NCBI RefSeq assembly: GCF_007004725.1
Contig: NZ_ML660160.1
Span: forward strand, 434,001 to 498,000
Length of the DNA: 64,000 nt
Direction: 5' to 3'
From: Aliikangiella coralliicola
GTDB lineage: Bacteria; Pseudomonadota; Gammaproteobacteria; Enterobacterales; Kangiellaceae
The translations under genes and the position numbers were made by a program. The notes under the pieces were generated by a model. The model saw only the letters and a list, made by a program, of their open reading frames with translations. It was not told the DNA's origin and ran no database searches. Shown here one piece after another: positions 1 through 64,000 of this stretch (the first letter of the stretch is position 1; the number at the start of each line of letters is the position of its first letter).

Positions 1-462
1 GATCATCGATATACCAGCTATGGAACTATCGTCCATGGCACCGGGCATTCAACCTCTGTTCAAAATGCTGCGGCTATCGGCGGTGCTCATAACAGACCCC
101 ATAACTTTGGCGCGGTGATTATTGGTGGTTCAGAAAATTTTGTAAGTGCCTCACAGTCAGTTGTTATCGGTGGAAGTTTCAATGATGCCGGTGGCGCAAG
201 TTCGGTTGTGGTTGGCGGACAAAGTAACTCGACTTTTTCATTTGGTTCATTGGTTGCCGGTGGTAATGGCAATGAAGCTGATGGTGGTGACTCTGCTGTA
301 TTTGGCGGTCAGGGCAATCAAGCGATGGCTGGCTGGTCTGTGGTTGTCGGTGGGCAAGGAAATGCTGCCTGGGGCGAGCATAGCACTGTTACCGGAGGGC
401 GTAATCGATCAGTCAATGGTCCTTATGATTGGCGCGCAGGAACTTTGTTTGAGACTGAATAA
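1..462 (+). CDS. 3' end of a YadA-head-like (Hep/Hag) repeat protein, partial
   Basis: The frame is open from base 1 with no start in the window, so this is the C-terminal 153 residues of a longer protein. It is built of short repeats of the type S-V-V-x-G-G-x-x-N-x-A (for example SVVIGGSFNDAG and SVVVGGQGNAAWG), spaced about 14-15 residues apart. Such repeats form the left-handed beta-roll heads of trimeric autotransporter adhesins, which suggests a surface or secreted protein. The sequence stops at TLFETE directly after the last repeat, with no coiled-coil stalk or YadA beta-barrel anchor. It may therefore be a secreted repeat protein or a phage-tail-like head rather than a true autotransporter. 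The N-terminus is not visible. Confidence 0.7.
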   Translation, partial: DHRYTSYGTIVHGTGHSTSVQNAAAIGGAHNRPHNFGAVIIGGSENFVSASQSVVIGGSFNDAGGASSVVVGGQSNSTFSFGSLVAGGNGNEADGGDSAVFGGQGNQAMAGWSVVVGGQGNAAWGEHSTVTGGRNRSVNGPYDWRAGTLFETE

Positions 463-535
463 ATTTTTAGCGCTGTTTGTAAAATATTTTTTGCGTTAGT
501 TTTAGTCGATTCGTTTTTATGTGCGGTTAAAATTA

Positions 536-735
536 TAGGAGATTCCTCGGCTTAGCTCGAGATGACAGTTCCCTCTATTGTCATCTCGACCAGCGCGGAG
601 AGCTCTCCTACAGACATTGACTCATTCAATAACCCATCAAATATTTATTTGAGAGAGCGATTCCAAATAGATCAGTCTTTGTGTTGATTAATATCCAAGC
701 CTTTAGGAGATCTCTCGACTGCGCTTGAGATGACA
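536..735. repeat. Three-copy 32-nt dispersed-type repeat, two copies inverted
   Basis: Copy 1 at 536-567 starts TAGGAGA and ends GAGATGACA. Copy 2 at 579-610 is the inverted form, with an 11-nt spacer between them, giving a large imperfect hairpin. Copy 3 at 704-735 is in the same orientation as copy 1. All three begin TAGGAGA and end GAGATGACA on their own strand, and vary in the middle. This is the look of an intergenic repeat family or a decayed miniature element. No coding capacity or clear target-site duplication was found. Confidence 0.7.
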
Positions 736-1024
736 TTGGGTGGGACAATAACGAGAACTGCCAAAACTCATTAAAACTACTTTTCAAAACTATACGACAT
801 TTTATCAGCTTAAGAATTTGCTTTATTTTTCCCAGGTAACAATAAGTTTTTGCAGATCGTTTTGCCGAATTATTCTTGTTTGCTATTTTCAGCCTGGATC
901 AGAAACACCTCCGTAAGACATATCTCTATCACCTGACCTACATAAGTTTTATGCCGTATTAATATTATTAATACAGGTTAATTAAATTATTTCTTTTGCC
1001 TTGTTGTGCCGATATTTTTGCATT

Positions 1025-1044
1025 TGCAATATGGTAATATTGCA
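1025..1044. promoter_or_regulatory. Perfect dyad upstream of the collagenase gene
   Basis: TGCAATAT-GGTA-ATATTGCA has 8-bp perfect arms about 170 bases before the collagenase start. It could be an operator or part of a leader hairpin. The cognate regulator is unknown. Confidence 0.35.
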
Positions 1045-1211
1045 CACAATATAAATATTTATTGCGCACAAAGAAAAGTGTGTGCTATTTCTAATATGAG
1101 CTTGATTAAGCTGTACAAGCGACACGGAAAAATCCAACGCTTTGCTGACTTCCTGGAAAAGGGGTGGAAGTTAAAGTAACGCTTAAAAAATATTTTAATA
1201 AGGTAATTAAA

Positions 1212-4133
1212 ATGAATTTTAAAAAGAAAAGTCTACTAATCAGTGCTGTAGCACTGTGTTTTGGCGCAAGCGTTAATGCTGCGGACAAAGCGCCGTTAGA
1301 GAGACAAATTGACAAGCACAGATTACATCACACAAATACCTCAATAATTGCGCCGGTAGAACCAATGCCGACGGAACTTTTAAGACATTCTCATTCACAT
1401 GCTGATTCAAATTTAAATCGAAACACTCTGAACGCGGCACGATTACAAAATGTTGAAGCCGCTGCGGCTGATTGTGACACCGCTGGTTATGGAACGAAAA
1501 CCGGTCAAGAGTTAGTTGACCACATACTTAACTCTCCTGGTGAATGTATTAACGATTTGTACGACGCAAATGAAACCAGTTTTGCTGCGTTCCAGTCGGC
1601 GAATATGTTGACAGTCGCTAATGCTGCGTCGGATCTTGCCGAGGAATATTCGGCTCAAGCTGGCTCCCACTCACTTAACAACCTTTACTACTTTATACGA
1701 ACGGGTTACTACCATGAATTTTATAGTTCTGACCATGTTGGACCTTACGGTAGTGATGTGAAGAGTGCGACTCGTCAGGCACTCGACAACTTGATCAATA
1801 ACAAAGATTTTTACGCGAGCTCTGATCAACATGGCAAAAACATCCAGGACGCGATTATTTTAGTAGACAGCGCAGAAGAAAATGCCCGTTATCTACCAAT
1901 GGTCAAAGAGTGGTTAACGCGCTGGGACGAGAGTTATGCAGAGTCATGGTATATGCGCCGAGCGGTCAACGGAATTTTCACGGTACTTTTTCGCGGTCAC
2001 TATTTATCAGAGTTTGTGAGCGCAACAGGCAACGATGTTGAACTCATTAAAAAATTGGGCGAGTTTTCCAGACAAGATTGGATGCTCGATTCTTCGTCAC
2101 TTTATTTACAGGAAAATTCCGCTGCTGAGCTGGCACGATTTCTTCAATATACCAGCGCAGCTATTTATCCAACGGTGAAACAAGAAGTTCAGAAAACACT
2201 GGATCAATATCGTATTGGCGGACCAGGTCAATCGGTCTGGTTGCGAGTTGCGGAGCAAGTCGACTATTTAGGCCAATGTGCGGAATTTGACATCTGCGGT
2301 TTTAAACAGGAGCTTGAAGCACAGGTTTTGCCGTTAACCCATACCTGCAGTGATAGCTTGAAAATGCGTGCAGAAGAAATTACCGAGGCACAATTTGATG
2401 AGTCGTGTGAGAAGCTGGCGGTACAAGAAGTTTTGTTCCACAAAGTTCTCGGCACGAATAACAACCCTGTTGCAGATGATCATAATACTAATCTGGAAAT
2501 GGTTATCTTTAACAACAGTGCGAGCTATCAAGCTCACGCTGGATTGTTCTATGGTATTAGCACTAACAATGGTGGTATGTATTTGGAAGGTAACCCATCG
2601 AATCCTGATAATCAGGCGCGATTTATTGCTTATGAAGCCGAATGGTTACTACCAGATTTTCATATCTGGAATTTAACTCATGAGTATGTTCACTATCTGG
2701 ATGGACGTTTTAACTTAAAAGGCGATTTTGGTGCAGCTAAAACAAACACGCATAAAACTGTTTGGTGGATTGAAGGACTCGCTGAATATATTTCCAGGAA
2801 AAATCTGAATGATGAGGCGATTGCTCTTGCTCGTACTCAACAATTTTCTTTAAGCGAAATTCTTTCGAACAACTATAACAGCGGCCAGGATCGTGTATAT
2901 CGTTGGGGATACTTGGCCGTACGATTTATGTTTGAAAAACACCATGATGACGTCAATACAATTCTAACGCATTTTCGTGCGGGTGATTACGACGCTTATT
3001 TAGATTTCATTAATAATGGAATTGGTAGTAATTATGACAGTGAGTGGAATGAATGGTTAGCGGTAGTTGAAAGCAACACTGACGACATCACACCTGATCC
3101 CACGCCTGAACCGGATCCAAATAAGCGAGAGCTCAAAAACGGAGAAACAGTGAGTGGACTTAAGACACCTAAAAAAGCCAATAAAGGTTTAAGGTTCTAT
3201 ATTGATCTTCCTAAAAATGCCACTGATTTACGCATCGAAATTACAGGAGGAACCGGTGATGCTGACCTCTATGTTAGGGCAAAAGGAAAGCCCAAAAAGA
3301 ACAAGTATGATTGCCGACCTTTTGAAGATGGCAACAATGAAGTTTGTGAGTTTGCGAAACCCAGAAAAGGCAGATGGTGGATTGAAATTAAATCTTACGA
3401 GCGTTTTGAAGGAGTATCATTAACCGCCAGTTATACAGAGCCGGCTAGCCCTCCCGGTGTCGACTTAACAGAATTAATCAAAGGCGAAACTGTAGCAGGT
3501 TTGAAGGCGGCATCAAGTAAAGAGTTGAACTTCTATATCGATGTACCAGCAAATTCAACGGACTTAAGTTTTAATCTCTTTGGTGGTCGTGGAGATGGTG
3601 ACCTGCTCATTAAACGCGGTAGTAAGCCGACGAAAAAAGATAACGATTGCTTTTCTGACGCCAGAGGAAATGAAGAAACTTGTGAGTTCTCTGAGCCTCA
3701 ACCGGGCCGATGGTATGTGGTAGTTAAAGCCTATTCGAAGATTAAGAAAGTTTCCCTGGTGGCAGATTATACTGCTTCGGATAATGGTTCGGAATTTGAT
3801 GCCTGCGCAACATCAGATCCGGTGACGACAGGAAATGTTGAAGAAGGAACACCGGTTTGCGTTGCCGCAAATACCGGAATTTCTTATTTCTATACTTATG
3901 TTAATGCGGGAACGAATAACCTGATTGTTGAATTAAGCGGTGGCACTGGAAACGGTGATCTTTACGGCTCTGTTGAAGCTTGGGCTGATTCGGATAATGC
4001 TCAATTTTCCTCTACCGAACCAGGAAATTCCGAATATATGGTCATGTCTAATCCGCCGGAAGGCTGGGTCTATTTTTCGGTGTTAGCTAATCCCGAACAT
4101 GGAGATACGAGCTTGCGAGTGACTCAAGAATAA
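1212..4133 (+). CDS. Secreted collagenase-type gluzincin (peptidase M9) with PPC domains
   Basis: A 973-aa exported zinc protease of the Vibrio/Clostridium collagenase type, expected to cut collagen or similar matrix protein outside the cell. The ATG at 1212 is preferred over the in-frame GTG at 1164. It has an AAGG ribosome site and gives a clean signal peptide (basic MNFKKK, hydrophobic core, cleavage after VNA). The zinc motif HEYVH is at 490-494, and E521 in the later EGLAEY stretch corresponds to the third zinc ligand of M9 enzymes. After a proline-rich linker (about 628-640) come two similar PPC beta-sandwiches (about 640-750 and 755-870), each with a G-D-x-D-L core and a Cys pair. A more divergent third module ends the protein. 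PPC modules are often removed after secretion. It stands alone and is followed by a terminator. Confidence 0.9.
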   Translation: MNFKKKSLLISAVALCFGASVNAADKAPLERQIDKHRLHHTNTSIIAPVEPMPTELLRHSHSHADSNLNRNTLNAARLQNVEAAAADCDTAGYGTKTGQELVDHILNSPGECINDLYDANETSFAAFQSANMLTVANAASDLAEEYSAQAGSHSLNNLYYFIRTGYYHEFYSSDHVGPYGSDVKSATRQALDNLINNKDFYASSDQHGKNIQDAIILVDSAEENARYLPMVKEWLTRWDESYAESWYMRRAVNGIFTVLFRGHYLSEFVSATGNDVELIKKLGEFSRQDWMLDSSSLYLQENSAAELARFLQYTSAAIYPTVKQEVQKTLDQYRIGGPGQSVWLRVAEQVDYLGQCAEFDICGFKQELEAQVLPLTHTCSDSLKMRAEEITEAQFDESCEKLAVQEVLFHKVLGTNNNPVADDHNTNLEMVIFNNSASYQAHAGLFYGISTNNGGMYLEGNPSNPDNQARFIAYEAEWLLPDFHIWNLTHEYVHYLDGRFNLKGDFGAAKTNTHKTVWWIEGLAEYISRKNLNDEAIALARTQQFSLSEILSNNYNSGQDRVYRWGYLAVRFMFEKHHDDVNTILTHFRAGDYDAYLDFINNGIGSNYDSEWNEWLAVVESNTDDITPDPTPEPDPNKRELKNGETVSGLKTPKKANKGLRFYIDLPKNATDLRIEITGGTGDADLYVRAKGKPKKNKYDCRPFEDGNNEVCEFAKPRKGRWWIEIKSYERFEGVSLTASYTEPASPPGVDLTELIKGETVAGLKAASSKELNFYIDVPANSTDLSFNLFGGRGDGDLLIKRGSKPTKKDNDCFSDARGNEETCEFSEPQPGRWYVVVKAYSKIKKVSLVADYTASDNGSEFDACATSDPVTTGNVEEGTPVCVAANTGISYFYTYVNAGTNNLIVELSGGTGNGDLYGSVEAWADSDNAQFSSTEPGNSEYMVMSNPPEGWVYFSVLANPEHGDTSLRVTQE

Positions 4134-4159
4134 AAGTGATGTTGTTCGGTAAATAAAAG

Positions 4160-4181
4160 CGGGACCTTGGGTCTCGTTTTT
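4160..4181 (+). terminator. Intrinsic terminator of the collagenase gene
   Basis: CGGGACC-TTG-GGTCTCG forms a 7-bp stem with one G-U pair, followed by five T, starting 27 bases after the stop codon. Confidence 0.8.
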
Positions 4182-4270
4182 ATTTGTGCTGGATAGCAGT
4201 TCTTATCCCGCACTCAGATTAAATAGCACTCAACTATTTTGTGAAATAAATTTTTCAAAAAATAATTTGA

Positions 4271-4714
4271 TTAACACTGTGATTGCCATTGATCGACAGC
4301 GTGATTTAGTTTCTTTAAAAAATCAATCAACATTTCTCTATGTTCAGGTTGAAAGTTCGCCAGGATGGCTTTTTCCGACTCAAAAATATTTGTCCAGGAT
4401 TGTTGATAAATAGCCTCACCTTTTTCAGTTAAATGACACAGATAAACACGCTTGTCATTGGGAGCTCTTTCTCGAACGGCAAGTTCTTTTTTAACCAGCT
4501 GATCAAACACTCGCGTAATCGTACTAATCGATAAGTGCATTTTTCCGGCGAGCTCGCTAACGGTTAAGGGGCCGTTTGTATGAAGTGTCTCCAGAATATA
4601 ACATTGGCTAACGGAGATACCTGAGCAGACAATTTGTTCGCGATCACGAAACTGGTATTTCTTTACCAACTCTACGATTTCCTGATGAAATTCTTCAACT
4701 TGATTTTTATTCAT
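4271..4714 (-). CDS. MarR-family transcriptional regulator
   Basis: A 147-aa winged-helix protein. The central part (QCYILETLHTNGPLTVSEL, then a recognition helix with STITRVFDQLVKKELAVRE) and the wing (RAPNDKRVYLCHLTEKGE) are the standard MarR/SlyA pattern. N- and C-terminal helices serve for dimerisation. It is divergent from the PLP decarboxylase gene at 4851, with two dyads in the 136-bp gap. The simplest reading is a repressor of that gene and of itself, released by a small ligand. The ligand cannot be read from the sequence. Confidence 0.9.
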   Translation of the reverse strand: MNKNQVEEFHQEIVELVKKYQFRDREQIVCSGISVSQCYILETLHTNGPLTVSELAGKMHLSISTITRVFDQLVKKELAVRERAPNDKRVYLCHLTEKGEAIYQQSWTNIFESEKAILANFQPEHREMLIDFLKKLNHAVDQWQSQC

Positions 4715-4777
4715 TTGGTTTTTACTTTCAGTGTTTTTTTATGAAATGAAAAATCTATTCAGTTAGATTAGTGTAAA

Positions 4778-4827
4778 TACTTGCAAGATACAAATAGTTT
4801 ACCTATTATATTTGTAAGATACAAATA
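4778..4827. promoter_or_regulatory. Two candidate MarR operators 31 bp apart
   Basis: Site A (4809-4827) is TATTTGTA-AGA-TACAAATA with perfect 8-bp arms. Site B (4778-4796) is TACTTGCA-AGA-TACAAATA, the same right arm with two changes in the left. The centres are 31 bp apart, about three helical turns, so two dimers would bind the same DNA face. Site A lies 24 bases before the decarboxylase start codon. Confidence 0.65.
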
Positions 4828-4850
4828 AGAAAGGTCTAGGTGGTGAAATT

Positions 4851-6275
4851 ATGCCGTTTATTCAAGACGCAGATATTGTTGTTCGTGAGTTAGATCAATT
4901 TTTCTCACAGTCTATTTCAGGAAGCGAACCCGTTATTAATCAAGAGCGTCTGGAAGTGATTATTAACGAACTCGACCTAGCTACTTATGTGCGCTCCGGT
5001 GGGTTAACTGATAGAAAATTGGCCGCTTTCCTAAAGAAATATCTTTCTTATTCAACCCGGCTTCATCATTCTCATTATTTCGGCCATCAATGTGCGGCAC
5101 CGCATTATTCCGGCGCACTAGCGTCGTTAGTTGACGGGTTTATCAACAATCCTATGGCTGTCTATGAAATGGGGCCGGCCGCGGCGAGTGTTGAATATTT
5201 TGTAGTTAACTGGATGTTGGAAAAGGTCGGTTGGCAACCGTCGTCAACAAACCCCTACGCAGAAAATAACCGAGAAAATTCCACAGGTGCCGGTGTACTT
5301 GTTAACGGTGGATCCTTGGCGAATTTATTGGCGTTACTCGTGGCGCGGAGAAAAATCCAACCAGATGTTTGGCAATCGGGAAGTAATAGTGATTTGGCGG
5401 TGATGGTTTCTTCGGAGAGTCACTATAGTATCGAAAAGTCCGCCGGCATAATGGGAATAGGCAAAAACTCCGTTTATCAACTGGCTGTTGATGAACGAGG
5501 TGCCATATTACCTGATCAATTAGAAAATACGCTCAATCAGTTAGTGGTCGATGGTAAAAAGCCGATGATATTAGTTGCCAATGCCTGTAGCACAGCATTG
5601 GGAATTTACGATTCATTGGAACCAATCGCGGAGTTTTGTCAGACTCATAACATTTGGTTTCACGTTGATGCGGCCCACGGAGCAGGGGCGCTGCTGTCTG
5701 AAAAACATCGGGATAAATTACGTGGGGTCGTACAAGCAGATTCCATTATCTGGGATGCACATAAAATGCTACAAACACCGTCTTTATGTGCTGCGCTTTT
5801 AGTTAAGGAAAGAGCGTTTCTTGACACGGCCATGCACCATGATGCCAGTTATTTATTTCATGATAAGGAGCAGCCTGGATTTGACTTTATGCCTAGAACG
5901 ATAGAATGCACTAAGTCTGCACTGGGAACCAAATTCTTTTTTGTGTTGGCTGCTCTCGGCGAATCAGGCCTTAGTCATTATGTTGATCAACAATGTGAGC
6001 TGGCGCAACAAGCCTATCAATATATTGAGGAACAACCTGATCTTAATTGTCCGGTTTGCCCGGAAAGTAATATTCTTTGCTTCAGGCCAGAGGTTGATGA
6101 TGCGACAGTGCTATCTATTCGTGATTCGCTGTTAAAAGAGCGAAGTTTTCATCTGACTTCAACGGTTTTTAATGGCAAACGCTACTTACGAATGGTTTTT
6201 ATGAGTCCAAACTCTAGTTTAGATGATGTTCGTCGATTGGTTGAAAGGGTTCGTGTTTTGTTAACTGTTGAATAG
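4851..6275 (+). CDS. PLP-dependent group II amino-acid decarboxylase-like protein
   Basis: A 474-aa cytoplasmic fold-type I PLP enzyme of the glutamate / aromatic amino acid / 2,4-diaminobutyrate decarboxylase group. It shows the HHSHYFGHQ substrate-side motif near residue 74, a VNGGSLANL cofactor loop, the HVDAAHGAG aspartate motif and the Schiff-base lysine K305 in DAHKM. Its length is usual for the group. The substrate cannot be decided from sequence. It is transcribed alone, divergent from the MarR gene, and the two dyads upstream make repression by MarR likely. Start ATG at 4851, with an AGG-rich leader. Confidence 0.85.
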   Translation: MPFIQDADIVVRELDQFFSQSISGSEPVINQERLEVIINELDLATYVRSGGLTDRKLAAFLKKYLSYSTRLHHSHYFGHQCAAPHYSGALASLVDGFINNPMAVYEMGPAAASVEYFVVNWMLEKVGWQPSSTNPYAENNRENSTGAGVLVNGGSLANLLALLVARRKIQPDVWQSGSNSDLAVMVSSESHYSIEKSAGIMGIGKNSVYQLAVDERGAILPDQLENTLNQLVVDGKKPMILVANACSTALGIYDSLEPIAEFCQTHNIWFHVDAAHGAGALLSEKHRDKLRGVVQADSIIWDAHKMLQTPSLCAALLVKERAFLDTAMHHDASYLFHDKEQPGFDFMPRTIECTKSALGTKFFFVLAALGESGLSHYVDQQCELAQQAYQYIEEQPDLNCPVCPESNILCFRPEVDDATVLSIRDSLLKERSFHLTSTVFNGKRYLRMVFMSPNSSLDDVRRLVERVRVLLTVE

Positions 6276-6297
6276 TTATTCTTAGCTCAAACTCAGG

Positions 6298-7149
6298 TTA
6301 GTTAACTCGCCGACTTGAACCCGACATCTCTGAAGCTTCCATCACCAGCATCAGGGCTTTTGGATCAATGCCCAAAACAATATTGCGTAAAGTTGGAATT
6401 CTTCTCGCACCGACAACCACAAAGAGAATATTTTTGCTTTGTTCGCCTGTTAAATTTTGACCTGACAGTATTGTGCCATCTCGGCCTAATTGTTCGGTAA
6501 TGTCGAGACCGATTCGATCCGCTTTTTCTGAGACAATATGGACAATTTTTTCCGGGACTGCGCCGGTTAAAATTTTATCGATCACTTGAGTTGTCGCATA
6601 AATACTAAGCATGCTCCAAAGCACACGTTCCATGTCCGCGAAAATAAAACCAATTGCGATGATGATTAATGCGTCGAGTATAAGGACGACTTGCGCAGGT
6701 TTAATATGAGAATAACTGGAGACAATTTTGGCAATAATTGTTGTTCCGCCGGCAGATGCGTGTCCTTTTAATACCAGGCCAACCCCGGCACCAATGCATG
6801 TTCCTCCATAGAGTGTTGAAAGCAACAGGCTATTAATTGTAGGAAAGTCGACTTGTGAAACAAGAAGGTCAACCGATAGAGCTGTGACCAACATTGAATA
6901 AATCGTTCTTATCGCGAACTTTAAATCAATAAATCGAATACCAATCGCGAGGAGCGGAATGTTGATCAGCAACATAGCCACACCTGTCGAAATGTCTGTC
7001 AGAAAATGCACCAACATTGCCATGCCGGGGGTTCCGCCCGTTGCAATTTCCGCGGGTAAAAGAAAAAACGCTACGCCGCAAGCCAGAATGGCTGACCCAA
7101 GTGTAATGAATACTATGTTCTTAAACTCCGAACGCTTAAATTCCGACAT
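6298..7149 (-). CDS. YitT-family membrane protein (DUF161 + DUF2179)
   Basis: A 283-aa inner-membrane protein. It starts with a short basic segment, then about five to six hydrophobic helices (about residues 14-195) containing the typical GGTPGMAML and GLVLKGHASAGGTTI loops. A soluble C-terminal DUF2179 domain follows (about 200-275, with RDGTILSG and RRIPTLRNIVLGIDPKA). The transport or signalling role of the family is not established. It converges with the decarboxylase gene, only 22 bases away. Confidence 0.85.
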   Translation of the reverse strand: MSEFKRSEFKNIVFITLGSAILACGVAFFLLPAEIATGGTPGMAMLVHFLTDISTGVAMLLINIPLLAIGIRFIDLKFAIRTIYSMLVTALSVDLLVSQVDFPTINSLLLSTLYGGTCIGAGVGLVLKGHASAGGTTIIAKIVSSYSHIKPAQVVLILDALIIIAIGFIFADMERVLWSMLSIYATTQVIDKILTGAVPEKIVHIVSEKADRIGLDITEQLGRDGTILSGQNLTGEQSKNILFVVVGARRIPTLRNIVLGIDPKALMLVMEASEMSGSSRRVN

Positions 7150-7368
7150 GTTGCAGGCTTGGTAAGGTTGTTTAAAAAGAACTTAATCAGAAGATTCTGT
7201 TTAAGCTTAGCCTATTGGCTGATAACTGTTTGGAAATTTGTAGCCTTGAGAATAACGATTATTGGGCAAGGCAAGTTGACTGGGATCAAACAAAATGGCA
7301 AAAAGAAACAGTTAGAATTGTTAACTCCAAACAATTCTCAAGAAGTAAATATCTTAGTTATTCTGGCT

Positions 7369-8478
7369 TCACTCAGAAGTGAGCCTGTTGTTTGAGTTAT
7401 CTAATTCGGGAGGCTGGTCACCGAGTATTTGATGAGTGACTGGCGTATTTAACCCAATGTTTTCTTGATGGCTCAGCTCGAAGGCAATGGTTTGCATAGT
7501 GTTTCTTGAGTCGAGCAAGCGGTAAGGGTTTTTGATATAAAATAGCAATCGCCAGGTGACGGCGTGATCACCATTTTCAATGACGACAATTTTAGGTTTA
7601 GCGTCAATGTTTATTCCTGCTTCCTTTGCTGCAGCTTGTTCCCAGACTTTTTCCAGAAAAGTTTGCACTTTTTCCGAGGGCTGGTCATAACCAATTTTAA
7701 AGTCTAGAAACTCTCTAAATCCATTTTTTCCACAATTCGATATTGTCTCAACCGTTGAATTTCTGAGTTTCGAATTAGGGATCGTAACTTCATGTTTTTG
7801 TACCAAATCGCGAATGATGGTTTGTGATAAGGTTATTTGTAAAACGACACCAATGGTATCTAGCTCTTTAACTCGAATCACTGAGCCTGCTTCAACCGAA
7901 TGATTGTAATGCATGATTAATCCGCTAATCATGTCACCAAGAAAATACTCTTTAGAAGCAAATAAAATTAACAGGATGCCGCCGATAACAGATGTCGCCT
8001 GCAACCATTCGTTGAGCTCCCAAATATTGATAATGACTAAAATGGCAAATGAGCTAACTAAGACTAATCCGATTAAGCCGATAATTTCGCTGGCGTAAGA
8101 TTCGCCATGATAGGTCACACCATCAATTTCTTTCGCTTTCCCAAAGCGGTAAACCACCCAACCTTGCACATAGTGTTGGATAATGTAGGCAACTAAAACA
8201 GTAAGACCTGTTTGAGAAATCTGCTGTAGATGTGATATCGGCTGATCAAAAATAATTTCGACCCCGGCTGCGAACATGTAAATACTGAATAGTGCCAGGT
8301 TAATAGCGCGCAAGCCCAGCATTCGATTGTTGGTTGTTGAAAAATAAGTCGCCTTTGGAGAAATTTTTATGATGAACTTGGCGAATAAAAAAATGAGCAG
8401 GTTGAGACTAATGACCAGGTAGTCGAGCAATTGAAAGGGTAATTTTCCCAATAATTCTTGAAACCACTCATATGACAT
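7369..8478 (-). CDS. Mechanosensitive (MscS-family) ion channel
   Basis: A 369-aa membrane protein. Four hydrophobic stretches lie in the first 175 residues. A glycine-rich pore-lining helix then runs into the MscS beta domain (GDMISGLIMHYNHSVEAG, then VTIPNSKLRN), followed by an alpha/beta C-terminal vestibule (about 235-350). The family opens under membrane tension and releases solutes on hypo-osmotic shock. It lies upstream of yitT on the same strand, with a 219-bp gap that probably holds a yitT promoter. Confidence 0.88.
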   Translation of the reverse strand: MSYEWFQELLGKLPFQLLDYLVISLNLLIFLFAKFIIKISPKATYFSTTNNRMLGLRAINLALFSIYMFAAGVEIIFDQPISHLQQISQTGLTVLVAYIIQHYVQGWVVYRFGKAKEIDGVTYHGESYASEIIGLIGLVLVSSFAILVIINIWELNEWLQATSVIGGILLILFASKEYFLGDMISGLIMHYNHSVEAGSVIRVKELDTIGVVLQITLSQTIIRDLVQKHEVTIPNSKLRNSTVETISNCGKNGFREFLDFKIGYDQPSEKVQTFLEKVWEQAAAKEAGINIDAKPKIVVIENGDHAVTWRLLFYIKNPYRLLDSRNTMQTIAFELSHQENIGLNTPVTHQILGDQPPELDNSNNRLTSE

Positions 8479-8668
8479 TTTGACAGTTCCTTGTTTTTTA
8501 TTTTAAGTGCTAATTTTTAACAATGAATGATTAGCGTAATCTTCAGATAATCAGTGATTCTAATACTATAAAACGAATTTTGAAATTTTGCGATTTTCGC
8601 ACAGAAAATCTGCCTGCCTGATTATCTCGTCGAGGAAAGCTTAGGCTTAAGGTAGAGCGCGGGTTTAA

Positions 8669-8917
8669 CTAATCCATGTCAAAAAGAAATTTTCTCATTC
8701 GCCATACCCAAATGCCGATGTAACCGGGTATTGCATAGATGATAAAAAAGAATAGTGTCACTGAAAGACCATAAAACAGCCATTGGTTTTCTTGTGGTGA
8801 TGTTAATATCAAGATGAACATGCAAAGCAGCGAACCGACTGTACCGATTGCAACTTTTTTTAGCTGGGCTTTGGGCGTCAAAGCCATTTGTTTCAACTTT
8901 TGTTTAAGAGGTTCCAT
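8669..8917 (-). CDS. Small hypothetical membrane protein (82 aa)
   Basis: A basic N-terminus (about 20 residues) leads into two hydrophobic helices (about 23-40 and 47-70) and a short WRMRKFLFDMD tail. The pattern predicts an inner-membrane hairpin with both ends in the cytoplasm. No family was recognised. It sits 190 bases upstream of the MscS-like gene on the same strand and may share a transcript with it. Confidence 0.6.
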   Translation of the reverse strand: MEPLKQKLKQMALTPKAQLKKVAIGTVGSLLCMFILILTSPQENQWLFYGLSVTLFFFIIYAIPGYIGIWVWRMRKFLFDMD

Positions 8918-9052
8918 GAGTTAAGAACAGAAGCGATCAGCACTGGTCACCTGCTCAAGAAAATATCCAGTTATTACACAAGTAAAACACTGAATGTCAG
9001 TCAGGTGACAGTTCATTATAATTGACGAAGATAAAGCCCGGTCTTGATAAAC

Positions 9053-9628
9053 TTAGTAATAAGGATTTTCACCCAGCTGATGTTCAGTGACGTCTTTTAC
9101 ACCTTTAACTTCAGGGACTTTTTCCACTAAGGTTTTTTCGATACCGTCTTTCAAAGTTACGTCTGCCATACCACAACCCTGACATCCACCACCAAATTGC
9201 AATACAGCGGTACCTTCTTCGGTAAATTCGGCTAATGCTACCTGTCCACCATGACTGGCGAGTTGAGGGTTTATTTCAGCTTCAATTATGTAGCGAATTC
9301 GGTCTATGGCCGGCGCGTCATCAGCAACTTTGCGTGCTTTGGCATTTGGTGCTCTAAGGGTTAACTGGCCGCCCATATCATCGGTTTGGAAGTCAATTTC
9401 GGCTTCTTCAAGGTATGGAACGCTTTCTTCGTCAACATAAGCATCGAAAAGTCCAAACTCAAGTTTGATATCATCTTTTTCGACGGCGTCATTCGGGCAA
9501 TAAGACACGCCGCATTCAGCGTGAGGGGTCCCAGGATTAACAACGAAAACGCGAATTCCAGTGCCTTCCTCTTGCGAAGAAAGTAATTTGGAGAAATGTT
9601 CCTGGGCAGTATCTGTAATATTAATCAT
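9053..9628 (-). CDS. nfuA: Fe/S biogenesis protein NfuA
   Basis: A 191-aa Fe-S carrier. An N-terminal A-type-like domain (about 1-95, without the full cysteine set) is joined to a C-terminal Nfu domain whose CxxC is C149-QG-C152 in [10 protein letters not shown]. Length and cysteine positions match E. coli NfuA as I remember it. The dimer carries a [4Fe-4S] cluster for delivery to target enzymes, especially under oxidative stress or iron limitation. An IscR-type dyad lies 56 bases upstream of the start. Confidence 0.96.
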
Positions 9629-9993
9629 TCTAACAAGCTAAATAGAACTAAAGTGATCCTATTTTATCAGATAGCTGGGAAGAATATCCCATGTATTTTA
9701 TAGGGATATAATAAAAAACTGATTAATTGATTGTAAATAGCTATGAAAAGTGGATTTTAACTTCGCCAAATGATCTGCGTATATCGATTGGTGAACAGGC
9801 AGCGAAAATTAATTTTTATTTTATCGTAACAATATCTGTATATTCGTTGATCTGAAACGTCAATTTACCTATTCTCGGTTGTTGTCAGCGTGTTCATAAA
9901 CATTGAACTTAAATTGCTCAAGTAAATCAAATGAACGACTCTGCGCTTCGAATGGATGAGTTTAATTACGACTATAAAGTGAATAAAACAAGA
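9629..9993. other. Divergent intergenic region nfuA / M14 protease
   Basis: A 365-base gap holding the nfuA control region (dyad at 9684-9709) and an AT-rich stretch that must contain the protease promoter. Part of it (9931-9993) can be read in frame with the protease, but no good ribosome site supports that longer start. Confidence 0.5.
9684..9709. promoter_or_regulatory. Candidate IscR type-2 site upstream of nfuA
   Basis: A 26-bp dyad with arms ATATCCC and GGGATAT. It fits the IscR type-2 pattern WWWWCCxYA-N7-TRxGGWWWW with two departures (one base of the left AT-rich flank and the A of the left YA). nfuA is reported to be IscR-controlled in E. coli, so the position makes biological sense. 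Confidence 0.5.
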
Positions 9994-12654
9994 ATGATTA
10001 AAAAAATAACGATAGTAACAGGTTTATTAGTAGGTTTTTGGTCTAGCTTATCGAGTATGGCGGTTGAGCTTGAGTATTACCTTCCTGACGCGAAACAATA
10101 TAACTCGGAAATTCCTACACCTGAGAGCGTATTAGGCTACCAGGTTGGGGAGTGGCATGTGCGTCCTGAGCAAATTGATCGCTATTTCCACCAACTGGCA
10201 GACCAGTCTTCAAGAGTCAAAATTGAAACGATTGGCTACACCCACGAAAAGAGGCCGCTGATTCTTGCCTATATTTCTTCTCCCGAAAATATTGCGCGGC
10301 TGGAAGATATTCGACAAGCTCATTTGGCAAGACTGTCAAATAAATCAGGAAATAAAAAAACGCCGTCTGAAAATGTGCCAGTCGTTACCTGGATGGGTTA
10401 TAGCGTGCATGGCAATGAGGCTAGTGGCAGTAATGCTTCGTTGTTGCTGGCTTATCACCTGGCTGCAGCCAATGATCAACAAACGCTGGATCAGCTGAAA
10501 AATCAGGTCATTATCATTGACCCGATGCTCAATCCTGACGGATTGGCGCGGTTTGCCCATTGGGTCAATATGTATAAAAGTCAGATCCCCAATGCCGATC
10601 CAAAAACCATGGAGCACAATGAAGTCTGGCCTCGGGGGAGAACCAACCACTATTGGTTTGATTTAAACCGTGATTGGCTGCTGCTGCAACATCCTGAATC
10701 TCGCGCAAGAGTCAGCAAGTTTCACCAGTGGCGACCCCATATCCTGACGGATTTCCATGAAATGGGAACCAATAGCTCATACTTTTTCCAGCCAGGTGTT
10801 CATTCTCGTCAAAATCCATTAACGCCGGAAGAAAACTTTAAGATGACCGCGACCATTGCGGAGTATCATGCCAAGGCTCTAGATGGAATCGGCAGCCTTT
10901 ATTACACCAAAGAAAATTTTGACGATTTTTATTATGGCAAGGGTTCCACTTATCCAGATGTTCACGGTTCTGTCGGCATTTTGTTTGAGCAGGCCAGTGC
11001 TAGAGGTCATGCACAAGATTCAGTTTACGGTACGGTAGGGTTTCCCTTTGCCGTTAAAAATCACCTGACTACATCATTTTCGACACTTGAGGCGGCTCAG
11101 CAAAATAGAGATAAGTTGAAGTCGATGAGTGCGAACTTTGTTGCTGAATCAGCGAAAATGGCTAAGGCTGATCGCCAACGTGCCGTGGTATTTGAGTCTG
11201 CTGATCGTTATCGATTGAATGAGCTAAAGCGAATATTGAACGGTCACAAGATTCTCCACTATCCTCTGGCTAAAGATTTAAAGATTGATGGCCAGGTTTT
11301 TCACAAGAATTCGGCCACAATTATTCCGTTGCAGCAGGCACAATATCGGCTAATTAAGTCGATTTTTGAGTCGAGAAAGACCTTTGAAGATAAAGTCTTT
11401 TATGATGTTTCTGCATGGAATATGGGCGCGGCATTTGATTTGAATTATTCATTTGTGAGCCGGTCAGATTTTGCTCGCTCGTTGCTGGGAAAAAACAATT
11501 CTGATGCAACTAAGCGACAAATAAAGCTAACTTCTGCAGAAGATAAACGAGTTCTCGGTCTTGCCTTTGATTGGAATAACTTTAATGTAGTCAACCTGTT
11601 AGGTGAGTTACAGAGGCTTGGACTGGTGGTTCAGGGGGTAACCAAACCCACGCAGATCAAAACCACTCAAGGTGATCGCTCTTTATCTCTTGGGAGCGTT
11701 GTTTTGATGTTAAATAACCAAAAGCTTACTCGTCGTCAAATATTGGCGCATTTGGCACCTAAACTGAAGCAATTGGATATTCAACCCATCGAAATAATGA
11801 GTGGTTTAGCCATATCTGGTGTGGATATGGGCAGTCCGAGTGTGCCAGTTTTAAAAACGATAAATCCGCTGTTAATTGTTGGCGAAGGGGTCTCCAGTTA
11901 TGATGCGGGTGAAGTTTGGCATTTACTTGATCAAAGAATTTCACAGCCAGTCACTATGATGACTCAAACCCAGTTTAAAAAGCTACCTCACATTAATTAC
12001 AGCCACCTGATTTTGGTATCTGGCCAATATCAGTTTGATGATGACACTGTCGCAAAAATTGAAAGTTGGGTTAACCAGGGAGGCATAATCGTTGCGCACA
12101 GCAGTGGCGCCAAATGGTTGCTTTCGCAGGGGTGGACTTCAAGTGAAATTAAGCAATTCGACAAACCCGTTGATACAACCGCTGCATACCAGGATAAAAG
12201 CCAGGTAGATGCTGAACATGTTATTGGTGGGGCCATAACTCACGCAAAGATTGACTCAGGACATCCACTCGCTTTCGGTTTGGACAATCAAGATTTAGCA
12301 ATTTTTAAACGCGGCCGAAGAGTGTTTACAGAGCCACGAGAGGCATTCGTCAGTGTCGCGCGCTTTACTGATAAACCCCATGCTGCCGGGTACCTATCTG
12401 AAGCTAATAGCAACCATATTGCCGGTGGCACGAGTGTGTTAATTCAAGGTAAAGGAAGCGGTCGATTAATTGCGTTTTCTGACAATCCGTTATTCCGTGG
12501 ATTTTGGCTTGGAACCAGCCGTGTATTTCTGAACGCTCTTTATTATGGCCAAGCTATTAGCGCGCCAGGAAAATCGAAGGAAAAAGATGAAAATAATCAA
12601 AAGCCTGGCACTGGCAAAGCCGAAAAGAAGCAGTCAGAGAAAAAGAAAAGATGA
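9994..12654 (+). CDS. Secreted M14-family zinc carboxypeptidase-like protein
   Basis: An 886-aa exported peptidase. The ATG at 9994 was chosen because MIKKITIVTGLLVGFW begins a normal signal peptide; upstream in-frame ATGs (9931, 9952) would put a charged 21-residue extension before it. Zinc ligands are H139 and E142 (VHGNEASG) and H255 (DFHEMG). ILFEQASARG probably carries the catalytic glutamate. The C-terminal half contains a ThuA/GATase-like segment (about 600-850; LILVSGQYQFDDD, GGIIVAHSSG). A lysine-rich tail ends the protein. This M14 plus C-terminal-domain layout is common in marine gammaproteobacteria. The product overlaps the next gene by 4 bases. Confidence 0.85.
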   Translation: MIKKITIVTGLLVGFWSSLSSMAVELEYYLPDAKQYNSEIPTPESVLGYQVGEWHVRPEQIDRYFHQLADQSSRVKIETIGYTHEKRPLILAYISSPENIARLEDIRQAHLARLSNKSGNKKTPSENVPVVTWMGYSVHGNEASGSNASLLLAYHLAAANDQQTLDQLKNQVIIIDPMLNPDGLARFAHWVNMYKSQIPNADPKTMEHNEVWPRGRTNHYWFDLNRDWLLLQHPESRARVSKFHQWRPHILTDFHEMGTNSSYFFQPGVHSRQNPLTPEENFKMTATIAEYHAKALDGIGSLYYTKENFDDFYYGKGSTYPDVHGSVGILFEQASARGHAQDSVYGTVGFPFAVKNHLTTSFSTLEAAQQNRDKLKSMSANFVAESAKMAKADRQRAVVFESADRYRLNELKRILNGHKILHYPLAKDLKIDGQVFHKNSATIIPLQQAQYRLIKSIFESRKTFEDKVFYDVSAWNMGAAFDLNYSFVSRSDFARSLLGKNNSDATKRQIKLTSAEDKRVLGLAFDWNNFNVVNLLGELQRLGLVVQGVTKPTQIKTTQGDRSLSLGSVVLMLNNQKLTRRQILAHLAPKLKQLDIQPIEIMSGLAISGVDMGSPSVPVLKTINPLLIVGEGVSSYDAGEVWHLLDQRISQPVTMMTQTQFKKLPHINYSHLILVSGQYQFDDDTVAKIESWVNQGGIIVAHSSGAKWLLSQGWTSSEIKQFDKPVDTTAAYQDKSQVDAEHVIGGAITHAKIDSGHPLAFGLDNQDLAIFKRGRRVFTEPREAFVSVARFTDKPHAAGYLSEANSNHIAGGTSVLIQGKGSGRLIAFSDNPLFRGFWLGTSRVFLNALYYGQAISAPGKSKEKDENNQKPGTGKAEKKQSEKKKR

Positions 12655-13223
12655 AGTATGAAGTCGATCAGGTTTTGCCGATTCCAACGCTTTCTGGAGA
12701 AAACATTTGCTTAAGACCTTGCCGGCATGATGATTTAGAGGCCATAAAAGCTTATCGGCAAGACCCTGAAAATTGCCGCTTTATCCGCCCCCCTGAGTCA
12801 GACCAGCGGATCAAAGAAATTGTTAACCATCAATCCAGTCACTGGCAGCTCTCGGTTGGCTACTGGAATGTATTAATGATTTGTCAGGCAGACAAGGTTG
12901 CAGGCCATGTTGCTTTTAGAATTGAAAATTGGGAGAACTGGCGCGGAGAACTTGGTTATCGTTTGAACCAGAAGTTTTCAGGTCAGGGATTATGTACTGC
13001 GGCAGTAAGGATAGTAGTTAACTATTTGTTCAGTGAATTCAATTTACATAAATTAATTGCCTGTTGTGATCCGAGAAATGTCGCTTCTTACAGAGTCATG
13101 GAAAAACTCGGCATGAAGCGAGAGGGTCATTTTACTCAGCATTTTTTGAATGATGGTGAATGGACGGACCAGTACCAATATGGATTGTTGCATAGTGAAT
13201 GGGAGAGCAAAAACCGATTATGA
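12651..13223 (+). CDS. RimJ/RimL-type GNAT N-acetyltransferase
   Basis: A 190-aa acetyl-CoA-dependent acetyltransferase of the GNAT fold. ICLRPCRHDDLEAIKAYRQD is the usual start of this group. ELGYRLNQKFSGQGLCTAA carries the acetyl-CoA pyrophosphate loop, and PRNVASYRVMEKLGMKREG is the conserved C-terminal signature. It acts in the cytoplasm on a protein N-terminus or small amine; the substrate is unknown. Its ATG overlaps the stop of the M14 gene (ATGA), so the two are translationally coupled despite different compartments. Confidence 0.85.
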   Translation: MKYEVDQVLPIPTLSGENICLRPCRHDDLEAIKAYRQDPENCRFIRPPESDQRIKEIVNHQSSHWQLSVGYWNVLMICQADKVAGHVAFRIENWENWRGELGYRLNQKFSGQGLCTAAVRIVVNYLFSEFNLHKLIACCDPRNVASYRVMEKLGMKREGHFTQHFLNDGEWTDQYQYGLLHSEWESKNRL

Positions 13224-13471
13224 TCGGCGTAAAAGCAATCATTGTTGGTTAAGGGATTGTTATTCGTGGCTTAAACTTAATATTAATTCAAATAAGTTTT
13301 GCTAGTTGCTTGATTTTCAAGGCGTAACAATTTTATATTGTGTTACTACTGCGGGTTGAACGCGCGAGAGAAAAATAACAGACCCTAATGAAGATGCTAA
13401 GCTTTTAGCTTGAATAATTAGTTGAATCACGAAAATCTGTACTCGCTAGCTCAAATTATAAGGAACAAATC

Positions 13472-15877
13472 ATGAAAAAAGTGCTGATCACCTTATGTGG
13501 TGTATTCTTTTGGTCAGTTCTAAGCGTTGGGGCAAAAACATTATCAGAATTACAACAGCTTTATAATGTCGATAAAGGTTTTGTAGGGGTCATTCACGAT
13601 AAAAAAGAAGACAAAATTTATCTGAAAATTGACAACCTGGATAGAGAATTTATCTATCAGACTAGCTTACCCTCTGGGCTGGGCTCAAACGATATTGGTC
13701 TTGATCGTGGTCAGTTAAGCAACACTCGTTTGGCGGTATTTGAAAAGAGAGGCAATAAAGTCTTTTTAAAACAAATCCCGACTGATTTCCGCGCCATCAC
13801 TAAAAATCGACAGGAAGCCAAAGCACTAGAAGAGGCGTTCGCTTCATCCGTTTTGTGGGGCTTCCCAGTGGTGGATAGTAGCAAAAATTGGGTTTTGGTC
13901 GATGCCACTGATTTCATGTTGCAGGACATTCACGGTGTTGGTCGAAGATTGGAGCAGAGAAAACAAGGTAGTGGGTATCGGGTTGATAAATCTCGCTCTT
14001 CCTTCTACATGCCTCGTACAACCAGTTTCCCTGATAATACGGAACTTGAAGCTATTATTACTCTCACCGGAAACAAGCCCGGTAACTATTTGCGACAAAC
14101 AGCACCTGATGCTCACGCGATTACCTTAAAAATGCACCATAGTTTTGTTCGCTTGCCGAAAAAGGGATATAAGCCGAGACAATACCTGCCGAAAAGCGGC
14201 TACTGGACTGTGGAATACCAGGATTACGCTTCACCAATTAACTCAGACTTAACCAAACGGTATATTGGCCGCCATCGGTTAGAGAAGAAAAATCCTGATG
14301 CTGAAATGAGCGAAGCGGTTAAGCCGATTATTTATTACCTGGATCCTGGCGTACCAGAGCCGGTTAAATCTGCGTTAATTGATGGCGCCATGTGGTGGAA
14401 TGAAGCTTTTGAAGCAATTGGCTACAAAAATGCGTATCAGGTAAAAATGCTACCGGCAACGGCTGATCCTATGGACGTGCGCTACAACGTCATTCAGTGG
14501 GTGCACCGCTCAACACGAGGTTGGTCTTATGGCGCATCGGTCACAGATCCTAGAACCGGAGAAATTATTAAAGGTCACGTCACGCTGGGGTCATTGAGAG
14601 TTCGTCAGGATTACCTGATTGCGCAAGCGTTAATGGCGCCATTTACTCAAAATGAAGATGATAAAGCGCTAATGGATTTAGCGTTAGCGAGGATTAGACA
14701 ATTGTCGGCCCATGAAGTTGGACACACCTTAGGACTTAACCATAATTTTGCAGCAAGCACTTATGGTCGAGAATCTGTTATGGATTACCCACACCCACAG
14801 TTCCAATTACAGGGAAATAAAATTTCTGCGCCCAACGCATATGGCGTCGGCCTTGGAAAGTGGGATATGGCCGCCATTGCATATGGTTATCAAGAATTTA
14901 AAGACGACAAAGAAGGTGCCTGGTTAAAGCAACTTATTGCACAAAATGACTCAAAAGGCTTGTTGTACATTTCTGACCCTGACGCCAGAAGTCCAGGCAG
15001 CCCGCATGCTAAAGCAAGCCTTTGGGATAACGGTCGAGATGCGGTGATTGAGTTTGAGGCGATGAAGAAAATCCGTGAAGTGGCATTGAAAAATTTTGGT
15101 AGTCGCAATCTGAAACGTGACAGGCCCTGGTCTGATCTGGAAGAGCTTTTGGTACCGGTTTATTATTTCCATCGCTATCAGATTGCCGCGGTTGCTAAAT
15201 GGCTAGGCGGACTAGAGTACGAATATTCGATTAAACGCAATAGCCAACCAGCAAAAGTACGGGTTGTCTCCGGCGAAAAACAAGCTCAGGCGTTGAAATC
15301 GATGTTATCTTCACTTGAACCCCAGTTTTTAAAGCTTTCGCCAGAATTGTCTTCTAAATTGCCGCCTAAAGCTGCCGAATATTATCGTTCACGCGAGAGT
15401 ATTCATGGCAACACTGGTGTTGCTTTTGATCAGTTGGCTTTAGCCAGTGCGTCGGCTCAGCACACGTTAGGTCTCATTTTTAACCCACAGCGACTTGCCA
15501 GGTTAATTGAGCAAAGTGCAAATGATCCAACAATTCCATCGATTGACTCGATAGCAACAGATATCCATCAAGCGATTATTGAGCAGAATTATGACGGAAT
15601 TGAAGCGAGTATCCACCAATCTGTCGTTGATTTGATTTATTCTAATTATTTAAATCTTTTACACAGCGATAAAGTTTCACAACAAGTTAAAATGCAAATT
15701 CTTGGTGTGTTGATGAAAGAAAAAGATTATTTACTAAGGAAGTTAACAGCGGTGAGAAAGACATCGAGTTATTATGGGTTTTATGCTTATCAGTCAAAAC
15801 GATTAGAAAATCTTTCAGTTGACGGTACCGGTAAGTTGATTGTGTTACCCAAAATGCCTCCTGGCTCGCCGATTTAA
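13472..15877 (+). CDS. Secreted zinc-dependent metalloprotease (metzincin, DUF5117/DUF4953 type)
   Basis: An 801-aa exported protein. The signal peptide is MKKVLITLCGVFFWSVLSVGA. The zinc site is HEVGHTLGLNH (H414, H418, H424), and SVMDYPHP follows as the Met-turn, so it is a metzincin. The N-terminal part (about 25-300) has the DUF5117/5118 look (FIYQTSLPSGLGSNDIGLDR). The C-terminal part after about residue 480 is helical and fits the extended domain of this family. The start is supported by AAGGAACAAATC-ATG spacing. It is monocistronic with a strong terminator. Confidence 0.85.
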   Translation: MKKVLITLCGVFFWSVLSVGAKTLSELQQLYNVDKGFVGVIHDKKEDKIYLKIDNLDREFIYQTSLPSGLGSNDIGLDRGQLSNTRLAVFEKRGNKVFLKQIPTDFRAITKNRQEAKALEEAFASSVLWGFPVVDSSKNWVLVDATDFMLQDIHGVGRRLEQRKQGSGYRVDKSRSSFYMPRTTSFPDNTELEAIITLTGNKPGNYLRQTAPDAHAITLKMHHSFVRLPKKGYKPRQYLPKSGYWTVEYQDYASPINSDLTKRYIGRHRLEKKNPDAEMSEAVKPIIYYLDPGVPEPVKSALIDGAMWWNEAFEAIGYKNAYQVKMLPATADPMDVRYNVIQWVHRSTRGWSYGASVTDPRTGEIIKGHVTLGSLRVRQDYLIAQALMAPFTQNEDDKALMDLALARIRQLSAHEVGHTLGLNHNFAASTYGRESVMDYPHPQFQLQGNKISAPNAYGVGLGKWDMAAIAYGYQEFKDDKEGAWLKQLIAQNDSKGLLYISDPDARSPGSPHAKASLWDNGRDAVIEFEAMKKIREVALKNFGSRNLKRDRPWSDLEELLVPVYYFHRYQIAAVAKWLGGLEYEYSIKRNSQPAKVRVVSGEKQAQALKSMLSSLEPQFLKLSPELSSKLPPKAAEYYRSRESIHGNTGVAFDQLALASASAQHTLGLIFNPQRLARLIEQSANDPTIPSIDSIATDIHQAIIEQNYDGIEASIHQSVVDLIYSNYLNLLHSDKVSQQVKMQILGVLMKEKDYLLRKLTAVRKTSSYYGFYAYQSKRLENLSVDGTGKLIVLPKMPPGSPI

Positions 15878-15926
15878 AAGCGAGACTAGAGCTTTACATT
15901 TGGTTTATCACTAGTTTCTTTGCATT

Positions 15927-15953
15927 AAAGGGCCAACTTGCTGGCCCTTTTTT
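15927..15953 (+). terminator. Intrinsic terminator of the metzincin gene
   Basis: AAAGGGCCA-ACTTGC-TGGCCCTTT is a perfect 9-bp stem running into six T, 50 bases after the stop codon. Confidence 0.9.
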
Positions 15954-16085
15954 GTGTTTAATCTCAGGTTATTTAATTTTATCTCTGGTTCAACTTAGCG
16001 AGTCACGCCTTTATGAGAATATCTGAAACCAGAGGTGTCATTTTAATTCAGTCGTTGTATAAAAATAACTTTTCAGGGAGTACAA

Positions 16086-16397
16086 ATGAAATTATTAACT
16101 AGCGCTTTATTCATACTAATGTTTACCGGTAACCTGTCCGCAACCAATTTTGATTATCAGTCAATTGCCAAGCGTTACAAGGGGACGTCTTTAGTTGCTG
16201 ACAAATTTAAGAATGCCAAAATGCAAGGAGAATGTCTGGTTGGTCTAAAACAATTAAACTTTCGAAAAAAGGATGATTTTGATCCAATTGCAGAGTGGTC
16301 TACCTATCGTTCAAATTCCTTATTAGAGCAATATTCCCCATGTGAAGTTTTAGTCATGATGGAAACGGCACAGGTTGAATTAAGGAAAAATAAATAG
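16086..16397 (+). CDS. Small secreted hypothetical protein (103 aa)
   Basis: MKLLTSALFILMFTGNLSA is a signal peptide, and the start has a clear CAGGGAG ribosome site. The mature part (about 84 residues) has two cysteines, in GECLVG and SPCEVL, that could form one disulfide, and helical charged stretches. No family was recognised. The gene is single, convergent with the BtuF-like gene 33 bases away. Confidence 0.6.
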   Translation: MKLLTSALFILMFTGNLSATNFDYQSIAKRYKGTSLVADKFKNAKMQGECLVGLKQLNFRKKDDFDPIAEWSTYRSNSLLEQYSPCEVLVMMETAQVELRKNK

Positions 16398-16430
16398 TTC
16401 TTGTGTTATTTGAAAATAGACCAATAAAAA

Positions 16431-17195
16431 TTAGTAGTCCTCTATTTTAAGGCTGAGAGGGCTTACTAAAGATTCTAAAAAATTTAAACTCCTGATCCCA
16501 TACCAGGAGTACTTTTCTCCATCGATCAGACCACAGCTAAACCCGAGATCGAGCATTTCAGTTTTGTATCGTTCAAATGGGTAAGGCTCACTAGAAAAAA
16601 GCAGCACGACATTTTCCCTGGAGTAATGCTCAATGTTAACTTGTGGATACTTTTCAGGCTGCTTAACTTTAGCTTGTTGTAATCCACAAAAATCGAGCAC
16701 TGATTGAATAAAAGTATTTTCGCCGATTGCCATCCAGGGATCTTGCCAGATTAAGTATTCAACGCTTGTTTGACTGGTAGGTTCCTTCCACCATTCAATC
16801 ACACCGGGTAGATCTTTTAATGAAGGTAACTGATAGCTGGTTGTGCTCACTTTACGCCAGCGATTGGCTATTTGTTCTAATTTCGCATTGCTGATCTTTT
16901 TCGCCAAACGGGTGAGTTCAACGGCCACGTCGTTGATACTGGTGATATGGAGTGCAATATAGTCATATGGGCAAGAAGTGGCCATTTCCAGCGTATTTTC
17001 TTCTTTGTCGAGGATAACCAAATCTGGTTCTAAGTGCGCAACTTTTTGCCAATTGATGTCTTTGGTGCCGCCAACTTTAGGAATCGAGTCAAGGGAATCT
17101 GCTGGATGAATACAAAAGCGTGAGCGACCAACAATATCCGCTTCACAGGCTATCAGAGTCTCGGTAATCGATGGTACCAGGCAAATGATTTTCAT
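16431..17195 (-). CDS. Cobalamin/Fe-siderophore-binding-like protein without signal peptide
   Basis: A 254-aa protein of the helical-backbone metal-receptor fold used by BtuF. The first strand ICLVPSITETLIACE matches the start of mature BtuF-type proteins. HLEPDLVILDKEEN and the FIQSVLDFCGLQ segment recur in the family. The chain begins directly with MKIICLVPS, so there is no signal peptide and it should stay in the cytoplasm. A second BtuF-like protein with a proper signal peptide is at 26869. Its place beside the adenosyltransferase genes suggests corrinoid handling, but this is inference. Confidence 0.75.
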   Translation of the reverse strand: MKIICLVPSITETLIACEADIVGRSRFCIHPADSLDSIPKVGGTKDINWQKVAHLEPDLVILDKEENTLEMATSCPYDYIALHITSINDVAVELTRLAKKISNAKLEQIANRWRKVSTTSYQLPSLKDLPGVIEWWKEPTSQTSVEYLIWQDPWMAIGENTFIQSVLDFCGLQQAKVKQPEKYPQVNIEHYSRENVVLLFSSEPYPFERYKTEMLDLGFSCGLIDGEKYSWYGIRSLNFLESLVSPLSLKIEDY

Positions 17196-17628
17196 TAGTT
17201 ATTCGTGCCAATCTTGAATTTTTATTGAAAAGATAATGAAGTCAGTAAACTATGTAAATATTTCACAATTTTTCGTGTTTTTATAGCAAATTGAGAAGTC
17301 TAAACCGTTTCTATTTTAAAACATCTTCTATAGAATACGCGCGCTTTAGTCGAGTGTATGGTTAAAAAATAATCTACTCTGTTCGACTAACCAGTAACCG
17401 GAAAATTTATCTAACGGCAATTGCGGTCAAAATGTTAGAGTTAGTTGATTTTCAACAAGTTAAAAGTAAATTGACGCGTTATTATAGGACTGATCTTATC
17501 ACTGTAATTGGTAATATCGAAGCAGGTAATCTTCGGCGCTTTATTGCTCTCAACGCTTTGTATTATCAGTAGCTTAATGATGGGCTTGTACTAGTTAATA
17601 CAAACACTGACTAACACTGGAATTGAAT
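17196..17628. other. Divergent spacer upstream of the PduO-type adenosyltransferase
   Basis: A 433-base gap. It contains a possible 46-codon reading frame (17432-17572), listed separately. No cobalamin riboswitch or clear sigma-70 promoter could be read here. Confidence 0.4.
17432..17572 (+). CDS. Possible 46-aa small ORF
   Basis: ATG at 17432 opens a frame beginning MLELVDFQQVKSKL, with a balanced residue content, and closes at TAG 56 bases before the adenosyltransferase start. There is no clear ribosome site, and no family was recognised. It may be a chance frame or a leader peptide of the downstream genes. Confidence 0.2.
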   Translation: MLELVDFQQVKSKLTRYYRTDLITVIGNIEAGNLRRFIALNALYYQ

Positions 17629-18204
17629 ATGGGAAATCGACTCTCAAAACTCGCGACGAAAACGGGCGACGATGGAACCACCGGAATAGGTGGGAATCAA
17701 CGCCTGGATAAAGACTCGGCACGTATTGAAGCAATTGGTACTGTCGATGAGTTGAATGCGGCAATCGGCATGACCTTGTCTCAACCGGTTGAAAGCGACA
17801 TCGCATCTACCTTAGGCGAAGTACAGCACCGGTTGTTTGATTTGGGGGGAGAGCTGGCGATGCCAGGTTATACGCTGGTTAAAGAAGAACATGTTGTGCA
17901 GCTGGATGACTCACTTGAAACCTTCAATCAGCAGTTACCGCCTCTTAAAGAATTTGTATTACCGAAGGGGGATTTGGCGACAACAAGCTGTCATTTAGCG
18001 CGCACCATTTGCCGTCGTGCAGAACGACGGATTGTTACGCTGGCGCGGACCGACGAGATTAATGACAATGCGCGCATTTATCTTAACCGCTTATCGGATC
18101 TTCTGTTTGTGTTTTGTCGAATTCTTGCTCGTGTCGATAATGCCGGCGAGGAAATGTGGCAATCTAAACGGATCAGGGCAAATGACACACCTGAGGAAAA
18201 GTGA
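17629..18204 (+). CDS. PduO-type cob(I)alamin adenosyltransferase
   Basis: A 191-aa enzyme that transfers adenosyl from ATP to cob(I)alamin. It has the N-terminal TKTGDDGTTGIGG ATP loop, the GTVDELNAAIG helix, the CRRAERR motif, and the C-terminal NRLSDLLFVFCR segment that packs over the corrin. ATG at 17629 is taken as the start; an in-frame TTG lies two codons upstream. The following SpoIIAA-like gene overlaps its end by 23 bases. A second, unrelated adenosyltransferase (BtuR type) is at 26279. Confidence 0.93.
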   Translation: MGNRLSKLATKTGDDGTTGIGGNQRLDKDSARIEAIGTVDELNAAIGMTLSQPVESDIASTLGEVQHRLFDLGGELAMPGYTLVKEEHVVQLDDSLETFNQQLPPLKEFVLPKGDLATTSCHLARTICRRAERRIVTLARTDEINDNARIYLNRLSDLLFVFCRILARVDNAGEEMWQSKRIRANDTPEEK

Positions 18205-18604
18205 GGCGTTGGCCAATACAGCAGAAAAGTACTTTGTTGAAATTGACTCGACAAATTCGCTGGCGCACCTTGTGTATTTCGGTAGCATCACGCTTAAAGA
18301 CGTTGTCGGTAGTTTTTCTGCACTAATCAGACACCCCGATTTTGTTCACAATATGGACGCCTGCTACGATTTGTCGCAAGCAATTGTCGAAATCGACCTG
18401 AATGAAACTGAAATTTTTTCGCATTTTGTCGAAGGGCTTCGCGATCGTCGCGGAGCCAATTATAGAATCGCTTTTATCTGTGGTGACGAGATGACGAAAA
18501 TGTTGGTAGATTTCTATCGATTATTTCTGGCTCGAACTGATATCGAATTATTTAACACAGATACCAAGTCTTCAGCAATGGATTGGCTTTGCGAGCCAGC
18601 TTGA
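18182..18604 (+). CDS. SpoIIAA-like (STAS-fold) protein, first of a paralogous pair
   Basis: About 140 aa. The ATG at 18182 follows CAGGG and lies inside the end of the adenosyltransferase gene, so translation is probably coupled; an in-frame TTG at 18209 is an alternative. The pattern GSITLKDVVGSFSALIRHPD, then ACYDLSQ, resembles SpoIIAA-like proteins, which are small alpha/beta domains in bacterial cytoplasm. It aligns with the gene at 18875 over most of its length: HPxF, N..ACYD, E-I-E-x-H, FV..L..RG.NY and a final WL are shared. The function is unknown. The coupling ties it to corrinoid adenosylation. Confidence 0.65.
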   Translation: MTHLRKSEALANTAEKYFVEIDSTNSLAHLVYFGSITLKDVVGSFSALIRHPDFVHNMDACYDLSQAIVEIDLNETEIFSHFVEGLRDRRGANYRIAFICGDEMTKMLVDFYRLFLARTDIELFNTDTKSSAMDWLCEPA

Positions 18605-18874
18605 TTGCTTTTCAAAAAACTTCGCATTTCTCATCATAAATTTCGTTAGTTATTGCTAACGGTTATGTCTTATCTTTAGGAATTTCAAAATTATTCTTGC
18701 TATTTAACACAAAATAGAAAACACTTAAACATATTCCGCTAACTACCTGATTTTGGGTTGAGTTTGTTGTTTCGCGTTACGAATTTAGCGGTTTGATTAT
18801 CCATTTCAGGTTTTATTTTCAAATCAGTGCGTTCTAGTTATCCAATTCTAATTATTAGGAGTCAATAAAAATAA

Positions 18875-19285
18875 ATGGCATCGCAAAAGCAACAGCAACA
18901 AGCTTCGTCACTGACTATTACAATCAATCAAACTGGCGATTACGCCGATCTGATATTTGACGGACCCGTTACTAAAGAGTTGCTAAATGAGTCATTTGTT
19001 AAACTAACCCAACATCCGCAGTTTAAGTTTAATATTAACGCTTGTTATGATTATTTGAATGCTTACCCAGAAATTGGCATGGCTGAAATTGAAGAACATG
19101 CCTATTTTGTATCCAGCCACCTGAACAACCGGGGTTTTAATTACAAACTGGCAATGGTGGCCAATGACACTTTATGTAAAGCGCTTTTGTCAGTTTACAA
19201 GCTACTTATTTCTAAAACGCCGGTCGATGCACAGGTGTTTACCTGTAAAACCGAAGCGATCCGCTGGCTAATGAGCGAAGATTAG
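18875..19285 (+). CDS. SpoIIAA-like (STAS-fold) protein, second of a paralogous pair
   Basis: 136 aa with a Gln-rich start (MASQKQQQQ), then the same domain as its neighbour: FDGPVTKELLNESFVKLTQH, NINACYDYLN, HAYFVSSHLNNRGFNYKLA and TEAIRWLM. An AGGAGT ribosome site lies about 13 bases upstream. It is separated from the first copy by 270 bases and precedes riboswitch 1. No membrane segment or catalytic motif is visible, so it is more likely a binding or regulatory domain than an enzyme. Confidence 0.65.
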   Translation: MASQKQQQQASSLTITINQTGDYADLIFDGPVTKELLNESFVKLTQHPQFKFNINACYDYLNAYPEIGMAEIEEHAYFVSSHLNNRGFNYKLAMVANDTLCKALLSVYKLLISKTPVDAQVFTCKTEAIRWLMSED

Positions 19286-19302
19286 TCCCTGTCCTTAACC
19301 TG

Positions 19303-19311
19303 TGGTATAAT
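19303..19311 (+). promoter_or_regulatory. Extended -10 promoter of the cobalamin operon
   Basis: TGG-TATAAT (TATAAT at 19306-19311) is an extended -10 element, placed so that transcription would start just before the riboswitch aptamer. The -35 region is weak. Confidence 0.55.
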
Positions 19312-19324
19312 CGCGCCGCAAATT

Positions 19325-19545
19325 TCGGTGCGCTAAGCGCTTAATAGGGAACACGGTTGAATTCCGTGGCTGTACCCGCAACTGTCAGTAGAGCGACAAG
19401 CCAAACCACTGGTGCGAATTCTCATAAAATCGAGGCCTCATTAAATCGAGAAACCTCATTTTATCGAGAAACGCGTCGGGAAGGGGCTTGAGCCTGGAAC
19501 ATCCAGGTTAGAAGGTTATCTCTACAAGCCAGGAGACCTGCCGAT
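19325..19545 (+). promoter_or_regulatory. Cobalamin riboswitch 1
   Basis: Canonical elements in order are GGTGC at the P2 side, TTAATAGGGAA, a short hairpin, ACCCGCAACTGT, GGAACATCCAGGTTAGAAGG in the later part, and the B12 box AAGCCAGGAGACCTGCC at 19526-19542. It should bind adenosylcobalamin and switch off the operon from btuD onward. A variable arm is enlarged by 18-nt tandem repeats (19421-19471). Confidence 0.93.
19421..19471 (+). repeat. Three tandem 15-18-nt repeats inside riboswitch 1
   Basis: Units are CTCATAAAATCGAG, CTCATTAAATCGAG and CTCATTTTATCGAG, each followed by short linkers (19421-19435, 19436-19453, 19454-19471). The first and third can pair through ATAAAAT with ATTTTAT and CTC with GAG, so the insert probably forms a stem extension between conserved aptamer parts. 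Confidence 0.7.
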
Positions 19546-19653
19546 AATTTCTATTTTGTAGCTAATCGAGCGGGTTACTCGGTGGTGTGATGATCGCTTT
19601 TCCTTTCATTACTTCTCCCAGACACGGCCGCTTTTTGTTTTTTCGTATTCCAG

Positions 19654-20553
19654 GTGTTTCGGGTGTCACAAGATCGATCAATCCTCAATAATCCAAATAG
19701 TAATGACTCGAGCCCGAATGATTTGGATGCTGATCATTTGAGCGAATATGCCGATCAATCGGAACCGGCAGGGTTGTTAAAAGCCGAAAAGTTAACTTGG
19801 GCGGTCGACGGTAAAACGATTCTCGACGATCTTTCTTTTTCTGTTGGTTCAGGCGAATTTGTTGGAGTCATTGGCCCCAACGGTGCAGGTAAGTCTTCAC
19901 TACTCCGGTGTTTATACCGCAAAAACCAACTCACTTCAGGCATGGTCGAGTTTGCCGAACAGTCACTCAACGACTATACAATGCGCGGCCTGGCACAAAA
20001 GATTGCGGTAGTTTTACAAGAGCCGCCCACTCGTTTTGAACTAAGCGTTGCCGATGTTATCCGAATGGGATTAACTCCCAATAAACCACTCTTGTCATTT
20101 GATACTCTCGATGATCAAAAAGCTGTTGAAGAGGCGGCAGAGCAAGTAGAACTGTCTGACAAACTAGAACAAGAGTTCAACTCTCTGTCCGGTGGTGAAA
20201 AGCAACGCGCAATGATCGCAAGAGCTATTTTGCAAGCACCAGAACTTTTGTTAATGGACGAGCCGACCAATCACCTCGATGTGCGCCACCAGATAGAGGT
20301 ATTAGAATTGGCTCGCTCGTTGAACATATCGGTTATTGTCAGCATCCATGATTTAAATTTGGCGGCGGCATATTGTGATCGACTTATTTTACTGAATCGT
20401 GGAAGAATCGTTGCTCAAGGGGCACCTGAATTGGTTTTAACCAAACAGCAGATCCAACAAGTATTCGAAGTTAATGTTCATGTGGATCAACACCCCTTTA
20501 ATCGAAAATTAAGGATCACTTATGATTTAGGTGGCGAAAAACATGGAAGATAG
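19654..20553 (+). CDS. btuD: BtuD-type ABC transporter ATP-binding protein
   Basis: A 299-aa ATPase driving vitamin B12 import. Walker A is GPNGAGKSS, the signature is LSGGEKQRA, Walker B is LLLMDEPTNHLD, and the switch His is in VSIHDLNLA. The GTG at 19654 is the only upstream start found and gives a polar 40-residue leader before the ABC domain, so the start is uncertain. It is the first gene after riboswitch 1 and overlaps btuC by 11 bases. Confidence 0.9.
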   Translation: MFRVSQDRSILNNPNSNDSSPNDLDADHLSEYADQSEPAGLLKAEKLTWAVDGKTILDDLSFSVGSGEFVGVIGPNGAGKSSLLRCLYRKNQLTSGMVEFAEQSLNDYTMRGLAQKIAVVLQEPPTRFELSVADVIRMGLTPNKPLLSFDTLDDQKAVEEAAEQVELSDKLEQEFNSLSGGEKQRAMIARAILQAPELLLMDEPTNHLDVRHQIEVLELARSLNISVIVSIHDLNLAAAYCDRLILLNRGRIVAQGAPELVLTKQQIQQVFEVNVHVDQHPFNRKLRITYDLGGEKHGR

Positions 20554-21607
20554 AATTCAATTTCGGCTGAAAGCCGACAAAGCACAACAAGGCTTCACTT
20601 CGCGTTTTTCTTTATTCTCGGTGGCTGCTGTTTTGCTGCTGGTTTTCAGTGCGCTTTTAGCCACTGGTATGGGAAGTGTTAACTTATCGCTCAGTGAAGT
20701 GCTGAATAGTTTGCTCTATTGTCGCAATGATTTGAATGATAATTGTCTGGTTGACCCAATCAGTCGGCAGATCGTTTGGGATATTCGCCTCCCACGTATT
20801 TTAATGGCGTTGATCACCGGTGCGGGGTTATCGGTGACAGGAGCTATTTTACAATCGGTTACCAGAAATCCCTTGGCGGATCCTTATTTGTTCGGCATTT
20901 CTTCCGGTGCTTCGCTGGGAGCGGTCATTGTAATGGCTGTTGTTTCTACTGCGATGGTTTCTATAACGATGGGGGCTTTGATCGGCGGCGCTTTTTCGGT
21001 GCTGTTAATGTTAGTTTTAGCCGGTCGTGCCGCGGTTCAGGTTGAACGGTTATTACTTTCCGGGGTTGCAGTTTCATTTATGTTGAGCGCCTTCACCAGT
21101 TTAATCTTGTACTACTCTAATCCGGAAACCGCCGCGACATTACTATTCTGGATGATGGGCAGTTTTTCAAACAGCCAGTGGAATGAACTCTGGTTACCAA
21201 CCGGCACATTATTAGTAGGCGTGAGTTTATTTTTTATTTATCGACGTTGGCTTATCGCTGTTCAGGCTGGCGACGAAAGCGCGCTTACGTTGGGGATCCC
21301 TGTTAATCGTTTGCGTCTTTCTATGTTGATTGTTTGTTCGGCGATTACAGCGGTGTTGGTTGCTCATGTTGGTGGTATTGGCTTTGTTGGATTGATGATC
21401 CCACACATTTCTCGATTTATTGTCGGCGCTCAAATTCATCGCATACTTTTTATGTCTTTGATGCTCGGTGGAAGTTTTATGATTTGGGTTGACGTAATTG
21501 CTCGTTCGTTATTAAAACACCAGGTTTTACCGGTTGGAATTGTCACCTCTGCAGTAGGGAGTTTTTTCTTTTTTGTGATATTAAAACATCGGACGCGATT
21601 AAGATGA
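20543..21607 (+). CDS. btuC: BtuC-type FecCD-family permease
   Basis: A 354-aa inner-membrane permease with about ten hydrophobic helices. It carries the FecCD signatures LPRILMALITGAGLSVTGAI, NPLADPYLFGISSGASLG and GGIGFVGLMIPHI. The ATG at 20543 has the site TTAGGTGG eight bases upstream; the GTG at 20531 is less likely. It pairs with BtuD, and with the BtuF protein at the operon end it forms BtuCDF. Confidence 0.92.
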   Translation: MEDRIQFRLKADKAQQGFTSRFSLFSVAAVLLLVFSALLATGMGSVNLSLSEVLNSLLYCRNDLNDNCLVDPISRQIVWDIRLPRILMALITGAGLSVTGAILQSVTRNPLADPYLFGISSGASLGAVIVMAVVSTAMVSITMGALIGGAFSVLLMLVLAGRAAVQVERLLLSGVAVSFMLSAFTSLILYYSNPETAATLLFWMMGSFSNSQWNELWLPTGTLLVGVSLFFIYRRWLIAVQAGDESALTLGIPVNRLRLSMLIVCSAITAVLVAHVGGIGFVGLMIPHISRFIVGAQIHRILFMSLMLGGSFMIWVDVIARSLLKHQVLPVGIVTSAVGSFFFFVILKHRTRLR

Positions 21608-21658
21608 TTAATGCTATGAATAGTCCTTGTTTTAGCTGCAATAGTTGGAGAGATAATT

Positions 21659-22687
21659 ATGTTTGATATAACACCGTTAACAGACTCTAAGCGAACTGCT
21701 ATTCAACAAAAAATTGATCAAAAAACCAAACCACCCGGCGCCTTAGGCAGATTGGAACAATTAGCCATGCAATTGGCATTGATCACAGGAAGTGATGAAA
21801 TTATTTTAAATAAACCAACCATGTTGGTATTTGCTGCCGATCACGGTATTGCAAAAGAAGGAGTGAGTATTGCTCCGCCGGAAGTTACGCAACAAATGGT
21901 CCTCAATTTTTTAAACGGCGGGGCAGCAATTAATTGTTTTTGCCGTGCCAACGATATTGCGCTTGAAGTGATTGACGCGGGAATTTTGGTGCCAATTAAC
22001 GCACCAAAGTTAACCATGCAATCACTTGGACGAGGAACTAATAACTTTGTCACTTTACCAGCAATGAGTCTGGAGGCTGTAACCAAAGGTTTTTCGCTAG
22101 GGGCGAAAGTTGTTTACAGAATGGCGAGTGAAGGTTGCAATGTATTTGGTTTTGGCGAAATGGGAATTGGTAATACTTCGTCGGCATCGGCGTTAATGAG
22201 CGCTATTACCGGAATTCCAGCGGAAGAGTGTGTTGGCCGAGGAACCGGAATTAGTGATGAGGTGTATCAGAAAAAACTTTCGTTAATTCAAAAAGCACTC
22301 AAACGGCACAAAAATTCCTTTGACGATACGAAGCAGATATTGTCAGCGCTGGGAGGATTTGAAATTGTTCAAATGGTCGGCGCGATGTTAGCTGCCGCCG
22401 AATGCAATAGTGTTGTTTTAGTCGATGGTTTTATTGCTACAGTGGCTGCATTGGCGGCAGTAAAAATTAATCCAGCGGCTAGAGATTATATGGTGTTCTG
22501 TCACCAGTCTGAAGAATCGGGACACCAAAAACTGCTGCAATATTTGCAAGCAACGCCTCTATTAAGCCTTGAGTTAAGACTAGGCGAAGGAACCGGTGCA
22601 GCGTTGGCGGTTCCGCTTTTGAAAGCGGCACAGGCTTTTTATAATGATATGGCTAGCTTCGATAGTGCTGGAGTGGATGCTGTATGA
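21659..22687 (+). CDS. cobT: Nicotinate-nucleotide-dimethylbenzimidazole phosphoribosyltransferase
   Basis: A 342-aa cytoplasmic enzyme that makes alpha-ribazole-5'-phosphate, the lower-ligand nucleotide. Typical blocks are KTKPPGALGRLEQLA at the N-terminus, FAADHGIAKEGVS, GEMGIGNTSSASAL (ribose-phosphate site) and LRLGEGTGAALAVPLL near the end. Length is normal. It has a GGAGA ribosome site and overlaps cobS by four bases. A DMB-forming BluB was not seen in the window. Confidence 0.96.
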   Translation: MFDITPLTDSKRTAIQQKIDQKTKPPGALGRLEQLAMQLALITGSDEIILNKPTMLVFAADHGIAKEGVSIAPPEVTQQMVLNFLNGGAAINCFCRANDIALEVIDAGILVPINAPKLTMQSLGRGTNNFVTLPAMSLEAVTKGFSLGAKVVYRMASEGCNVFGFGEMGIGNTSSASALMSAITGIPAEECVGRGTGISDEVYQKKLSLIQKALKRHKNSFDDTKQILSALGGFEIVQMVGAMLAAAECNSVVLVDGFIATVAALAAVKINPAARDYMVFCHQSEESGHQKLLQYLQATPLLSLELRLGEGTGAALAVPLLKAAQAFYNDMASFDSAGVDAV

Positions 22688-23436
22688 GTCGCGTCAGAGA
22701 ACAGCTGAATCTGTTTTATATTGCGTTGGCATTTTTAACGCGAGTTCCAGTGCCAGAGAATGTCGATTATTCTCAAAACAAACTGAATCAGGCTAGCCGT
22801 TACTTTCCGCTGGTAGGTTGGCTAATTGGTTTTGTTACTGCGGTTGCTTATTGGATTACTGCGCAAATTCTTCCGCAGCAGATTGCAGTTATCATTTCGA
22901 TGTTAGCTGGTATTTTACTGACTGGTTGCTTTCATGAAGATGGTTTGGCTGACACCTGTGATGGTCTGGGAGGCGGTTGGACCAAAGAGCAAAAGCTCTC
23001 GATTATGAAAGACTCAAGAATCGGCACTTATGGCGCAACAGCACTCTGGTTTGCCTTATCAATCAAATTCTTTGCCTTATCAAATTTGGACAATATCGTT
23101 ATCGCATTAATCGTTGCCCATCCTTTGAGTCGGGCTGTTTCAACCGTTCTTATTTTTCTTTTACCTTATGTGACAAGTTCAGATAACGCCAAAGTGAAAC
23201 CGCTCGCGGAAACTCACTCGAAAAGTGATCTTCAATTTAGCCTGGTTATTGGCGCTTCATCACTTTTGTTAGTGCCCACCTCGATTATTTGGATTGTTGG
23301 CGTTTTACTTTTGAGTGTTTTTGTTATTCGAATTTTTTTACGTAAACAAATTCAGGGCTTTACTGGCGATACCTTAGGAGCGAGCCAGCAGGTCTCAGAA
23401 CTTTTAATTTACTTTGTATTGTTGGCGAGACAATAA
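22684..23436 (+). CDS. cobS: Adenosylcobinamide-GDP ribazoletransferase (cobalamin synthase)
   Basis: A 250-aa polytopic inner-membrane enzyme joining adenosylcobinamide-GDP with alpha-ribazole (phosphate). The start FYIALAFLTRVPVP, RYFPLVGWLIG, the metal-binding HEDGLADTCDGLGGG and MKDSRIGTYG are diagnostic. GDTLGASQQVSELLI is the conserved end. It overlaps cobT (ATGA) and is followed by cobU after one base. Confidence 0.96.
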   Translation: MSRVREQLNLFYIALAFLTRVPVPENVDYSQNKLNQASRYFPLVGWLIGFVTAVAYWITAQILPQQIAVIISMLAGILLTGCFHEDGLADTCDGLGGGWTKEQKLSIMKDSRIGTYGATALWFALSIKFFALSNLDNIVIALIVAHPLSRAVSTVLIFLLPYVTSSDNAKVKPLAETHSKSDLQFSLVIGASSLLLVPTSIIWIVGVLLLSVFVIRIFLRKQIQGFTGDTLGASQQVSELLIYFVLLARQ

Positions 23437-23437
23437 A

Positions 23438-23956
23438 ATGATCCATTTAATACTCGGCGGTGCTCGTTCAGGAAAAAGTCGTTTCGCGGAAAACGAAGCG
23501 GCTGCAAACAATGAAACTGTCACTTATGTGGCAACTGCGACCATCAATGATGATGAAATGCGAGCGAGAATTGAACATCACAAAAATTCGAGACCAGAAG
23601 ACTGGCAACTGGTTGAAGAGCCATTTAATTTATCGAAAGTTATTGAAGAGATGGATGGCGGAACATTAATTATTGAGTGTATGACTTTGTGGCTCAGTAA
23701 CTGGCTTTGTACCAATGACACCGAAGGATGGAAAGAAGAAAGAGAACGATTTTTTGTATCGCTAAAAAATAGCCAGGCAAATATCGTTATTGTGTCGAAT
23801 GAAGTTGGGAGCGGTGTGGTGCCTATGGGGGAGTTAAGCAGAGATTTTGTTGACCAGGCAGGTTGGCTAAATCAGGAGTTAGCGAAAACTGCGGCCAAGG
23901 TCACTTTAGTTGTTGCCGGATGCCCAATCAGTTTAAAACCAAAAGAAGATGCATAA
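23438..23956 (+). CDS. cobU: Adenosylcobinamide kinase / guanylyltransferase
   Basis: A 172-aa bifunctional enzyme that phosphorylates adenosylcobinamide and turns it into the GDP derivative. The P-loop is GGARSGKSRFAE directly at the N-terminus, YVATAT and RIEHHKNSRP follow, and the VVSNEVGSGVVP motif is present. The ATG at 23438, one base after the cobS stop, is the right start; an upstream in-frame start inside cobS would add eight odd residues. Confidence 0.95.
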   Translation: MIHLILGGARSGKSRFAENEAAANNETVTYVATATINDDEMRARIEHHKNSRPEDWQLVEEPFNLSKVIEEMDGGTLIIECMTLWLSNWLCTNDTEGWKEERERFFVSLKNSQANIVIVSNEVGSGVVPMGELSRDFVDQAGWLNQELAKTAAKVTLVVAGCPISLKPKEDA

Positions 23957-24066
23957 AAAACTGCCCGTTTTGTGCAGACTAAATTAATTGAAATACTCAG
24001 GTTCAGGTTTGAAATACTAAACTGAAATACCAAAATTGAAAAATACTTAAACACTAAAATATAGAT
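23957..24066 (+). repeat. Degenerate GAAATACT repeats between cobU and cobC
   Basis: From 23989 to 24059 the motif TGAAATACT/C-AAA recurs about four times with decay (around 23989, 24010, 24023 and 24037). It is AT-rich and has no coding potential. It looks like local slippage rather than a regulatory array. Confidence 0.45.
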
Positions 24067-24693
24067 ATGACAACCGAGATTTTCCTGGTGCGACATGGTC
24101 AGCCAGTATTACAAAATGCACTGTTAGGTTCAACCGATTCACCACTGAGTGAGCTTGGTTGGCTGCAGTTAAATGAATCCTTTTCCAAATTAGTTGAAAT
24201 CGATTCTATCGTGTCCAGTTCACTCAGTCGTTGTGCTAGCTTTGCGCAGAATTTTGCCGAGGAAAACGATGTAAATCTGATAATTGATGGCGCATGGCGA
24301 GAGTGCCACTTTGGTCAATGGGATGGACAAAGCTATCAACAATTACATCAAAAGTACCCGCAACAAGTCAGTCAATTTTTTAGTGACCCAGACCAATTCC
24401 CACCGCCCGGCGGAGAATCACTGAAAGCATTTAGTGAGAGAGTAGAGAAGGCGCTAAAAAATTTAGTCATGCAACATAGTGGGCAACGTATTGCAGTTGT
24501 AACCCACGCAGGCGTTATACGAACATTGGTCGCCTGGTGTTTAAAAATGGACTACGCCTCTGGTTTACATTTCAGGCGTTTCGCGGTGGATTATGCCAGC
24601 ATTACCCACTTATCAATTTATCAAGATGATAAGTTTTACCCTCAACTTCTGGGCTTAAATCAGCGTCCAGAATTAGCTGAAGTAACGGTGTAG
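24067..24693 (+). CDS. cobC: Alpha-ribazole phosphatase, histidine phosphatase family
   Basis: A 208-aa enzyme removing the 5'-phosphate from alpha-ribazole or adenosylcobalamin phosphate. The phospho-His motif is LVRHGQP at about residues 7-13, ECHFGQWDG is the typical CobC block, and VVTHAGVIR carries the second active-site His. Its position between cobU and cobQ supports the assignment. A related protein lies at 30039. Confidence 0.88.
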   Translation: MTTEIFLVRHGQPVLQNALLGSTDSPLSELGWLQLNESFSKLVEIDSIVSSSLSRCASFAQNFAEENDVNLIIDGAWRECHFGQWDGQSYQQLHQKYPQQVSQFFSDPDQFPPPGGESLKAFSERVEKALKNLVMQHSGQRIAVVTHAGVIRTLVAWCLKMDYASGLHFRRFAVDYASITHLSIYQDDKFYPQLLGLNQRPELAEVTV

Positions 24694-24731
24694 AAGTCGT
24701 GAAACGAATTGATTTCTGGAGAGCTAATTGA

Positions 24732-26222
24732 ATGGTACAAGGTAGTTTAATGATACAGGGGACGACTTCCGATGCTGGTAAAAGTATTTGTGTGGCAGGA
24801 TTATGTCGCGTATTAAAACGCAAGAAAATTTCTGTCGCGCCTTTTAAGCCGCAGAATATGGCGTTGAACAGCGCCGTGGCAAAATCTGTTGGACAACCGG
24901 AGGTGGGCGGAGAGATCGGTCGTGCTCAAGCTTTGCAGGCTGCTGCTTGTGGATTGGAACCGACAACTGATTTCAACCCGGTGCTATTGAAACCTTCTTC
25001 GGATATGAAATCTCAAGTTATTATTCATGGACAAGCTGTTAGTGAATTAGAAGCAAGAACCTTTGGTGACATTAAGTCGATGGCGTTTGAAAAAGTGTTG
25101 GAATCATATTGGCGATTAAAAAAGCAGTATGATGTTGTGTTAATTGAAGGCGCTGGTAGTCCCGCAGAAGTTAATTTACGAAAAAATGATATTGCCAACA
25201 TGGGATTCGCGGAAGCCGTCGATTGCCCAGTTGTTTTAATCAGTGATATTAATCGTGGTGGTGTGTTCGCCCATCTTACCGGGACGGTAAATTTGTTGTC
25301 CGAATCAGAACAACAACGAATAAAAGGATTTATTATCAACCAGTTTCGAGGGCGAATAGAATTACTTCAGAGTGGATTAGATTGGCTGGAAGATTATTCG
25401 AATAAAAAGGTTTTGGGCGTGCTGCCTTATCTAACTCAATTAAAATTGGATGCGGAAGATGCGATTAATTCGGAGAGACATCAGCAGTCGGCTAGTATCA
25501 ATATCAAAGTGCCGGTATTGCCCAGGATTAGCAATCATACCGATTTCGATCCTTTAAAGTGGCACCCAGATGTCAATCTTCAATTTATAGGTGGCGGAGA
25601 ATCTTTAGAAGGCGCAGACCTGATCATTTTGCCTGGCAGTAAAAGTGTCAGAAGTGATTTGAAATTCATTGAAGAGCAGGGGTGGGATAAACAAATAAAA
25701 CGTCATTTACGTTATGGCGGAAAACTGCTCGGCATTTGCGGCGGCTTTCAAATGTTGGGCAATGTTATACGAGATCCGGAAGGTATCGAAAGTCATGCAG
25801 GCTCCAGCCAAGGGCTCGCTCTTTTCGATTTCCAAACCAACTTAACTCAAGCGAAGCAATTGAAACGAGTCAGTGGACAATGCCACATCGATGAAAGCTC
25901 AAATGAAATTTCGGGCTATGAAATACATTGTGGCAATAGTGAAGGAGATGCGCTGCAAAATGCGTTCGCGACGATTACTGACCAACAAGGAAATACTTAC
26001 AAAGATGGTGTAATTTCTGAGGATAAACAAATTATCGGAACCTACATCCATGGTTTGTTCGAATCGAAGAATAGTCTGGCGTCAATATTAAGTTGGATCT
26101 CAGGTAAAGAACACGTCGTTAAAGGTTGGAATGAAACGCGAGAAACTGAATTGGAACGATTAGCCGATTGTTTTGAAGAATATCTGGATATTGACGCGAT
26201 TATTCAGACTATTGAGAATTGA
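24732..26222 (+). CDS. cobQ: Cobyric acid synthase
   Basis: A 496-aa amidotransferase adding four amides (b, d, e, g) to adenosylcobyrinate a,c-diamide. The N-terminal ATP domain has MIQGTTSDAGKS, FKPQNMALNS and LIEGAGSPAEVNLR. The C-terminal glutaminase has LGICGGFQMLG with the nucleophile Cys, and TYIHGLFE with the partner His. Length is usual. A GGAG site lies ten bases before the ATG. Its presence without ring-forming genes suggests salvage of partly amidated corrinoids. Confidence 0.95.
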   Translation: MVQGSLMIQGTTSDAGKSICVAGLCRVLKRKKISVAPFKPQNMALNSAVAKSVGQPEVGGEIGRAQALQAAACGLEPTTDFNPVLLKPSSDMKSQVIIHGQAVSELEARTFGDIKSMAFEKVLESYWRLKKQYDVVLIEGAGSPAEVNLRKNDIANMGFAEAVDCPVVLISDINRGGVFAHLTGTVNLLSESEQQRIKGFIINQFRGRIELLQSGLDWLEDYSNKKVLGVLPYLTQLKLDAEDAINSERHQQSASINIKVPVLPRISNHTDFDPLKWHPDVNLQFIGGGESLEGADLIILPGSKSVRSDLKFIEEQGWDKQIKRHLRYGGKLLGICGGFQMLGNVIRDPEGIESHAGSSQGLALFDFQTNLTQAKQLKRVSGQCHIDESSNEISGYEIHCGNSEGDALQNAFATITDQQGNTYKDGVISEDKQIIGTYIHGLFESKNSLASILSWISGKEHVVKGWNETRETELERLADCFEEYLDIDAIIQTIEN

Positions 26223-26278
26223 TTTGATAAAAACAAAACAAGCAAGTAAAAAAACATTAACTGCAAATGGGTAAGACG

Positions 26279-26872
26279 ATGGACGAACAAGAAAGACATA
26301 AACGAAAAGCGCAAAAGCAAAAAGAAAAAGTTGATGCGAATGTCGCGCGAGCACAAATAGAAAAAGGCGTGATGATCGTTGTTACTGGAAACGGAAAAGG
26401 TAAGTCGACTTCTGGCTTTGGTACCGTTGCCAGGTGTGTTGGTCATGGTTATAAAGCCGCTGTTGTTCAATTTATTAAAGGTAAATGGGATTGTGGAGAG
26501 CGAAGCTTGCTCGAACAACACGATGTGCCTTTTGCGGTAATGGGAACAGGATTTACCTGGAATACCCAAGATAGAGCAGGTGATATTGCCGCAGCTGAAA
26601 GCGTATGGGAGCAAGCAAAGAAATTCCTCGCTGATCCTCAATATCACCTGGTGTTACTTGATGAGTTAACTTATATGCTTGGTTACGATTATCTTGATAA
26701 ACAAGAAGTTTTAGATGCCATTAAAAACCGACCGGAAAATCAATCGGTTGTTGTTACCGGACGCGGGGCAGTGAGAGAACTGAGAGAATTAGCGGATACC
26801 GTGAGTGAAGTCAAAGAAGAAAAACATGCATTTAAAGCGGGCATCAAAGCGCGTAAAGGAGTCGACTGGTGA
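26279..26872 (+). CDS. cobO: Cob(I)yrinic acid a,c-diamide adenosyltransferase (BtuR/CobO type)
   Basis: A 197-aa enzyme forming the Co-C5' bond. P-loop TGNGKGKSTSGFG, GHGYKAAVVQFIKG, LLDELTYML and VVVTGRGA are diagnostic. The start at 26279 is preferred over the ATG at 26267 because the protein then aligns with E. coli BtuR (a short charged N-terminus before KEKVDA) and has the usual length. It overlaps btuF by four bases (GTGA). Confidence 0.94.
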   Translation: MDEQERHKRKAQKQKEKVDANVARAQIEKGVMIVVTGNGKGKSTSGFGTVARCVGHGYKAAVVQFIKGKWDCGERSLLEQHDVPFAVMGTGFTWNTQDRAGDIAAAESVWEQAKKFLADPQYHLVLLDELTYMLGYDYLDKQEVLDAIKNRPENQSVVVTGRGAVRELRELADTVSEVKEEKHAFKAGIKARKGVDW

Positions 26873-27726
26873 GGAATCTACGACTGGTCTTATGGCTTGT
26901 TCTGTCGTCGAGCTTAGTTTGGTTTTCGGGATCTTTAGCTGCTGGCGAAGCTAAGAAAACTGAACCGGCTAAACGTATTATCGCTTTGTCGCCGCATTCG
27001 GTTGAAATGCTTTATGCTATTGGCGTCGGTGATCGCATTGTGGGAACGGTTGAATATGCTGACTTCCCGAAAGATGCGCTTAAAATTCGGCGTATAGGGA
27101 GCTACACCGGCATACAGATTGAACAGGTTGTTGCGCTAAAGCCTGATTTAATTGTTGCCTGGAAAAGTGGAAACAAATTGGCTGACTTGAATAAATTAGA
27201 ATCACTCGGGTTGAATATCTATTATACGCATCCCAAAAAAATGGATGAAATTAGTCGAGATCTGATTGTATTAGGAAAAAAAGTCGGCGCGGAAAAAAAA
27301 GCTCAACAAGTCGCAGAGCAAATCACTAAAAAGTACGATGAAATAAAGTCGCGATACAAAGATAAAAAGAAAGTTAAAGTTTTTTACCAGCTATGGCATG
27401 AGCCACTTAGAACTATTGGCCCAAAAAGCTGGATTGAATCTTTGGTCAATGATTGTAATGGAAGTAATTTATTTCATGATGCGGATGCACCTTATCCCGT
27501 GGTTTCTCTGGAAAATGTTTTAGTTAAAAATCCGGAAGTTATTGTCATTCCTCATCACTCAGGAGAAGTTGGTGCAAAAAAAGAAATTTGGAATGGTTGG
27601 GATAATATTAAAGCAGTAAAAGAAAAACGAATTTTCACTATGAATGGAGACATTCTTCATCGTTTTGGTCCACGAGCTATTCAGGGACTGGAGAAACTTT
27701 GTGAGGCGATTGATAGCGCCAGGTAG
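26869..27726 (+). CDS. btuF: BtuF-type periplasmic corrinoid-binding protein
   Basis: A 285-aa protein with a signal peptide (MRNLRLVLWLVLSSSLVWF, probable cleavage after SLA or AAG). It has the helical-backbone receptor fold: RIIALSPHSVEMLYAIG, VVALKPDLIVAW, and a C-terminal lobe with NVLVKNPEVIVIPHH. It starts with GTG overlapping the cobO stop. It should deliver cobalamin or cobinamide from BtuB to BtuCD. Being last in the operon, it shares riboswitch 1 control. Confidence 0.88.
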   Translation: MRNLRLVLWLVLSSSLVWFSGSLAAGEAKKTEPAKRIIALSPHSVEMLYAIGVGDRIVGTVEYADFPKDALKIRRIGSYTGIQIEQVVALKPDLIVAWKSGNKLADLNKLESLGLNIYYTHPKKMDEISRDLIVLGKKVGAEKKAQQVAEQITKKYDEIKSRYKDKKKVKVFYQLWHEPLRTIGPKSWIESLVNDCNGSNLFHDADAPYPVVSLENVLVKNPEVIVIPHHSGEVGAKKEIWNGWDNIKAVKEKRIFTMNGDILHRFGPRAIQGLEKLCEAIDSAR

Positions 27727-27814
27727 TGCGCCTTGTTAAAGCATTTTTACTAATTTGATAAGTAAGAGTAGAGAATTTTGGATTGATTTTGACATTGTTA
27801 AAATCTAACAGGGA

Positions 27815-27966
27815 AGTGTTTTGGTGAGCTAAGTGGTTCGAGTAAGAATCGAACGTAAACGGGAAATCGGTGAAATTCCGACGCTGCCCCCGCAACGGTA
27901 ATAGTAATAACTGATCTCTATTAATCATAGGTGATATTTTTACTTTAGCCCGGAGACCGGCTTAGT
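27815..27966 (+). promoter_or_regulatory. Cobalamin riboswitch 2
   Basis: A GGTG-containing 5' part is followed by ACGGGAAATCGGTGAAATTCCG, then GCTGCCCCCGCAACGGT, and the B12 box AGCCCGGAGACCGGCTTA at about 27947-27964. It should repress btuB and probably the following cob genes when adenosylcobalamin is plentiful. It is more compact than riboswitch 1 and lacks that one's repeat insert. Confidence 0.93.
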
Positions 27967-28000
27967 TAAATTTTTAAGTAGGGGAGTAATCCCGTAGTCG

Positions 28001-28024
28001 ATGACGCGGTGGGCGTCATTTTAT
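28001..28024 (+). terminator. Hairpin in the expression platform of riboswitch 2
   Basis: ATGACGC-GGTGG-GCGTCAT followed by TTTAT lies between the B12 box and the btuB ribosome site (AAAGGT). It fits an attenuator or a structure that blocks ribosome access, switched by ligand binding. Confidence 0.6.
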
Positions 28025-28038
28025 AAAGGTAAGATAAA

Positions 28039-29874
28039 ATGAAAAGAAGTTTTGTTGCGCAGTCGGTTGCGTTAGTTCTAGCATCTTCAGCCTCGTTTGC
28101 TGTTTTAGCTGATGACTCAGCATTAGTTAATGATTCTGCAGATGACGATAGTGTTATTGTTGTCACAGCTAATCGGATGAAGCAAGATATCAATGATACG
28201 CTGGCTGACGTTGAAATTATTGACCGGGCTGAAATCGAGAGAATTCAACCCCAGTCATTTGTTGATTTGTTGGTAAATGTGGCTGGAATCGACTTTGTGC
28301 AGAGAGGTGGGCATGGTCAGGAGACTTCCATTTTTAGTCGTGGGACCAATTCGAACCAAACATTAATTTTGATTGATGGGGTGAGAGTAGCGTCAGCTAC
28401 TTTGGGAGTAAAGTCTGTTTCTAATATTTCAATTTCGCAAATTGAGCGAGTTGAAATTGTAAAAGGCCCACGCGCTGCCTTGTGGGGAAGTGATGCTATT
28501 GGCGGTGTCATCCAGATTTTTACCCGTCGTTTTTCACCTGGCGAACATAAAGTTTCGGCAACAATTGGTTCAAATGGTGCTCGCGAAATCGATGTCTCAG
28601 TTGGGGTGGGTAGCGGTGATTTTGTTAATACGATTACCTATGGTCGAAGAGAGACTGATGGATTTGACGCGCGAATTGATAACGAGCCAGATGACGACGG
28701 ATTCGAGTACGATAGTTTAGCGATTCGAGGTGATTATCAATTATCTGACTATAATACTGTGGACTGGGTGGTACAGGCGGACGAAGGTAAAAATGACTTC
28801 GACACAACCTGGGGCGGCAATGTATCTCACTTTAATAATTATCTATGGAATTTGCGATTTAATCACGAAAACAACGGTTGGAATAATCAACTGGCGGTGA
28901 GTGGTGTTCGTGATCAGAGTTTTTCTACCGGCAATGGCGTTACTCGCGAAAGTGCCGGTGTTTTCGAAACCCGTCGTCTTCAATACTCAATCCTTACACG
29001 AAAAAGTGTCACGGATGAACTGTCGATCGGCGGTGGAATCGATCGATATGAAGATAGCATTGAGAAATCGACGGCTACCTATGCGAATGAGAACCGTCAA
29101 ACGAAAAGTTTTCACGTGAGTGCGAATTATGTTGGCGAAACTTTCCTTGCCGATTTTGCTGTACGTAAAGATGATGTTGAACAAGTCGCTAATGAGAAGA
29201 CATTTAACTTCAGCTTCGGCTATCGATTGGATGACGACAACTTGTTGAGTTTAAATTATGGCGAAGGATTTAAAGCGCCTACTTTTAACGATCTCTTTTA
29301 CCCTCAGGGCGGTAATCCAAACTTGAAGTTTGAGACTTCAGATAATTTGGAGCTTTTGTATAAAGGGGTTTTCACTGATAGCAGTTTAACTGTGAGTGTT
29401 TATGATTCTGAAATTGAAAACCTGATCCAATGGGTGCGTGGTAGCAATGGTATCTGGTCTCCACAAAATGTTGGTGAAGCGGAAATTTCAGGCGTTGATG
29501 TTAGTTATAGCCTTACTCAAGGAGACTATCAACATGAAATAACTGCTAGCCGAGTTTCGGCAGAAGATGCTAACTCAGGTGATCCGCTGATCAGAAGAGC
29601 AAAAAATCATTTTGGTTATCAAATTTCATTTGCTAGTGACAAGTTTGATTGGTTTAGCCAATTAGAATATGTCGGTAAGCGCCCTGAAGTCGGCGATATT
29701 GAGTTAGATAGCTATACCCGAGTCAATGTTGGCGTCGGCTATCAATTTGATAATCATTGGCAGTTGAAATTTAAAGTGAATGACTTGTTTGATGAGGCAC
29801 CTACGACTGTTGCTGGTTACAACCCGATTGAACGAGAGTTTTATCTCACGGTTAGTCACCAGAATTTATTCTAG
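28039..29874 (+). CDS. btuB: BtuB-type TonB-dependent vitamin B12 receptor
   Basis: A 611-aa outer-membrane receptor. The signal peptide ends near VLA. DSVIVVTA is the TonB box (E. coli BtuB has DTLVVTA), followed by a plug domain with LLVNVAGIDFVQRGG and VEIVKGPRAALWGSDAIGG. A 22-strand-type barrel follows, ending in aromatic ...LTVSHQNLF, the outer-membrane insertion signal. It sits directly behind riboswitch 2. Confidence 0.94.
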   Translation: MKRSFVAQSVALVLASSASFAVLADDSALVNDSADDDSVIVVTANRMKQDINDTLADVEIIDRAEIERIQPQSFVDLLVNVAGIDFVQRGGHGQETSIFSRGTNSNQTLILIDGVRVASATLGVKSVSNISISQIERVEIVKGPRAALWGSDAIGGVIQIFTRRFSPGEHKVSATIGSNGAREIDVSVGVGSGDFVNTITYGRRETDGFDARIDNEPDDDGFEYDSLAIRGDYQLSDYNTVDWVVQADEGKNDFDTTWGGNVSHFNNYLWNLRFNHENNGWNNQLAVSGVRDQSFSTGNGVTRESAGVFETRRLQYSILTRKSVTDELSIGGGIDRYEDSIEKSTATYANENRQTKSFHVSANYVGETFLADFAVRKDDVEQVANEKTFNFSFGYRLDDDNLLSLNYGEGFKAPTFNDLFYPQGGNPNLKFETSDNLELLYKGVFTDSSLTVSVYDSEIENLIQWVRGSNGIWSPQNVGEAEISGVDVSYSLTQGDYQHEITASRVSAEDANSGDPLIRRAKNHFGYQISFASDKFDWFSQLEYVGKRPEVGDIELDSYTRVNVGVGYQFDNHWQLKFKVNDLFDEAPTTVAGYNPIEREFYLTVSHQNLF

Positions 29875-29881
29875 CCTCTCG

Positions 29882-29915
29882 CAATGTGTGGCGGCAGATT
29901 AGTCGCCGCACATTG
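29882..29915 (+). terminator. Strong stem-loop after btuB
   Basis: CAATGTGTGGCG / CGCCGCACATTG is a 12-bp stem with one G-U pair and a 10-base loop, starting eight bases after the btuB stop. No T run follows, so it may be an RNA-stabilising hairpin or a weak terminator. Confidence 0.5.
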
Positions 29916-29923
29916 AATATTAA

Positions 29924-29957
29924 AATAGTGTCTTAACCGAAATAGTATCCTAACCGA
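29924..29957 (+). repeat. 17-nt tandem duplication
   Basis: AATAGTGTCTTAACCGA is followed at once by AATAGTATCCTAACCGA (15 of 17 identical). Non-coding, between btuB and the next gene. Confidence 0.7.
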
Positions 29958-30038
29958 TAGATTACTGTTACTAATAGACTGTTAATTTGCCTTGAAGCGA
30001 ATGAAAAAATTAGATATTTGTTGATTGAGCTGTCAATT

Positions 30039-30632
30039 ATGGAAAAACAAAAAACCTGTTTTTATCTTGCTCGTCACGGCGAAACCCAGTGGAATAAAAT
30101 TCGTCGATTGCAAGGTCGGCTTGATAGTAGTTTGACCGTTGCCGGTAAAAATCAGGCGACTCAAATTGTAGAATCTTTATCGCGCGCCGAAATTGAATTG
30201 ATTGTTTCATCGCCTTTAGGACGGGCGAAATCAACAGCAGAACTCTGCCGAAGTAAAATTTCTGTTGAATTAAAAATTCATGATTTATTGGTAGAGCGTC
30301 ATTTTGGTGATTGGCAATCGAGCTACTTTGATGATTTATCCGATAAGGAGCACTTCGAGCAGGTTTTTTTCCAGGTGACCGAGCATGCTCCACCGCGAGG
30401 AGAAAGTGGTCTTGAATGCGGTTCTCGAATTCAACAGGCATTATCCGATATTGCGCAATCTCACTCAGAATCCAAAATTCTAGTGGTTACTCATGGTGAT
30501 GCAATACGTTGTTTTATGGCGACATTAGCGCAAGACAGTCACTGTGATGCATATAGTCAGTATGGTAATGGAAAAATCTTTCCGATCAATTATTGCCATC
30601 AATTCGAACGATTCACATCTGTTGGCTCCTGA
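30039..30632 (+). CDS. Histidine phosphatase family protein, second CobC-like
   Basis: A 197-aa protein with the phospho-His motif LARHGETQWN, SSPLGRAKSTAELCR, ERHFGDWQS and VVTHGDAIRCF. The ATG at 30039 was chosen; upstream in-frame codons add seven residues without support. It may be another alpha-ribazole phosphatase or act on a different phosphate in the same pathway, since it is followed by cbiB after eight bases. Exact substrate unknown. Confidence 0.8.
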   Translation: MEKQKTCFYLARHGETQWNKIRRLQGRLDSSLTVAGKNQATQIVESLSRAEIELIVSSPLGRAKSTAELCRSKISVELKIHDLLVERHFGDWQSSYFDDLSDKEHFEQVFFQVTEHAPPRGESGLECGSRIQQALSDIAQSHSESKILVVTHGDAIRCFMATLAQDSHCDAYSQYGNGKIFPINYCHQFERFTSVGS

Positions 30633-30640
30633 GCATTGCC

Positions 30641-31630
30641 ATGTTAACCGGTGTTCTGGTGTTATCAATTGCGATCATTATCGACCGATATTTTGGTGAG
30701 GTGAGTCGCTTTCATCCGCTGGTTGGGTTTGGTAATTTAGCGAATCAAATCGAATCGCGTTTTAACAAAAAAATGCTTTGTGGGCGAAGTCGAGTTCAAA
30801 CATTAAAAAGGCTTTATGGTTTTTTCGCCTGGAACATTGTCGTGCTGCCATTGCCGGTCAGTTACTATTTAGCCTCAACCTCTCTTCCATCTGAAGCTAT
30901 TTCCAATTGGCTGTTTATTTTACTAGATATCATTGTCGTTTATTTTGCGATAGGGTTAAATAGTTTGAAACAGCATGCGTTAAATATTGCTGAACCCTTA
31001 GCAAATAAAAATATTACCGCAGCGAGACAAGCAGTCAGTTTAATCGTTAGCCGAGAAACCCAATCAATGGATGACAAGGCGATCGCCCGAGCGACAGTTG
31101 AATCTGTGCTTGAGAATGGACATGACGCAGTTCTTGCCAGTTTATTTTGGTATGCGGTAGGCGGCGCGCCGTTGGTTATTTTACACCGTCTTGCAAACAC
31201 ATTGGATGCGATGTGGGGTTACAAAAGCGAGCGTTTTATTCATTTTGGTTGGTTTGCTGCCAAAGCTGATGATTGGCTTGGTTGGCCTTCTGCTAAAATA
31301 ACCGGCGCATTTTATTTACTCGCAAAACCGCGGCGTTTAATAAACATTACTCGAATCATTCGTCGCTCGTTAATGCAAAGTCGACGCTATAAAAGTTTAA
31401 ATGGCGGGTGGGTGATGGCCATGGGAGCAAATGTTTTGAAAATAAAACTAGGCGGAGTGGCTGTTTATCACGGTCAATCCACTGAGTCGGTTGTTCTGGG
31501 GCAAGCAGAGCCCGCGGCGACAACAGATATCAACAGAAGCCTGTCGCTAGTTGAACGCGCAAGTATTTTGTTTGTATATGTGTTGATGCTAATCTCGGTT
31601 TCTATCTGGTTTATATTTCCGGGGTTTTAG
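30641..31630 (+). CDS. cbiB: Adenosylcobinamide-phosphate synthase CbiB (CobD in aerobic naming)
   Basis: A 329-aa inner-membrane enzyme attaching aminopropanol phosphate to adenosylcobyric acid. IIDRYFGEVSRFHPLVGFG is the typical start (usual DxxxGDPxxxHPVxxxG), and VSRETQSMDDKAIARATVES and ENGHDAVLASLFWYAVGGAP are signature blocks. The ATG at 30641 fits this alignment; the TTG at 30593 would overlap the previous gene. About five membrane segments. Confidence 0.92.
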   Translation: MLTGVLVLSIAIIIDRYFGEVSRFHPLVGFGNLANQIESRFNKKMLCGRSRVQTLKRLYGFFAWNIVVLPLPVSYYLASTSLPSEAISNWLFILLDIIVVYFAIGLNSLKQHALNIAEPLANKNITAARQAVSLIVSRETQSMDDKAIARATVESVLENGHDAVLASLFWYAVGGAPLVILHRLANTLDAMWGYKSERFIHFGWFAAKADDWLGWPSAKITGAFYLLAKPRRLINITRIIRRSLMQSRRYKSLNGGWVMAMGANVLKIKLGGVAVYHGQSTESVVLGQAEPAATTDINRSLSLVERASILFVYVLMLISVSIWFIFPGF

Positions 31631-31760
31631 TTTCATGATAGATCGTTTTATTTGAGTCGGTTTCATTAGAATTGGATTGGACGGTTTAGTTCGGTGAGTT
31701 AATTGAATGGGGTTAATTAATATATGATAGAGTTAGTTAAAATATGAAGAGTCTATTGCA

Positions 31761-32891
31761 ATGAGTTTGACACATGGCGGCCAACTCAACTCAGTTGCTG
31801 AGCAATTTGATCTAGACACAGAGGGCTGGCTCGATCTGTCAACTGGCATCAGCCCTTTTAGTTACCCTGTTTCTGATATTCCCCAGTCAATTTGGCGTGA
31901 GTTGCCTGTTCCTTCGGCTAATCTGATTCAACAAGCGACAAATTACTATAGTGGAAATAATTTATTATCAATCAGCGGTTTGAATGAGAATATTCACACA
32001 AGTCGTTTAATGGTCACCAATGGCAGTCAGAGTGTTATTCAATCGTTACCTATGGTTAAACGTAAAAATATTTCCAGCAATAGTGATGCGTCAACCATTC
32101 AAGTTTTCGTGCCTGAAGTCGGCTACAAAGAACATGAAAAAGCATGGCGTGATCAAGGTTTTAAAGTCGTTCATTATCGGAAGCTTCCTCAGCCTGAACA
32201 ATTGACCAGAAATTGTGTGGTGGTTGTGATTAACCCTAATAATCCCGGAGGGGAAAAATTTGCGGTAGATAGTCTGATTGCCCTCGCTACAAATTTATCG
32301 GAGCTTGGTGGTTGGTTGGTGATAGATGAAGCTTTTATGGACGTATTTTCTCACCAATGTTCGATGATTACTGAAGTCATGAAACAGGAAAGCTCGTTGA
32401 GTGATTGCGTTATCGTGTTACGTTCAGTAGGAAAGTTTTTTGGATTGGCCGGAATTCGTATTGGCTTCGTTTGTACAACAGAAGATATTTTGGAGCAACT
32501 CCGTGATATGCTGGGGCCGTGGCAAGTGAATGGCCCTGCGTTGTTGATTGCCGAAAAGGCGCTTGGTGATTTAGAGTGGCAGCGTCGGCAACGCGAACGG
32601 CTTTCTATTCAGCGCTCAAAATTGCAAGCGCTTTTGACAGTTCAATTTGAATTAGATGAAATTGTTGGAACTGATCTTTTCCTGACGGTAAAGACAAATT
32701 CGGCCGAGCAGTGGTTTGAAAGGCTCTGCCGCCACAAAGTTTATGTTAGGCTTTGTGACGAAAAGAATGCGATACGTTTTGGTATTCCTGATGATACTGG
32801 TTTGGAAAGGCTGCAGCTAGTTTTCGAAAAAATTAGCCAAGCATATCCTGAAGAGCAAAAGCCTCAGTCTATTCAGGGGAGAGACCAATGA
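31761..32891 (+). CDS. cobD: Threonine-phosphate decarboxylase, PLP-dependent
   Basis: A 376-aa class I aminotransferase-fold enzyme forming (R)-1-amino-2-propanol phosphate from L-threonine phosphate, the linker used by CbiB. LTHGGQLNSVAEQFD and WLDLSTGISPFSYP are the family start, VVINPNNPGGE and WLVIDEAFMD bind PLP, and K225 in SVGKFFGLAGIRIGF is the Schiff-base lysine. It overlaps the next gene by four bases. (Called cobC in Pseudomonas naming.). Confidence 0.92.
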   Translation: MSLTHGGQLNSVAEQFDLDTEGWLDLSTGISPFSYPVSDIPQSIWRELPVPSANLIQQATNYYSGNNLLSISGLNENIHTSRLMVTNGSQSVIQSLPMVKRKNISSNSDASTIQVFVPEVGYKEHEKAWRDQGFKVVHYRKLPQPEQLTRNCVVVVINPNNPGGEKFAVDSLIALATNLSELGGWLVIDEAFMDVFSHQCSMITEVMKQESSLSDCVIVLRSVGKFFGLAGIRIGFVCTTEDILEQLRDMLGPWQVNGPALLIAEKALGDLEWQRRQRERLSIQRSKLQALLTVQFELDEIVGTDLFLTVKTNSAEQWFERLCRHKVYVRLCDEKNAIRFGIPDDTGLERLQLVFEKISQAYPEEQKPQSIQGRDQ

Positions 32892-33631
32892 GCCAACTAA
32901 AATTCGATGGCAAGGAGTTATCTGAGCAAGGGCTTAATCTTCATGCTATTTTTAAGATCGCTGATTTACCTGATGTGGTTAAGACGCAACTACTCGAATG
33001 TAGTGAAAATCTTAAAGCATATAATCAACTGATTGTTATTGCCCACGGTGGGAGATTGATGTGGCAGAAAGTCAAGGAATGGCAAACTCGTTTGCAGCCT
33101 CATGGTGAGAAAAATTCGCCGTTAAAATCGAAAGATCCGATTGATGATTTTTCGACTGAAATGGTCACTCAATTTTTTGCTCAAAGGTTTGCTGAAAATG
33201 AATTTGAACTCATTTTTCCGAATAACCCGGCACAAAATAATAAACCGATCGGACTACAAAAACTGGGCGAATTGGCGGGGTGGCATCATCCTTCACCGTT
33301 TCGAGTCGGAATTAATCAAGAGTGGGGAAGTTGGTTTGCTTATCGTGCCGTGGTGTTGGTAAAAAGCCAATACCAGCTGATTACTCATACCTATTTATCA
33401 CCATGTCATAATTGCCATGACAAACCGTGCATTAGCGCATGTCCTGCTGAAGCCCTGCGTGACGGCGATCTGTCATTAGAAAAATGCCTGGATTATCGGA
33501 AAAAGCAGAATTCCCTCTGTGAGAACCGTTGCCTGGCTCGACTGGCTTGCCCAATCGCCAAATCGAACCAATACAGTGAAGAACAGGTCAATTATCACTA
33601 TCGTTTATCTCTGGATACTATCACTAGTTAA
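32888..33631 (+). CDS. Ferredoxin-like Fe-S protein in the cobalamin operon (QueG/CblC-like?)
   Basis: A 247-aa cytoplasmic protein. The C-terminal part has C173-x2-C176-x4-C181-x3-C185-P, then C200, C211, C215 and C221-P, enough for two [4Fe-4S] clusters. The N-terminal 165 residues have no cysteine motif but contain LGELAGWHHPSPFRVGINQE and GSWFAYRAVVLV. These recall the nitroreductase-like B12-binding domain of epoxyqueuosine reductase and of CblC (MMACHC). It is translationally coupled (ATGA) to cobD. I infer a corrinoid reductase or upper-ligand remover; the sequence itself shows only the Fe-S ligands and the operon link. Confidence 0.6.
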   Translation: MSQLKFDGKELSEQGLNLHAIFKIADLPDVVKTQLLECSENLKAYNQLIVIAHGGRLMWQKVKEWQTRLQPHGEKNSPLKSKDPIDDFSTEMVTQFFAQRFAENEFELIFPNNPAQNNKPIGLQKLGELAGWHHPSPFRVGINQEWGSWFAYRAVVLVKSQYQLITHTYLSPCHNCHDKPCISACPAEALRDGDLSLEKCLDYRKKQNSLCENRCLARLACPIAKSNQYSEEQVNYHYRLSLDTITS

Positions 33632-34039
33632 GCTAAATCATTGTTATTCTTGCAAAAGTAGTGCATCACTTGCTATTCTGAAGAGGCATTTTATCGCCTG
33701 CAAAGTTAGTGATTAGATGCACATGCGTAAAATTTAGAACGGAGATCAATCGTTTTCCCTAAGCTCAGGTTAGTCACAAGATTGACAATCTCCGAAATCG
33801 GGTGTCGAGTGTTTAATTGTCTGGGGCAAATAAACTAGTAGCAGATAGGTCTGGAGCCAATGGTTCTGGAGGTAATAGTTCTGGAGGTAATAGTTCTGGA
33901 GGTAATAGTTCTGGAGGTAATAGTTCTAGAGTAGACGGACCGAAAGAAGTAGATAAAGCTGAACGAAAACTCAGCAGCAATGTAAGGGGTAATACCGGAA
34001 CGACTCGACTGTTAACAATAAAAGCAAGGGAGAAAGAAT
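33632..34039. other. Spacer with 15-bp minisatellite
   Basis: A 408-base gap between the cob operon and the BPSS1780-type gene. It holds a tandem repeat at 33863-33930 and a good GGGAG ribosome site for the next gene. A TTG-started frame can be read through the repeat (Asn-Ser-Ser-Gly-Gly units) but has no independent support. Confidence 0.5.
33863..33930 (+). repeat. 15-bp tandem repeat, about 4.5 copies
   Basis: GTTCTGGAGGTAATA is repeated at 33863, 33878, 33893 and 33908, with a partial copy GTTCTAGA at 33923. The four full copies are identical, which suggests recent expansion and likely length variation between strains. Confidence 0.9.
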
Positions 34040-34813
34040 ATGTCAGAAAATCCATATCAAACACCAGACGCCGACATAGAGCAGCCAGGTGCAAAAGGCG
34101 CTTTTCGGCTTGTCGGGCCTAGAGGGGTATCCGTTGGTAATGGCTGGAGCTGGATCTCCGGCGGTTTTGATTTTTTTAAGAAAAGTTGGTTGAACTGGAT
34201 ACTTACTATCATTGTCTGGTTTATCTTGATGCTTGTTGCGAATTTTGTGCCGATAATCGGGCAAATTTTTGTCATGCTGACGACCTATGTCTGGATCGCG
34301 GGATATATGGCTGGTTGCCGAGCGCAAGATGAAGGGAAACCTTTTGAAATAAGCTATTTGTTTGCGGGATTTTCACACAACACCGGGAAGTTGATATTGT
34401 TATCGGTAGCGATGGCAGTGATTTCTGTAATCGTAATGCTAATCGTTATGGGGCCAATCGCTTTGTCATTGGTCATGGGGGATGATGCAGCCGCTAGTCA
34501 AAGTATTGAAACCGATCCTTTGGGCTTTTTGCTACCCTTCTTATTTGTCATGTTATTGATGATCCCATTGGCGATGGCAATCTGGTTTGCTCCTGCGCTT
34601 ATCATTCTCAACAATTTATCGATTCCTGAGGCATTAAAAATGAGCTTCATGGGCTGCTTAAAAAATATTGTGCCTTTTTTGATTTACGGAATCATCGCGC
34701 TTATTCTCTACATCCTCGCGGTCATCCCGATAGGTCTTGGGTTACTTGTGTTAGGTCCAACCATGATCGCTTCAATTTATGTTTCCTATAAAGATATTTT
34801 TATTGAAGATTGA
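34040..34813 (+). CDS. BPSS1780-family membrane protein
   Basis: A 257-aa inner-membrane protein. A soluble N-terminus (MSENPYQTPDADIE) leads to VSVGNGWSWISGGFDFFKKSW, the family signature, then about five hydrophobic helices. FKKSWLNWI and a repeated SFMGCLKNIVPFLIYG segment suggest internal duplication. The role of the family is unknown. A GGGAG site precedes the ATG, and an intrinsic terminator follows. Confidence 0.75.
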   Translation: MSENPYQTPDADIEQPGAKGAFRLVGPRGVSVGNGWSWISGGFDFFKKSWLNWILTIIVWFILMLVANFVPIIGQIFVMLTTYVWIAGYMAGCRAQDEGKPFEISYLFAGFSHNTGKLILLSVAMAVISVIVMLIVMGPIALSLVMGDDAAASQSIETDPLGFLLPFLFVMLLMIPLAMAIWFAPALIILNNLSIPEALKMSFMGCLKNIVPFLIYGIIALILYILAVIPIGLGLLVLGPTMIASIYVSYKDIFIED

Positions 34814-34836
34814 TTGAAGTCTAAGGGACTAATTTG

Positions 34837-34873
34837 AAAGAGGCTGGTCGAAAAGCGGCAAGCCTCTTTTTAT
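34837..34873 (+). terminator. Intrinsic terminator after the BPSS1780-type gene
   Basis: AAAGAGGCT / AGCCTCTTT is a perfect 9-bp stem with a 15-base loop, running into TTTTTATT. Confidence 0.85.
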
Positions 34874-34976
34874 TGGCTTTTTTTGTGATGGCTGAAGGCG
34901 AACGCCTCATTTCGCATACCTTCAAATAGCTGGAAGCCGCGCAGGCTCTTGGTCTTCCGGTTATCTTAACTATCAC

Positions 34977-35006
34977 TTGAATTCGTACTCGTCGAAGAGA
35001 TATGAT
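34977..35006 (+). promoter_or_regulatory. Sigma-70-type promoter of efpL
   Basis: TTGAAT (34977-34982), an 18-base spacer and TATGAT (35001-35006), about 50 bases before the efpL start. Confidence 0.55.
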
Positions 35007-35058
35007 AGCCTCCAATTTTGAAAAATAGCTTATAAATTAACGATAGAAAAGAGAAACG

Positions 35059-35628
35059 ATGCCTAGAGCGAGTGAATTAAAACGCGGTATGGCCGTGGAA
35101 TACAACGGTAAGTTATTGTTAGTTAAACATATCGATGTCCATAGTCCCAGTGCGCGGGGAGCGGCGACACTCTACAAGACCCGCTTCGCCGACATTACCA
35201 CTGGTGGTAAAGTCGAGCACACATTTAAAGGTGACGACGTGCTCTCGCAGGTTGAACTGAGCCGTCATGCCGTGAGTTTTTCATACAATGATGGCGATGA
35301 TTATATTTTCATGGATAATGAAGATTACAGCCAATTTACCTTTAAGCGCGCAGATATAGAAGATGAGCTATTGTTTATTAATGAATCTATTGAAGGTTTG
35401 GTGGTGCTGACAGTTGACGGTAGTACCGTTGGGCTAGAGCTACCCCAGTCTGTTGAAATGGAAATATCAGAGACAGATCCTTCGATTAAAGGGGCATCAG
35501 CATCGGCGAGAACTAAACCTGCACGTTTTCCGACAGGATTGACCATTCAGGTTCCAGAGTACATTTCTAATGGCGAGAAAGTTAAGATTAATGTTGCCGA
35601 CAAGAAATTTATGGGAAGAGCAGAGTAA
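35059..35628 (+). CDS. efpL: Elongation factor P-like protein EfpL (YeiP)
   Basis: A 189-aa three-domain translation factor. It binds ribosomes stalled at difficult sequences such as polyproline. The beta3-beta4 loop reads [13 protein letters not shown], with Arg33 in the place held by modified lysine in EF-P. This arginine and the ARGAATLYK context separate EfpL from EF-P. The C-terminal OB domains ([21 protein letters not shown]) are complete. pssA begins only three bases after the stop, so the two are probably one transcript. Confidence 0.93.
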
Positions 35629-35631
35629 CTA

Positions 35632-36987
35632 ATGCAATTCCCTGGAAAAGGAGCGTCGTTTATTAACACTCTAAGTTCGATATCAACAGAAGCGGAAAAT
35701 ATCAGCATAATCGAAACGACTTTACAGTTTCGAGAAAAGCTTCTCGGTTTGATCAAAGACGCTCAACAGCGGATTTATATGACCGCACTTTATTTGCAAG
35801 ATGATGCATCTGGTCAGGAAGTGCTGAGTGCAATCTATGAGGCTAAGCAGGCTAACCCGAAGTTAGATGTGAAAATATTTGTCGACTTTTCTCGCGCCCA
35901 GCGAGGGTTGATGGGGCAGCCGGAAAGCATCGGTAATGTTCGCTTGTATCGAGAATATGCCGGAAAGTTTGAACATCAGATTGATATACTGGGTGTGCCG
36001 GTTAAAAGTAAAGAAATGTTGGGCGTACTCCATTTAAAAGGATTTGTTTTTGATGATACATTGCTTTACAGCGGTGCGAGTTTAAATGATATTTATTTGC
36101 AACAAAACTCGCGCTATCGTTATGATCGATATCATGTGATTAAAGATAAGAAACTGACCGACAGCATGGTGAGTTTTATGCAGCGATATCTGGCTACATC
36201 CTCTGCTGTAAAATCGCTAACAGAACCAACAGCACTTAGCAAAAAGCAACTTAAACCGTTAATTCGACAGTTTAAGAAGAGTCTCCGAGTTGGTAATTAC
36301 CAATTCACCCCTGATCTTAATCCACTAGAAAAAGAAGATGTAGCGATAACGCCGTTGTTGGGATTTGGCGGGCGTAGAAATCCGTTGAATATGACCATTT
36401 ACGACATGGTTAAGAATACGCGAGACAAAATCATTATTTTTACACCTTACTTTAACTTCCCCAATAAAGTGAGCAAGGCCATTCGGCGGATCCTGAAAAA
36501 TGGGAAAAAAGTTAACATTGTGGTGGGTGATAAAGTTGCGAATGATTTTTATATTCCTGAAGATCAAGCGTTTAATCGGATAGGAATAGTTCCCTACATT
36601 TACGAAACTAATTTGAGAAAGTTTGTAAAGCGAAACCAAAAGTTTGTAGATACTGGCTTGCTGAATATTCATTTGTGGTTACACGATGATAACAGTTTTC
36701 ATTTAAAAGGAATGAGCTGTGACGATAGCTGCCATTTAATTACTGGCCATAATATTAATCCACGTGCATGGTCACTTGATCTGGAGAATGGAATTCTAAT
36801 TCAAGATCCAAACCAGCAACTTAAAGAAAAATTTCAACATGAGTACCAGCAGATCTTAACGCATACCAATCGTATTGATCATTTTGAGCAAATTCAAACG
36901 ATTAATGACTATCCTGATGCCGCTTGTAAATTGATGAAAAATGTAAAGCGTGCCAAATTGGATAGTATTTTAAATCGGCTGTTGTAA
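35632..36987 (+). CDS. pssA: CDP-diacylglycerol-serine O-phosphatidyltransferase
   Basis: A 451-aa PLD-superfamily enzyme making phosphatidylserine, the precursor of phosphatidylethanolamine. The length equals E. coli PssA as remembered. Two HxK-type motifs are visible: HLKGFVFDDTLLYSGASLND and HLKGMSCDDSCHLITGHN. Its ATG follows the efpL stop by three bases, with the ribosome site inside efpL. Confidence 0.95.
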   Translation: MQFPGKGASFINTLSSISTEAENISIIETTLQFREKLLGLIKDAQQRIYMTALYLQDDASGQEVLSAIYEAKQANPKLDVKIFVDFSRAQRGLMGQPESIGNVRLYREYAGKFEHQIDILGVPVKSKEMLGVLHLKGFVFDDTLLYSGASLNDIYLQQNSRYRYDRYHVIKDKKLTDSMVSFMQRYLATSSAVKSLTEPTALSKKQLKPLIRQFKKSLRVGNYQFTPDLNPLEKEDVAITPLLGFGGRRNPLNMTIYDMVKNTRDKIIIFTPYFNFPNKVSKAIRRILKNGKKVNIVVGDKVANDFYIPEDQAFNRIGIVPYIYETNLRKFVKRNQKFVDTGLLNIHLWLHDDNSFHLKGMSCDDSCHLITGHNINPRAWSLDLENGILIQDPNQQLKEKFQHEYQQILTHTNRIDHFEQIQTINDYPDAACKLMKNVKRAKLDSILNRLL

Positions 36988-37404
36988 AAAATAATCTTGA
37001 AAAGTCACTTCTGGCAAGCTGGCTTTTCATGATGATGCTTGTCTTGATGGTACTTGTTTTATTTGATTTGTTCTCCCATTTTATCGGTAATTATCACAGT
37101 AATAATAAAAGTTTTGCTTCTGCAAAAATTCATTTCTAGAATTCGCTTCAATTCACTAATTTAACTTTTTGAAATAAAACGTAGAAAAAATCTTTTCTCG
37201 ATTAGCCAGCAAAATTATCTCTGATCTAATATACTTAAAGTATGCGGCAGCGATCGGCAATTGAAAAAGCTGATCAATCAATGCGAGATAGAATATTAGA
37301 TTAAAATAAGATATTTTTAACAATTCACTGGGACGGCAAAGAGATTTTTGATGGTTCTTTGAAGGCTACCTGCGGAGGTAGGTTTCTAATTCAAGGAGTA
37401 TTCT
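36988..37404. other. AT-rich spacer before the DUF6351-like gene
   Basis: 417 bases. A small hairpin CTACCT-GCGG-AGGTAG lies at 37366-37381, just before a strong AAGGAG ribosome site. A hydrophobic 36-codon frame at 37029 has no ribosome site and was not called. No clear promoter was read. Confidence 0.45.
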
Positions 37405-39705
37405 ATGAGTTGGAAGCTGTTGTTACTCATTCCAGTGTTGTTAATTGTTTTTTTGTTTTCCAATATTTTTTATCAGTACTACCGATACGAACACAAATAC
37501 GATCATCTTCCCAAAGTTCAAAAAACGCCGGGCGAAGAGTTTTCTCGTGAATTAATTAAGGCTTACAAAGGACCGCATCCTTCCGTTTTAATGCGGCCTA
37601 TTGATCCAACTCCAGACTTAATTAAGTTAGGTCAAGTAGGTCCGGTGCAATCCCTGTTTTCAGGTCCGCCACAGTATCCTTTCCTTTGTAATACCGAAGA
37701 GTCAAACCTGGGTCAACCTCTGGTTGATAACTACGACGGTATTGGCATGCCTGTTTATATCGAGCGAGAGTCCGGCGAAAAAACCAATCATATTTTGGGC
37801 TATAGCAAAGATTGTTCTATTCCAACGAGAGCTATTTATTATTATCAAAGTAACAAAGATGATCGTTTTTACCCTTTAACAGCCTCAACCAGCGACATAA
37901 ACTTGATTGATGTTGGTGGGAAAAATATTCCATTTATTGTGCGAGTTGAAAGTGGCACTATCAATCGTTTTATTTATACGATTGCAGTACTAAAAGGTGC
38001 TAAGGGAAGCTTAAGCCGGCCCGACTCAGAACATTGGAATCGGCGTTTAATTTATCAATTTCGTGGTGGCGTGGGTGTTGGTCACAAACAAGGAAAAGGA
38101 AAACCGATTCGTTTACTGGAGCGGCGGGTCGATGAACTTAAGCAAGGATATGCTGTTATTTTTTCGACAGGCAATCAAACCGCCAATCATTTTAATATCT
38201 GGCTTGCCGAAGATACTGCTTTAAGAGTCAAACGGCAGTTTAATGCACTGTATGGAAAAGAAGACTATACCGTTGGTGTTGGTGGCTCCGGCGGCGCTAT
38301 TCAGCAGTATTTAATTTCTCAAAATAACCCTTCACTACTTGATGCAGCAATCGCACTTTACTCGTACCCAGATATGATTACTCAAACGACTTATGTGTTT
38401 GATTGTGAGCTGCTGGAATATTACTTTGATGTGACCGACAGAAATAATAAGAAGTGGCAAACCTGGGAGAATAGACGTTTTGTGGCCGGCTTAAATGCAA
38501 AAAGCGGGGTGAGAAATAAGACTTCTATCCTGAATGATTTGTCGCTTTTTCTGAAAGGAAATCTACCATCATATAATGGAGGACTAACGGAATGCTCCAA
38601 CGGTTGGCGAGGAATTACTGCGCTGGTTAACAACCCAACATATATCCATTTTTATCAACGGTTTTCTCCGCAAGTATTATCTCAAACCCACTGGTCGCAC
38701 TGGGAAGATTTGAAGTTTTTTTACGGTGTTAACGAGCACGGATACGCTGCACAAACTTTCGATAATGTTGGCGTTCAATACGGGCTTTCCGCGTTATTGC
38801 AGAAGCAAATCTCTGAGGAAGAATTTCTAAATATAAACGCGAATATTGGCGGGTGGAAGTCGGCCATAGAAATGTCGCCGGAGCGTTTTGGTGGGATTGG
38901 TGGTGATTCATTAAGCGCTGGGATTTCAGTGTGGGGAGAGCAGAATATGTCAACCAGCGAGTCGAGCGAACAAGTTGTTGCAGCTCGAACAGAGGGAAGC
39001 CTGGAAGCAATGAAAGCCGCTTATCGATCAGGCCATGTATTTCTTGGAACGACAAAAATTCCCGTGATCGATTTAAGACATTACTTGGATGATGAGTTAG
39101 ATATGCACCATGCTTCAGCTTCATTTTCCACCAGAAAGCGAATGCTAAAAGCGAAAGGGCATGCGAATAATCAGCTAATCTGGATGACCCGAAAACCCCA
39201 CAATCCTTTGCCCGACGCGTTAGATATGATTGATAAATGGTTAGTGGAATTCAAACGGATCTCAATTAGTGAAAGAGAAAATGATTACGAAAAAATGATC
39301 TCGGCCAGTCGGCCGACAGATGCCTTTGATCGTTGTTATTCTGCACATGGTGAAGTTTTGGCCCAAGGGGCAAATGTCTGGGATGGTATGTGGAACGGAA
39401 AATTCGACGGGGATTGTATGACCGCTTATCCCATTTATTCTGAGTCGCGAAGTGTCGCAGGAGCTGATCTGGCAGGTGATACTTTTAAGTGCGAATTACA
39501 AAGTGTGACCGATGCGATTCGTAAAGGGTTGTATGGTTCGATCAATATGGAAAATTATCAAGAACAATTAGAGACAATATTTCCTGAAGGTGTTTGTGAT
39601 TACTCCAAACCTGATAGAGGTTTTCCCGATGAATTATTTATCGCTGAGCCAGGTGAAATGATGAAAAGTCCACACGAATTTTCTACTCATCGCGCCAGCA
39701 AATAA
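37405..39705 (+). CDS. DUF6351-like alpha/beta-hydrolase-type exported protein
   Basis: A 766-aa protein with an N-terminal hydrophobic anchor or uncleaved signal (residues 3-22), so it faces the periplasm. Early blocks GPVQSLFSGPPQYPFLCNT and DNYDGIGMPVYIE fit DUF6351 as I remember it. GVGGSGGAIQQYLIS has S295 in a nucleophile-elbow context, suggesting a serine hydrolase resembling tannases or polyhydroxyalkanoate-oligomer hydrolases. LPDALDMIDKWLVEF and several paired cysteines lie in the C-terminal half. Substrate unknown. It is single, with a strong AAGGAG site. Confidence 0.6.
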   Translation: MSWKLLLLIPVLLIVFLFSNIFYQYYRYEHKYDHLPKVQKTPGEEFSRELIKAYKGPHPSVLMRPIDPTPDLIKLGQVGPVQSLFSGPPQYPFLCNTEESNLGQPLVDNYDGIGMPVYIERESGEKTNHILGYSKDCSIPTRAIYYYQSNKDDRFYPLTASTSDINLIDVGGKNIPFIVRVESGTINRFIYTIAVLKGAKGSLSRPDSEHWNRRLIYQFRGGVGVGHKQGKGKPIRLLERRVDELKQGYAVIFSTGNQTANHFNIWLAEDTALRVKRQFNALYGKEDYTVGVGGSGGAIQQYLISQNNPSLLDAAIALYSYPDMITQTTYVFDCELLEYYFDVTDRNNKKWQTWENRRFVAGLNAKSGVRNKTSILNDLSLFLKGNLPSYNGGLTECSNGWRGITALVNNPTYIHFYQRFSPQVLSQTHWSHWEDLKFFYGVNEHGYAAQTFDNVGVQYGLSALLQKQISEEEFLNINANIGGWKSAIEMSPERFGGIGGDSLSAGISVWGEQNMSTSESSEQVVAARTEGSLEAMKAAYRSGHVFLGTTKIPVIDLRHYLDDELDMHHASASFSTRKRMLKAKGHANNQLIWMTRKPHNPLPDALDMIDKWLVEFKRISISERENDYEKMISASRPTDAFDRCYSAHGEVLAQGANVWDGMWNGKFDGDCMTAYPIYSESRSVAGADLAGDTFKCELQSVTDAIRKGLYGSINMENYQEQLETIFPEGVCDYSKPDRGFPDELFIAEPGEMMKSPHEFSTHRASK

Positions 39706-39710
39706 TCCAT

Positions 39711-39734
39711 TGTCTCAAACTTCTTTTTGAGACA
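39711..39734. terminator. Hairpin after the DUF6351-like gene
   Basis: TGTCTCAAA-CTTCTT-TTTGAGACA is a perfect 9-bp stem, six bases after the stop, without a following T run. Confidence 0.55.
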
Positions 39735-39883
39735 CTTGGCTGTTAATTGAGCCATATGTTTCTTGTTAATTAAAATTGGATTAATCGTTGCTTCAATTTA
39801 ACGATAAAAATATACTCAAGTTCGTTTTATTTCTCTTTGTTTATCGTTAACTTGATAAGCCAATATTACTAACAGGAAAAATA

Positions 39884-40330
39884 ATGAGCTTGTATGAAAA
39901 GTTGGATTGGGTTGCTGATAGTTACAGTCCGATTTTGTTAGTCATAGCCATTAGCGTCATAGTGCATGTTTTTCGTACGCAAGGGCGTCACCAAGGTAGC
40001 TTGAGAGTTGCGCAATTGTTTTTACTGTTGGCTTTGGTTTACTTGCTCCAATTCATCGATAATCGTTGGATGATCTGGCACTCGTTTGGGTTAGATTACA
40101 GCACTCATACTGCTTTTGCCCTGGCAATTGTGGTTTTTACCTGGTTTGATGGCAGAAAATTAAGAATAGGGATACTTATTTCCTTTATTGCGTATCTGTT
40201 ACTCATGCTTTATCAGCAATATCATACTGTGGCTGACATGGTGACAACCATTTTAGTATTGACGCCGCTAATGTATCTTATTTCCAGGCTTTTGATACGA
40301 GTAATTCCTACTTCGAAGTTAGCAACTTAG
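39884..40330 (+). CDS. Hypothetical four-helix membrane protein (148 aa)
   Basis: Hydrophobic segments at about 13-31, 44-58, 73-88 and 95-140 predict an inner-membrane protein. YSTHTAFALA and YQQYHTVADMVTT place histidines in the way PAP2 phosphatases place theirs. The protein is too short and lacks the full KxxxxxxRP motif, so I do not assign it. An ACAGGAAAAATA-ATG leader supports the start. Confidence 0.6.
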   Translation: MSLYEKLDWVADSYSPILLVIAISVIVHVFRTQGRHQGSLRVAQLFLLLALVYLLQFIDNRWMIWHSFGLDYSTHTAFALAIVVFTWFDGRKLRIGILISFIAYLLLMLYQQYHTVADMVTTILVLTPLMYLISRLLIRVIPTSKLAT

Positions 40331-40463
40331 CCTTTTCAGGCTCATTCAATATTGGGCTAAAGGATAATCTTGTCGTTGTCCATGGTGTAATAGTCGCGGA
40401 TCACCCGTTCTTATGTTATAAAAAAGAACAGTAACAAAAAGAAAAATTAAAGGTGGGGTTGAT

Positions 40464-41009
40464 ATGTCACTAAGAAATACCGAAAGTCACTACGGAAAGC
40501 TCACAATTATCATGCACTGGTTGATGGCCGCGATGATAATTGGAATGATTGTGGTGGGATTTGTGATGGATAATATGGAAGATGGCGATCTTAAATGGAA
40601 AATATACGCGCTGCACAAAGCTACCGGAGTTATTTTGCTAATTTTGGCATTATTTCGTTGGTACTGGACACTTTCAAATAAAAAACTACAACCGCTGGAA
40701 TCTTATAGCCAGCTAGATATTAAGTTGGCTCATGCGGGCAAGTGGTTTTTAATGTTGCTAATTTTACTAATGCCTGTTTCGGGATTGATCATGTCAATCG
40801 CAGCCGGAAAATCAGTGAATATGTTCGGCTTGTTTACCATTCCTGGTCTCGACGAGAAAAATCATCAAATTGCCGGTTTGTTTCATAGCGTTCATGAAAT
40901 AGCTGCCTGGATCATTTCAGCAGTGGTTGGTTTGCATATATTGTTTGCATTCAAGCATCATTGGCTGAGTAAAGATGCGACGTTAACGCGAATGCTCGGT
41001 AAGAATTAA
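40464..41009 (+). CDS. Cytochrome b561-family protein
   Basis: A 181-aa four-helix di-haem membrane protein. Candidate haem ligands are the histidines in IIMHWLMAA, YALHKATGV, LAHAGKW and GLHILFAFKHHW. SHYGKLTIIMHW is the usual N-terminus. Bacterial members are superoxide:ubiquinone oxidoreductases or electron carriers. It is 50 bases upstream of the AI-2E-type gene and may be cotranscribed. Confidence 0.9.
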   Translation: MSLRNTESHYGKLTIIMHWLMAAMIIGMIVVGFVMDNMEDGDLKWKIYALHKATGVILLILALFRWYWTLSNKKLQPLESYSQLDIKLAHAGKWFLMLLILLMPVSGLIMSIAAGKSVNMFGLFTIPGLDEKNHQIAGLFHSVHEIAAWIISAVVGLHILFAFKHHWLSKDATLTRMLGKN

Positions 41010-41059
41010 CGCCATCTGCTTTCTACAGATAAAATGTTTTAATCTAAAAGGATAAAAGA

Positions 41060-42088
41060 ATGACGAATCCCGTGTCGGTTGAACGTCAAACGCCTCTACT
41101 ATTAACTTTAGCGGCATTAGTGATTGTGATTGCTGGGTTAAAAGTTGCTGCGCCGCTTATTGCGCAGTTTTTGATGGCGCTATTTATCGCGGTCGTGAGT
41201 ACGCCATCTATCCGTTGGTTAGTGAGTAAAAAAGTACCGCAAAGCATCGCCATTATTGCAGTGCTACTGGCCATACTTTTGTTTGTCTCGCTCATTGTTT
41301 ACCTGGTTGGTGACTCGGTTCAGTCTTTTAATGAAAACAGGGAAGTTTATGCCTCAAAGCTGCAGTCTCAGCTGAGTGCGCTTACTGCCTGGATGGTGTC
41401 TGTCGGACTTCCTGCTGAGGGAATTGAGATCGCCTCGATTATCGAGAAAACAGACATTATGGCGTTAGTGACCAGAGTGATTGGTGGACTCGGCGTTATT
41501 TTCTCTGACTTTTTCGTGATATTTTTATCGGTCATTTTTATCCTTAGCGAAATCACCAGTTTTCCGAGTAAATTTGCCCGAGCATTTTCCAATAGCCAGG
41601 ATAAAATGGTTCACGTTAACCACGTACTTGGGAAAATTAGACACTACCTGGCGATAAAAACGGCTGCAAGTATAGGAACAGGCATATTAATCTCGATTTT
41701 GATGGTGATTATTGGTGTTGATTATCCGTTCCTGTGGGGCATGCTTGCATTTCTGCTGAACTATATTCCAAACATCGGCTCGATTATTGCGGCAATTCCT
41801 GCGTTAATGTTGGCGCTTGTTCAATTAGGGCCTGCTGCAGTTTTATGGACTGCTATTAGTTTTTTTGCAGTGAACAATCTGGTTGGTAATTACCTGGAGC
41901 CTAAATTTATGGGTAAGATGTTAGGGCTCTCGACTTTTGTGGTCTTCTTATCGTTGATTTTCTGGGGATGGATATTTGGATCCGTGGGAATGTTTCTTTC
42001 AGTTCCATTGACCATGACCATTAAGATAGCGCTGGAAACCAATGATAAAACCCGTTGGTTAGCGATTATGCTTGGGCCGGAAGAGTAG
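41060..42088 (+). CDS. AI-2E family transporter (UPF0118 type)
   Basis: A 342-aa inner-membrane protein with about seven to eight helices. The start TPLLLTLAALVIVIAGLKVAAPLI, the central amphipathic region (about 85-145) and the C-terminal block FLLNYIPNIGSIIAAIPA with NNLVGNYLEPKFMGKMLGLS are typical. Members export AI-2 or exchange Na+/H+; the substrate is not decidable here. Confidence 0.9.
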   Translation: MTNPVSVERQTPLLLTLAALVIVIAGLKVAAPLIAQFLMALFIAVVSTPSIRWLVSKKVPQSIAIIAVLLAILLFVSLIVYLVGDSVQSFNENREVYASKLQSQLSALTAWMVSVGLPAEGIEIASIIEKTDIMALVTRVIGGLGVIFSDFFVIFLSVIFILSEITSFPSKFARAFSNSQDKMVHVNHVLGKIRHYLAIKTAASIGTGILISILMVIIGVDYPFLWGMLAFLLNYIPNIGSIIAAIPALMLALVQLGPAAVLWTAISFFAVNNLVGNYLEPKFMGKMLGLSTFVVFLSLIFWGWIFGSVGMFLSVPLTMTIKIALETNDKTRWLAIMLGPEE

Positions 42089-42148
42089 GTTTTTTATTCG
42101 GATATTAACCTGTTCCCAAGAGAAATTGTTTCTCTATTAGTGAAATGA

Positions 42149-42192
42149 GTGTTTCGCAGTTCTAAATACCGCTCTTCAAACCAGCGAAACAC
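42149..42192. terminator. Inverted repeat between convergent genes
   Basis: GTGTTTCGC / GCGAAACAC is a perfect 9-bp pair with a 26-base loop, between the AI-2E-type gene and the HAAS gene that points at it. It may end transcripts from both sides. No long T run. Confidence 0.4.
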
Positions 42193-42210
42193 CCATTCAT
42201 CGAAGTTTAA

Positions 42211-43161
42211 CTATCTGTTCAGCATTTTTCTGAAGTTTGAATAAGTGTCCCAAACCACGATAGTTGCAATGATTCCCATAGTAACCAATACAACATTTTC
42301 AAGTATCCTCGCTGAATCTTCCAATTGAATACTGTCGTCAGACGGGTTGGTAAAGATGACATATTGTTCAAACCCTGCGATCTGGACGAGTACCACCAAA
42401 GTTGCGAGGTTTAGCGCCATATTAGTCGCCAGAGTAAATTTATTCCAGCCCGCAATTACTAACTTGTGGAAGTTGATGGCAAGGCTTAACCCAAAGATAA
42501 TGTTAACGCTCCAGAATACCGCCGCCCACTCAGGACTGAGCGATACAGTCGCTGTTATGGACTCTTCAGTTACCGCTGAAGGCCATGTTAATAGATCATT
42601 CCACCAGGACAAAAACAGAACTTCAACAATCATTTCGAATAATGTTTCCATACGACTGATCGAGATTCTTGAATATGTATGTTTTAAGTTCTTTGGGGAC
42701 CAGGCATATATTTCATCCAGGCTGGTTTCGTTTTGTTGCAAGAAATAAAAAATAATTGTAATGATAGCGAAAACATAAAGCCCTGTATGAACCACCTCAG
42801 CAAATAAAGAAATTGCACTGCCGATCAGGTTGTCCGCTGTGAATACCCAGGGCATAGAGGTGATTACCGATATCCCAAGAACGATGGCTAGTGCAATCTC
42901 AACGGTTTTTTTGTAGGCCGGAAAATATTCATGGCCGACTAACTGCTGATTAGGCAAGTAGGCTGAAGCGACTCGCATCGGATGGCCAATTTTTCTGAGC
43001 AGTTGCTCTTGTTCCTGTTCATTGAGCTCGCGTCCCAATTCTGCCTGCTGATCCTCAATTTGCCCGTAAATTGACGACTCAAGCTCTTCTCTAACTTCTG
43101 TTTTCAGCTCGTCGGGAAGATAGCTTTCCAGATTGCTCAGGTAATTGTTGATCATTTTCAT
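42211..43161 (-). CDS. HAAS-domain membrane protein paired with PadR
   Basis: About 316 aa. An N-terminal helical HAAS-type domain (MINNYLSNLESYLP, ELNEQEQEQLLRKIGHPMRVA) is followed by about six hydrophobic helices. The ATG at 43161 has a strong CGGAG site. An ATG at 43185 overlapping the padR stop is possible and adds eight residues. HAAS proteins are usually encoded next to PadR-like regulators and are thought to sense or signal at the membrane, as here. Confidence 0.75.
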   Translation of the reverse strand: MKMINNYLSNLESYLPDELKTEVREELESSIYGQIEDQQAELGRELNEQEQEQLLRKIGHPMRVASAYLPNQQLVGHEYFPAYKKTVEIALAIVLGISVITSMPWVFTADNLIGSAISLFAEVVHTGLYVFAIITIIFYFLQQNETSLDEIYAWSPKNLKHTYSRISISRMETLFEMIVEVLFLSWWNDLLTWPSAVTEESITATVSLSPEWAAVFWSVNIIFGLSLAINFHKLVIAGWNKFTLATNMALNLATLVVLVQIAGFEQYVIFTNPSDDSIQLEDSARILENVVLVTMGIIATIVVWDTYSNFRKMLNR

Positions 43162-43181
43162 GTTGTACTCCGCTTGCTTTT

Positions 43182-43511
43182 TCATTGCAAAATATTATTC
43201 AGGGTAGACTCGACTTGTTGCCAGTCTTTGGTTAACTTCTCCAGCGTTTTTTCGCCGATTTCAGATAGTCGGTAAAACCGCTTTTTCCGATTGCCTTCTT
43301 CGCGCCACTCACTGGTCAGTAAGGCCTGTTTTTCCAATCTTCGAATCAGTGGATAAAGCGTGCCTTCGTCAATTTCTAACCCTTTGGTCATTAAGTTTTT
43401 TCTGAGCGAGTAGCCATAGTGCTCTTCACGTAGCTCCGCTAAAACGGCCAAAATAAGAACGCCGCGTCGAAGTTCAAGTTTCAGTTTTTGATAATGTTCA
43501 CTATCGGTCAT
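43182..43511 (-). CDS. PadR-like transcriptional regulator
   Basis: A 109-aa winged-helix protein: LRRGVLILAVLAELREEHYGY, EIDEGTLYPLIRRLEKQALL as the recognition helix, and EWREEGNRKKRFYRLSEIGE as the wing. It is the first gene of a two-gene unit with the HAAS protein. Direct and inverted ATAGTATGTGT elements 54-95 bases upstream look like its own operator. Confidence 0.92.
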   Translation of the reverse strand: MTDSEHYQKLKLELRRGVLILAVLAELREEHYGYSLRKNLMTKGLEIDEGTLYPLIRRLEKQALLTSEWREEGNRKKRFYRLSEIGEKTLEKLTKDWQQVESTLNNILQ

Positions 43512-43564
43512 TTGGATAATCCGGTAATCGTTATAGCGAGGAATAATCGCTTTTTACTGTGCGT

Positions 43565-43606
43565 CACATAGTATGTGTTTTATACTGTATGGCAAATAGT
43601 ATGTGT
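43565..43606. promoter_or_regulatory. Candidate PadR operator
   Basis: ATAGTATGTGT occurs twice as a direct repeat (43568-43578 and 43596-43606, 28 bp apart). The first is also part of a perfect dyad, CACATA-G-TATGTG (43565-43577). Confidence 0.5.
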
Positions 43607-43799
43607 GATCAAGTAGTAATTTTAATTTACCGCTAGTTTTGGCGGAGTAAATCATAAAAAATTTATTAAAAAGTTATTAATTACAAAGAGTTAGAACAGT
43701 ATCTATTAAGTTGTATAAATTCTTTGTTACATTTATACAAACTCAATAACGTGTTTGGACGATAAAATAGCTCTACGCAGGCCACATGGAGAATAACAA

Positions 43800-44114
43800 T
43801 TGAGACGAAGCAATCGACGTGTCGAAGCTTTTAAACAAAGAGTAAAGCAATCATTTGCGGAGGTTTTTGATAACCCGGTTGGTCGACCAGCGAAGAAGGC
43901 CATTATTACGGTAGTTGGAGTATTCGTCACGCTATTAGGGCTATTGCTGATTATTTTGCCAGGACCGGCATTTTTACTGATTCCGATTGGTCTAGGGATT
44001 TTAGCAATAGAGTATCCATCTGCTCGAAAGTGGTTAAGAAAGTTTCAGCACTGGCTGACAGTTTCTGCGAAAAAAGCCGACGCTTATTTCGCAAATCGTA
44101 AAGCGAAATACTAG
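43800..44114 (+). CDS. PGPGW-type small transmembrane protein
   Basis: A 104-aa protein with a basic N-terminus (RRSNRRVEAFKQRVKQ) and two close hydrophobic helices (about 36-70) separated by LPGPAFLLIPIGLGILAIEY, the conserved centre of the PGPGW family. The tail is basic. TTG at 43800 is taken as the start because GGAG lies eight bases upstream and no ATG is available. Role unknown. Intrinsic terminator downstream. Confidence 0.75.
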   Translation: MRRSNRRVEAFKQRVKQSFAEVFDNPVGRPAKKAIITVVGVFVTLLGLLLIILPGPAFLLIPIGLGILAIEYPSARKWLRKFQHWLTVSAKKADAYFANRKAKY

Positions 44115-44523
44115 CGTTATAGGACAAGAAAGATTTCGAGCTTTGATCAATATTGGTTAATGACTCACAAACAAAAATAAGACAAACAGTTTCAGAAATG
44201 TGACTTACCTGATGCCGGTATTTATACCGGCTTTTTTTTGCGTTCAATTTGACTCACTTAAGCAAAACTTGGATTAATAGCAGGTAAACTCAACGCTGTT
44301 AACATGAAATAATGAAGGCTGAGTTTCGTTGAAACAAATACTATATACTCAAATGATGCTCAAAACCCAAGAGTTCGTATCATTGATTAAAATAGCTGCA
44401 CCGGATGCTTTAAATGGACAAGTTAAGTGTTGTCTGCTTATTTGTTGTTTGCCCCCGATACCGTTAAGCACTAGTATTACTATGCTTAGCGACTTAATAA
44501 TTGACTAATGGAAGTCTCGACAT
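44115..44523. other. Spacer with terminator
   Basis: 409 bases. The terminator is at 44214-44239. The rest shows no gene, promoter or repeat that I could support. Confidence 0.45.
44214..44239 (+). terminator. Intrinsic terminator
   Basis: GCCGGTA-TTTA-TACCGGC has a 7-bp perfect stem followed by eight T, 100 bases after the PGPGW gene. Confidence 0.9.
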
Positions 44524-44715
44524 ATGGGAATGAGTTTATTTATTTTACTAGCGGTGGTTATTTGGTTACTGCCTTTTATTCTCGTTTTAACTTCGAACAG
44601 GACTTCAGGATCAGAAAAAGTTGCCTGGTTGTTAGGGATTGTTTTTATTTCCTGGTTTGTCTGGATTTTCTATTTGCTATTGGCTCCTTTGAAGCCGAAA
44701 CAGCAACGATATTAG
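44524..44715 (+). CDS. Small superinfection-immunity-like membrane protein (63 aa)
   Basis: Two hydrophobic helices (about 4-22 and 34-52) are joined by a polar turn, TSNRTSGSEKVAW. The pattern resembles the superinfection-immunity-like family, in which a second helix carries WLLGIVF and WFVWIFYLL. GGAAG lies nine bases before the ATG. The function in chromosomal copies is unknown. Confidence 0.65.
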   Translation: MGMSLFILLAVVIWLLPFILVLTSNRTSGSEKVAWLLGIVFISWFVWIFYLLLAPLKPKQQRY

Positions 44716-44778
44716 TGCTATTTCCTCACTACTGACTATCTTAAACTCTAACTCAACTTCATGAAAATGAGGCATTGA

Positions 44779-45921
44779 ATGATTAGACTGTTTTTAATTT
44801 CTTTAATACTGATTTTTGCTTGGGTGCCGCTTAAATGCCTCGCAGAGGAGGACAGCACTGCGTCAGAACAGGCTGAAAAAAGAGTCACCTTCTATACAAC
44901 ATATGGTTATCAGTCCAATGAGCGCTGGAAAATTCCCGTCAGGCTTTGGGTGAGTGAAGATTTAGATTTTTTTCGTAAACTTACCTTAAAGACAGCACGT
45001 AAAATAATACAACATAAAGCTAAACTCGAAGATTTGACCGAACAGCAAAAACGGCTTTTTAAGTCACGTGCCCGAGATTTTTTAAGAGATAGCGAATCTG
45101 GTGAGGTCATTAAGATTCAATTTGATAATGACCCTGATAAACAGGTATTTGTGATCGAAAGTATCACGAATGAGCCGGAAACTGATTTTAACGGAACAAT
45201 CACGGGATTGCTTGAGCTACCCTATAAAAAAGCAAATCAATTATCGAAAGCTCAAAACTCTCAAAATGGCTGGTTAAGTTTCCATGCTGTCTCATCAGAT
45301 CATTTTGGAGTTGGACGAGTTCGTTTGGTCGAGCCTGAAGGGGTATCGGTGATTTCAGACATTGATGACACAGTAAAAGTCACTCAAATTCCTCTGGGTA
45401 ATCCTGTTGTTTTACACAATACTTTTTTTAAACCGTTTAAGGCGGCGAAAGGAATGGCGAATAAGTATAGAAGTTTTGACGAAACCACAGCTTTTCACTA
45501 TGTATCGGGCGCTCCCTGGCAATTATATGGACCCATTGAAGATTTTCTATTTAGTGATAAAGAAGGTTTTCCTCATGGGAGTTTTCATATGAAAAATGTC
45601 AGAACTAACTTGTTCGAGTCAGAAACTTATCAGGATATTGGTAAATTAATTGCAGGTGGGGCGACACAACGTCAAAAACTCGAGCAGATAAGCCAGATAA
45701 TAGCGCATTTCCCGCAGCGAAAGTTTATTTTAATCGGCGACTCGGGTGAGCACGACCCAGAAATTTTTGCGGAAATAAAACAGTTGTATCCAAAACAAGT
45801 TAAGGAAATTAGAATCAGAGATGTGGTAAATGATCAGCGATGTAATTCAAAGCGTTTGCAGGGGATGGTTGTTATTCCTACTGAAGAAAAGAGTAATAGT
45901 TGTTCGCAGATGTTGAAATGA
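44779..45921 (+). CDS. Exported App1-type phosphatase (DUF2183)
   Basis: A 380-aa protein with a signal peptide (MIRLFLISLILIFAWVPLKCLA). The catalytic domain (about 190-350) has the HAD-like motif SDIDDTV (D194, D196), FHYVSGAPWQLYGP, FHMKNVR and FILIGDSGEHDPEIF. This is the set of App1 phosphatidate phosphatases, suggesting action on phospholipid or a phosphorylated surface compound. The N-terminal part (about 25-185) is less conserved. An acetyltransferase gene follows 86 bases later. Confidence 0.82.
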   Translation: MIRLFLISLILIFAWVPLKCLAEEDSTASEQAEKRVTFYTTYGYQSNERWKIPVRLWVSEDLDFFRKLTLKTARKIIQHKAKLEDLTEQQKRLFKSRARDFLRDSESGEVIKIQFDNDPDKQVFVIESITNEPETDFNGTITGLLELPYKKANQLSKAQNSQNGWLSFHAVSSDHFGVGRVRLVEPEGVSVISDIDDTVKVTQIPLGNPVVLHNTFFKPFKAAKGMANKYRSFDETTAFHYVSGAPWQLYGPIEDFLFSDKEGFPHGSFHMKNVRTNLFESETYQDIGKLIAGGATQRQKLEQISQIIAHFPQRKFILIGDSGEHDPEIFAEIKQLYPKQVKEIRIRDVVNDQRCNSKRLQGMVVIPTEEKSNSCSQMLK

Positions 45922-46007
45922 ATTGGAAGTTTCTAAATAAAATGACCAGGCTAATTGACTCGAAATAAAAGAATTAAAGTTAAAATTTTGAAGAGCGAAG
46001 AAAGGAA

Positions 46008-46463
46008 ATGAGTTTAATAGAAATAAAACAAATTAATCCGAAAGACGCGGAAAACCTTATCAGGGAGCTTGATGAGTATCAAAGTAAATTATATCCACCT
46101 GAAAGCTGTCATCTTGACTCAATTGAAACTTTGCAACAAGACAATGTTAAATTTCTTGGCGCTGTTGAGTCCACGCAAATAATCGCAATCGGTTCAGTTA
46201 AAATTCTTAAAGGATATGGAGAAATAAAGAGAGTTTACGTGCCGCCGCTTCATCGTGGCAAAGGGCTGGCTAAGCAAATTCTAGTTAACCTGGAGTCTAT
46301 TTTAGTTGAAAATGAGGTTTACATTTCCCGGTTAGAAACTGGACCTTACTCTCAAGATGCTATCGGCTTATACAAGAAGTTAGGCTATGCTGAGTGCGGG
46401 GCGTTTGGTGACTATCATGATGACCCGCTGAGTACATTTATGGAGAAGAAATTGAGTCGTTAG
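46008..46463 (+). CDS. GNAT N-acetyltransferase
   Basis: A 151-aa acetyltransferase: GEIKRVYVPPLHRGKGLAKQ is the acetyl-CoA loop, and ISRLETGPYSQDAIGLYKKL with GYAECGAFGDY is the C-terminal half. It resembles the YjgM/YsnE group. Substrate unknown. A GAAAGGAA site precedes the ATG. Confidence 0.85.
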   Translation: MSLIEIKQINPKDAENLIRELDEYQSKLYPPESCHLDSIETLQQDNVKFLGAVESTQIIAIGSVKILKGYGEIKRVYVPPLHRGKGLAKQILVNLESILVENEVYISRLETGPYSQDAIGLYKKLGYAECGAFGDYHDDPLSTFMEKKLSR

Positions 46464-46532
46464 AATTAAATCGTTGGGCATTCGATTATTTTCAGAATAT
46501 TAGCCAAGTGACGAAATAATTGTTATGGAAAT

Positions 46533-46561
46533 AAAAAAGCCTTCGTTGCGAAGGCTTTTTT
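46533..46561. terminator. Bidirectional terminator between convergent genes
   Basis: AAAAAAGCCTTCG-TTG-CGAAGGCTTTTTT works on both strands, serving the acetyltransferase gene and the mutase gene. Confidence 0.9.
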
Positions 46562-46590
46562 TATCACTCAAAACTCAGGTGATTTAACGA

Positions 46591-49500
46591 TTACATATTT
46601 CGCCGATATTGCCCGCCCACCTGATACAAGGTTTGAGAAATCTGGCCAAGTGAACAATATTTTGTCGCTTCCATCAATACCGCAAAAATATTGTGATTAT
46701 GTAATGCTGCATCTTGCAGTGATTTGATTTGTTGGCTGATTTCGTCAGAGTATCCTTGGTGTAATCTTTCCAACATTTCAATCTGGTAAACGCGTTCTTC
46801 TTTGGTTGAGCGAATCACTTCGCCCGGAATTACTGTAGGAGAACCTTCAGAAGATAAGAAAGTATTAACGCCGATAATCGGATATTCTCCGGTGTGTTTC
46901 AGCATTTCATAATGCATCGACTCTTCTTGAATTTTGGAGCGTTGATACATGGTTTCCATTGCGCCCAACACGCCGCCACGTTCACTAATTCTCTCAAACT
47001 CCATCAAAATAGCTTCTTCTACCAGATCAGTTAACTCTTCGATGATAAATGAACCCTGTAATGGATTTTGATTTTTATTTAAACCAAGTTCACGATTGAT
47101 GATTAACTGAATTGCCATTGCTCGACGAACTGACGCTTCGGTTGGTGTCGTTATCGCTTCGTCATAGGCATTAGTGTGCAACGAATTACAGTTATCGTAA
47201 ATGGCGTACAGAGCTTGTAGCGTCGTGCGAATATCGTTGAAGTCAATTTCCTGTGCATGCAGAGAACGACCGGAAGTTTGAATATGATATTTAAGCATTT
47301 GCGCGCGAGCATTTGCCTTATATTTATACTTCATTGCTTTTGACCAAATACGACGAGCGACTCGACCAATAACCGCATATTCAGGATCGACACCATTAGA
47401 GAAGAAGAAACTGAAGTTAGGCGCAAACTTATTGATATCCATACCACGTGCCAGGTAATACTCGACGAAAGTAAAACCGTTGGCCAGCGTAAACGCAAGT
47501 TGAGAAATCGGGTTGGCGCCAGCTTCTGCAATATGATATCCGGAAATTGAAACTGAGTAGAAGTTTCGAACATTTTTCTCGATAAAATATTCTTGCACAT
47601 CGCCCATTAAGCGCAGTGCAAACTCGGTTGAAAAAATACAGGTATTTTGTGCCTGGTCTTCTTTCAGAATATCGGCCTGGACCGTGCCGCGAACTTTCTG
47701 AATGGTGTCATACTTAATTGATTCGTAGACATCTTTTGGAAGAACTTGATCACCGGTAACGCCTAGCAGCATTAAACCTAATCCATCATTGCCTTCAGGT
47801 ATTTCGCCTTGATAGGTTGGAATGGGCAGTTCTTTTTTTGTATAAATTTCTGCAATTTTGTTTTTGACTTTCTGCTCCAGTCCATTTTCTTTTATATAGA
47901 CTTCACATTCTTGATCGATAGCGGCGTTCATGAAAAAGCCGACCAGAATTGGCGCAGGACCATTGATAGTCATTGAAACCGACGTGGTGGGTTTGGTTAA
48001 TCTAAACCCTGAGTAAAGTTTTTTGGCGTCGTCTAAACAACAAATTGAAACACCTGAGTTACCAATTTTTCCATAAATGTCTGGACGGTAATCTGGATCA
48101 TCACCATAAAGGGTTACCGAGTCGAAAGCGGTAGAAAGTCTGGCTGCGGGCATCCCTTTAGAAACATAATGAAATCTTCTGTTAGTGCGTTCAGGGCCGC
48201 CTTCACCGGCGAACATCCGAGTGGGATCTTCTCCTTCGCGCTTAAATGGAAACACGCCGGCGGTGAAAGGGAATTGACCTGGGTAGTTTTCTTGTAATTT
48301 CCACTTTAGACGGTCGCCCCAACCACTATATTTAGGTACAGAAATTTTGGGAATCGATTGATGCGAGAGCGATTTAGTATGGGTTTCTACTTTGATTTCT
48401 TTGTCGCGGACTTTATAAACAAATACATCATTTTGATATTGTTTTCTTTCTTCGTCCCAGTTATCTAATAACTTGCTATTTTCTCGATCAAGTTTTAATT
48501 CTGCTTTTTCCATAAGCGCTTCAACTGATGAGCGAAGCTCGTCATTATCTTCCAGCAACGCCATGGTTTCAGTCACACTTTGAACTTTTTGCGCGTGTGC
48601 GGCTTGCTCTTCAACCCATTCATCATAGCTGCGGTTATTCTCTGCAATTTCGGCAAGGTAACGATTGCGTTTTGGCGGGATAATAAATATTTTCTCCGAC
48701 ATTTCTTCGTTACTTTCGAAATTAGTTTGCAAATCGCCTTCGGTTTGTTGATTAACCAACAACATTAAGTTGCGATAAAGTTCGTTCGTTCCAGGGTCAT
48801 TAAATTGTGAAGCAATAGTTCCATAGACAGGCATTAACTCGGTTGCTTCTTCAAAACGCATATGATTGCGTTGAAATTGTTTTTGAACATCACGCAACGC
48901 ATCCAATGCACCGCGCTTGTCAAATTTGTTAATTGCAATAATGTTGGCAAAGTCGAGCATATCAATTTTTTCTAATTGCGTTGCTGCGCCATATTCAGGT
49001 GTCATTACATACATTGAAACATTGGAGTGTTCCTCAATCTCTGTATCTGACTGGCCAATTCCTGAAGTTTCAAGAATCACCAGGTCAAAACCAGCCGCTT
49101 TAACAATGTTAACCGCTTCTTGAATGTGCGGTGAAAGTGCCAGATTTGATTGCCTGGTGGCCAGAGAGCGCATGTAAACTCGTTGGTTGTTGATTGCATT
49201 CATTCGAATACGGTCACCAAGTAATGCGCCGCCTGTTTTTCGCTTGCTTGGGTCGACAGAAATAATGGCAATATTTTTGTCGTCAAAATCGAGTAGGAAG
49301 CGTCTTACTAACTCATCAACCAGAGAAGATTTTCCTGCACCACCAGTTCCGGTAATACCTAACACTGGTGTTTTTGAAGCTTTAGCTGCATTTCTGACAA
49401 GGTCTAGAATTTCACTATTTTCTTCCGGATAATTTTCTGCGGCAGAGATTAGTCGACCAATTTCACAGTGCTCATCAGTTTTCGGAATAGCATTACCGGC

Positions 49501-49956
49501 ATTATTTCCCGTGGGAAAATCCGATTTTTCGATCAGGTCGTTGATCATTCCCTGAAGGCCTAATTCTCGACCATCGTCAGGCGAATAAACTCGGGCAACA
49601 CCATGGGCGTGCAGTTCTTCAATTTCATCGGGGAGGATAACGCCACCGCCGCCGGCAAATACCCTGATATGACCACAACCTCGTTCATTTAATAAATCAA
49701 CCATATACTTGAGATATTCTACGTGGCCGCCCTGGTAGGAAGTCATGGCAATTGCCTGAACATCTTCTTGAATTGCGCAATCAACGACTTCCTGGACGCT
49801 TCGGTTGTGTCCCAGGTGAATGACTTCGCATCCGCTTGCCTGAATAATACGGCGCATTATATTAATCGCTGCATCGTGACCATCAAAGAGGGAGGCAGCT
49901 GTAACGATACGGATCTTGTTCGTTGACTGATAAGGTTGTTGATTGATTTGCGACAT
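46591..49956 (-). CDS. icmF: Fused isobutyryl-CoA mutase (IcmF)
   Basis: A 1121-aa adenosylcobalamin-dependent mutase interconverting isobutyryl-CoA and n-butyryl-CoA. The N-terminal B12 domain (about 1-150) has SLFDGHDAA, with H27 as the lower axial ligand. A G-protein chaperone domain (about 185-430) has the P-loop GTGGAGKSS, and the mutase barrel follows (about 530-1121; [20 protein letters not shown]). The ATG at 49956 was chosen: AAAGGTA lies just upstream, and an in-frame start 78 bases earlier adds an unrelated stretch. It is the B12 user nearest to the salvage locus. Confidence 0.94.
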
Positions 49957-50468
49957 GGCGTACCTTTTAATCAAAAATAAACTGATTGATTGAGCCAGTT
50001 GACTTAAATAGTCGACTCCAACTGAGATTGTCACGCTCGAAGGCTTTTGACTTTCTCTGGAAAATTGAGGCGCGAATTATAACAAAAACCAACCATTTTA
50101 GTGAAATGAGACCTTGAGGATTGACCAGTTTACCCTTACTTTTCCGGCTTATGGTTCCCGAAAATAGTTGGCTCGAAGGGTATTGTTTGAGAGCGAGACT
50201 GTGTGCGTGCTTATGTTCCGTAGCGTAAAGTAATCTTTTTTTTCGTTCGGTAAAATTCAATATGCGTTAGTTAAAAACGTGGCAATATTTCCAACAAAAT
50301 CGCTGAAAAATTAAACACAATTCGTGTGTAGGGTTAATTTACGGTTAAAAATTCCTTCCTGCGATAATCAAATTCAGGCGGAATTTTCAAATCTTCAGTA
50401 AGATGCTTACCAAAGTTCCGCGAAAGTTAGAGATACTATCGACGGACTTCGGCAAGCCAATCGGTTAA
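49957..50468. other. Control region of icmF
   Basis: 512 bases. The icmF promoter is placed here. A 97-codon frame on the minus strand (49967-50260) reads as unstructured, basic sequence and was rejected. The rest holds no visible gene. Confidence 0.45.
50076..50084 (-). promoter_or_regulatory. Extended -10 promoter of icmF
   Basis: On the minus strand TGT-TATAAT gives an extended -10 element about 120 bases before the icmF start. The -35 region is weak. Confidence 0.45.
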
Positions 50469-51296
50469 CTAATCAATGGAAAAAACGTAGTTGCCTAATT
50501 CACCCAGGTTGACTGTCTGATTCCCGGTTTCATTGGGAAAGAGCCGCCTGAAATTCTCTTTAATTGGTGCCAGGTCAAACTGCTTTTCGATTTCAACCAT
50601 AGCTTCACAGTCATCCTGATTTTGATAACCAATAGTGTAGTTGGCTTGCGGTGGCGCTGATTCATTGAAGTCACTATCGACATATAAGCTGAATTCGTGA
50701 GTACCACAGCCACCGGCAACTTCAAAAAGGAGTGTCAAGGTATCATCTTCAATACTCTTGCTTTTGAGTTGATAAGGTTCCACCAGAATTGAAATCACCG
50801 CGAGATCAACTATTTGCGCCGGCTCAATATGAAAGGTTGCTAATTCATCAAGGCCGCCGCACTCGCCTGATAACGCAAACCAGGCGTTAGCAATATCGGC
50901 TTCGCAAACATTACCATAGGTTTTATATCGATCAGTGGGGCAAGGGGTTGTGACACATTGAACACCAGCTAATGGTTCTTTTCCGCACACCGGCTCATAA
51001 CGGGTATCGCAGACACCTTCGCTACAAGTTAGTGCTAACTGTAAATCGAGGCCACAACTCTGCTGATTGGTTTTTAAAATCTCGAGATGGTACATTTTTT
51101 GCCCGTCAGGAAGTTTGATTACGATATTGCCATCGCGAGTAATTTCGTGGGTTGTATTTGAAATGCTTTCGCTGAGCAAAACTGGTTTAGTGATGCCAGT
51201 TGCCTTAACGGTAATTGATTTATTGGAATCTGAATTACTATCAAATTTGCAGCCCGTCAAAGCAATCATTAATAAAATACCGGGGAAATATTTCAT
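50469..51296 (-). CDS. Lipoprotein with a Kazal-like domain
   Basis: A 275-aa protein with a lipobox at LTGC (Cys16). After a Ser/Asn linker a Cys-rich stretch (about 80-150) contains CDTRYEPVCG, TYGNVCEADIANAW and SGECGG. These are the spacing and Tyr/Asn marks of Kazal-type serine-protease inhibitors. The C-terminal half has GGCGTHEF and a paired Cys. It may protect the cell surface from proteases, its own or a host's. It is single and minus-strand, divergent from the transporter gene at 51528. Confidence 0.65.
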   Translation of the reverse strand: MKYFPGILLMIALTGCKFDSNSDSNKSITVKATGITKPVLLSESISNTTHEITRDGNIVIKLPDGQKMYHLEILKTNQQSCGLDLQLALTCSEGVCDTRYEPVCGKEPLAGVQCVTTPCPTDRYKTYGNVCEADIANAWFALSGECGGLDELATFHIEPAQIVDLAVISILVEPYQLKSKSIEDDTLTLLFEVAGGCGTHEFSLYVDSDFNESAPPQANYTIGYQNQDDCEAMVEIEKQFDLAPIKENFRRLFPNETGNQTVNLGELGNYVFSID

Positions 51297-51473
51297 TGAT
51301 TAGTCCTTGTGTTGATTGTGTAAGCTAATTTTATTCCCAGTCAGTTTTTGATGCTGTTAAGCGATTATCCGATGCTGTTAAGTTACTGCAGTGTTTTGTT
51401 AATAATTGTAGGAAGTGTGCGGTCGTACCACTGGCAGGACGGCTTAAATTACGCTTAGTTGCTGATAATGTTG

Positions 51474-51479
51474 TATAAT
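51474..51479 (+). promoter_or_regulatory. -10 element upstream of the transporter-phosphatase pair
   Basis: TATAAT at 51474-51479, 48 bases before the start codon. The -35 region is weak. Confidence 0.35.
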
Positions 51480-51527
51480 TTCGAAAAGATCGAACCTCTA
51501 ATAACGAACAATTAAGGAAATTTGCCT

Positions 51528-53195
51528 ATGCAAGCTGAAGCCTCTCAAAGCCATAGTTGGTGGGAACGCTTGCTTAACCTCATTAGCGTTGTTAAGCCTG
51601 GAGAGGGAAAGAGTTGTATTTTACTAACGCTCAATGCCTGTATTCTAATGTCTGCGTACTACCTGCTTAAGGTGATTCGCGAACCTTTAATATTGGCATA
51701 CGGCGGTGCTGAGTATAAAAGTTACGCCACTGCAATTCAGGCGGGACTGTTGATTTTTATAGTGCCATTGTTTTCGGTGCTGTTTCATCATTTTGCCGAA
51801 AATAAAAATCGTAGCATTATCATTAGTAATGTATTGGCATTTTTTATTTTAAACCTGGTGATGTTCGCCGCGTTGCAATACTTGCAAATCAATGTCGGCA
51901 TGGTGTTTTACATTTGGTTAGGAATTTTTAGCGTGATGGTTGTTGCGCAGTTTTGGGCCTTCGCTGCGGATTTGTACAATGTAAGGAGCGGTCAGCGGTT
52001 GTTTGTTATTTTAGCCGTTGGCGCAACATTTGGTGCCTGGTTAGGTTCTCGAGTTGCCGGACCAATATTCCCTCATGTTGGTATTGTCGGCATTATGATG
52101 TTGGCAGTTGCGTTGTTATTAATCTCTGTTTTTCTTACTCGTCAAACTGATGGGACTATTCCAGAAGCTTCTGCTAATGAAGAGCCGGTCCACCACGAGG
52201 ATGATAGTCATCGATGGTTAGATGGTTTTTTAGTCGTTTTCAAAAATAATTATTTGTTAATGATAGCGACATTTGTTGTCGTTCTGGTTTTTATCAATTC
52301 TACTGGTGAATACATATTGGCTCACCTGGTCAACGAGCATACAAAAGAACTAGTGGCGTCTGGAGAGATAACCGATGTTGAAGCCTGGCAAGGGCAATTT
52401 TATTCGACTTATTATTCCTGGATTACTTTAGGAAGCTTTATTTTACAATTGTTTTTCGTGTCTAGAATTTTCAAGTGGGTTGGTTTGCGTGGCGCGATAC
52501 TGGTTTTGCCGATTATTATGCTAATTGGCTACGGACTAATGCTTTTTATTCCAATATTTTCTTTTATCCGCATTGCAATGATCGCCGAAAATAGTGCCAA
52601 TTATTCGGTACAAAACACCACTCGCCATGCACTATTTTTACCGGTGCCTAGAAAATTAAAGTACTTGGGAAAAACCACTATAGAAACCTTTTTCTATCGT
52701 TTTGGCGACTTGTTATACGGCGCATTTATTTTTGTTGGCATCGAGTATTTTCAGCTTGGCGTGTCCGGTTTTATTTTAAGCAATTTTATCCTGGCGGCAT
52801 GCCTGTTTACGCTAGCATGGAAAGTCGGCCACAATAATTTACTTGAAGTTCAGAAAACGCAAGGAAATTCTCCACCTCAGGTGATGGCGATGATTCCTCA
52901 TTTGCAGATGCCGTCAGGAAGTATGTCAAAATTTAGTATTAGCGAATGTACTTTTGTTGATCCGGATATTGGCGACGCGCTTAAATTTCATGCCCGAAGA
53001 GTATCAGGTCAACCTCTGCCTAAATGGATAAAGTTTGACCGAATGACTCGAACATTTACTTTTAACCCACCGGTAGGGCATGAAGGCGAGTTGAATATTG
53101 AAGTGATTGCATCCGACTTTGAAGGGCTTACGGCCAGCAGTAAAATAAAAGTGACTTTTGTTCATGCACATCTTTTGGAAGGAACAGATCAATGA
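51528..53195 (+). CDS. Nucleotide-carrier-like (Npt1/Npt2, MFS-related) protein with cadherin-like C-terminus
   Basis: About 555 aa. The first 445 residues show about twelve hydrophobic segments. The start (SCILLTLNACILMSAYYLLK, then VIREPLILAYGGAEYKSY) resembles the free-living-bacterial branch of ATP/ADP-translocase-like carriers. Residues about 458-550 form a soluble beta domain: ISECTFVDPDIGDAL, LPKWIKFDRMTRTFTFNPP and LNIEVIASDFEGLTASSKI are hallmarks of dystroglycan-type cadherin-like (CADG) domains. That fusion is unusual. ATG 51528 has AAGGA upstream. Its last bases overlap the phosphatase start (ATGA). The substrate is not proven. Confidence 0.6.
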   Translation: MQAEASQSHSWWERLLNLISVVKPGEGKSCILLTLNACILMSAYYLLKVIREPLILAYGGAEYKSYATAIQAGLLIFIVPLFSVLFHHFAENKNRSIIISNVLAFFILNLVMFAALQYLQINVGMVFYIWLGIFSVMVVAQFWAFAADLYNVRSGQRLFVILAVGATFGAWLGSRVAGPIFPHVGIVGIMMLAVALLLISVFLTRQTDGTIPEASANEEPVHHEDDSHRWLDGFLVVFKNNYLLMIATFVVVLVFINSTGEYILAHLVNEHTKELVASGEITDVEAWQGQFYSTYYSWITLGSFILQLFFVSRIFKWVGLRGAILVLPIIMLIGYGLMLFIPIFSFIRIAMIAENSANYSVQNTTRHALFLPVPRKLKYLGKTTIETFFYRFGDLLYGAFIFVGIEYFQLGVSGFILSNFILAACLFTLAWKVGHNNLLEVQKTQGNSPPQVMAMIPHLQMPSGSMSKFSISECTFVDPDIGDALKFHARRVSGQPLPKWIKFDRMTRTFTFNPPVGHEGELNIEVIASDFEGLTASSKIKVTFVHAHLLEGTDQ

Positions 53196-55039
53196 TGAAA
53201 AAAATAATAAGAATTGTCTTCGTTATTTCCAGCCTTGCTTGTAGTGTTTGGGTAAGTGCTGACAACCAGGTTAGTTTTGAAACTGAGTCTCCGATTTATG
53301 TGGTTGGAGATATCCACGGTGCCTACACTGAAATTCATGCAACACTGAGGCAGCTAAAATTAATTGATGAGCAAGATAAGTGGATTGGCGGCTCTGCTCA
53401 CTTTGTTAGCTTGGGTGATCTCATGGACCGGGGGCCGGCGACGCGAAAAGTGATCGATTTATTTATGCGCCTTCAAGTTGAGGCCATAGCGGCAGGTGGT
53501 CGGTTTCATATTGTGGCAGGAAATCACGAAGTGATGAATTTAATCGGCGACCTTCGTTATGTTTCAGACGAGGAAATTGATGAATTTGCGGCTGATGAAA
53601 CCGATGAAATTCGGCAAGCGGCATACCAAAAATATTTGAAAGTGAATCGTCATACTGATAATGAAAAAACGAAAGCAGAATTTGATCAACAATATAGAAA
53701 AGGATTTTTTGCGCAACAGTTAGCTTATCAACCAACGAGTCATTATGGAAAGTGGCTAATGGAACTACCTTATGTCATAAAAATTAACGAACAGATTTTC
53801 GCCCACGGTGGATTATCAAAAAATGTTAATGGCAAATCATTGGAAGAACTTAACGAAGAATTAAAAGAGACACTGTCTGATTATCTAAAAAGTTGGTTGT
53901 CACTAAACAAAGGCCAGCGGTTAGCATTTTATCCGCCTTATAAACAAAGGGATCACTTTGTTAAACCGTTAAAAAACTCTCGCGGAAAAAAAGCTTATAC
54001 CAAATCGAAAAAGAAGTTACTGCTGTCGAAAAATAGTCCTACCTGGTATCGAGGTAACGCAATTTGTCACCCTTATTTTGAGTCAGATAATCTCAAGCGT
54101 ACACTCAAGCAATGGGATGCGACACGGTTGTGGGTTGGTCATACAACCAGTCAACAGCGTAAACCGCTTGATCGGCTTGACGGTCAGCTGATTATTTTAG
54201 ATACAGGCATGCTAAAACCTTATTATAAAGGTGAGCCTTGGGCGGCTAAAATCGATGAAAATAACGAAGTTACATTTATTAATGGGTTAACCGGCGAAAC
54301 AGCCTCATCGATAACTGCTCCCAATCGCGAGTGGGCAAATCCATACGATATGAGTGATAGTCAGGTTGAAGAGTTTTTGACGACCGCGAAAATGACTCAC
54401 AAAAAAGGAACTAAAGAAGGCATTACCAAACCTTTCAAAGTAACCCTTGAAAAAGAAGGGAAAGTGATCAAAGGGATTTTTAAATATAAAGACTCTTACC
54501 CCGATATTGAGAAAGGGGGGTGGAATAAAGGGAAAGATAAAGCAGATCGATATCAATATGAAGTTGCGGCTTATAAACTTGACAGAATGCTAGGAATTGG
54601 GCTCGTGCCTGTAACAGTAGAGCGGACAATCGAAGGTCGAAAAGGGGCTTTACAATTATGGGTTGATGGTTTGATTTCTGATCTAGTGATGAATGAAGAG
54701 AAAATTTATTATAACGGATATTGCAATCCTCACGACCAAGTGAACTTAATGGATTCATTCGATTATTTAATTATGAATACTGATCGTAACCAATCAAATA
54801 TCATGTATCAGAGGGACGATTGGCAGATCGTTTTTATTGACCACTCGAAAAGTTTTGGTACCAGTGTAAAGCGCCCCAAAATACTCAAGCGAGCCAAGAT
54901 CATTTTGACCGATAAATTTAAATCTGCACTCGAAGAATTAACTTATGAACAGCTACAAACCCTCAAACCGTGGCTTCACACCAAGCAAATTCGAATGCTT
55001 TGGAAGCGCAGAAACAAAATGCTTAAAGGAAAGTTTTAG
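53192..55039 (+). CDS. Exported calcineurin-type phosphatase fused to a kinase-like domain
   Basis: 615 aa. The signal peptide has probable cleavage after VSA (residue 23). The N-terminal metallophosphoesterase has GDIHG (39-43), GDLMDRG (75-81), GNHE (110-113), AHGG (H205) and VGHT (H317), a complete PPP-like metal site resembling Shelph/bacterial PPP enzymes. From about residue 415 a second domain reads VIKGIFKYKD (K431), RYQYEVAAYKLDRMLG (E457), DYLIMNTDRNQSNIMY (D531, N536) and VFIDHSKSFG (D550). This is the ATP-site order of PI3K/Fam20/HipA-type kinases. A phosphatase and a kinase in one exported chain is striking. It is coupled to the carrier gene. Confidence 0.65.
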   Translation: MMKKIIRIVFVISSLACSVWVSADNQVSFETESPIYVVGDIHGAYTEIHATLRQLKLIDEQDKWIGGSAHFVSLGDLMDRGPATRKVIDLFMRLQVEAIAAGGRFHIVAGNHEVMNLIGDLRYVSDEEIDEFAADETDEIRQAAYQKYLKVNRHTDNEKTKAEFDQQYRKGFFAQQLAYQPTSHYGKWLMELPYVIKINEQIFAHGGLSKNVNGKSLEELNEELKETLSDYLKSWLSLNKGQRLAFYPPYKQRDHFVKPLKNSRGKKAYTKSKKKLLLSKNSPTWYRGNAICHPYFESDNLKRTLKQWDATRLWVGHTTSQQRKPLDRLDGQLIILDTGMLKPYYKGEPWAAKIDENNEVTFINGLTGETASSITAPNREWANPYDMSDSQVEEFLTTAKMTHKKGTKEGITKPFKVTLEKEGKVIKGIFKYKDSYPDIEKGGWNKGKDKADRYQYEVAAYKLDRMLGIGLVPVTVERTIEGRKGALQLWVDGLISDLVMNEEKIYYNGYCNPHDQVNLMDSFDYLIMNTDRNQSNIMYQRDDWQIVFIDHSKSFGTSVKRPKILKRAKIILTDKFKSALEELTYEQLQTLKPWLHTKQIRMLWKRRNKMLKGKF

Positions 55040-55093
55040 CAGGCTTTCTAATGGTTAGTAATTGGCTTGAGATAGCCAGTTCACAGTTAAAAA

Positions 55094-55130
55094 TTGTTGA
55101 CCTTTGAGAATAGCCTTCAAAGGTCAACAA
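55094..55130. terminator. Bidirectional hairpin between convergent genes
   Basis: TTGTTGACCTTTGA / TCAAAGGTCAACAA is a perfect 14-bp stem with a nine-base loop, serving the phosphatase-kinase gene and the permease gene. Confidence 0.8.
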
Positions 55131-55154
55131 GGTTTTAAACTTTACCCTCTGGAA

Positions 55155-57569
55155 TTATTCACACCTTAAAACAAAAGCCGGCCGAACACTGGCAGTGTGC
55201 AAGGCGATCGTCAGCACGGTTAACCAGGTTATTACCGATACCACTAGTCCAGCAAGCAAATAGACCGGTAGTGATTGTTCTATACGCTCGTTAAACTGAC
55301 TTAGCCAATCATTGAGCAGGTAAAACGTAAAAGGAAATGCAAAAAGCAAACTGATACCAACCAATAAAATTGATTCTTTGGCGAGCAAGCTTACTAGCGT
55401 CAACCGAGATGCCCCCAGCACTTTTCTGATCGCGACTTCTTGACTTCGACGTTGTGCACTATACGCAGCCAGACCGAACATACCGATGCAGGTAAGAAAT
55501 ACTGCAAGACCAGAAAAAATCGCGACAGTTTTTGCTAAGCGTTTATCTTCATAATATAAAGCAAAATAGTTCGCCTCTACTACCTGTATTTCAACGGGGT
55601 CAATATGCAGTTGTTTACGCATTAACTCGCGAACTTCGTTGTGAAGGGTGATCGAGTCTTGGTCAGAAACTTGCAGGAGAATGGAGTAGACACTGGACCA
55701 TGATAGACCGCAACCAAGAATCGCGGGGGTGTAAGATTCTTTCACAGAGCCTACTTTTATATCTTTAAATACACCAACAATTAATGCGTTGATTTGGTGA
55801 TAGCGCCCCGCCGAAAACTGCCATGTTTTGCCGATAGCTTCATCTGCGTTAGCATATCCCACGGTAGATAAGGCCGATTCAGGGATCATGATTGACATTG
55901 TTTTTGTTTCTTTGTTAAACCAGTCTGAAGTAAATTCTTTCGAGAAGTCTCTACCCGCTACTAATTGTAGGCCAATTGTTTCCGCTGCGTTGTAACCAGT
56001 ACCACCATAACCAATTCCATCAGAGAAAGGCTTTTCACCTGATACGGAGACATTGTATATTCCAGCGTAGAAACTTTTAGTTAATTCAAAGTCTATTGGC
56101 GTTGCTGACTTTACTCCGCTTATTTTGGTAAGCGCCTGGAAAAAGCTATCATTCTCCTGAGCATAAATTTTTTCGTGTGGTGCATCAATCACTTGTAACC
56201 GACTGCTTTTTTCATAGTTGACCGGCAGGTTTTGCAAATGGTCGAATTGCAAATAGAGGTTAACTGCGGCAATGATAAGACCAACAGACAAGCCGGACTG
56301 AAAGACCATAGAGCATTTCCTGACAAACACCGCGGTTTTTCCCCGTTCAAGATCGCCGCTAATGACTCGTTTTAAACTAAATGAAGACATGAATAGTGCG
56401 GGATAAATTCCTGAAATTAATCCTATCAGTAAAGTAACAAACATAACGGGAACGATAATCGAAGACCAGTTGCCAATCGTTAGTTCACGACCCACCAACT
56501 GATTAAATGCAGGTAAAATAAGCTCGACGATACTAGCGGCAATGAGCGCAGAAAATAATGCGAAAATAACAGATTCTCCGAGAAACTGTAGCACCAGTTT
56601 TAAACGTCCAGCACCAAGTACTTTGCGGATGCCAACCTCTTTTGCTCGACGCCCGCCTTGAGCAATACTCATATTGATGTAGTTAAAGCTAGAGATTAAC
56701 AATAATAAAATACTCAGCATAATGGTGATCGAAACTGTATTGGCAGAACCACCAACTTTCATATCGTGTTTGATATTTGGGGCGAGATGAATATCTAATA
56801 ACGGTTGTAGATAAAATTGTAGTTGGTTGATATCCCAACCCCAAATGTCTGCAAAAATCCGACTAGTGGCATCGCTAATTATTTTGATATCGGCGTTTTC
56901 GCTGAGCCTGACATAGGTATAAGAATGGCTACCAATAACGTCGATGTAAGGCGTTGCAGCGATTAAAGAGTTAATCGAGAAGTGGCTGTTGTCAGGCAAA
57001 TCAGAGAATACTGCGACAACAGTCCAGGTGTCATTCGAATTTTTAACTGGTAGCGTTTCGCCAATAATATCGGTAGTGCCGAATAATCGAATGGCCTCTG
57101 ATTCTGATAACGCTAATCTATCAGGATGAGTTAAGGCCTCTGTTAGATTTCCTCGAAGGGTGTTAATTGAAATAAAGTCTTTAATATTTTCCGTCGCGGC
57201 GAAGTTTTTCTCGAGTTTAAAGTACTGGTCGTCTATTTTTACTCTATTTTCTATTAGCCATAAAGTTCTAACCAGTTGAAAAACATCTTCTACACCACTA
57301 AGCTTTTTTAGATGCTGGGTTGCCCTGGGAGTTGAAAGGGGATAATCATTTCCCGTAGGAAGGTGATGTTGGATCAATCGGTAAGTTTGTTTCGCATTGG
57401 GTTGAAACTCGTCATAAGCGTTTTCGTTAATCGCATATAATGCTATCAACAAAGAAGCCGCCATACCAATTGACAACCCTAAAATAGTTAATACGAAATT
57501 GATTTTATCCCGCTTACTTGAACGAAATGCAGTCAGGAGGTAGTTAACAAATAAGCCATCTTTTAACAT
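55155..57569 (-). CDS. MacB/FtsX-type ABC transporter permease
   Basis: An 804-aa permease with two FtsX-like halves. Each has a helix, a large periplasmic MacB core domain and three helices. NFVLTILGLSIGMAASLLIA is helix 1, GGRRAKEVGIRKVLGAGRLKL and SQRRSQEVAIRKVLGASRLTL are the two family coupling motifs, and the ends are conserved. It overlaps the ATPase gene by seven bases. Members export peptides or act as mechanotransmitters; the substrate is unknown. Confidence 0.9.
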   Translation of the reverse strand: MLKDGLFVNYLLTAFRSSKRDKINFVLTILGLSIGMAASLLIALYAINENAYDEFQPNAKQTYRLIQHHLPTGNDYPLSTPRATQHLKKLSGVEDVFQLVRTLWLIENRVKIDDQYFKLEKNFAATENIKDFISINTLRGNLTEALTHPDRLALSESEAIRLFGTTDIIGETLPVKNSNDTWTVVAVFSDLPDNSHFSINSLIAATPYIDVIGSHSYTYVRLSENADIKIISDATSRIFADIWGWDINQLQFYLQPLLDIHLAPNIKHDMKVGGSANTVSITIMLSILLLLISSFNYINMSIAQGGRRAKEVGIRKVLGAGRLKLVLQFLGESVIFALFSALIAASIVELILPAFNQLVGRELTIGNWSSIIVPVMFVTLLIGLISGIYPALFMSSFSLKRVISGDLERGKTAVFVRKCSMVFQSGLSVGLIIAAVNLYLQFDHLQNLPVNYEKSSRLQVIDAPHEKIYAQENDSFFQALTKISGVKSATPIDFELTKSFYAGIYNVSVSGEKPFSDGIGYGGTGYNAAETIGLQLVAGRDFSKEFTSDWFNKETKTMSIMIPESALSTVGYANADEAIGKTWQFSAGRYHQINALIVGVFKDIKVGSVKESYTPAILGCGLSWSSVYSILLQVSDQDSITLHNEVRELMRKQLHIDPVEIQVVEANYFALYYEDKRLAKTVAIFSGLAVFLTCIGMFGLAAYSAQRRSQEVAIRKVLGASRLTLVSLLAKESILLVGISLLFAFPFTFYLLNDWLSQFNERIEQSLPVYLLAGLVVSVITWLTVLTIALHTASVRPAFVLRCE

Positions 57570-58306
57570 GTTAACGTCTCCTCGCGAGTCTGCTCTTGAT
57601 CTCGTTCGAAGTTATTCGATTCGTTAACCTGTGTTTCCGCTTTGTCTGATATTACCTGACCGTCAAACAGTCGAATGGTGCGGCTGCCGTATTGAGCATC
57701 GGCTTCTGAGTGGGTTACCATAACGATGGTAGTTCCTTCATTATTAAGCTGACGCAACATTTGCATTATCTCTTCGCCATTTTTTGAGTCAAGATTACCT
57801 GTCGGTTCATCGGCAAGAATTATTTTTGGGTTGATAACTAATGCGCGAGCAACAGAAACCCGCTGTTGTTGCCCGCCAGATAAATGCTGTGGTAAATGAT
57901 CGGCCCTATGATCCAAACCAACTCTAGTGAGAATTTCTCGTGTTCTTTGTTTTCGTTCTGCGCGACGAATGCCTTGATATTGCAACGTCAACTCAACATT
58001 TTCGAAGACAGTTAAGTCGTCAATAAGGTTAAAACTTTGAAATACAAAACCGATGTTTTCTTTCCTGATATCTGCCAACCGCTTTTCACTGAAACCGCTG
58101 ATATTTTGATTACAGAAAAAGTAATCTCCAGCGCTAACTGAGTCGAGCATTCCCAGAATTGATAGTAATGTTGATTTGCCGCAACCTGAGGCTCCCATAA
58201 TCATCAAAAATTCACCTTCATCAACTTTCAGGTTGATTTCATTTAGGGCGGTTGTTTCAATGTCTTGTGTGCGAAAAATTCGGCTAACTTTATTGAGTTT
58301 TATCAT
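57563..58306 (-). CDS. LolD/MacB-type ABC ATP-binding protein
   Basis: A 247-aa ATPase. [15 protein letters not shown] is Walker [16 protein letters not shown] the signature, and [13 protein letters not shown] Walker [22 protein letters not shown] follows. The chain ends with a short acidic tail. It lies between adaptor and permease and shares their sigma-54 transcript, as inferred. Confidence 0.95.
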
Positions 58307-58434
58307 TTTATTTAATTTTCCTGAGCGAACTAAAATGGTATCAAAATAATGGGCAAATCAATAAGGTTTTATTGGACATCACGAGGTTATTTTAATCGTA
58401 GATAATCCGTGTTATTGATTGCAAATTTTGATGA

Positions 58435-59703
58435 CTAATTAATCGTTAATGTTTCTGCTTTGTCGAAAGCGCTGTAACTTGAGGTAATAATGTGCTCGCC
58501 AATTCCAAGACCGCTCAACACTTGATAATACTGTTGGTTTTTCTTGCCCAGTTTTATCGAGCGTTTCGTTGCCATTGAACCATCGGCGTCTAGCACATAA
58601 GCCCAATTTCCGCCACTGCTGTTGATAAAGCTGCCTCGTGAAATAAGTAGAGATTGTTTGCTGGTTGTGTCCAGAGTAATTTCAAGATCAAGACTCTGAC
58701 CTCGTTTAACTTTATGATCCTGCGCTTTATCCAGTATCGGGAAATTAACCTCGATGGTAAATTGACCGTTAATGACCCGACTATCGATTTTGTCGATTTG
58801 TGCGTCTATTGTTGTGTCGCTAATTTTTATTTTAACCGGCATTCCAACATTGGCCTGGTTTAAATAATACTCATCCAATGATGCAAGCAATTTATATTCG
58901 TCGGGCAAGTCAATTTGTCCGAGTCGCGCGCCGGCATTTTTCGACTCGCCGGTGACAACGTTTAATTCGCTTAATGTTCCTGATACCGGGGCTCGAACTA
59001 ACAAGCTCGCCAAGTTTTTGCGAGCGAAAGCCAAATTGTTTTGCAGCATTTCTGCACTATCTTTCAATTGCGCAAGTTGTATTTTTCTTAGCTTATCTTC
59101 TTGTTGTTGGCGTTCCAGATTGAGTGCTTTACGTTGCTGATAGTAATGCAAATCTTGTTGTAGCATTGCCAGTTCATCTTTAGCGAAAAAGTTTTTTGCC
59201 GCTAGCTGAGCCACTTTCTTTATTTTTCGGTTTAAGTGAGCAATCTGGTTTTCATTTTCAATCAACTCTCGACGTAGGTTGAGTCGGTTGGTTTCTGCTA
59301 GCATTTGAGTGTTGCGCAGGAAATTCAGTTGTTCCGAAATTTGCGCTTCGCGACTAATAACATCGAGTTGTAGTGAAGCGTTAGACAACCTGATCAATGG
59401 CTGGCCTTTTTCAACATAGCTTCCTTGCTCGACCAACCTTTCTTCGACTCTGCCACCAGAAACAGAATCCAGATAGATACTCGTTTTGGGGGTAACCGTG
59501 CCGCGGACATTGAGCGTGTCTTCAAAGCGTCCTTGTATGACCTCGCTGACGGTAATATTGGCAGCGTTTATTTTTTGAGTCTGTCCCGAGGCTATACCTT
59601 CCCTCATTGAATAGGCAGTCATAATTAGTACAAAGGCTATCGTTGTTCCGATAGCTAACTTTAGACGTCTCTTCTTACTCGCACCTTCAATTCTTTTATC
59701 CAC
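58435..59703 (-). CDS. Periplasmic adaptor (HlyD/MacA-like) of the ABC exporter
   Basis: About 422 aa. A cytoplasmic start and one membrane helix (AIGTTIAFVLIMTAYSM) lead into a lipoyl/barrel-sandwich domain (GGRVEERLVEQGSYVEKGQPL), a long coiled-coil hairpin (about 110-220) and beta domains (SGTLSELNVVTGE). GTG at 59703 is preferred as start: AGGGG lies about five bases upstream, and the predicted transcript starts near 59736, too close to the ATG at 59733. The longer frame to 59895 crosses the promoter. Confidence 0.85.
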   Translation of the reverse strand: MDKRIEGASKKRRLKLAIGTTIAFVLIMTAYSMREGIASGQTQKINAANITVSEVIQGRFEDTLNVRGTVTPKTSIYLDSVSGGRVEERLVEQGSYVEKGQPLIRLSNASLQLDVISREAQISEQLNFLRNTQMLAETNRLNLRRELIENENQIAHLNRKIKKVAQLAAKNFFAKDELAMLQQDLHYYQQRKALNLERQQQEDKLRKIQLAQLKDSAEMLQNNLAFARKNLASLLVRAPVSGTLSELNVVTGESKNAGARLGQIDLPDEYKLLASLDEYYLNQANVGMPVKIKISDTTIDAQIDKIDSRVINGQFTIEVNFPILDKAQDHKVKRGQSLDLEITLDTTSKQSLLISRGSFINSSGGNWAYVLDADGSMATKRSIKLGKKNQQYYQVLSGLGIGEHIITSSYSAFDKAETLTIN

Positions 59704-59746
59704 TTTTTCCCCTAATAGGTTAGTCAATTGCATTTGAATGTTATAG

Positions 59747-59762
59747 AGCAGCTTTTGTGCCA
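59747..59762 (-). promoter_or_regulatory. Sigma-54 (-24/-12) promoter of the exporter operon
   Basis: On the minus strand TGGCAC-AAAAG-CTGCT has the invariant GG and GC ten bases apart, and TGGCAC is a perfect -24 element. Transcription should begin near 59736. The divergent gene encodes a sigma-54 activator. Confidence 0.75.
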
Positions 59763-59835
59763 ACAAATAAAAGCCAATTAAAACAATGAGATAGGCGTTT
59801 TCTGGTGTGTCGACTGATAGAACCGTTAGATAGAC

Positions 59836-59874
59836 TGTCCATTTATAGAATAGCGAAGTGTCCAAATATGGACA
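59836..59874. promoter_or_regulatory. Candidate enhancer (upstream activator) sites
   Basis: TGTCC-AAATAT-GGACA (59859-59874) is a perfect dyad with 5-bp arms, about 110 bp upstream of the -24 element. A half-site TGTCC-ATTTAT begins at 59836. This is the usual position for binding of an NtrC-type regulator. Confidence 0.6.
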
Positions 59875-60029
59875 TATGTTAGAAAATTGGTACACTGAAT
59901 CTTTCGGTGGTGAGTACTTTGCTAAAGGTTGTTCAATCAGGTTATCGGGCTAATTGAATTTGTTAGTGCGATGAATCGGGATTTGACTAGAAATTATTGT
60001 AAAAACAAGATGAAGGTTAATCGGGTAAA

Positions 60030-61421
60030 TTGATGAAGCAGAACGGGTGTATATTAGTTGTCGATGACAATCAGGATATTCTGACGTCGAGTCGGTTGTT
60101 GTTAAAACAGCATTACCAAACGGTTAAAACTCTGAGTGATCCAGAAAAAATGATTCCACTGTTGAAGCAAAGTCAATTTAATGTCGTTTTGCTGGACATG
60201 AATTTTACTCGTGATGCGATTAGCGGTCGAGAAGGTTTTTACTGGCTGGAAAAAATTCTTACTGTCGACCCAACAATTGTCGTAGTTATGATGACTGCTT
60301 ATACTGAAATTAAGCTGGTGGTTGAAGCGATTAAAGCAGGGGCTTCAGATTTTATTGCCAAACCTTGCCCTAACGAACAATTGTTGGCCTCAATTGCTGC
60401 CGCACTTAAAATCTCTGAATCAAAACAAAAACTCAAGCAACTGAGTCGGCAAACTCAAGGTTTAAATCAAGTATTAAACGATAGCCAACAACCATTTCTC
60501 GGCGAAAGTCCTGCTATGCAAAAAGTTTTTACCATGATTGAAAAAGTCGCTGAAACAGACGCGAGTGTATTGATTTTGGGAGAGAGCGGCACCGGTAAAG
60601 AATTGACGGCGCGAGCGCTTCACCAAGCTAGCCCACGCGCTGGTGGTGCTTTTATCAGTTTAGATATGGGAACCATTAGCGAAAATCTATTTGAAAGTGA
60701 ATTATTCGGTCACAAAAAAGGCGCGTTCACTGACGCAAAAACTGACCGGGTAGGGCGCTTTGAACTGGCGAAAGGCGGTAGTTTATTTTTGGATGAATTG
60801 GGTAATTTACCGATTAAACAACAGGTTAAGTTATTGGCCGCGCTGCAAAACCAGGAAATTACTCCGGTGGGTGAAAATAAGCCGATCAAAACTGATATAA
60901 GATTAATCTGTGCGACTAATGACAATTTACACCAGGCGGCAATTGAAGGACGCTTTCGGCAGGATTTATTATTTCGAGTCAATACAGTGGAAATTCACTT
61001 ACCACCGCTACGTGAACGTCTGGAAGATATTCCTCTTTTAGCCAATTATTATTTGCAGCATTTTTGTCGAAAATACCGGCGTGAAGTTAGCATACCTGAT
61101 TCAGAAATGCGTAAGTTGAAGCACTATTCCTGGCCTGGCAATGTGCGAGAACTGTCACATGTCATTGAAAGGGCGGTGATATTAAATGATGGTAACCATC
61201 TACAAATTACCTCATTGCAAGATGCAAACGCTGCTGAACCATCTGGACAATATTCGTCAACTGTTGAGCCTGGTGAGCAAAATTTTAATTTGAGCCAGGT
61301 TGAAGAGTTAACCATTCAAAACGCATTGGCTTATTATGAAGGAAACGTGAGTAAAGTCGCTAAAGCAACCGGCTTAACCCGAGGCGCCTTATACCGACGT
61401 TTGGAAAAGTACGGTCTTTAA
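60030..61421 (+). CDS. Sigma-54-dependent response regulator (NtrC type)
   Basis: 463 aa. The receiver domain has D12-D13 and phosphorylation site D56 (VVLLDMNFT); KPCPNEQL carries its conserved Lys. The AAA+ domain (about 150-380) has GESGTGKELTARALH, and the sigma-54 contact loop reads GAFTDA (231-236) instead of GAFTGA. A C-terminal Fis-type helix-turn-helix follows (NVSKVAKATGLTRGALYRRL). It probably activates the divergent exporter operon and is paired with the kinase 15 bases downstream. Confidence 0.93.
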   Translation: MMKQNGCILVVDDNQDILTSSRLLLKQHYQTVKTLSDPEKMIPLLKQSQFNVVLLDMNFTRDAISGREGFYWLEKILTVDPTIVVVMMTAYTEIKLVVEAIKAGASDFIAKPCPNEQLLASIAAALKISESKQKLKQLSRQTQGLNQVLNDSQQPFLGESPAMQKVFTMIEKVAETDASVLILGESGTGKELTARALHQASPRAGGAFISLDMGTISENLFESELFGHKKGAFTDAKTDRVGRFELAKGGSLFLDELGNLPIKQQVKLLAALQNQEITPVGENKPIKTDIRLICATNDNLHQAAIEGRFRQDLLFRVNTVEIHLPPLRERLEDIPLLANYYLQHFCRKYRREVSIPDSEMRKLKHYSWPGNVRELSHVIERAVILNDGNHLQITSLQDANAAEPSGQYSSTVEPGEQNFNLSQVEELTIQNALAYYEGNVSKVAKATGLTRGALYRRLEKYGL

Positions 61422-61435
61422 AAGTATGGTCTTTA
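61406..61435 (+). repeat. 15-bp tandem duplication across the regulator stop codon
   Basis: AAAGTACGGTCTTTA is followed by AAAGTATGGTCTTTA, 14 of 15 identical. The duplicate separates the regulator stop from the kinase ATG. Confidence 0.75.
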
Positions 61436-61436
61436 A

Positions 61437-62765
61437 ATGACAACTCTGAAAGAAAATTTGAATTTTATAAGTTGGTTATTGGCGTTTTCGATATTGCTGA
61501 CGATTACAATTATTGTTGTCAACGCAGAAAACCTGATCGCTGTCACTTTATCTTTGGTTTTAATCACTGGGTTGGTGGCTGTTCGGTTAACACAAGTTTA
61601 TGTTAATAGTAATAAACGTCTGAAACGATTGCTTAAAGCACTCGCTAATGACGACCCCACTCTTGGGTTTTCAAAAGATGATCCTTTGGTCAAGGAGTTC
61701 AACCTGGTGCGGCACCGAATTCACCAATCTCGCACAGAACTTGAAGTTCAGCATCAGTTTTTGGAAATGCTGTTAATTCATCTTGATTCTGGTGTGTTGG
61801 TCCTTGACGAAAATAATCACTTGCTACACAAAAACCCGGCACTTGATCGCTTGCTCGGAATTTTGCCCCAAGATATTAAAGATGTAGCATGGGGACAACT
61901 TGGTCTATTTATTCAGGATTCTACTCAAAGTAGCCGCAATGTTTTACCCTGGAAAAGTGGTGAACATAACGACACGCTCTCGGTAAGAATTAGCTGCTCT
62001 AATATTCAGGGTAAACGTGTCAAAATTGTTAATGTCCAGTCGATTTATCAAGCATTGCAAGCAAAAGAACAGCAAGCCTATAAACAACTCACCCGGGTGC
62101 TTACCCACGAGATAGCCAATTCGATCATGCCGCTGGCTTCGTTAGCACAAACCTGTAAAGCGTTGATACCTGACGATACTCAATTTGATGACAGGGAAAA
62201 TAAAGAAGATTTAGATCTGGCACTAGATACCATTGCGAACAGGGCAAGTCAGCTAGATAAATTTATCAAGCAATTTTCCAGGGCAACCCGATTACCCTTG
62301 CCCACATTGCAGCGCGTGGAAATAAGAAAACTGGTAGAGCAAGTTTTGGCGCTACATAAGCAAGCGTTGAGCGAGTTGTCCATTAAAGTTGATGTAGATG
62401 CTAACTTGTCAGAATATTGGGTAATGGCTGATAAAGCTCAATTGGAACAGCTATTAGTTAACCTGGTAAAAAACAGCATGGAAGCCTTGAAAACTGTCTC
62501 ACTAAAACAACTTAAAATTTTTCTGTATTATAATGCTCAAAGCCAACTTATCATTGAAATTCAAGATTCTGGTATCGGCATTGAACCCCATGTTGTTGAA
62601 CAGATTTTTATTCCATTTTTTACAACTAAACAAGAAGGTTCAGGAATAGGATTAAGCCTTTCAAAACAAATCATGGTGAACCATGGCGGCGATCTAATTT
62701 ATGTTGATAATTTAAACCGTGACAATCGGCTGAACGGTGCATGTTTCCGAGTGGTTTTTGGATAG
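61437..62765 (+). CDS. Membrane histidine kinase (NtrY/PAS type)
   Basis: 442 aa. Two adjacent N-terminal helices (about 9-28 and 32-52) leave almost no periplasmic loop. A PAS-like region follows (about 105-200, LDSGVLVLDENNHLLHKN). The H-box is LTHEIANSIMPL with H224; N-box LVNLVKNSMEAL; G-boxes DSGIGI and GSGIGLSL. It likely phosphorylates the regulator just upstream. The signal must be sensed in the membrane or cytoplasm. The start ATG has no strong ribosome site and is probably coupled. Confidence 0.9.
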   Translation: MTTLKENLNFISWLLAFSILLTITIIVVNAENLIAVTLSLVLITGLVAVRLTQVYVNSNKRLKRLLKALANDDPTLGFSKDDPLVKEFNLVRHRIHQSRTELEVQHQFLEMLLIHLDSGVLVLDENNHLLHKNPALDRLLGILPQDIKDVAWGQLGLFIQDSTQSSRNVLPWKSGEHNDTLSVRISCSNIQGKRVKIVNVQSIYQALQAKEQQAYKQLTRVLTHEIANSIMPLASLAQTCKALIPDDTQFDDRENKEDLDLALDTIANRASQLDKFIKQFSRATRLPLPTLQRVEIRKLVEQVLALHKQALSELSIKVDVDANLSEYWVMADKAQLEQLLVNLVKNSMEALKTVSLKQLKIFLYYNAQSQLIIEIQDSGIGIEPHVVEQIFIPFFTTKQEGSGIGLSLSKQIMVNHGGDLIYVDNLNRDNRLNGACFRVVFG

Positions 62766-63302
62766 CTGTGGCCCTTCCATTTGAGCGAGTGTCAATTTTT
62801 TGATAAAACATTTTTTCAAGAATCCGTGTTGTATTAATCGCGTCACGAATTTTCTAATTTGTAATTCAGTATTTTTTTAAATCAATTACTCCGGCCCCTT
62901 TGAGCGAATTTATTTCTCGAAGACTACCTGCCATTTTTTTGAACAAACTAGAAGACTATTCTGAAAAGAAAGTAGATATATCTCGATACAGAGCAGCTGA
63001 CTAAACCTTAAACAGAGGACCTGTGTTATGTGAGAGTTTGGCCATAAGCTGAGTGTCTGATTTTTTTGTTTATAAACTTTTTGGTTATCGATTTTCGATA
63101 TATTGGCAAACACAAAATTTTCACATTAATCATCCTAAATTAAATGCGCTGGATAATTCATCCACAGCATTTTTAACATAGCGTTATTAAATAGATGACC
63201 TTTATTTAAATGCTGTTGATTGGATTAGTAATCTTATATGACAAAGAAAAAACGATACAAATATTGAAAACGAACAAACTGCATACCAAAAGGGGCTGCT
63301 TT
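62766..63302. other. AT-rich spacer before the FnIII-repeat gene
   Basis: 537 bases. Inverted ACAGCATTT (63164-63172) and AAATGCTGT (63208-63216) are 35 bases apart. An AGGGG ribosome site for the next gene is at 63291-63295. No other gene or clear promoter was seen. Confidence 0.45.
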
Positions 63303-64000
63303 GTGAAAATTAAATACCTGACATCATTAGTTCAGTTAACTGAAAAAAAATTCTCAACGAAATATGATCAAAATTATCTGCGTAAATCGCGAGTATTGTT
63401 GGGCGCCGTGATAATTATTATCTCGTCGACCCTGTCCGTGGTTGCTAACGCGGCTAGCGTGAGTGCCTCTACCAACGTGAGTGCGAATGGTAACTACAGC
63501 ATCAGCTATAGCGCGGCAAGTGTTAGCATGGGTTCCAATACCCTGCAGGAAAAAATTAACAGTGGCGATTGGAATGCCATTGCCAACAATGTGACCAGTG
63601 GTACAAAATCCTATACTGGCAAGCCGCAAGGGACCTACTATTACCGTGTAAAAACATACAAGTGTTCGATTTCCGGAGGGGGAGGAGGTCCCGGTGGAGG
63701 CGGCTACAATTGTACAACGTCTTACTCGAATTCTGCGACCGTTAAAGTCCTCACAAAACCCGGTAATGTTTCGTCAATTAACATTTCAACGACAAGTGCT
63801 GCACAAGGTAAATATAGGATCAGTTGGGGAACTGCTTCAGGCACCGTGAGCAAGTATCGCTTGCAGCGTGAAACCTACGGTGCAGGTAACTGGTCGACAC
63901 TTCAGGAATCCTCGAGTCGTTCTCGTGATGACACCCTGAGTGATGGTCAATATCGCTATCGCGTTTACGCATGCAACAACGCAGGTTGCAGAAGTTCACC
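63303..64000 (+). CDS. Exported protein with fibronectin-III-like repeats, N-terminal part
   Basis: The frame runs from GTG 63303 to the window end without stop (about 232 residues seen). AGGGG seven bases upstream supports the GTG. The signal peptide has a long n-region (about 30 polar residues), then VLLGAVIIIISSTLSVVANA with cleavage after residue 50. At least two beta-sandwich modules follow, with the edges YYYRVKTYKC and YRYRVYACNNAGC, typical of FnIII-like repeats in large secreted proteins. A Gly-rich loop (SGGGGGPGGGGY) with nearby cysteines interrupts the first. The full protein, possibly an RHS/SpvB-type toxin or adhesin, lies outside. Confidence 0.75.
   Translation, partial: MKIKYLTSLVQLTEKKFSTKYDQNYLRKSRVLLGAVIIIISSTLSVVANAASVSASTNVSANGNYSISYSAASVSMGSNTLQEKINSGDWNAIANNVTSGTKSYTGKPQGTYYYRVKTYKCSISGGGGGPGGGGYNCTTSYSNSATVKVLTKPGNVSSINISTTSAAQGKYRISWGTASGTVSKYRLQRETYGAGNWSTLQESSSRSRDDTLSDGQYRYRVYACNNAGCRSS

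Follow-up and report, generated by a model that had tools for sequence, protein, structure and literature searches.

Two adjoining genes of Aliikangiella coralliicola probably encode a periplasmic phosphorylation module (we put the probability at roughly 0.7), in which a membrane carrier would exchange cytoplasmic ATP for periplasmic ADP and so feed an exported enzyme that joins a kinase domain to a phosphatase domain. The pair lies in a 64,000-nucleotide stretch of contig NZ_ML660160.1, hereafter the window, whose numbering is used throughout; all features described are on its forward strand. To our knowledge the periplasm lacks ATP, and exported kinases are therefore a puzzle. An earlier note on this DNA had suggested that the carrier may feed the exported kinase, and the sequence comparisons and structural models presented here support that reading.

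Results

A carrier gene overlaps the gene of an exported enzyme

The carrier ORF begins with an ATG at 51528 and stops at 53195 (555 amino acids), with a Shine-Dalgarno-like AAGGAA, read directly from the sequence, 8 nt upstream of its start (51514..51519). The enzyme ORF begins with an ATG at 53192 and stops at 55039 (615 amino acids). Indeed, as the earlier note had described, the stop codon of the one and the start codon of the other overlap in an ATGA (53192..53195), evident from the ORFs and by direct reading, which suggests that the two genes are translationally coupled. A promoter and terminator scan was uninformative, since promoter-like sites were at the shuffled level (8 versus a mean of 8.9) and terminator-like sites numbered 6 versus 3.2 (sd 1.9), and Rfam gave no match at the gathering score between 50300 and 55300.

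The carrier resembles ATP/ADP translocators

Structure prediction, which had been proposed for both proteins, gave AlphaFold models with a mean pLDDT of 91.7 for the carrier (51528..53195) and 92.8 for the enzyme. The carrier model has a membrane domain (residues 23-446, 51594..52865) with 12 helices, in a helix list read by eye, and a C-terminal Ig-like beta domain (residues 458-543, 52899..53156) that was absent from the earlier note. This domain matches He_PIG above the Pfam cut-off (E 8e-9) and is matched in 14 of 33 carrier-family members. Other NTTs likewise carry C-terminal add-on domains, of the HEAT and cNBD types in excerpts of PMC5381601.

The relation to ATP/ADP translocases that had been proposed for this 12-helix protein shows in the family profile and the fold, but not in the window sequence alone, which gave no match to PF03219 up to E 10 and in Pfam, apart from He_PIG, matched only MFS_1, below the cut-off. 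Across the family, PF03219 was matched at E up to 0.1 by 29 of 33 members, the window protein not among them, and the generic MFS_1 by 23 of 33. With segments summed, the paired carriers of two genomes (G386 and G409) pass the PF03219 cut-off and that of a third (G456) falls below it. A remote paralogue in the window's own genome also passes (32.5 bits), and therefore TLC-likeness is not special to kinase-paired carriers.

Searched against the PDB, the carrier-family profile ranks ATP/ADP translocators first (9j3n, 1.2e-29; 9j3j, 2.7e-20). Similarly, a fold search of 350,542 chains placed 9j3l, 9j3n and 9j3m at the top (8.9e-10 to 2.3e-9), all of them ATP- or ADP/Pi-bound NTTs, with TM-scores of up to 0.75 by target length; SPNS2 came next (3.1e-8), and two further NTT entries ranked only 9th and 12th among MFS matches. 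Model and fold search together assign the window carrier a predicted 12-helix NTT fold, with about 15% of residues identical when that fold is aligned with solved NTTs. A cargo unrelated to nucleotides would have spoken against the earlier note; among solved structures, those closest to the carrier are NTTs with ATP or ADP bound.

In an alignment of 32 of 41 carrier ORFs plus the window protein (A4), residues E26, K48, R157, Q307, Y359, Y379 and R391 are identical in all 33 sequences, and position 51 is always R or K. K48, R51, R157 and K378 have basic counterparts in both NTT chains compared (9j3n and 9j3j), and R391 is matched by an Arg in 9j3n only. The carrier thereby places basic residues at helix positions equivalent to those of NTTs, which we take to be nucleotide-binding. 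In its fold, its best profile and structure matches and these conserved charged residues it resembles the NTT/TLC family (PF03219; AtNTT1, Chlamydia pneumoniae NTT1), from which it differs in its free-living host, its Ig-like domain at the C-terminus, its low identity and the adjoining gene for an exported kinase.

The enzyme joins a Shewanella-like phosphatase to a FAM20-like kinase

The second gene (53192..55039) encodes a fusion delineated by its ORF, Pfam, the AlphaFold model and fold search. Read by eye, its N-terminus (residues 1-23, 53192..53260) looks like the signal peptide that had been reported, with KKIIR, a hydrophobic stretch and VSA before D24; by a simple rule, 85 of 87 such fusions have a hydrophobic N-terminus, versus 31 of 450 internal control segments. 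Pfam matches above the cut-off were Metallophos (5.5e-13) and PI3_PI4_kinase (2.3e-7), with HipA_2 and Fam20C below it. The phosphatase domain (residues 30-365, 53279..54286) has the complete metallophosphoesterase site noted earlier, at D40, H42, D76, D79, R80, N111, H112, H205 and H317. It is closest to the Shewanella-like protein phosphatase (SLP) 2z72 (1.7e-23 by profile, 1.5e-18 by Foldseek), a likeness that covers the whole N-terminal domain and its metal-site residues; the solved SLP is a stand-alone protein, whereas that of the window is fused to a kinase domain.

This FAM20/PI4K-like kinase domain (residues 385-613, 54344..55030) was recognized from PI3_PI4_kinase, FAM20 profile matches and fold. 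Sequence and alignments place in it the ATP-site lysine K431 (codon 54482..54484), E457, the catalytic loop DRNQSN from D531 to N536 (54782..54799), which includes R532, and the metal-binding D550 of an IDH motif (54839..54841). K431, E457, D531, N536 and D550 correspond to the catalytic Lys, Glu and Asp and the metal-binding residues of the FAM20 type, roles that we assume for these positions. By fold, the domain matched 5yh0 and 4hnd. The kinase-like motif set of the earlier note is thus present, and the lack of a kinase fold or ATP site that would have undone its reading was not found. The best six PDB matches of the kinase-domain profile were FAM20A twice, glycosaminoglycan xylosylkinase, FAM20C, Protein H03A11.1 and DrFam20C1, of which the xylosylkinase and H03A11.1 are presumably FAM20 proteins as well. 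The domain passes the cut-off of the PI3/PI4-kinase-like family PF00454 (31.4 versus 27.1 bits), over residues 517-586 only, and falls short of that for FAM20 kinases, PF06702 (18.8 versus 26.8 bits); we therefore call it FAM20-like rather than a FAM20 member.

The gene pair is conserved beyond the strain and the order

Across 197 genomes from the order, a phosphatase-kinase fusion adjoins 13 of the 14 close homologues of the carrier, in three gene orders, and the gaps between the two genes are 0-22 bp across the 13 genomes with the pair. In a scan of genome contigs with a pattern biased towards intact kinases, a carrier lay within 1.1 kb of 27 of the 41 fusions, and within 80 bp of 25. Therefore the two genes are indeed conserved as neighbours beyond this strain, as the earlier note had asked. 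The pair also recurs in other phyla, unfused parts included; for example, one locus of another phylum (L130) has an unfused SLP, a kinase, the carrier and a second kinase in a row.

These figures reflect how the samples were drawn. A first contig scan with the single window protein as query found no relative. A second, with a kinase-alignment query, gave 74 loci that are biased to intact kinases because the scan pattern contains the catalytic Asp; they were left out of the comparison of intact and decayed kinases below. Two of the genome samples were orders picked for already holding family members, not at random, and one carrier scan scored the best three candidates per genome and may miss carriers. 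The fusion alignment (A3) comprised 38 of 41 fusions plus that of the window, and a further one (A2) intact kinases only.

Same-family carriers also stand beside other exported enzymes. One directly follows an exported CotH kinase in 5 of 23 CotH loci, taken with 1.5 kb flanks, beyond which carriers would be missed. Others lie near exported PPDK-type proteins, and at one locus (L209) the neighbour of such a carrier is a separate metallophosphatase whose start is signal-like.

The carrier follows the kinase site

We compared carrier adjacency (within about 6 kb) with kinase-site integrity in 87 fusions, that is, 90 ORFs minus one cut by a contig end (L338) and two with a remote SLP and no kinase match (L079 and L080); ORFs below 450 aa (L337 and L339 have examples) and three fragments (G659:C186 and two in G759) were also excluded. 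Of the 30 fusions whose kinase site is intact, 20 had a carrier alongside, versus 1 of the 57 with a decayed site, pseudokinases being the majority. All 57 decayed-kinase fusions keep the nine phosphatase positions scored, and therefore the carrier tracks the kinase and not the phosphatase. Conversely, a phosphatase ligand is changed in two fusions (G636 and G648) that have an intact kinase and a carrier. Catalytic residues are kept in 20 of 21 carrier-paired fusions. The carrier thus follows kinase-site integrity, as a role in ATP supply predicts.

On a quick tree, a phylogeny-corrected test had low power, with 2 independent contrasts on well-supported branches and 7 on all branches; because only two contrasts are well supported, the correlation is not significant after correction. 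The tree has 58 unpaired decayed rows, versus 56 in the comparison, because it kept L079 and L080. Exceptions occur on both sides. Among ten intact-kinase genomes lacking an adjacent carrier, five have one of at least 330 bits elsewhere, G680 has a partial match elsewhere (187.8 bits), and genome-wide searches of G371, G703, G697 and G670, three of which are less than 90% complete, gave no carrier of this type. G682 has a decayed kinase yet keeps its carrier. Of 49 genomes in which every kinase has decayed, seven have such a carrier; in four of the seven it is beside a PPDK-type protein, that of G768 is on a contamination-looking contig, and those of G714 and G332 are unexplained. In G634, G646 and G714 the carrier and the decayed fusion are 8-10 kb apart, just beyond the 6 kb limit.

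Discussion

In the module that we propose, an inner-membrane NTT-like carrier would swap cytoplasmic ATP for periplasmic ADP, perhaps with phosphate. The exported FAM20/PI4K-like domain would spend that ATP in phosphorylating an envelope protein or glycan, and the SLP domain may strip phosphates from that target or from related ones, acting as eraser to the writer.

It is unlikely that the module instead serves salvage, with the exported phosphatase dephosphorylating an environmental phosphometabolite, the carrier importing the product and the kinase domain being secondary. Such a role would suit the phosphatase positions, kept in 84 of 87 fusions, the carrier-metallophosphatase neighbours at L209, and the characterized parasite NTTs, which are importers (PMC5381601, excerpts). 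However, 56 of the 57 phosphatase-complete, kinase-decayed fusions lack a carrier within about 6 kb, the two with a changed phosphatase ligand retain theirs, and carriers pair with CotH and PPDK-type proteins too; salvage is disfavoured by this double dissociation. We also regard as improbable a carrier for some other phosphate donor or small molecule, such as NAD, nucleotide sugars or further phosphorylated metabolites, with the enzyme either using that in place of ATP or performing a different reaction such as AMP transfer. Some NTTs do move NAD (PMC5381601, excerpts), and the window carrier is distant from those solved, but the enzyme has the residues of a FAM20/PI4K-type phosphotransferase, and among substrates that three unrelated, presumably ATP-using partner types could share, ATP is the simplest.

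Inherited linkage, with a vestigial kinase domain and an independent carrier, appears very improbable. The few independent evolutionary contrasts and the abundance of pseudokinases would fit it; three gene orders with near-zero spacing, recurrence in other phyla with unfused parts, and the catalytic residues retained in nearly all carrier-paired copies oppose it.

The proposed ATP-fed module has parallels in known systems. Eukaryotic secretory-pathway FAM20 kinases likewise depend on ATP carried across a membrane, and the ER/Golgi and its ATP transporters come closest as an analogue. These kinases are similarly exported, act outside the cytosol, share the catalytic residue types and give the best profile matches, whereas the window kinase does not reach the Fam20C cut-off of Pfam, comes from a bacterium, is joined to a phosphatase and is adjoined by its own carrier gene. 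CotH kinases near ATP-ADP antiporters follow the same principle, an exported kinase with an NTT-like carrier close by. In the Zetaproteobacteria stalk cluster, for example, Sfz6 has a CotH domain and the neighbouring cassette an ATP-ADP antiporter, two features that the excerpts of that source do not link (PMC8250860). CotH is, however, another kinase family and comes with no SLP phosphatase. The component families are already known; for a dedicated module of such a carrier with an exported kinase-phosphatase, we found no description in open-licence PMC text.

Parasites and plastids are the source of most NTTs characterized so far; these carriers are widespread in free-living bacteria, and experiments have covered little of their diversity (PMC5381601, excerpts). 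We lean slightly towards the broader view that in free-living bacteria the NTT family provides a general periplasmic ATP line, in which one carrier clade would supply three or more unrelated types of exported phosphotransferase (FAM20-like kinase-phosphatases, CotH kinases and PPDK-type enzymes), with carrier loss accompanying kinase-site decay. If true, this would overturn the rule that enzymes in the periplasm are unable to use ATP, and it would account for the occurrence of NTTs outside parasites and plastids. An exported kinase with a carrier linked to it offers one testable answer for both exported kinases and NTTs in free-living bacteria, and reversible phosphorylation of envelope proteins or glycans would become a possible bacterial process.

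Architecture of the gene pair and folds of its products

Reading of the window sequence confirmed both open reading frames of the proposed pair. The carrier gene (51528-53195) starts at an ATG at 51528, eight bases downstream of an AAGGAA, and encodes 555 aa; its stop and the start of the second gene are shared as ATGA at 53192-53195. The second gene (53192-55039) encodes 615 aa and opens with the signal-peptide-like stretch that the earlier note had described. Above the Pfam cut-off this enzyme matched Metallophos (5.5e-13) and PI3_PI4_kinase (2.3e-7), with HipA_2 and Fam20C below it, and the nearest relative of the phosphatase half by sequence was the Shewanella phosphatase 2z72 (1.7e-23). 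A stand-alone Shewanella-like phosphatase (SLP) of 372 aa is also encoded in this 7.04 Mb genome (G000:C1:185262-186020, locus L081).

AlphaFold models were built on alignments of the window and other loci, giving pLDDT 92.8 and pTM 0.89 for the enzyme and 91.7 and 0.88 for the carrier. In a Foldseek search of the enzyme against the PDB, SLP phosphatases ranked first, and the best non-phosphatases among the matches listed were DrFam20C1 (5yh0) and PI4K-II-alpha with ADP (4hnd), both at 1.1e-7, bearing out the kinase-type fold proposed for the second domain. The best six matches of a kinase-domain profile, from 2.6e-7, were FAM20A (two), glycosaminoglycan xylosylkinase, FAM20C, Protein H03A11.1 and DrFam20C1.

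For the carrier, Pfam gave He_PIG at 8e-9 above the cut-off and MFS_1 below it. Its fold search against the PDB returned ATP-bound AtNTT1, ATP-bound C. pneumoniae NTT1 and ADP/Pi-bound AtNTT1 at ranks 1-3 (8.9e-10 to 2.3e-9), followed by generic MFS proteins from 3.1e-8 on, among which two further NTT entries came 9th and 12th. In agreement, a carrier-family profile found ADP,ATP carrier proteins (1.2e-29 and 2.7e-20), in line with the suggested resemblance to ATP/ADP translocases. The TLC profile was matched by 29 of 33 carrier family members at E up to 0.1. Two observations count against this kinship: the TLC profile gave no match to the window carrier itself up to E 10, and a remote carrier paralogue in the same genome, unlike the window carrier, passes the TLC cut-off. 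This remote paralogue (about 200-250 bits) is widespread, for example at G000:C3:2770-3969 (L005, L082), L218 and L219; at L218 it adjoins a Tat-signal-like NAD-epimerase-family protein, with a similar-looking neighbour at L219, and its substrate may be a different one.

The 12 helices reported for the carrier could be read from the AlphaFold model, although just 11 were picked up by a crude segment finder. With 12 helices and the N-terminus inside, the Ig-like domain of the modelled carrier (52899-53156) would lie on the cytoplasmic side, and a cytoplasmic-facing position is unusual for that domain type.

Conservation of the pair

The pair is kept as neighbours beyond this strain. Among 197 genomes of the order, 14 close carriers were found at E 6e-72 or better against the window's, its own counted, and 13 of these abut an SLP-kinase fusion. 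Gene order varies: one pair, the window's, runs carrier-then-kinase, nine are convergent (eight from genus g273, plus G386) and three run kinase-then-carrier (G409, G463, G429). The 14th carrier, in genome G395, is placed between ruvC-like and ruvA-like genes with no adjoining fusion, and a window-like kinase in that genome is cut off at the end of a different contig.

In a wider scan of genome contigs, some of whose records are the same genomes as in the order sample, a carrier lay within 1.1 kb of the fusion in 27 of 41 cases, 25 of them within 80 bp; a carrier was found in the examined stretch of 3 of 33 solo-kinase loci. Thirteen genomes were searched for the 14 carrier-less fusions: in nine a carrier scoring 389 bits or more lies elsewhere, in one case (the genome of L111) abutting a second intact fusion (L207), and in four (those of L088, L096, L110 and L114) no carrier of that type was found genome-wide. 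In an Aminicenantes locus (L130) the parts are unfused and stand in the row SLP, degenerate kinase, carrier, intact kinase, with gaps of at most 34 bp. L142, L143 and L150 have an NTT-HEAT protein next door, which at the first two also has a cNMP-binding domain. Stand-alone FAM20-like kinases with signal-like starts are numerous in Acidobacteria, Latescibacterota and relatives (L121 to L161), and a separate SLP phosphatase lies next to such a kinase at L138, L139, L146 and L161.

Carrier presence follows the kinase site

To relate carrier presence to the two active sites, 87 fusions were scored, a kinase counting as intact where K431, D531, R532, N536 and D550 are kept, and carriers being sought in about 6 kb on each side, less at contig ends. 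A carrier was present by 20 of 30 intact-kinase fusions and by 1 of 57 decayed ones (Fisher p 2e-11, kinship ignored), and every carrier counted sits within 50 bp of a fusion. When the count was limited to loci flanked by 1.5 kb or more on each side, the figures were 18/27 and 1/50. All nine scored phosphatase positions are kept in 57/57 decayed-kinase fusions. Conversely, phosphatase ligand D79 is changed in G636 and G648, which have an intact kinase and a carrier; in G635 H42 is changed, the kinase is intact and no carrier is adjacent. The one decayed-kinase fusion that has a carrier (G682, L331; kinase site NAVHDLGT) comes from a congener of G636 and G648. Within genus g273, three species (G374, G397, G438) without carrier or kinase site are nested in the tree among intact paired species. 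The tree implies seven changes of each trait, and just two independent pairs fall on well-supported branches. Carrier presence tracks the kinase site rather than the phosphatase site, but with so few pairs the pattern is not significant once phylogeny is taken into account.

Carriers are also found away from the fusions. Where an intact kinase has no carrier beside it (ten genomes), the rest of the genome contains one of at least 330 bits in five cases and a partial match in G680; none of that type was found genome-wide in G371, G703, G697 and G670. Among 49 genomes whose kinases are all decayed, seven have such a carrier. In four of these (G634, G646, G771, G727) it stands beside a PPDK-type protein, and in two (G714, G332) no explanation was found. 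The distance between this carrier and the decayed fusion is 8-10 kb in G634, G646 and G714. The carrier contig of G768 is probably contamination, because its ORFs (G768:C29, L400) have the same start, length and score as those of G647:C34 (L397), a genome of a different family.

Carriers beside other exported enzymes

The class sample of 369 genomes yielded 11 carriers at E 1e-90 or better, spread over 10 genomes. Their neighbours were a FAM20-like fusion once (the window's own), a CotH kinase three times and a PPDK-type protein, 3-5 kb away, twice; no such neighbour was seen for the remaining five, two of which are on contigs shorter than 4 kb. At L230, L231 and L232 there is a four-base overlap between the CotH gene and the carrier gene. 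The reverse search gave 23 CotH loci in 17 of the 369 genomes, five with a carrier directly downstream: L343, where the carrier is split over two frames, L351, and L344, L345 and L354, which are L230, L231 and L232. L230 also has a glycosyltransferase and a GH113 protein, and resembles the Zetaproteobacteria stalk cluster; for a stalk cluster, PMC8250860 lists a protein with a CotH domain and, adjacent to it, an ATP-ADP antiporter.

PPDK_N was recognized by Pfam at L201, L205 and L234, and searching with a profile of L201, L205 and L212 added PPDK-type proteins at L204, L233, L392, L393, L395, L396 and L399. By eye, they have signal-like starts wherever the start falls on the contig, and next to most of them is an exported partner about 420-490 aa long. 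Exported PPDK_N-type proteins of about 970 aa lie beside or near a carrier of the same family at L201, L205, L212, L234, L392, L393, L395, L396 and L399. The partners usually carry P[IL]DG and IRR near their start, and Pfam gave no match for two of them. Ten further carriers, from genomes with carrier-less fusions, had a PPDK-type neighbour in three cases, an SLP-kinase fusion in one and none of the sought neighbour kinds in six.

Discussion

NTTs occur in free-living bacteria and are mostly uncharacterized (PMC5381601), and the main text of that paper contains neither 'kinase' nor 'periplasm'. PMC7948968 treats eukaryotic Fam20, and PMC12599244, on bacterial pseudokinases, names Fam20 in its reference list alone. 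No published description of a carrier with an exported kinase-phosphatase was found in open-licence PMC text.

One carrier clade occurs with three unrelated types of exported enzyme, whose shared need would be ATP; judged from gene neighbourhoods, this association is the strongest hint at ATP as the substrate. The carrier would swap cytoplasmic ATP for periplasmic ADP, the exported kinase domain would consume the ATP, and the phosphatase domain would take the phosphate off again. The pseudokinase lineages suggest that the phosphatase domain remains useful in its own right once the ATP supply is gone.
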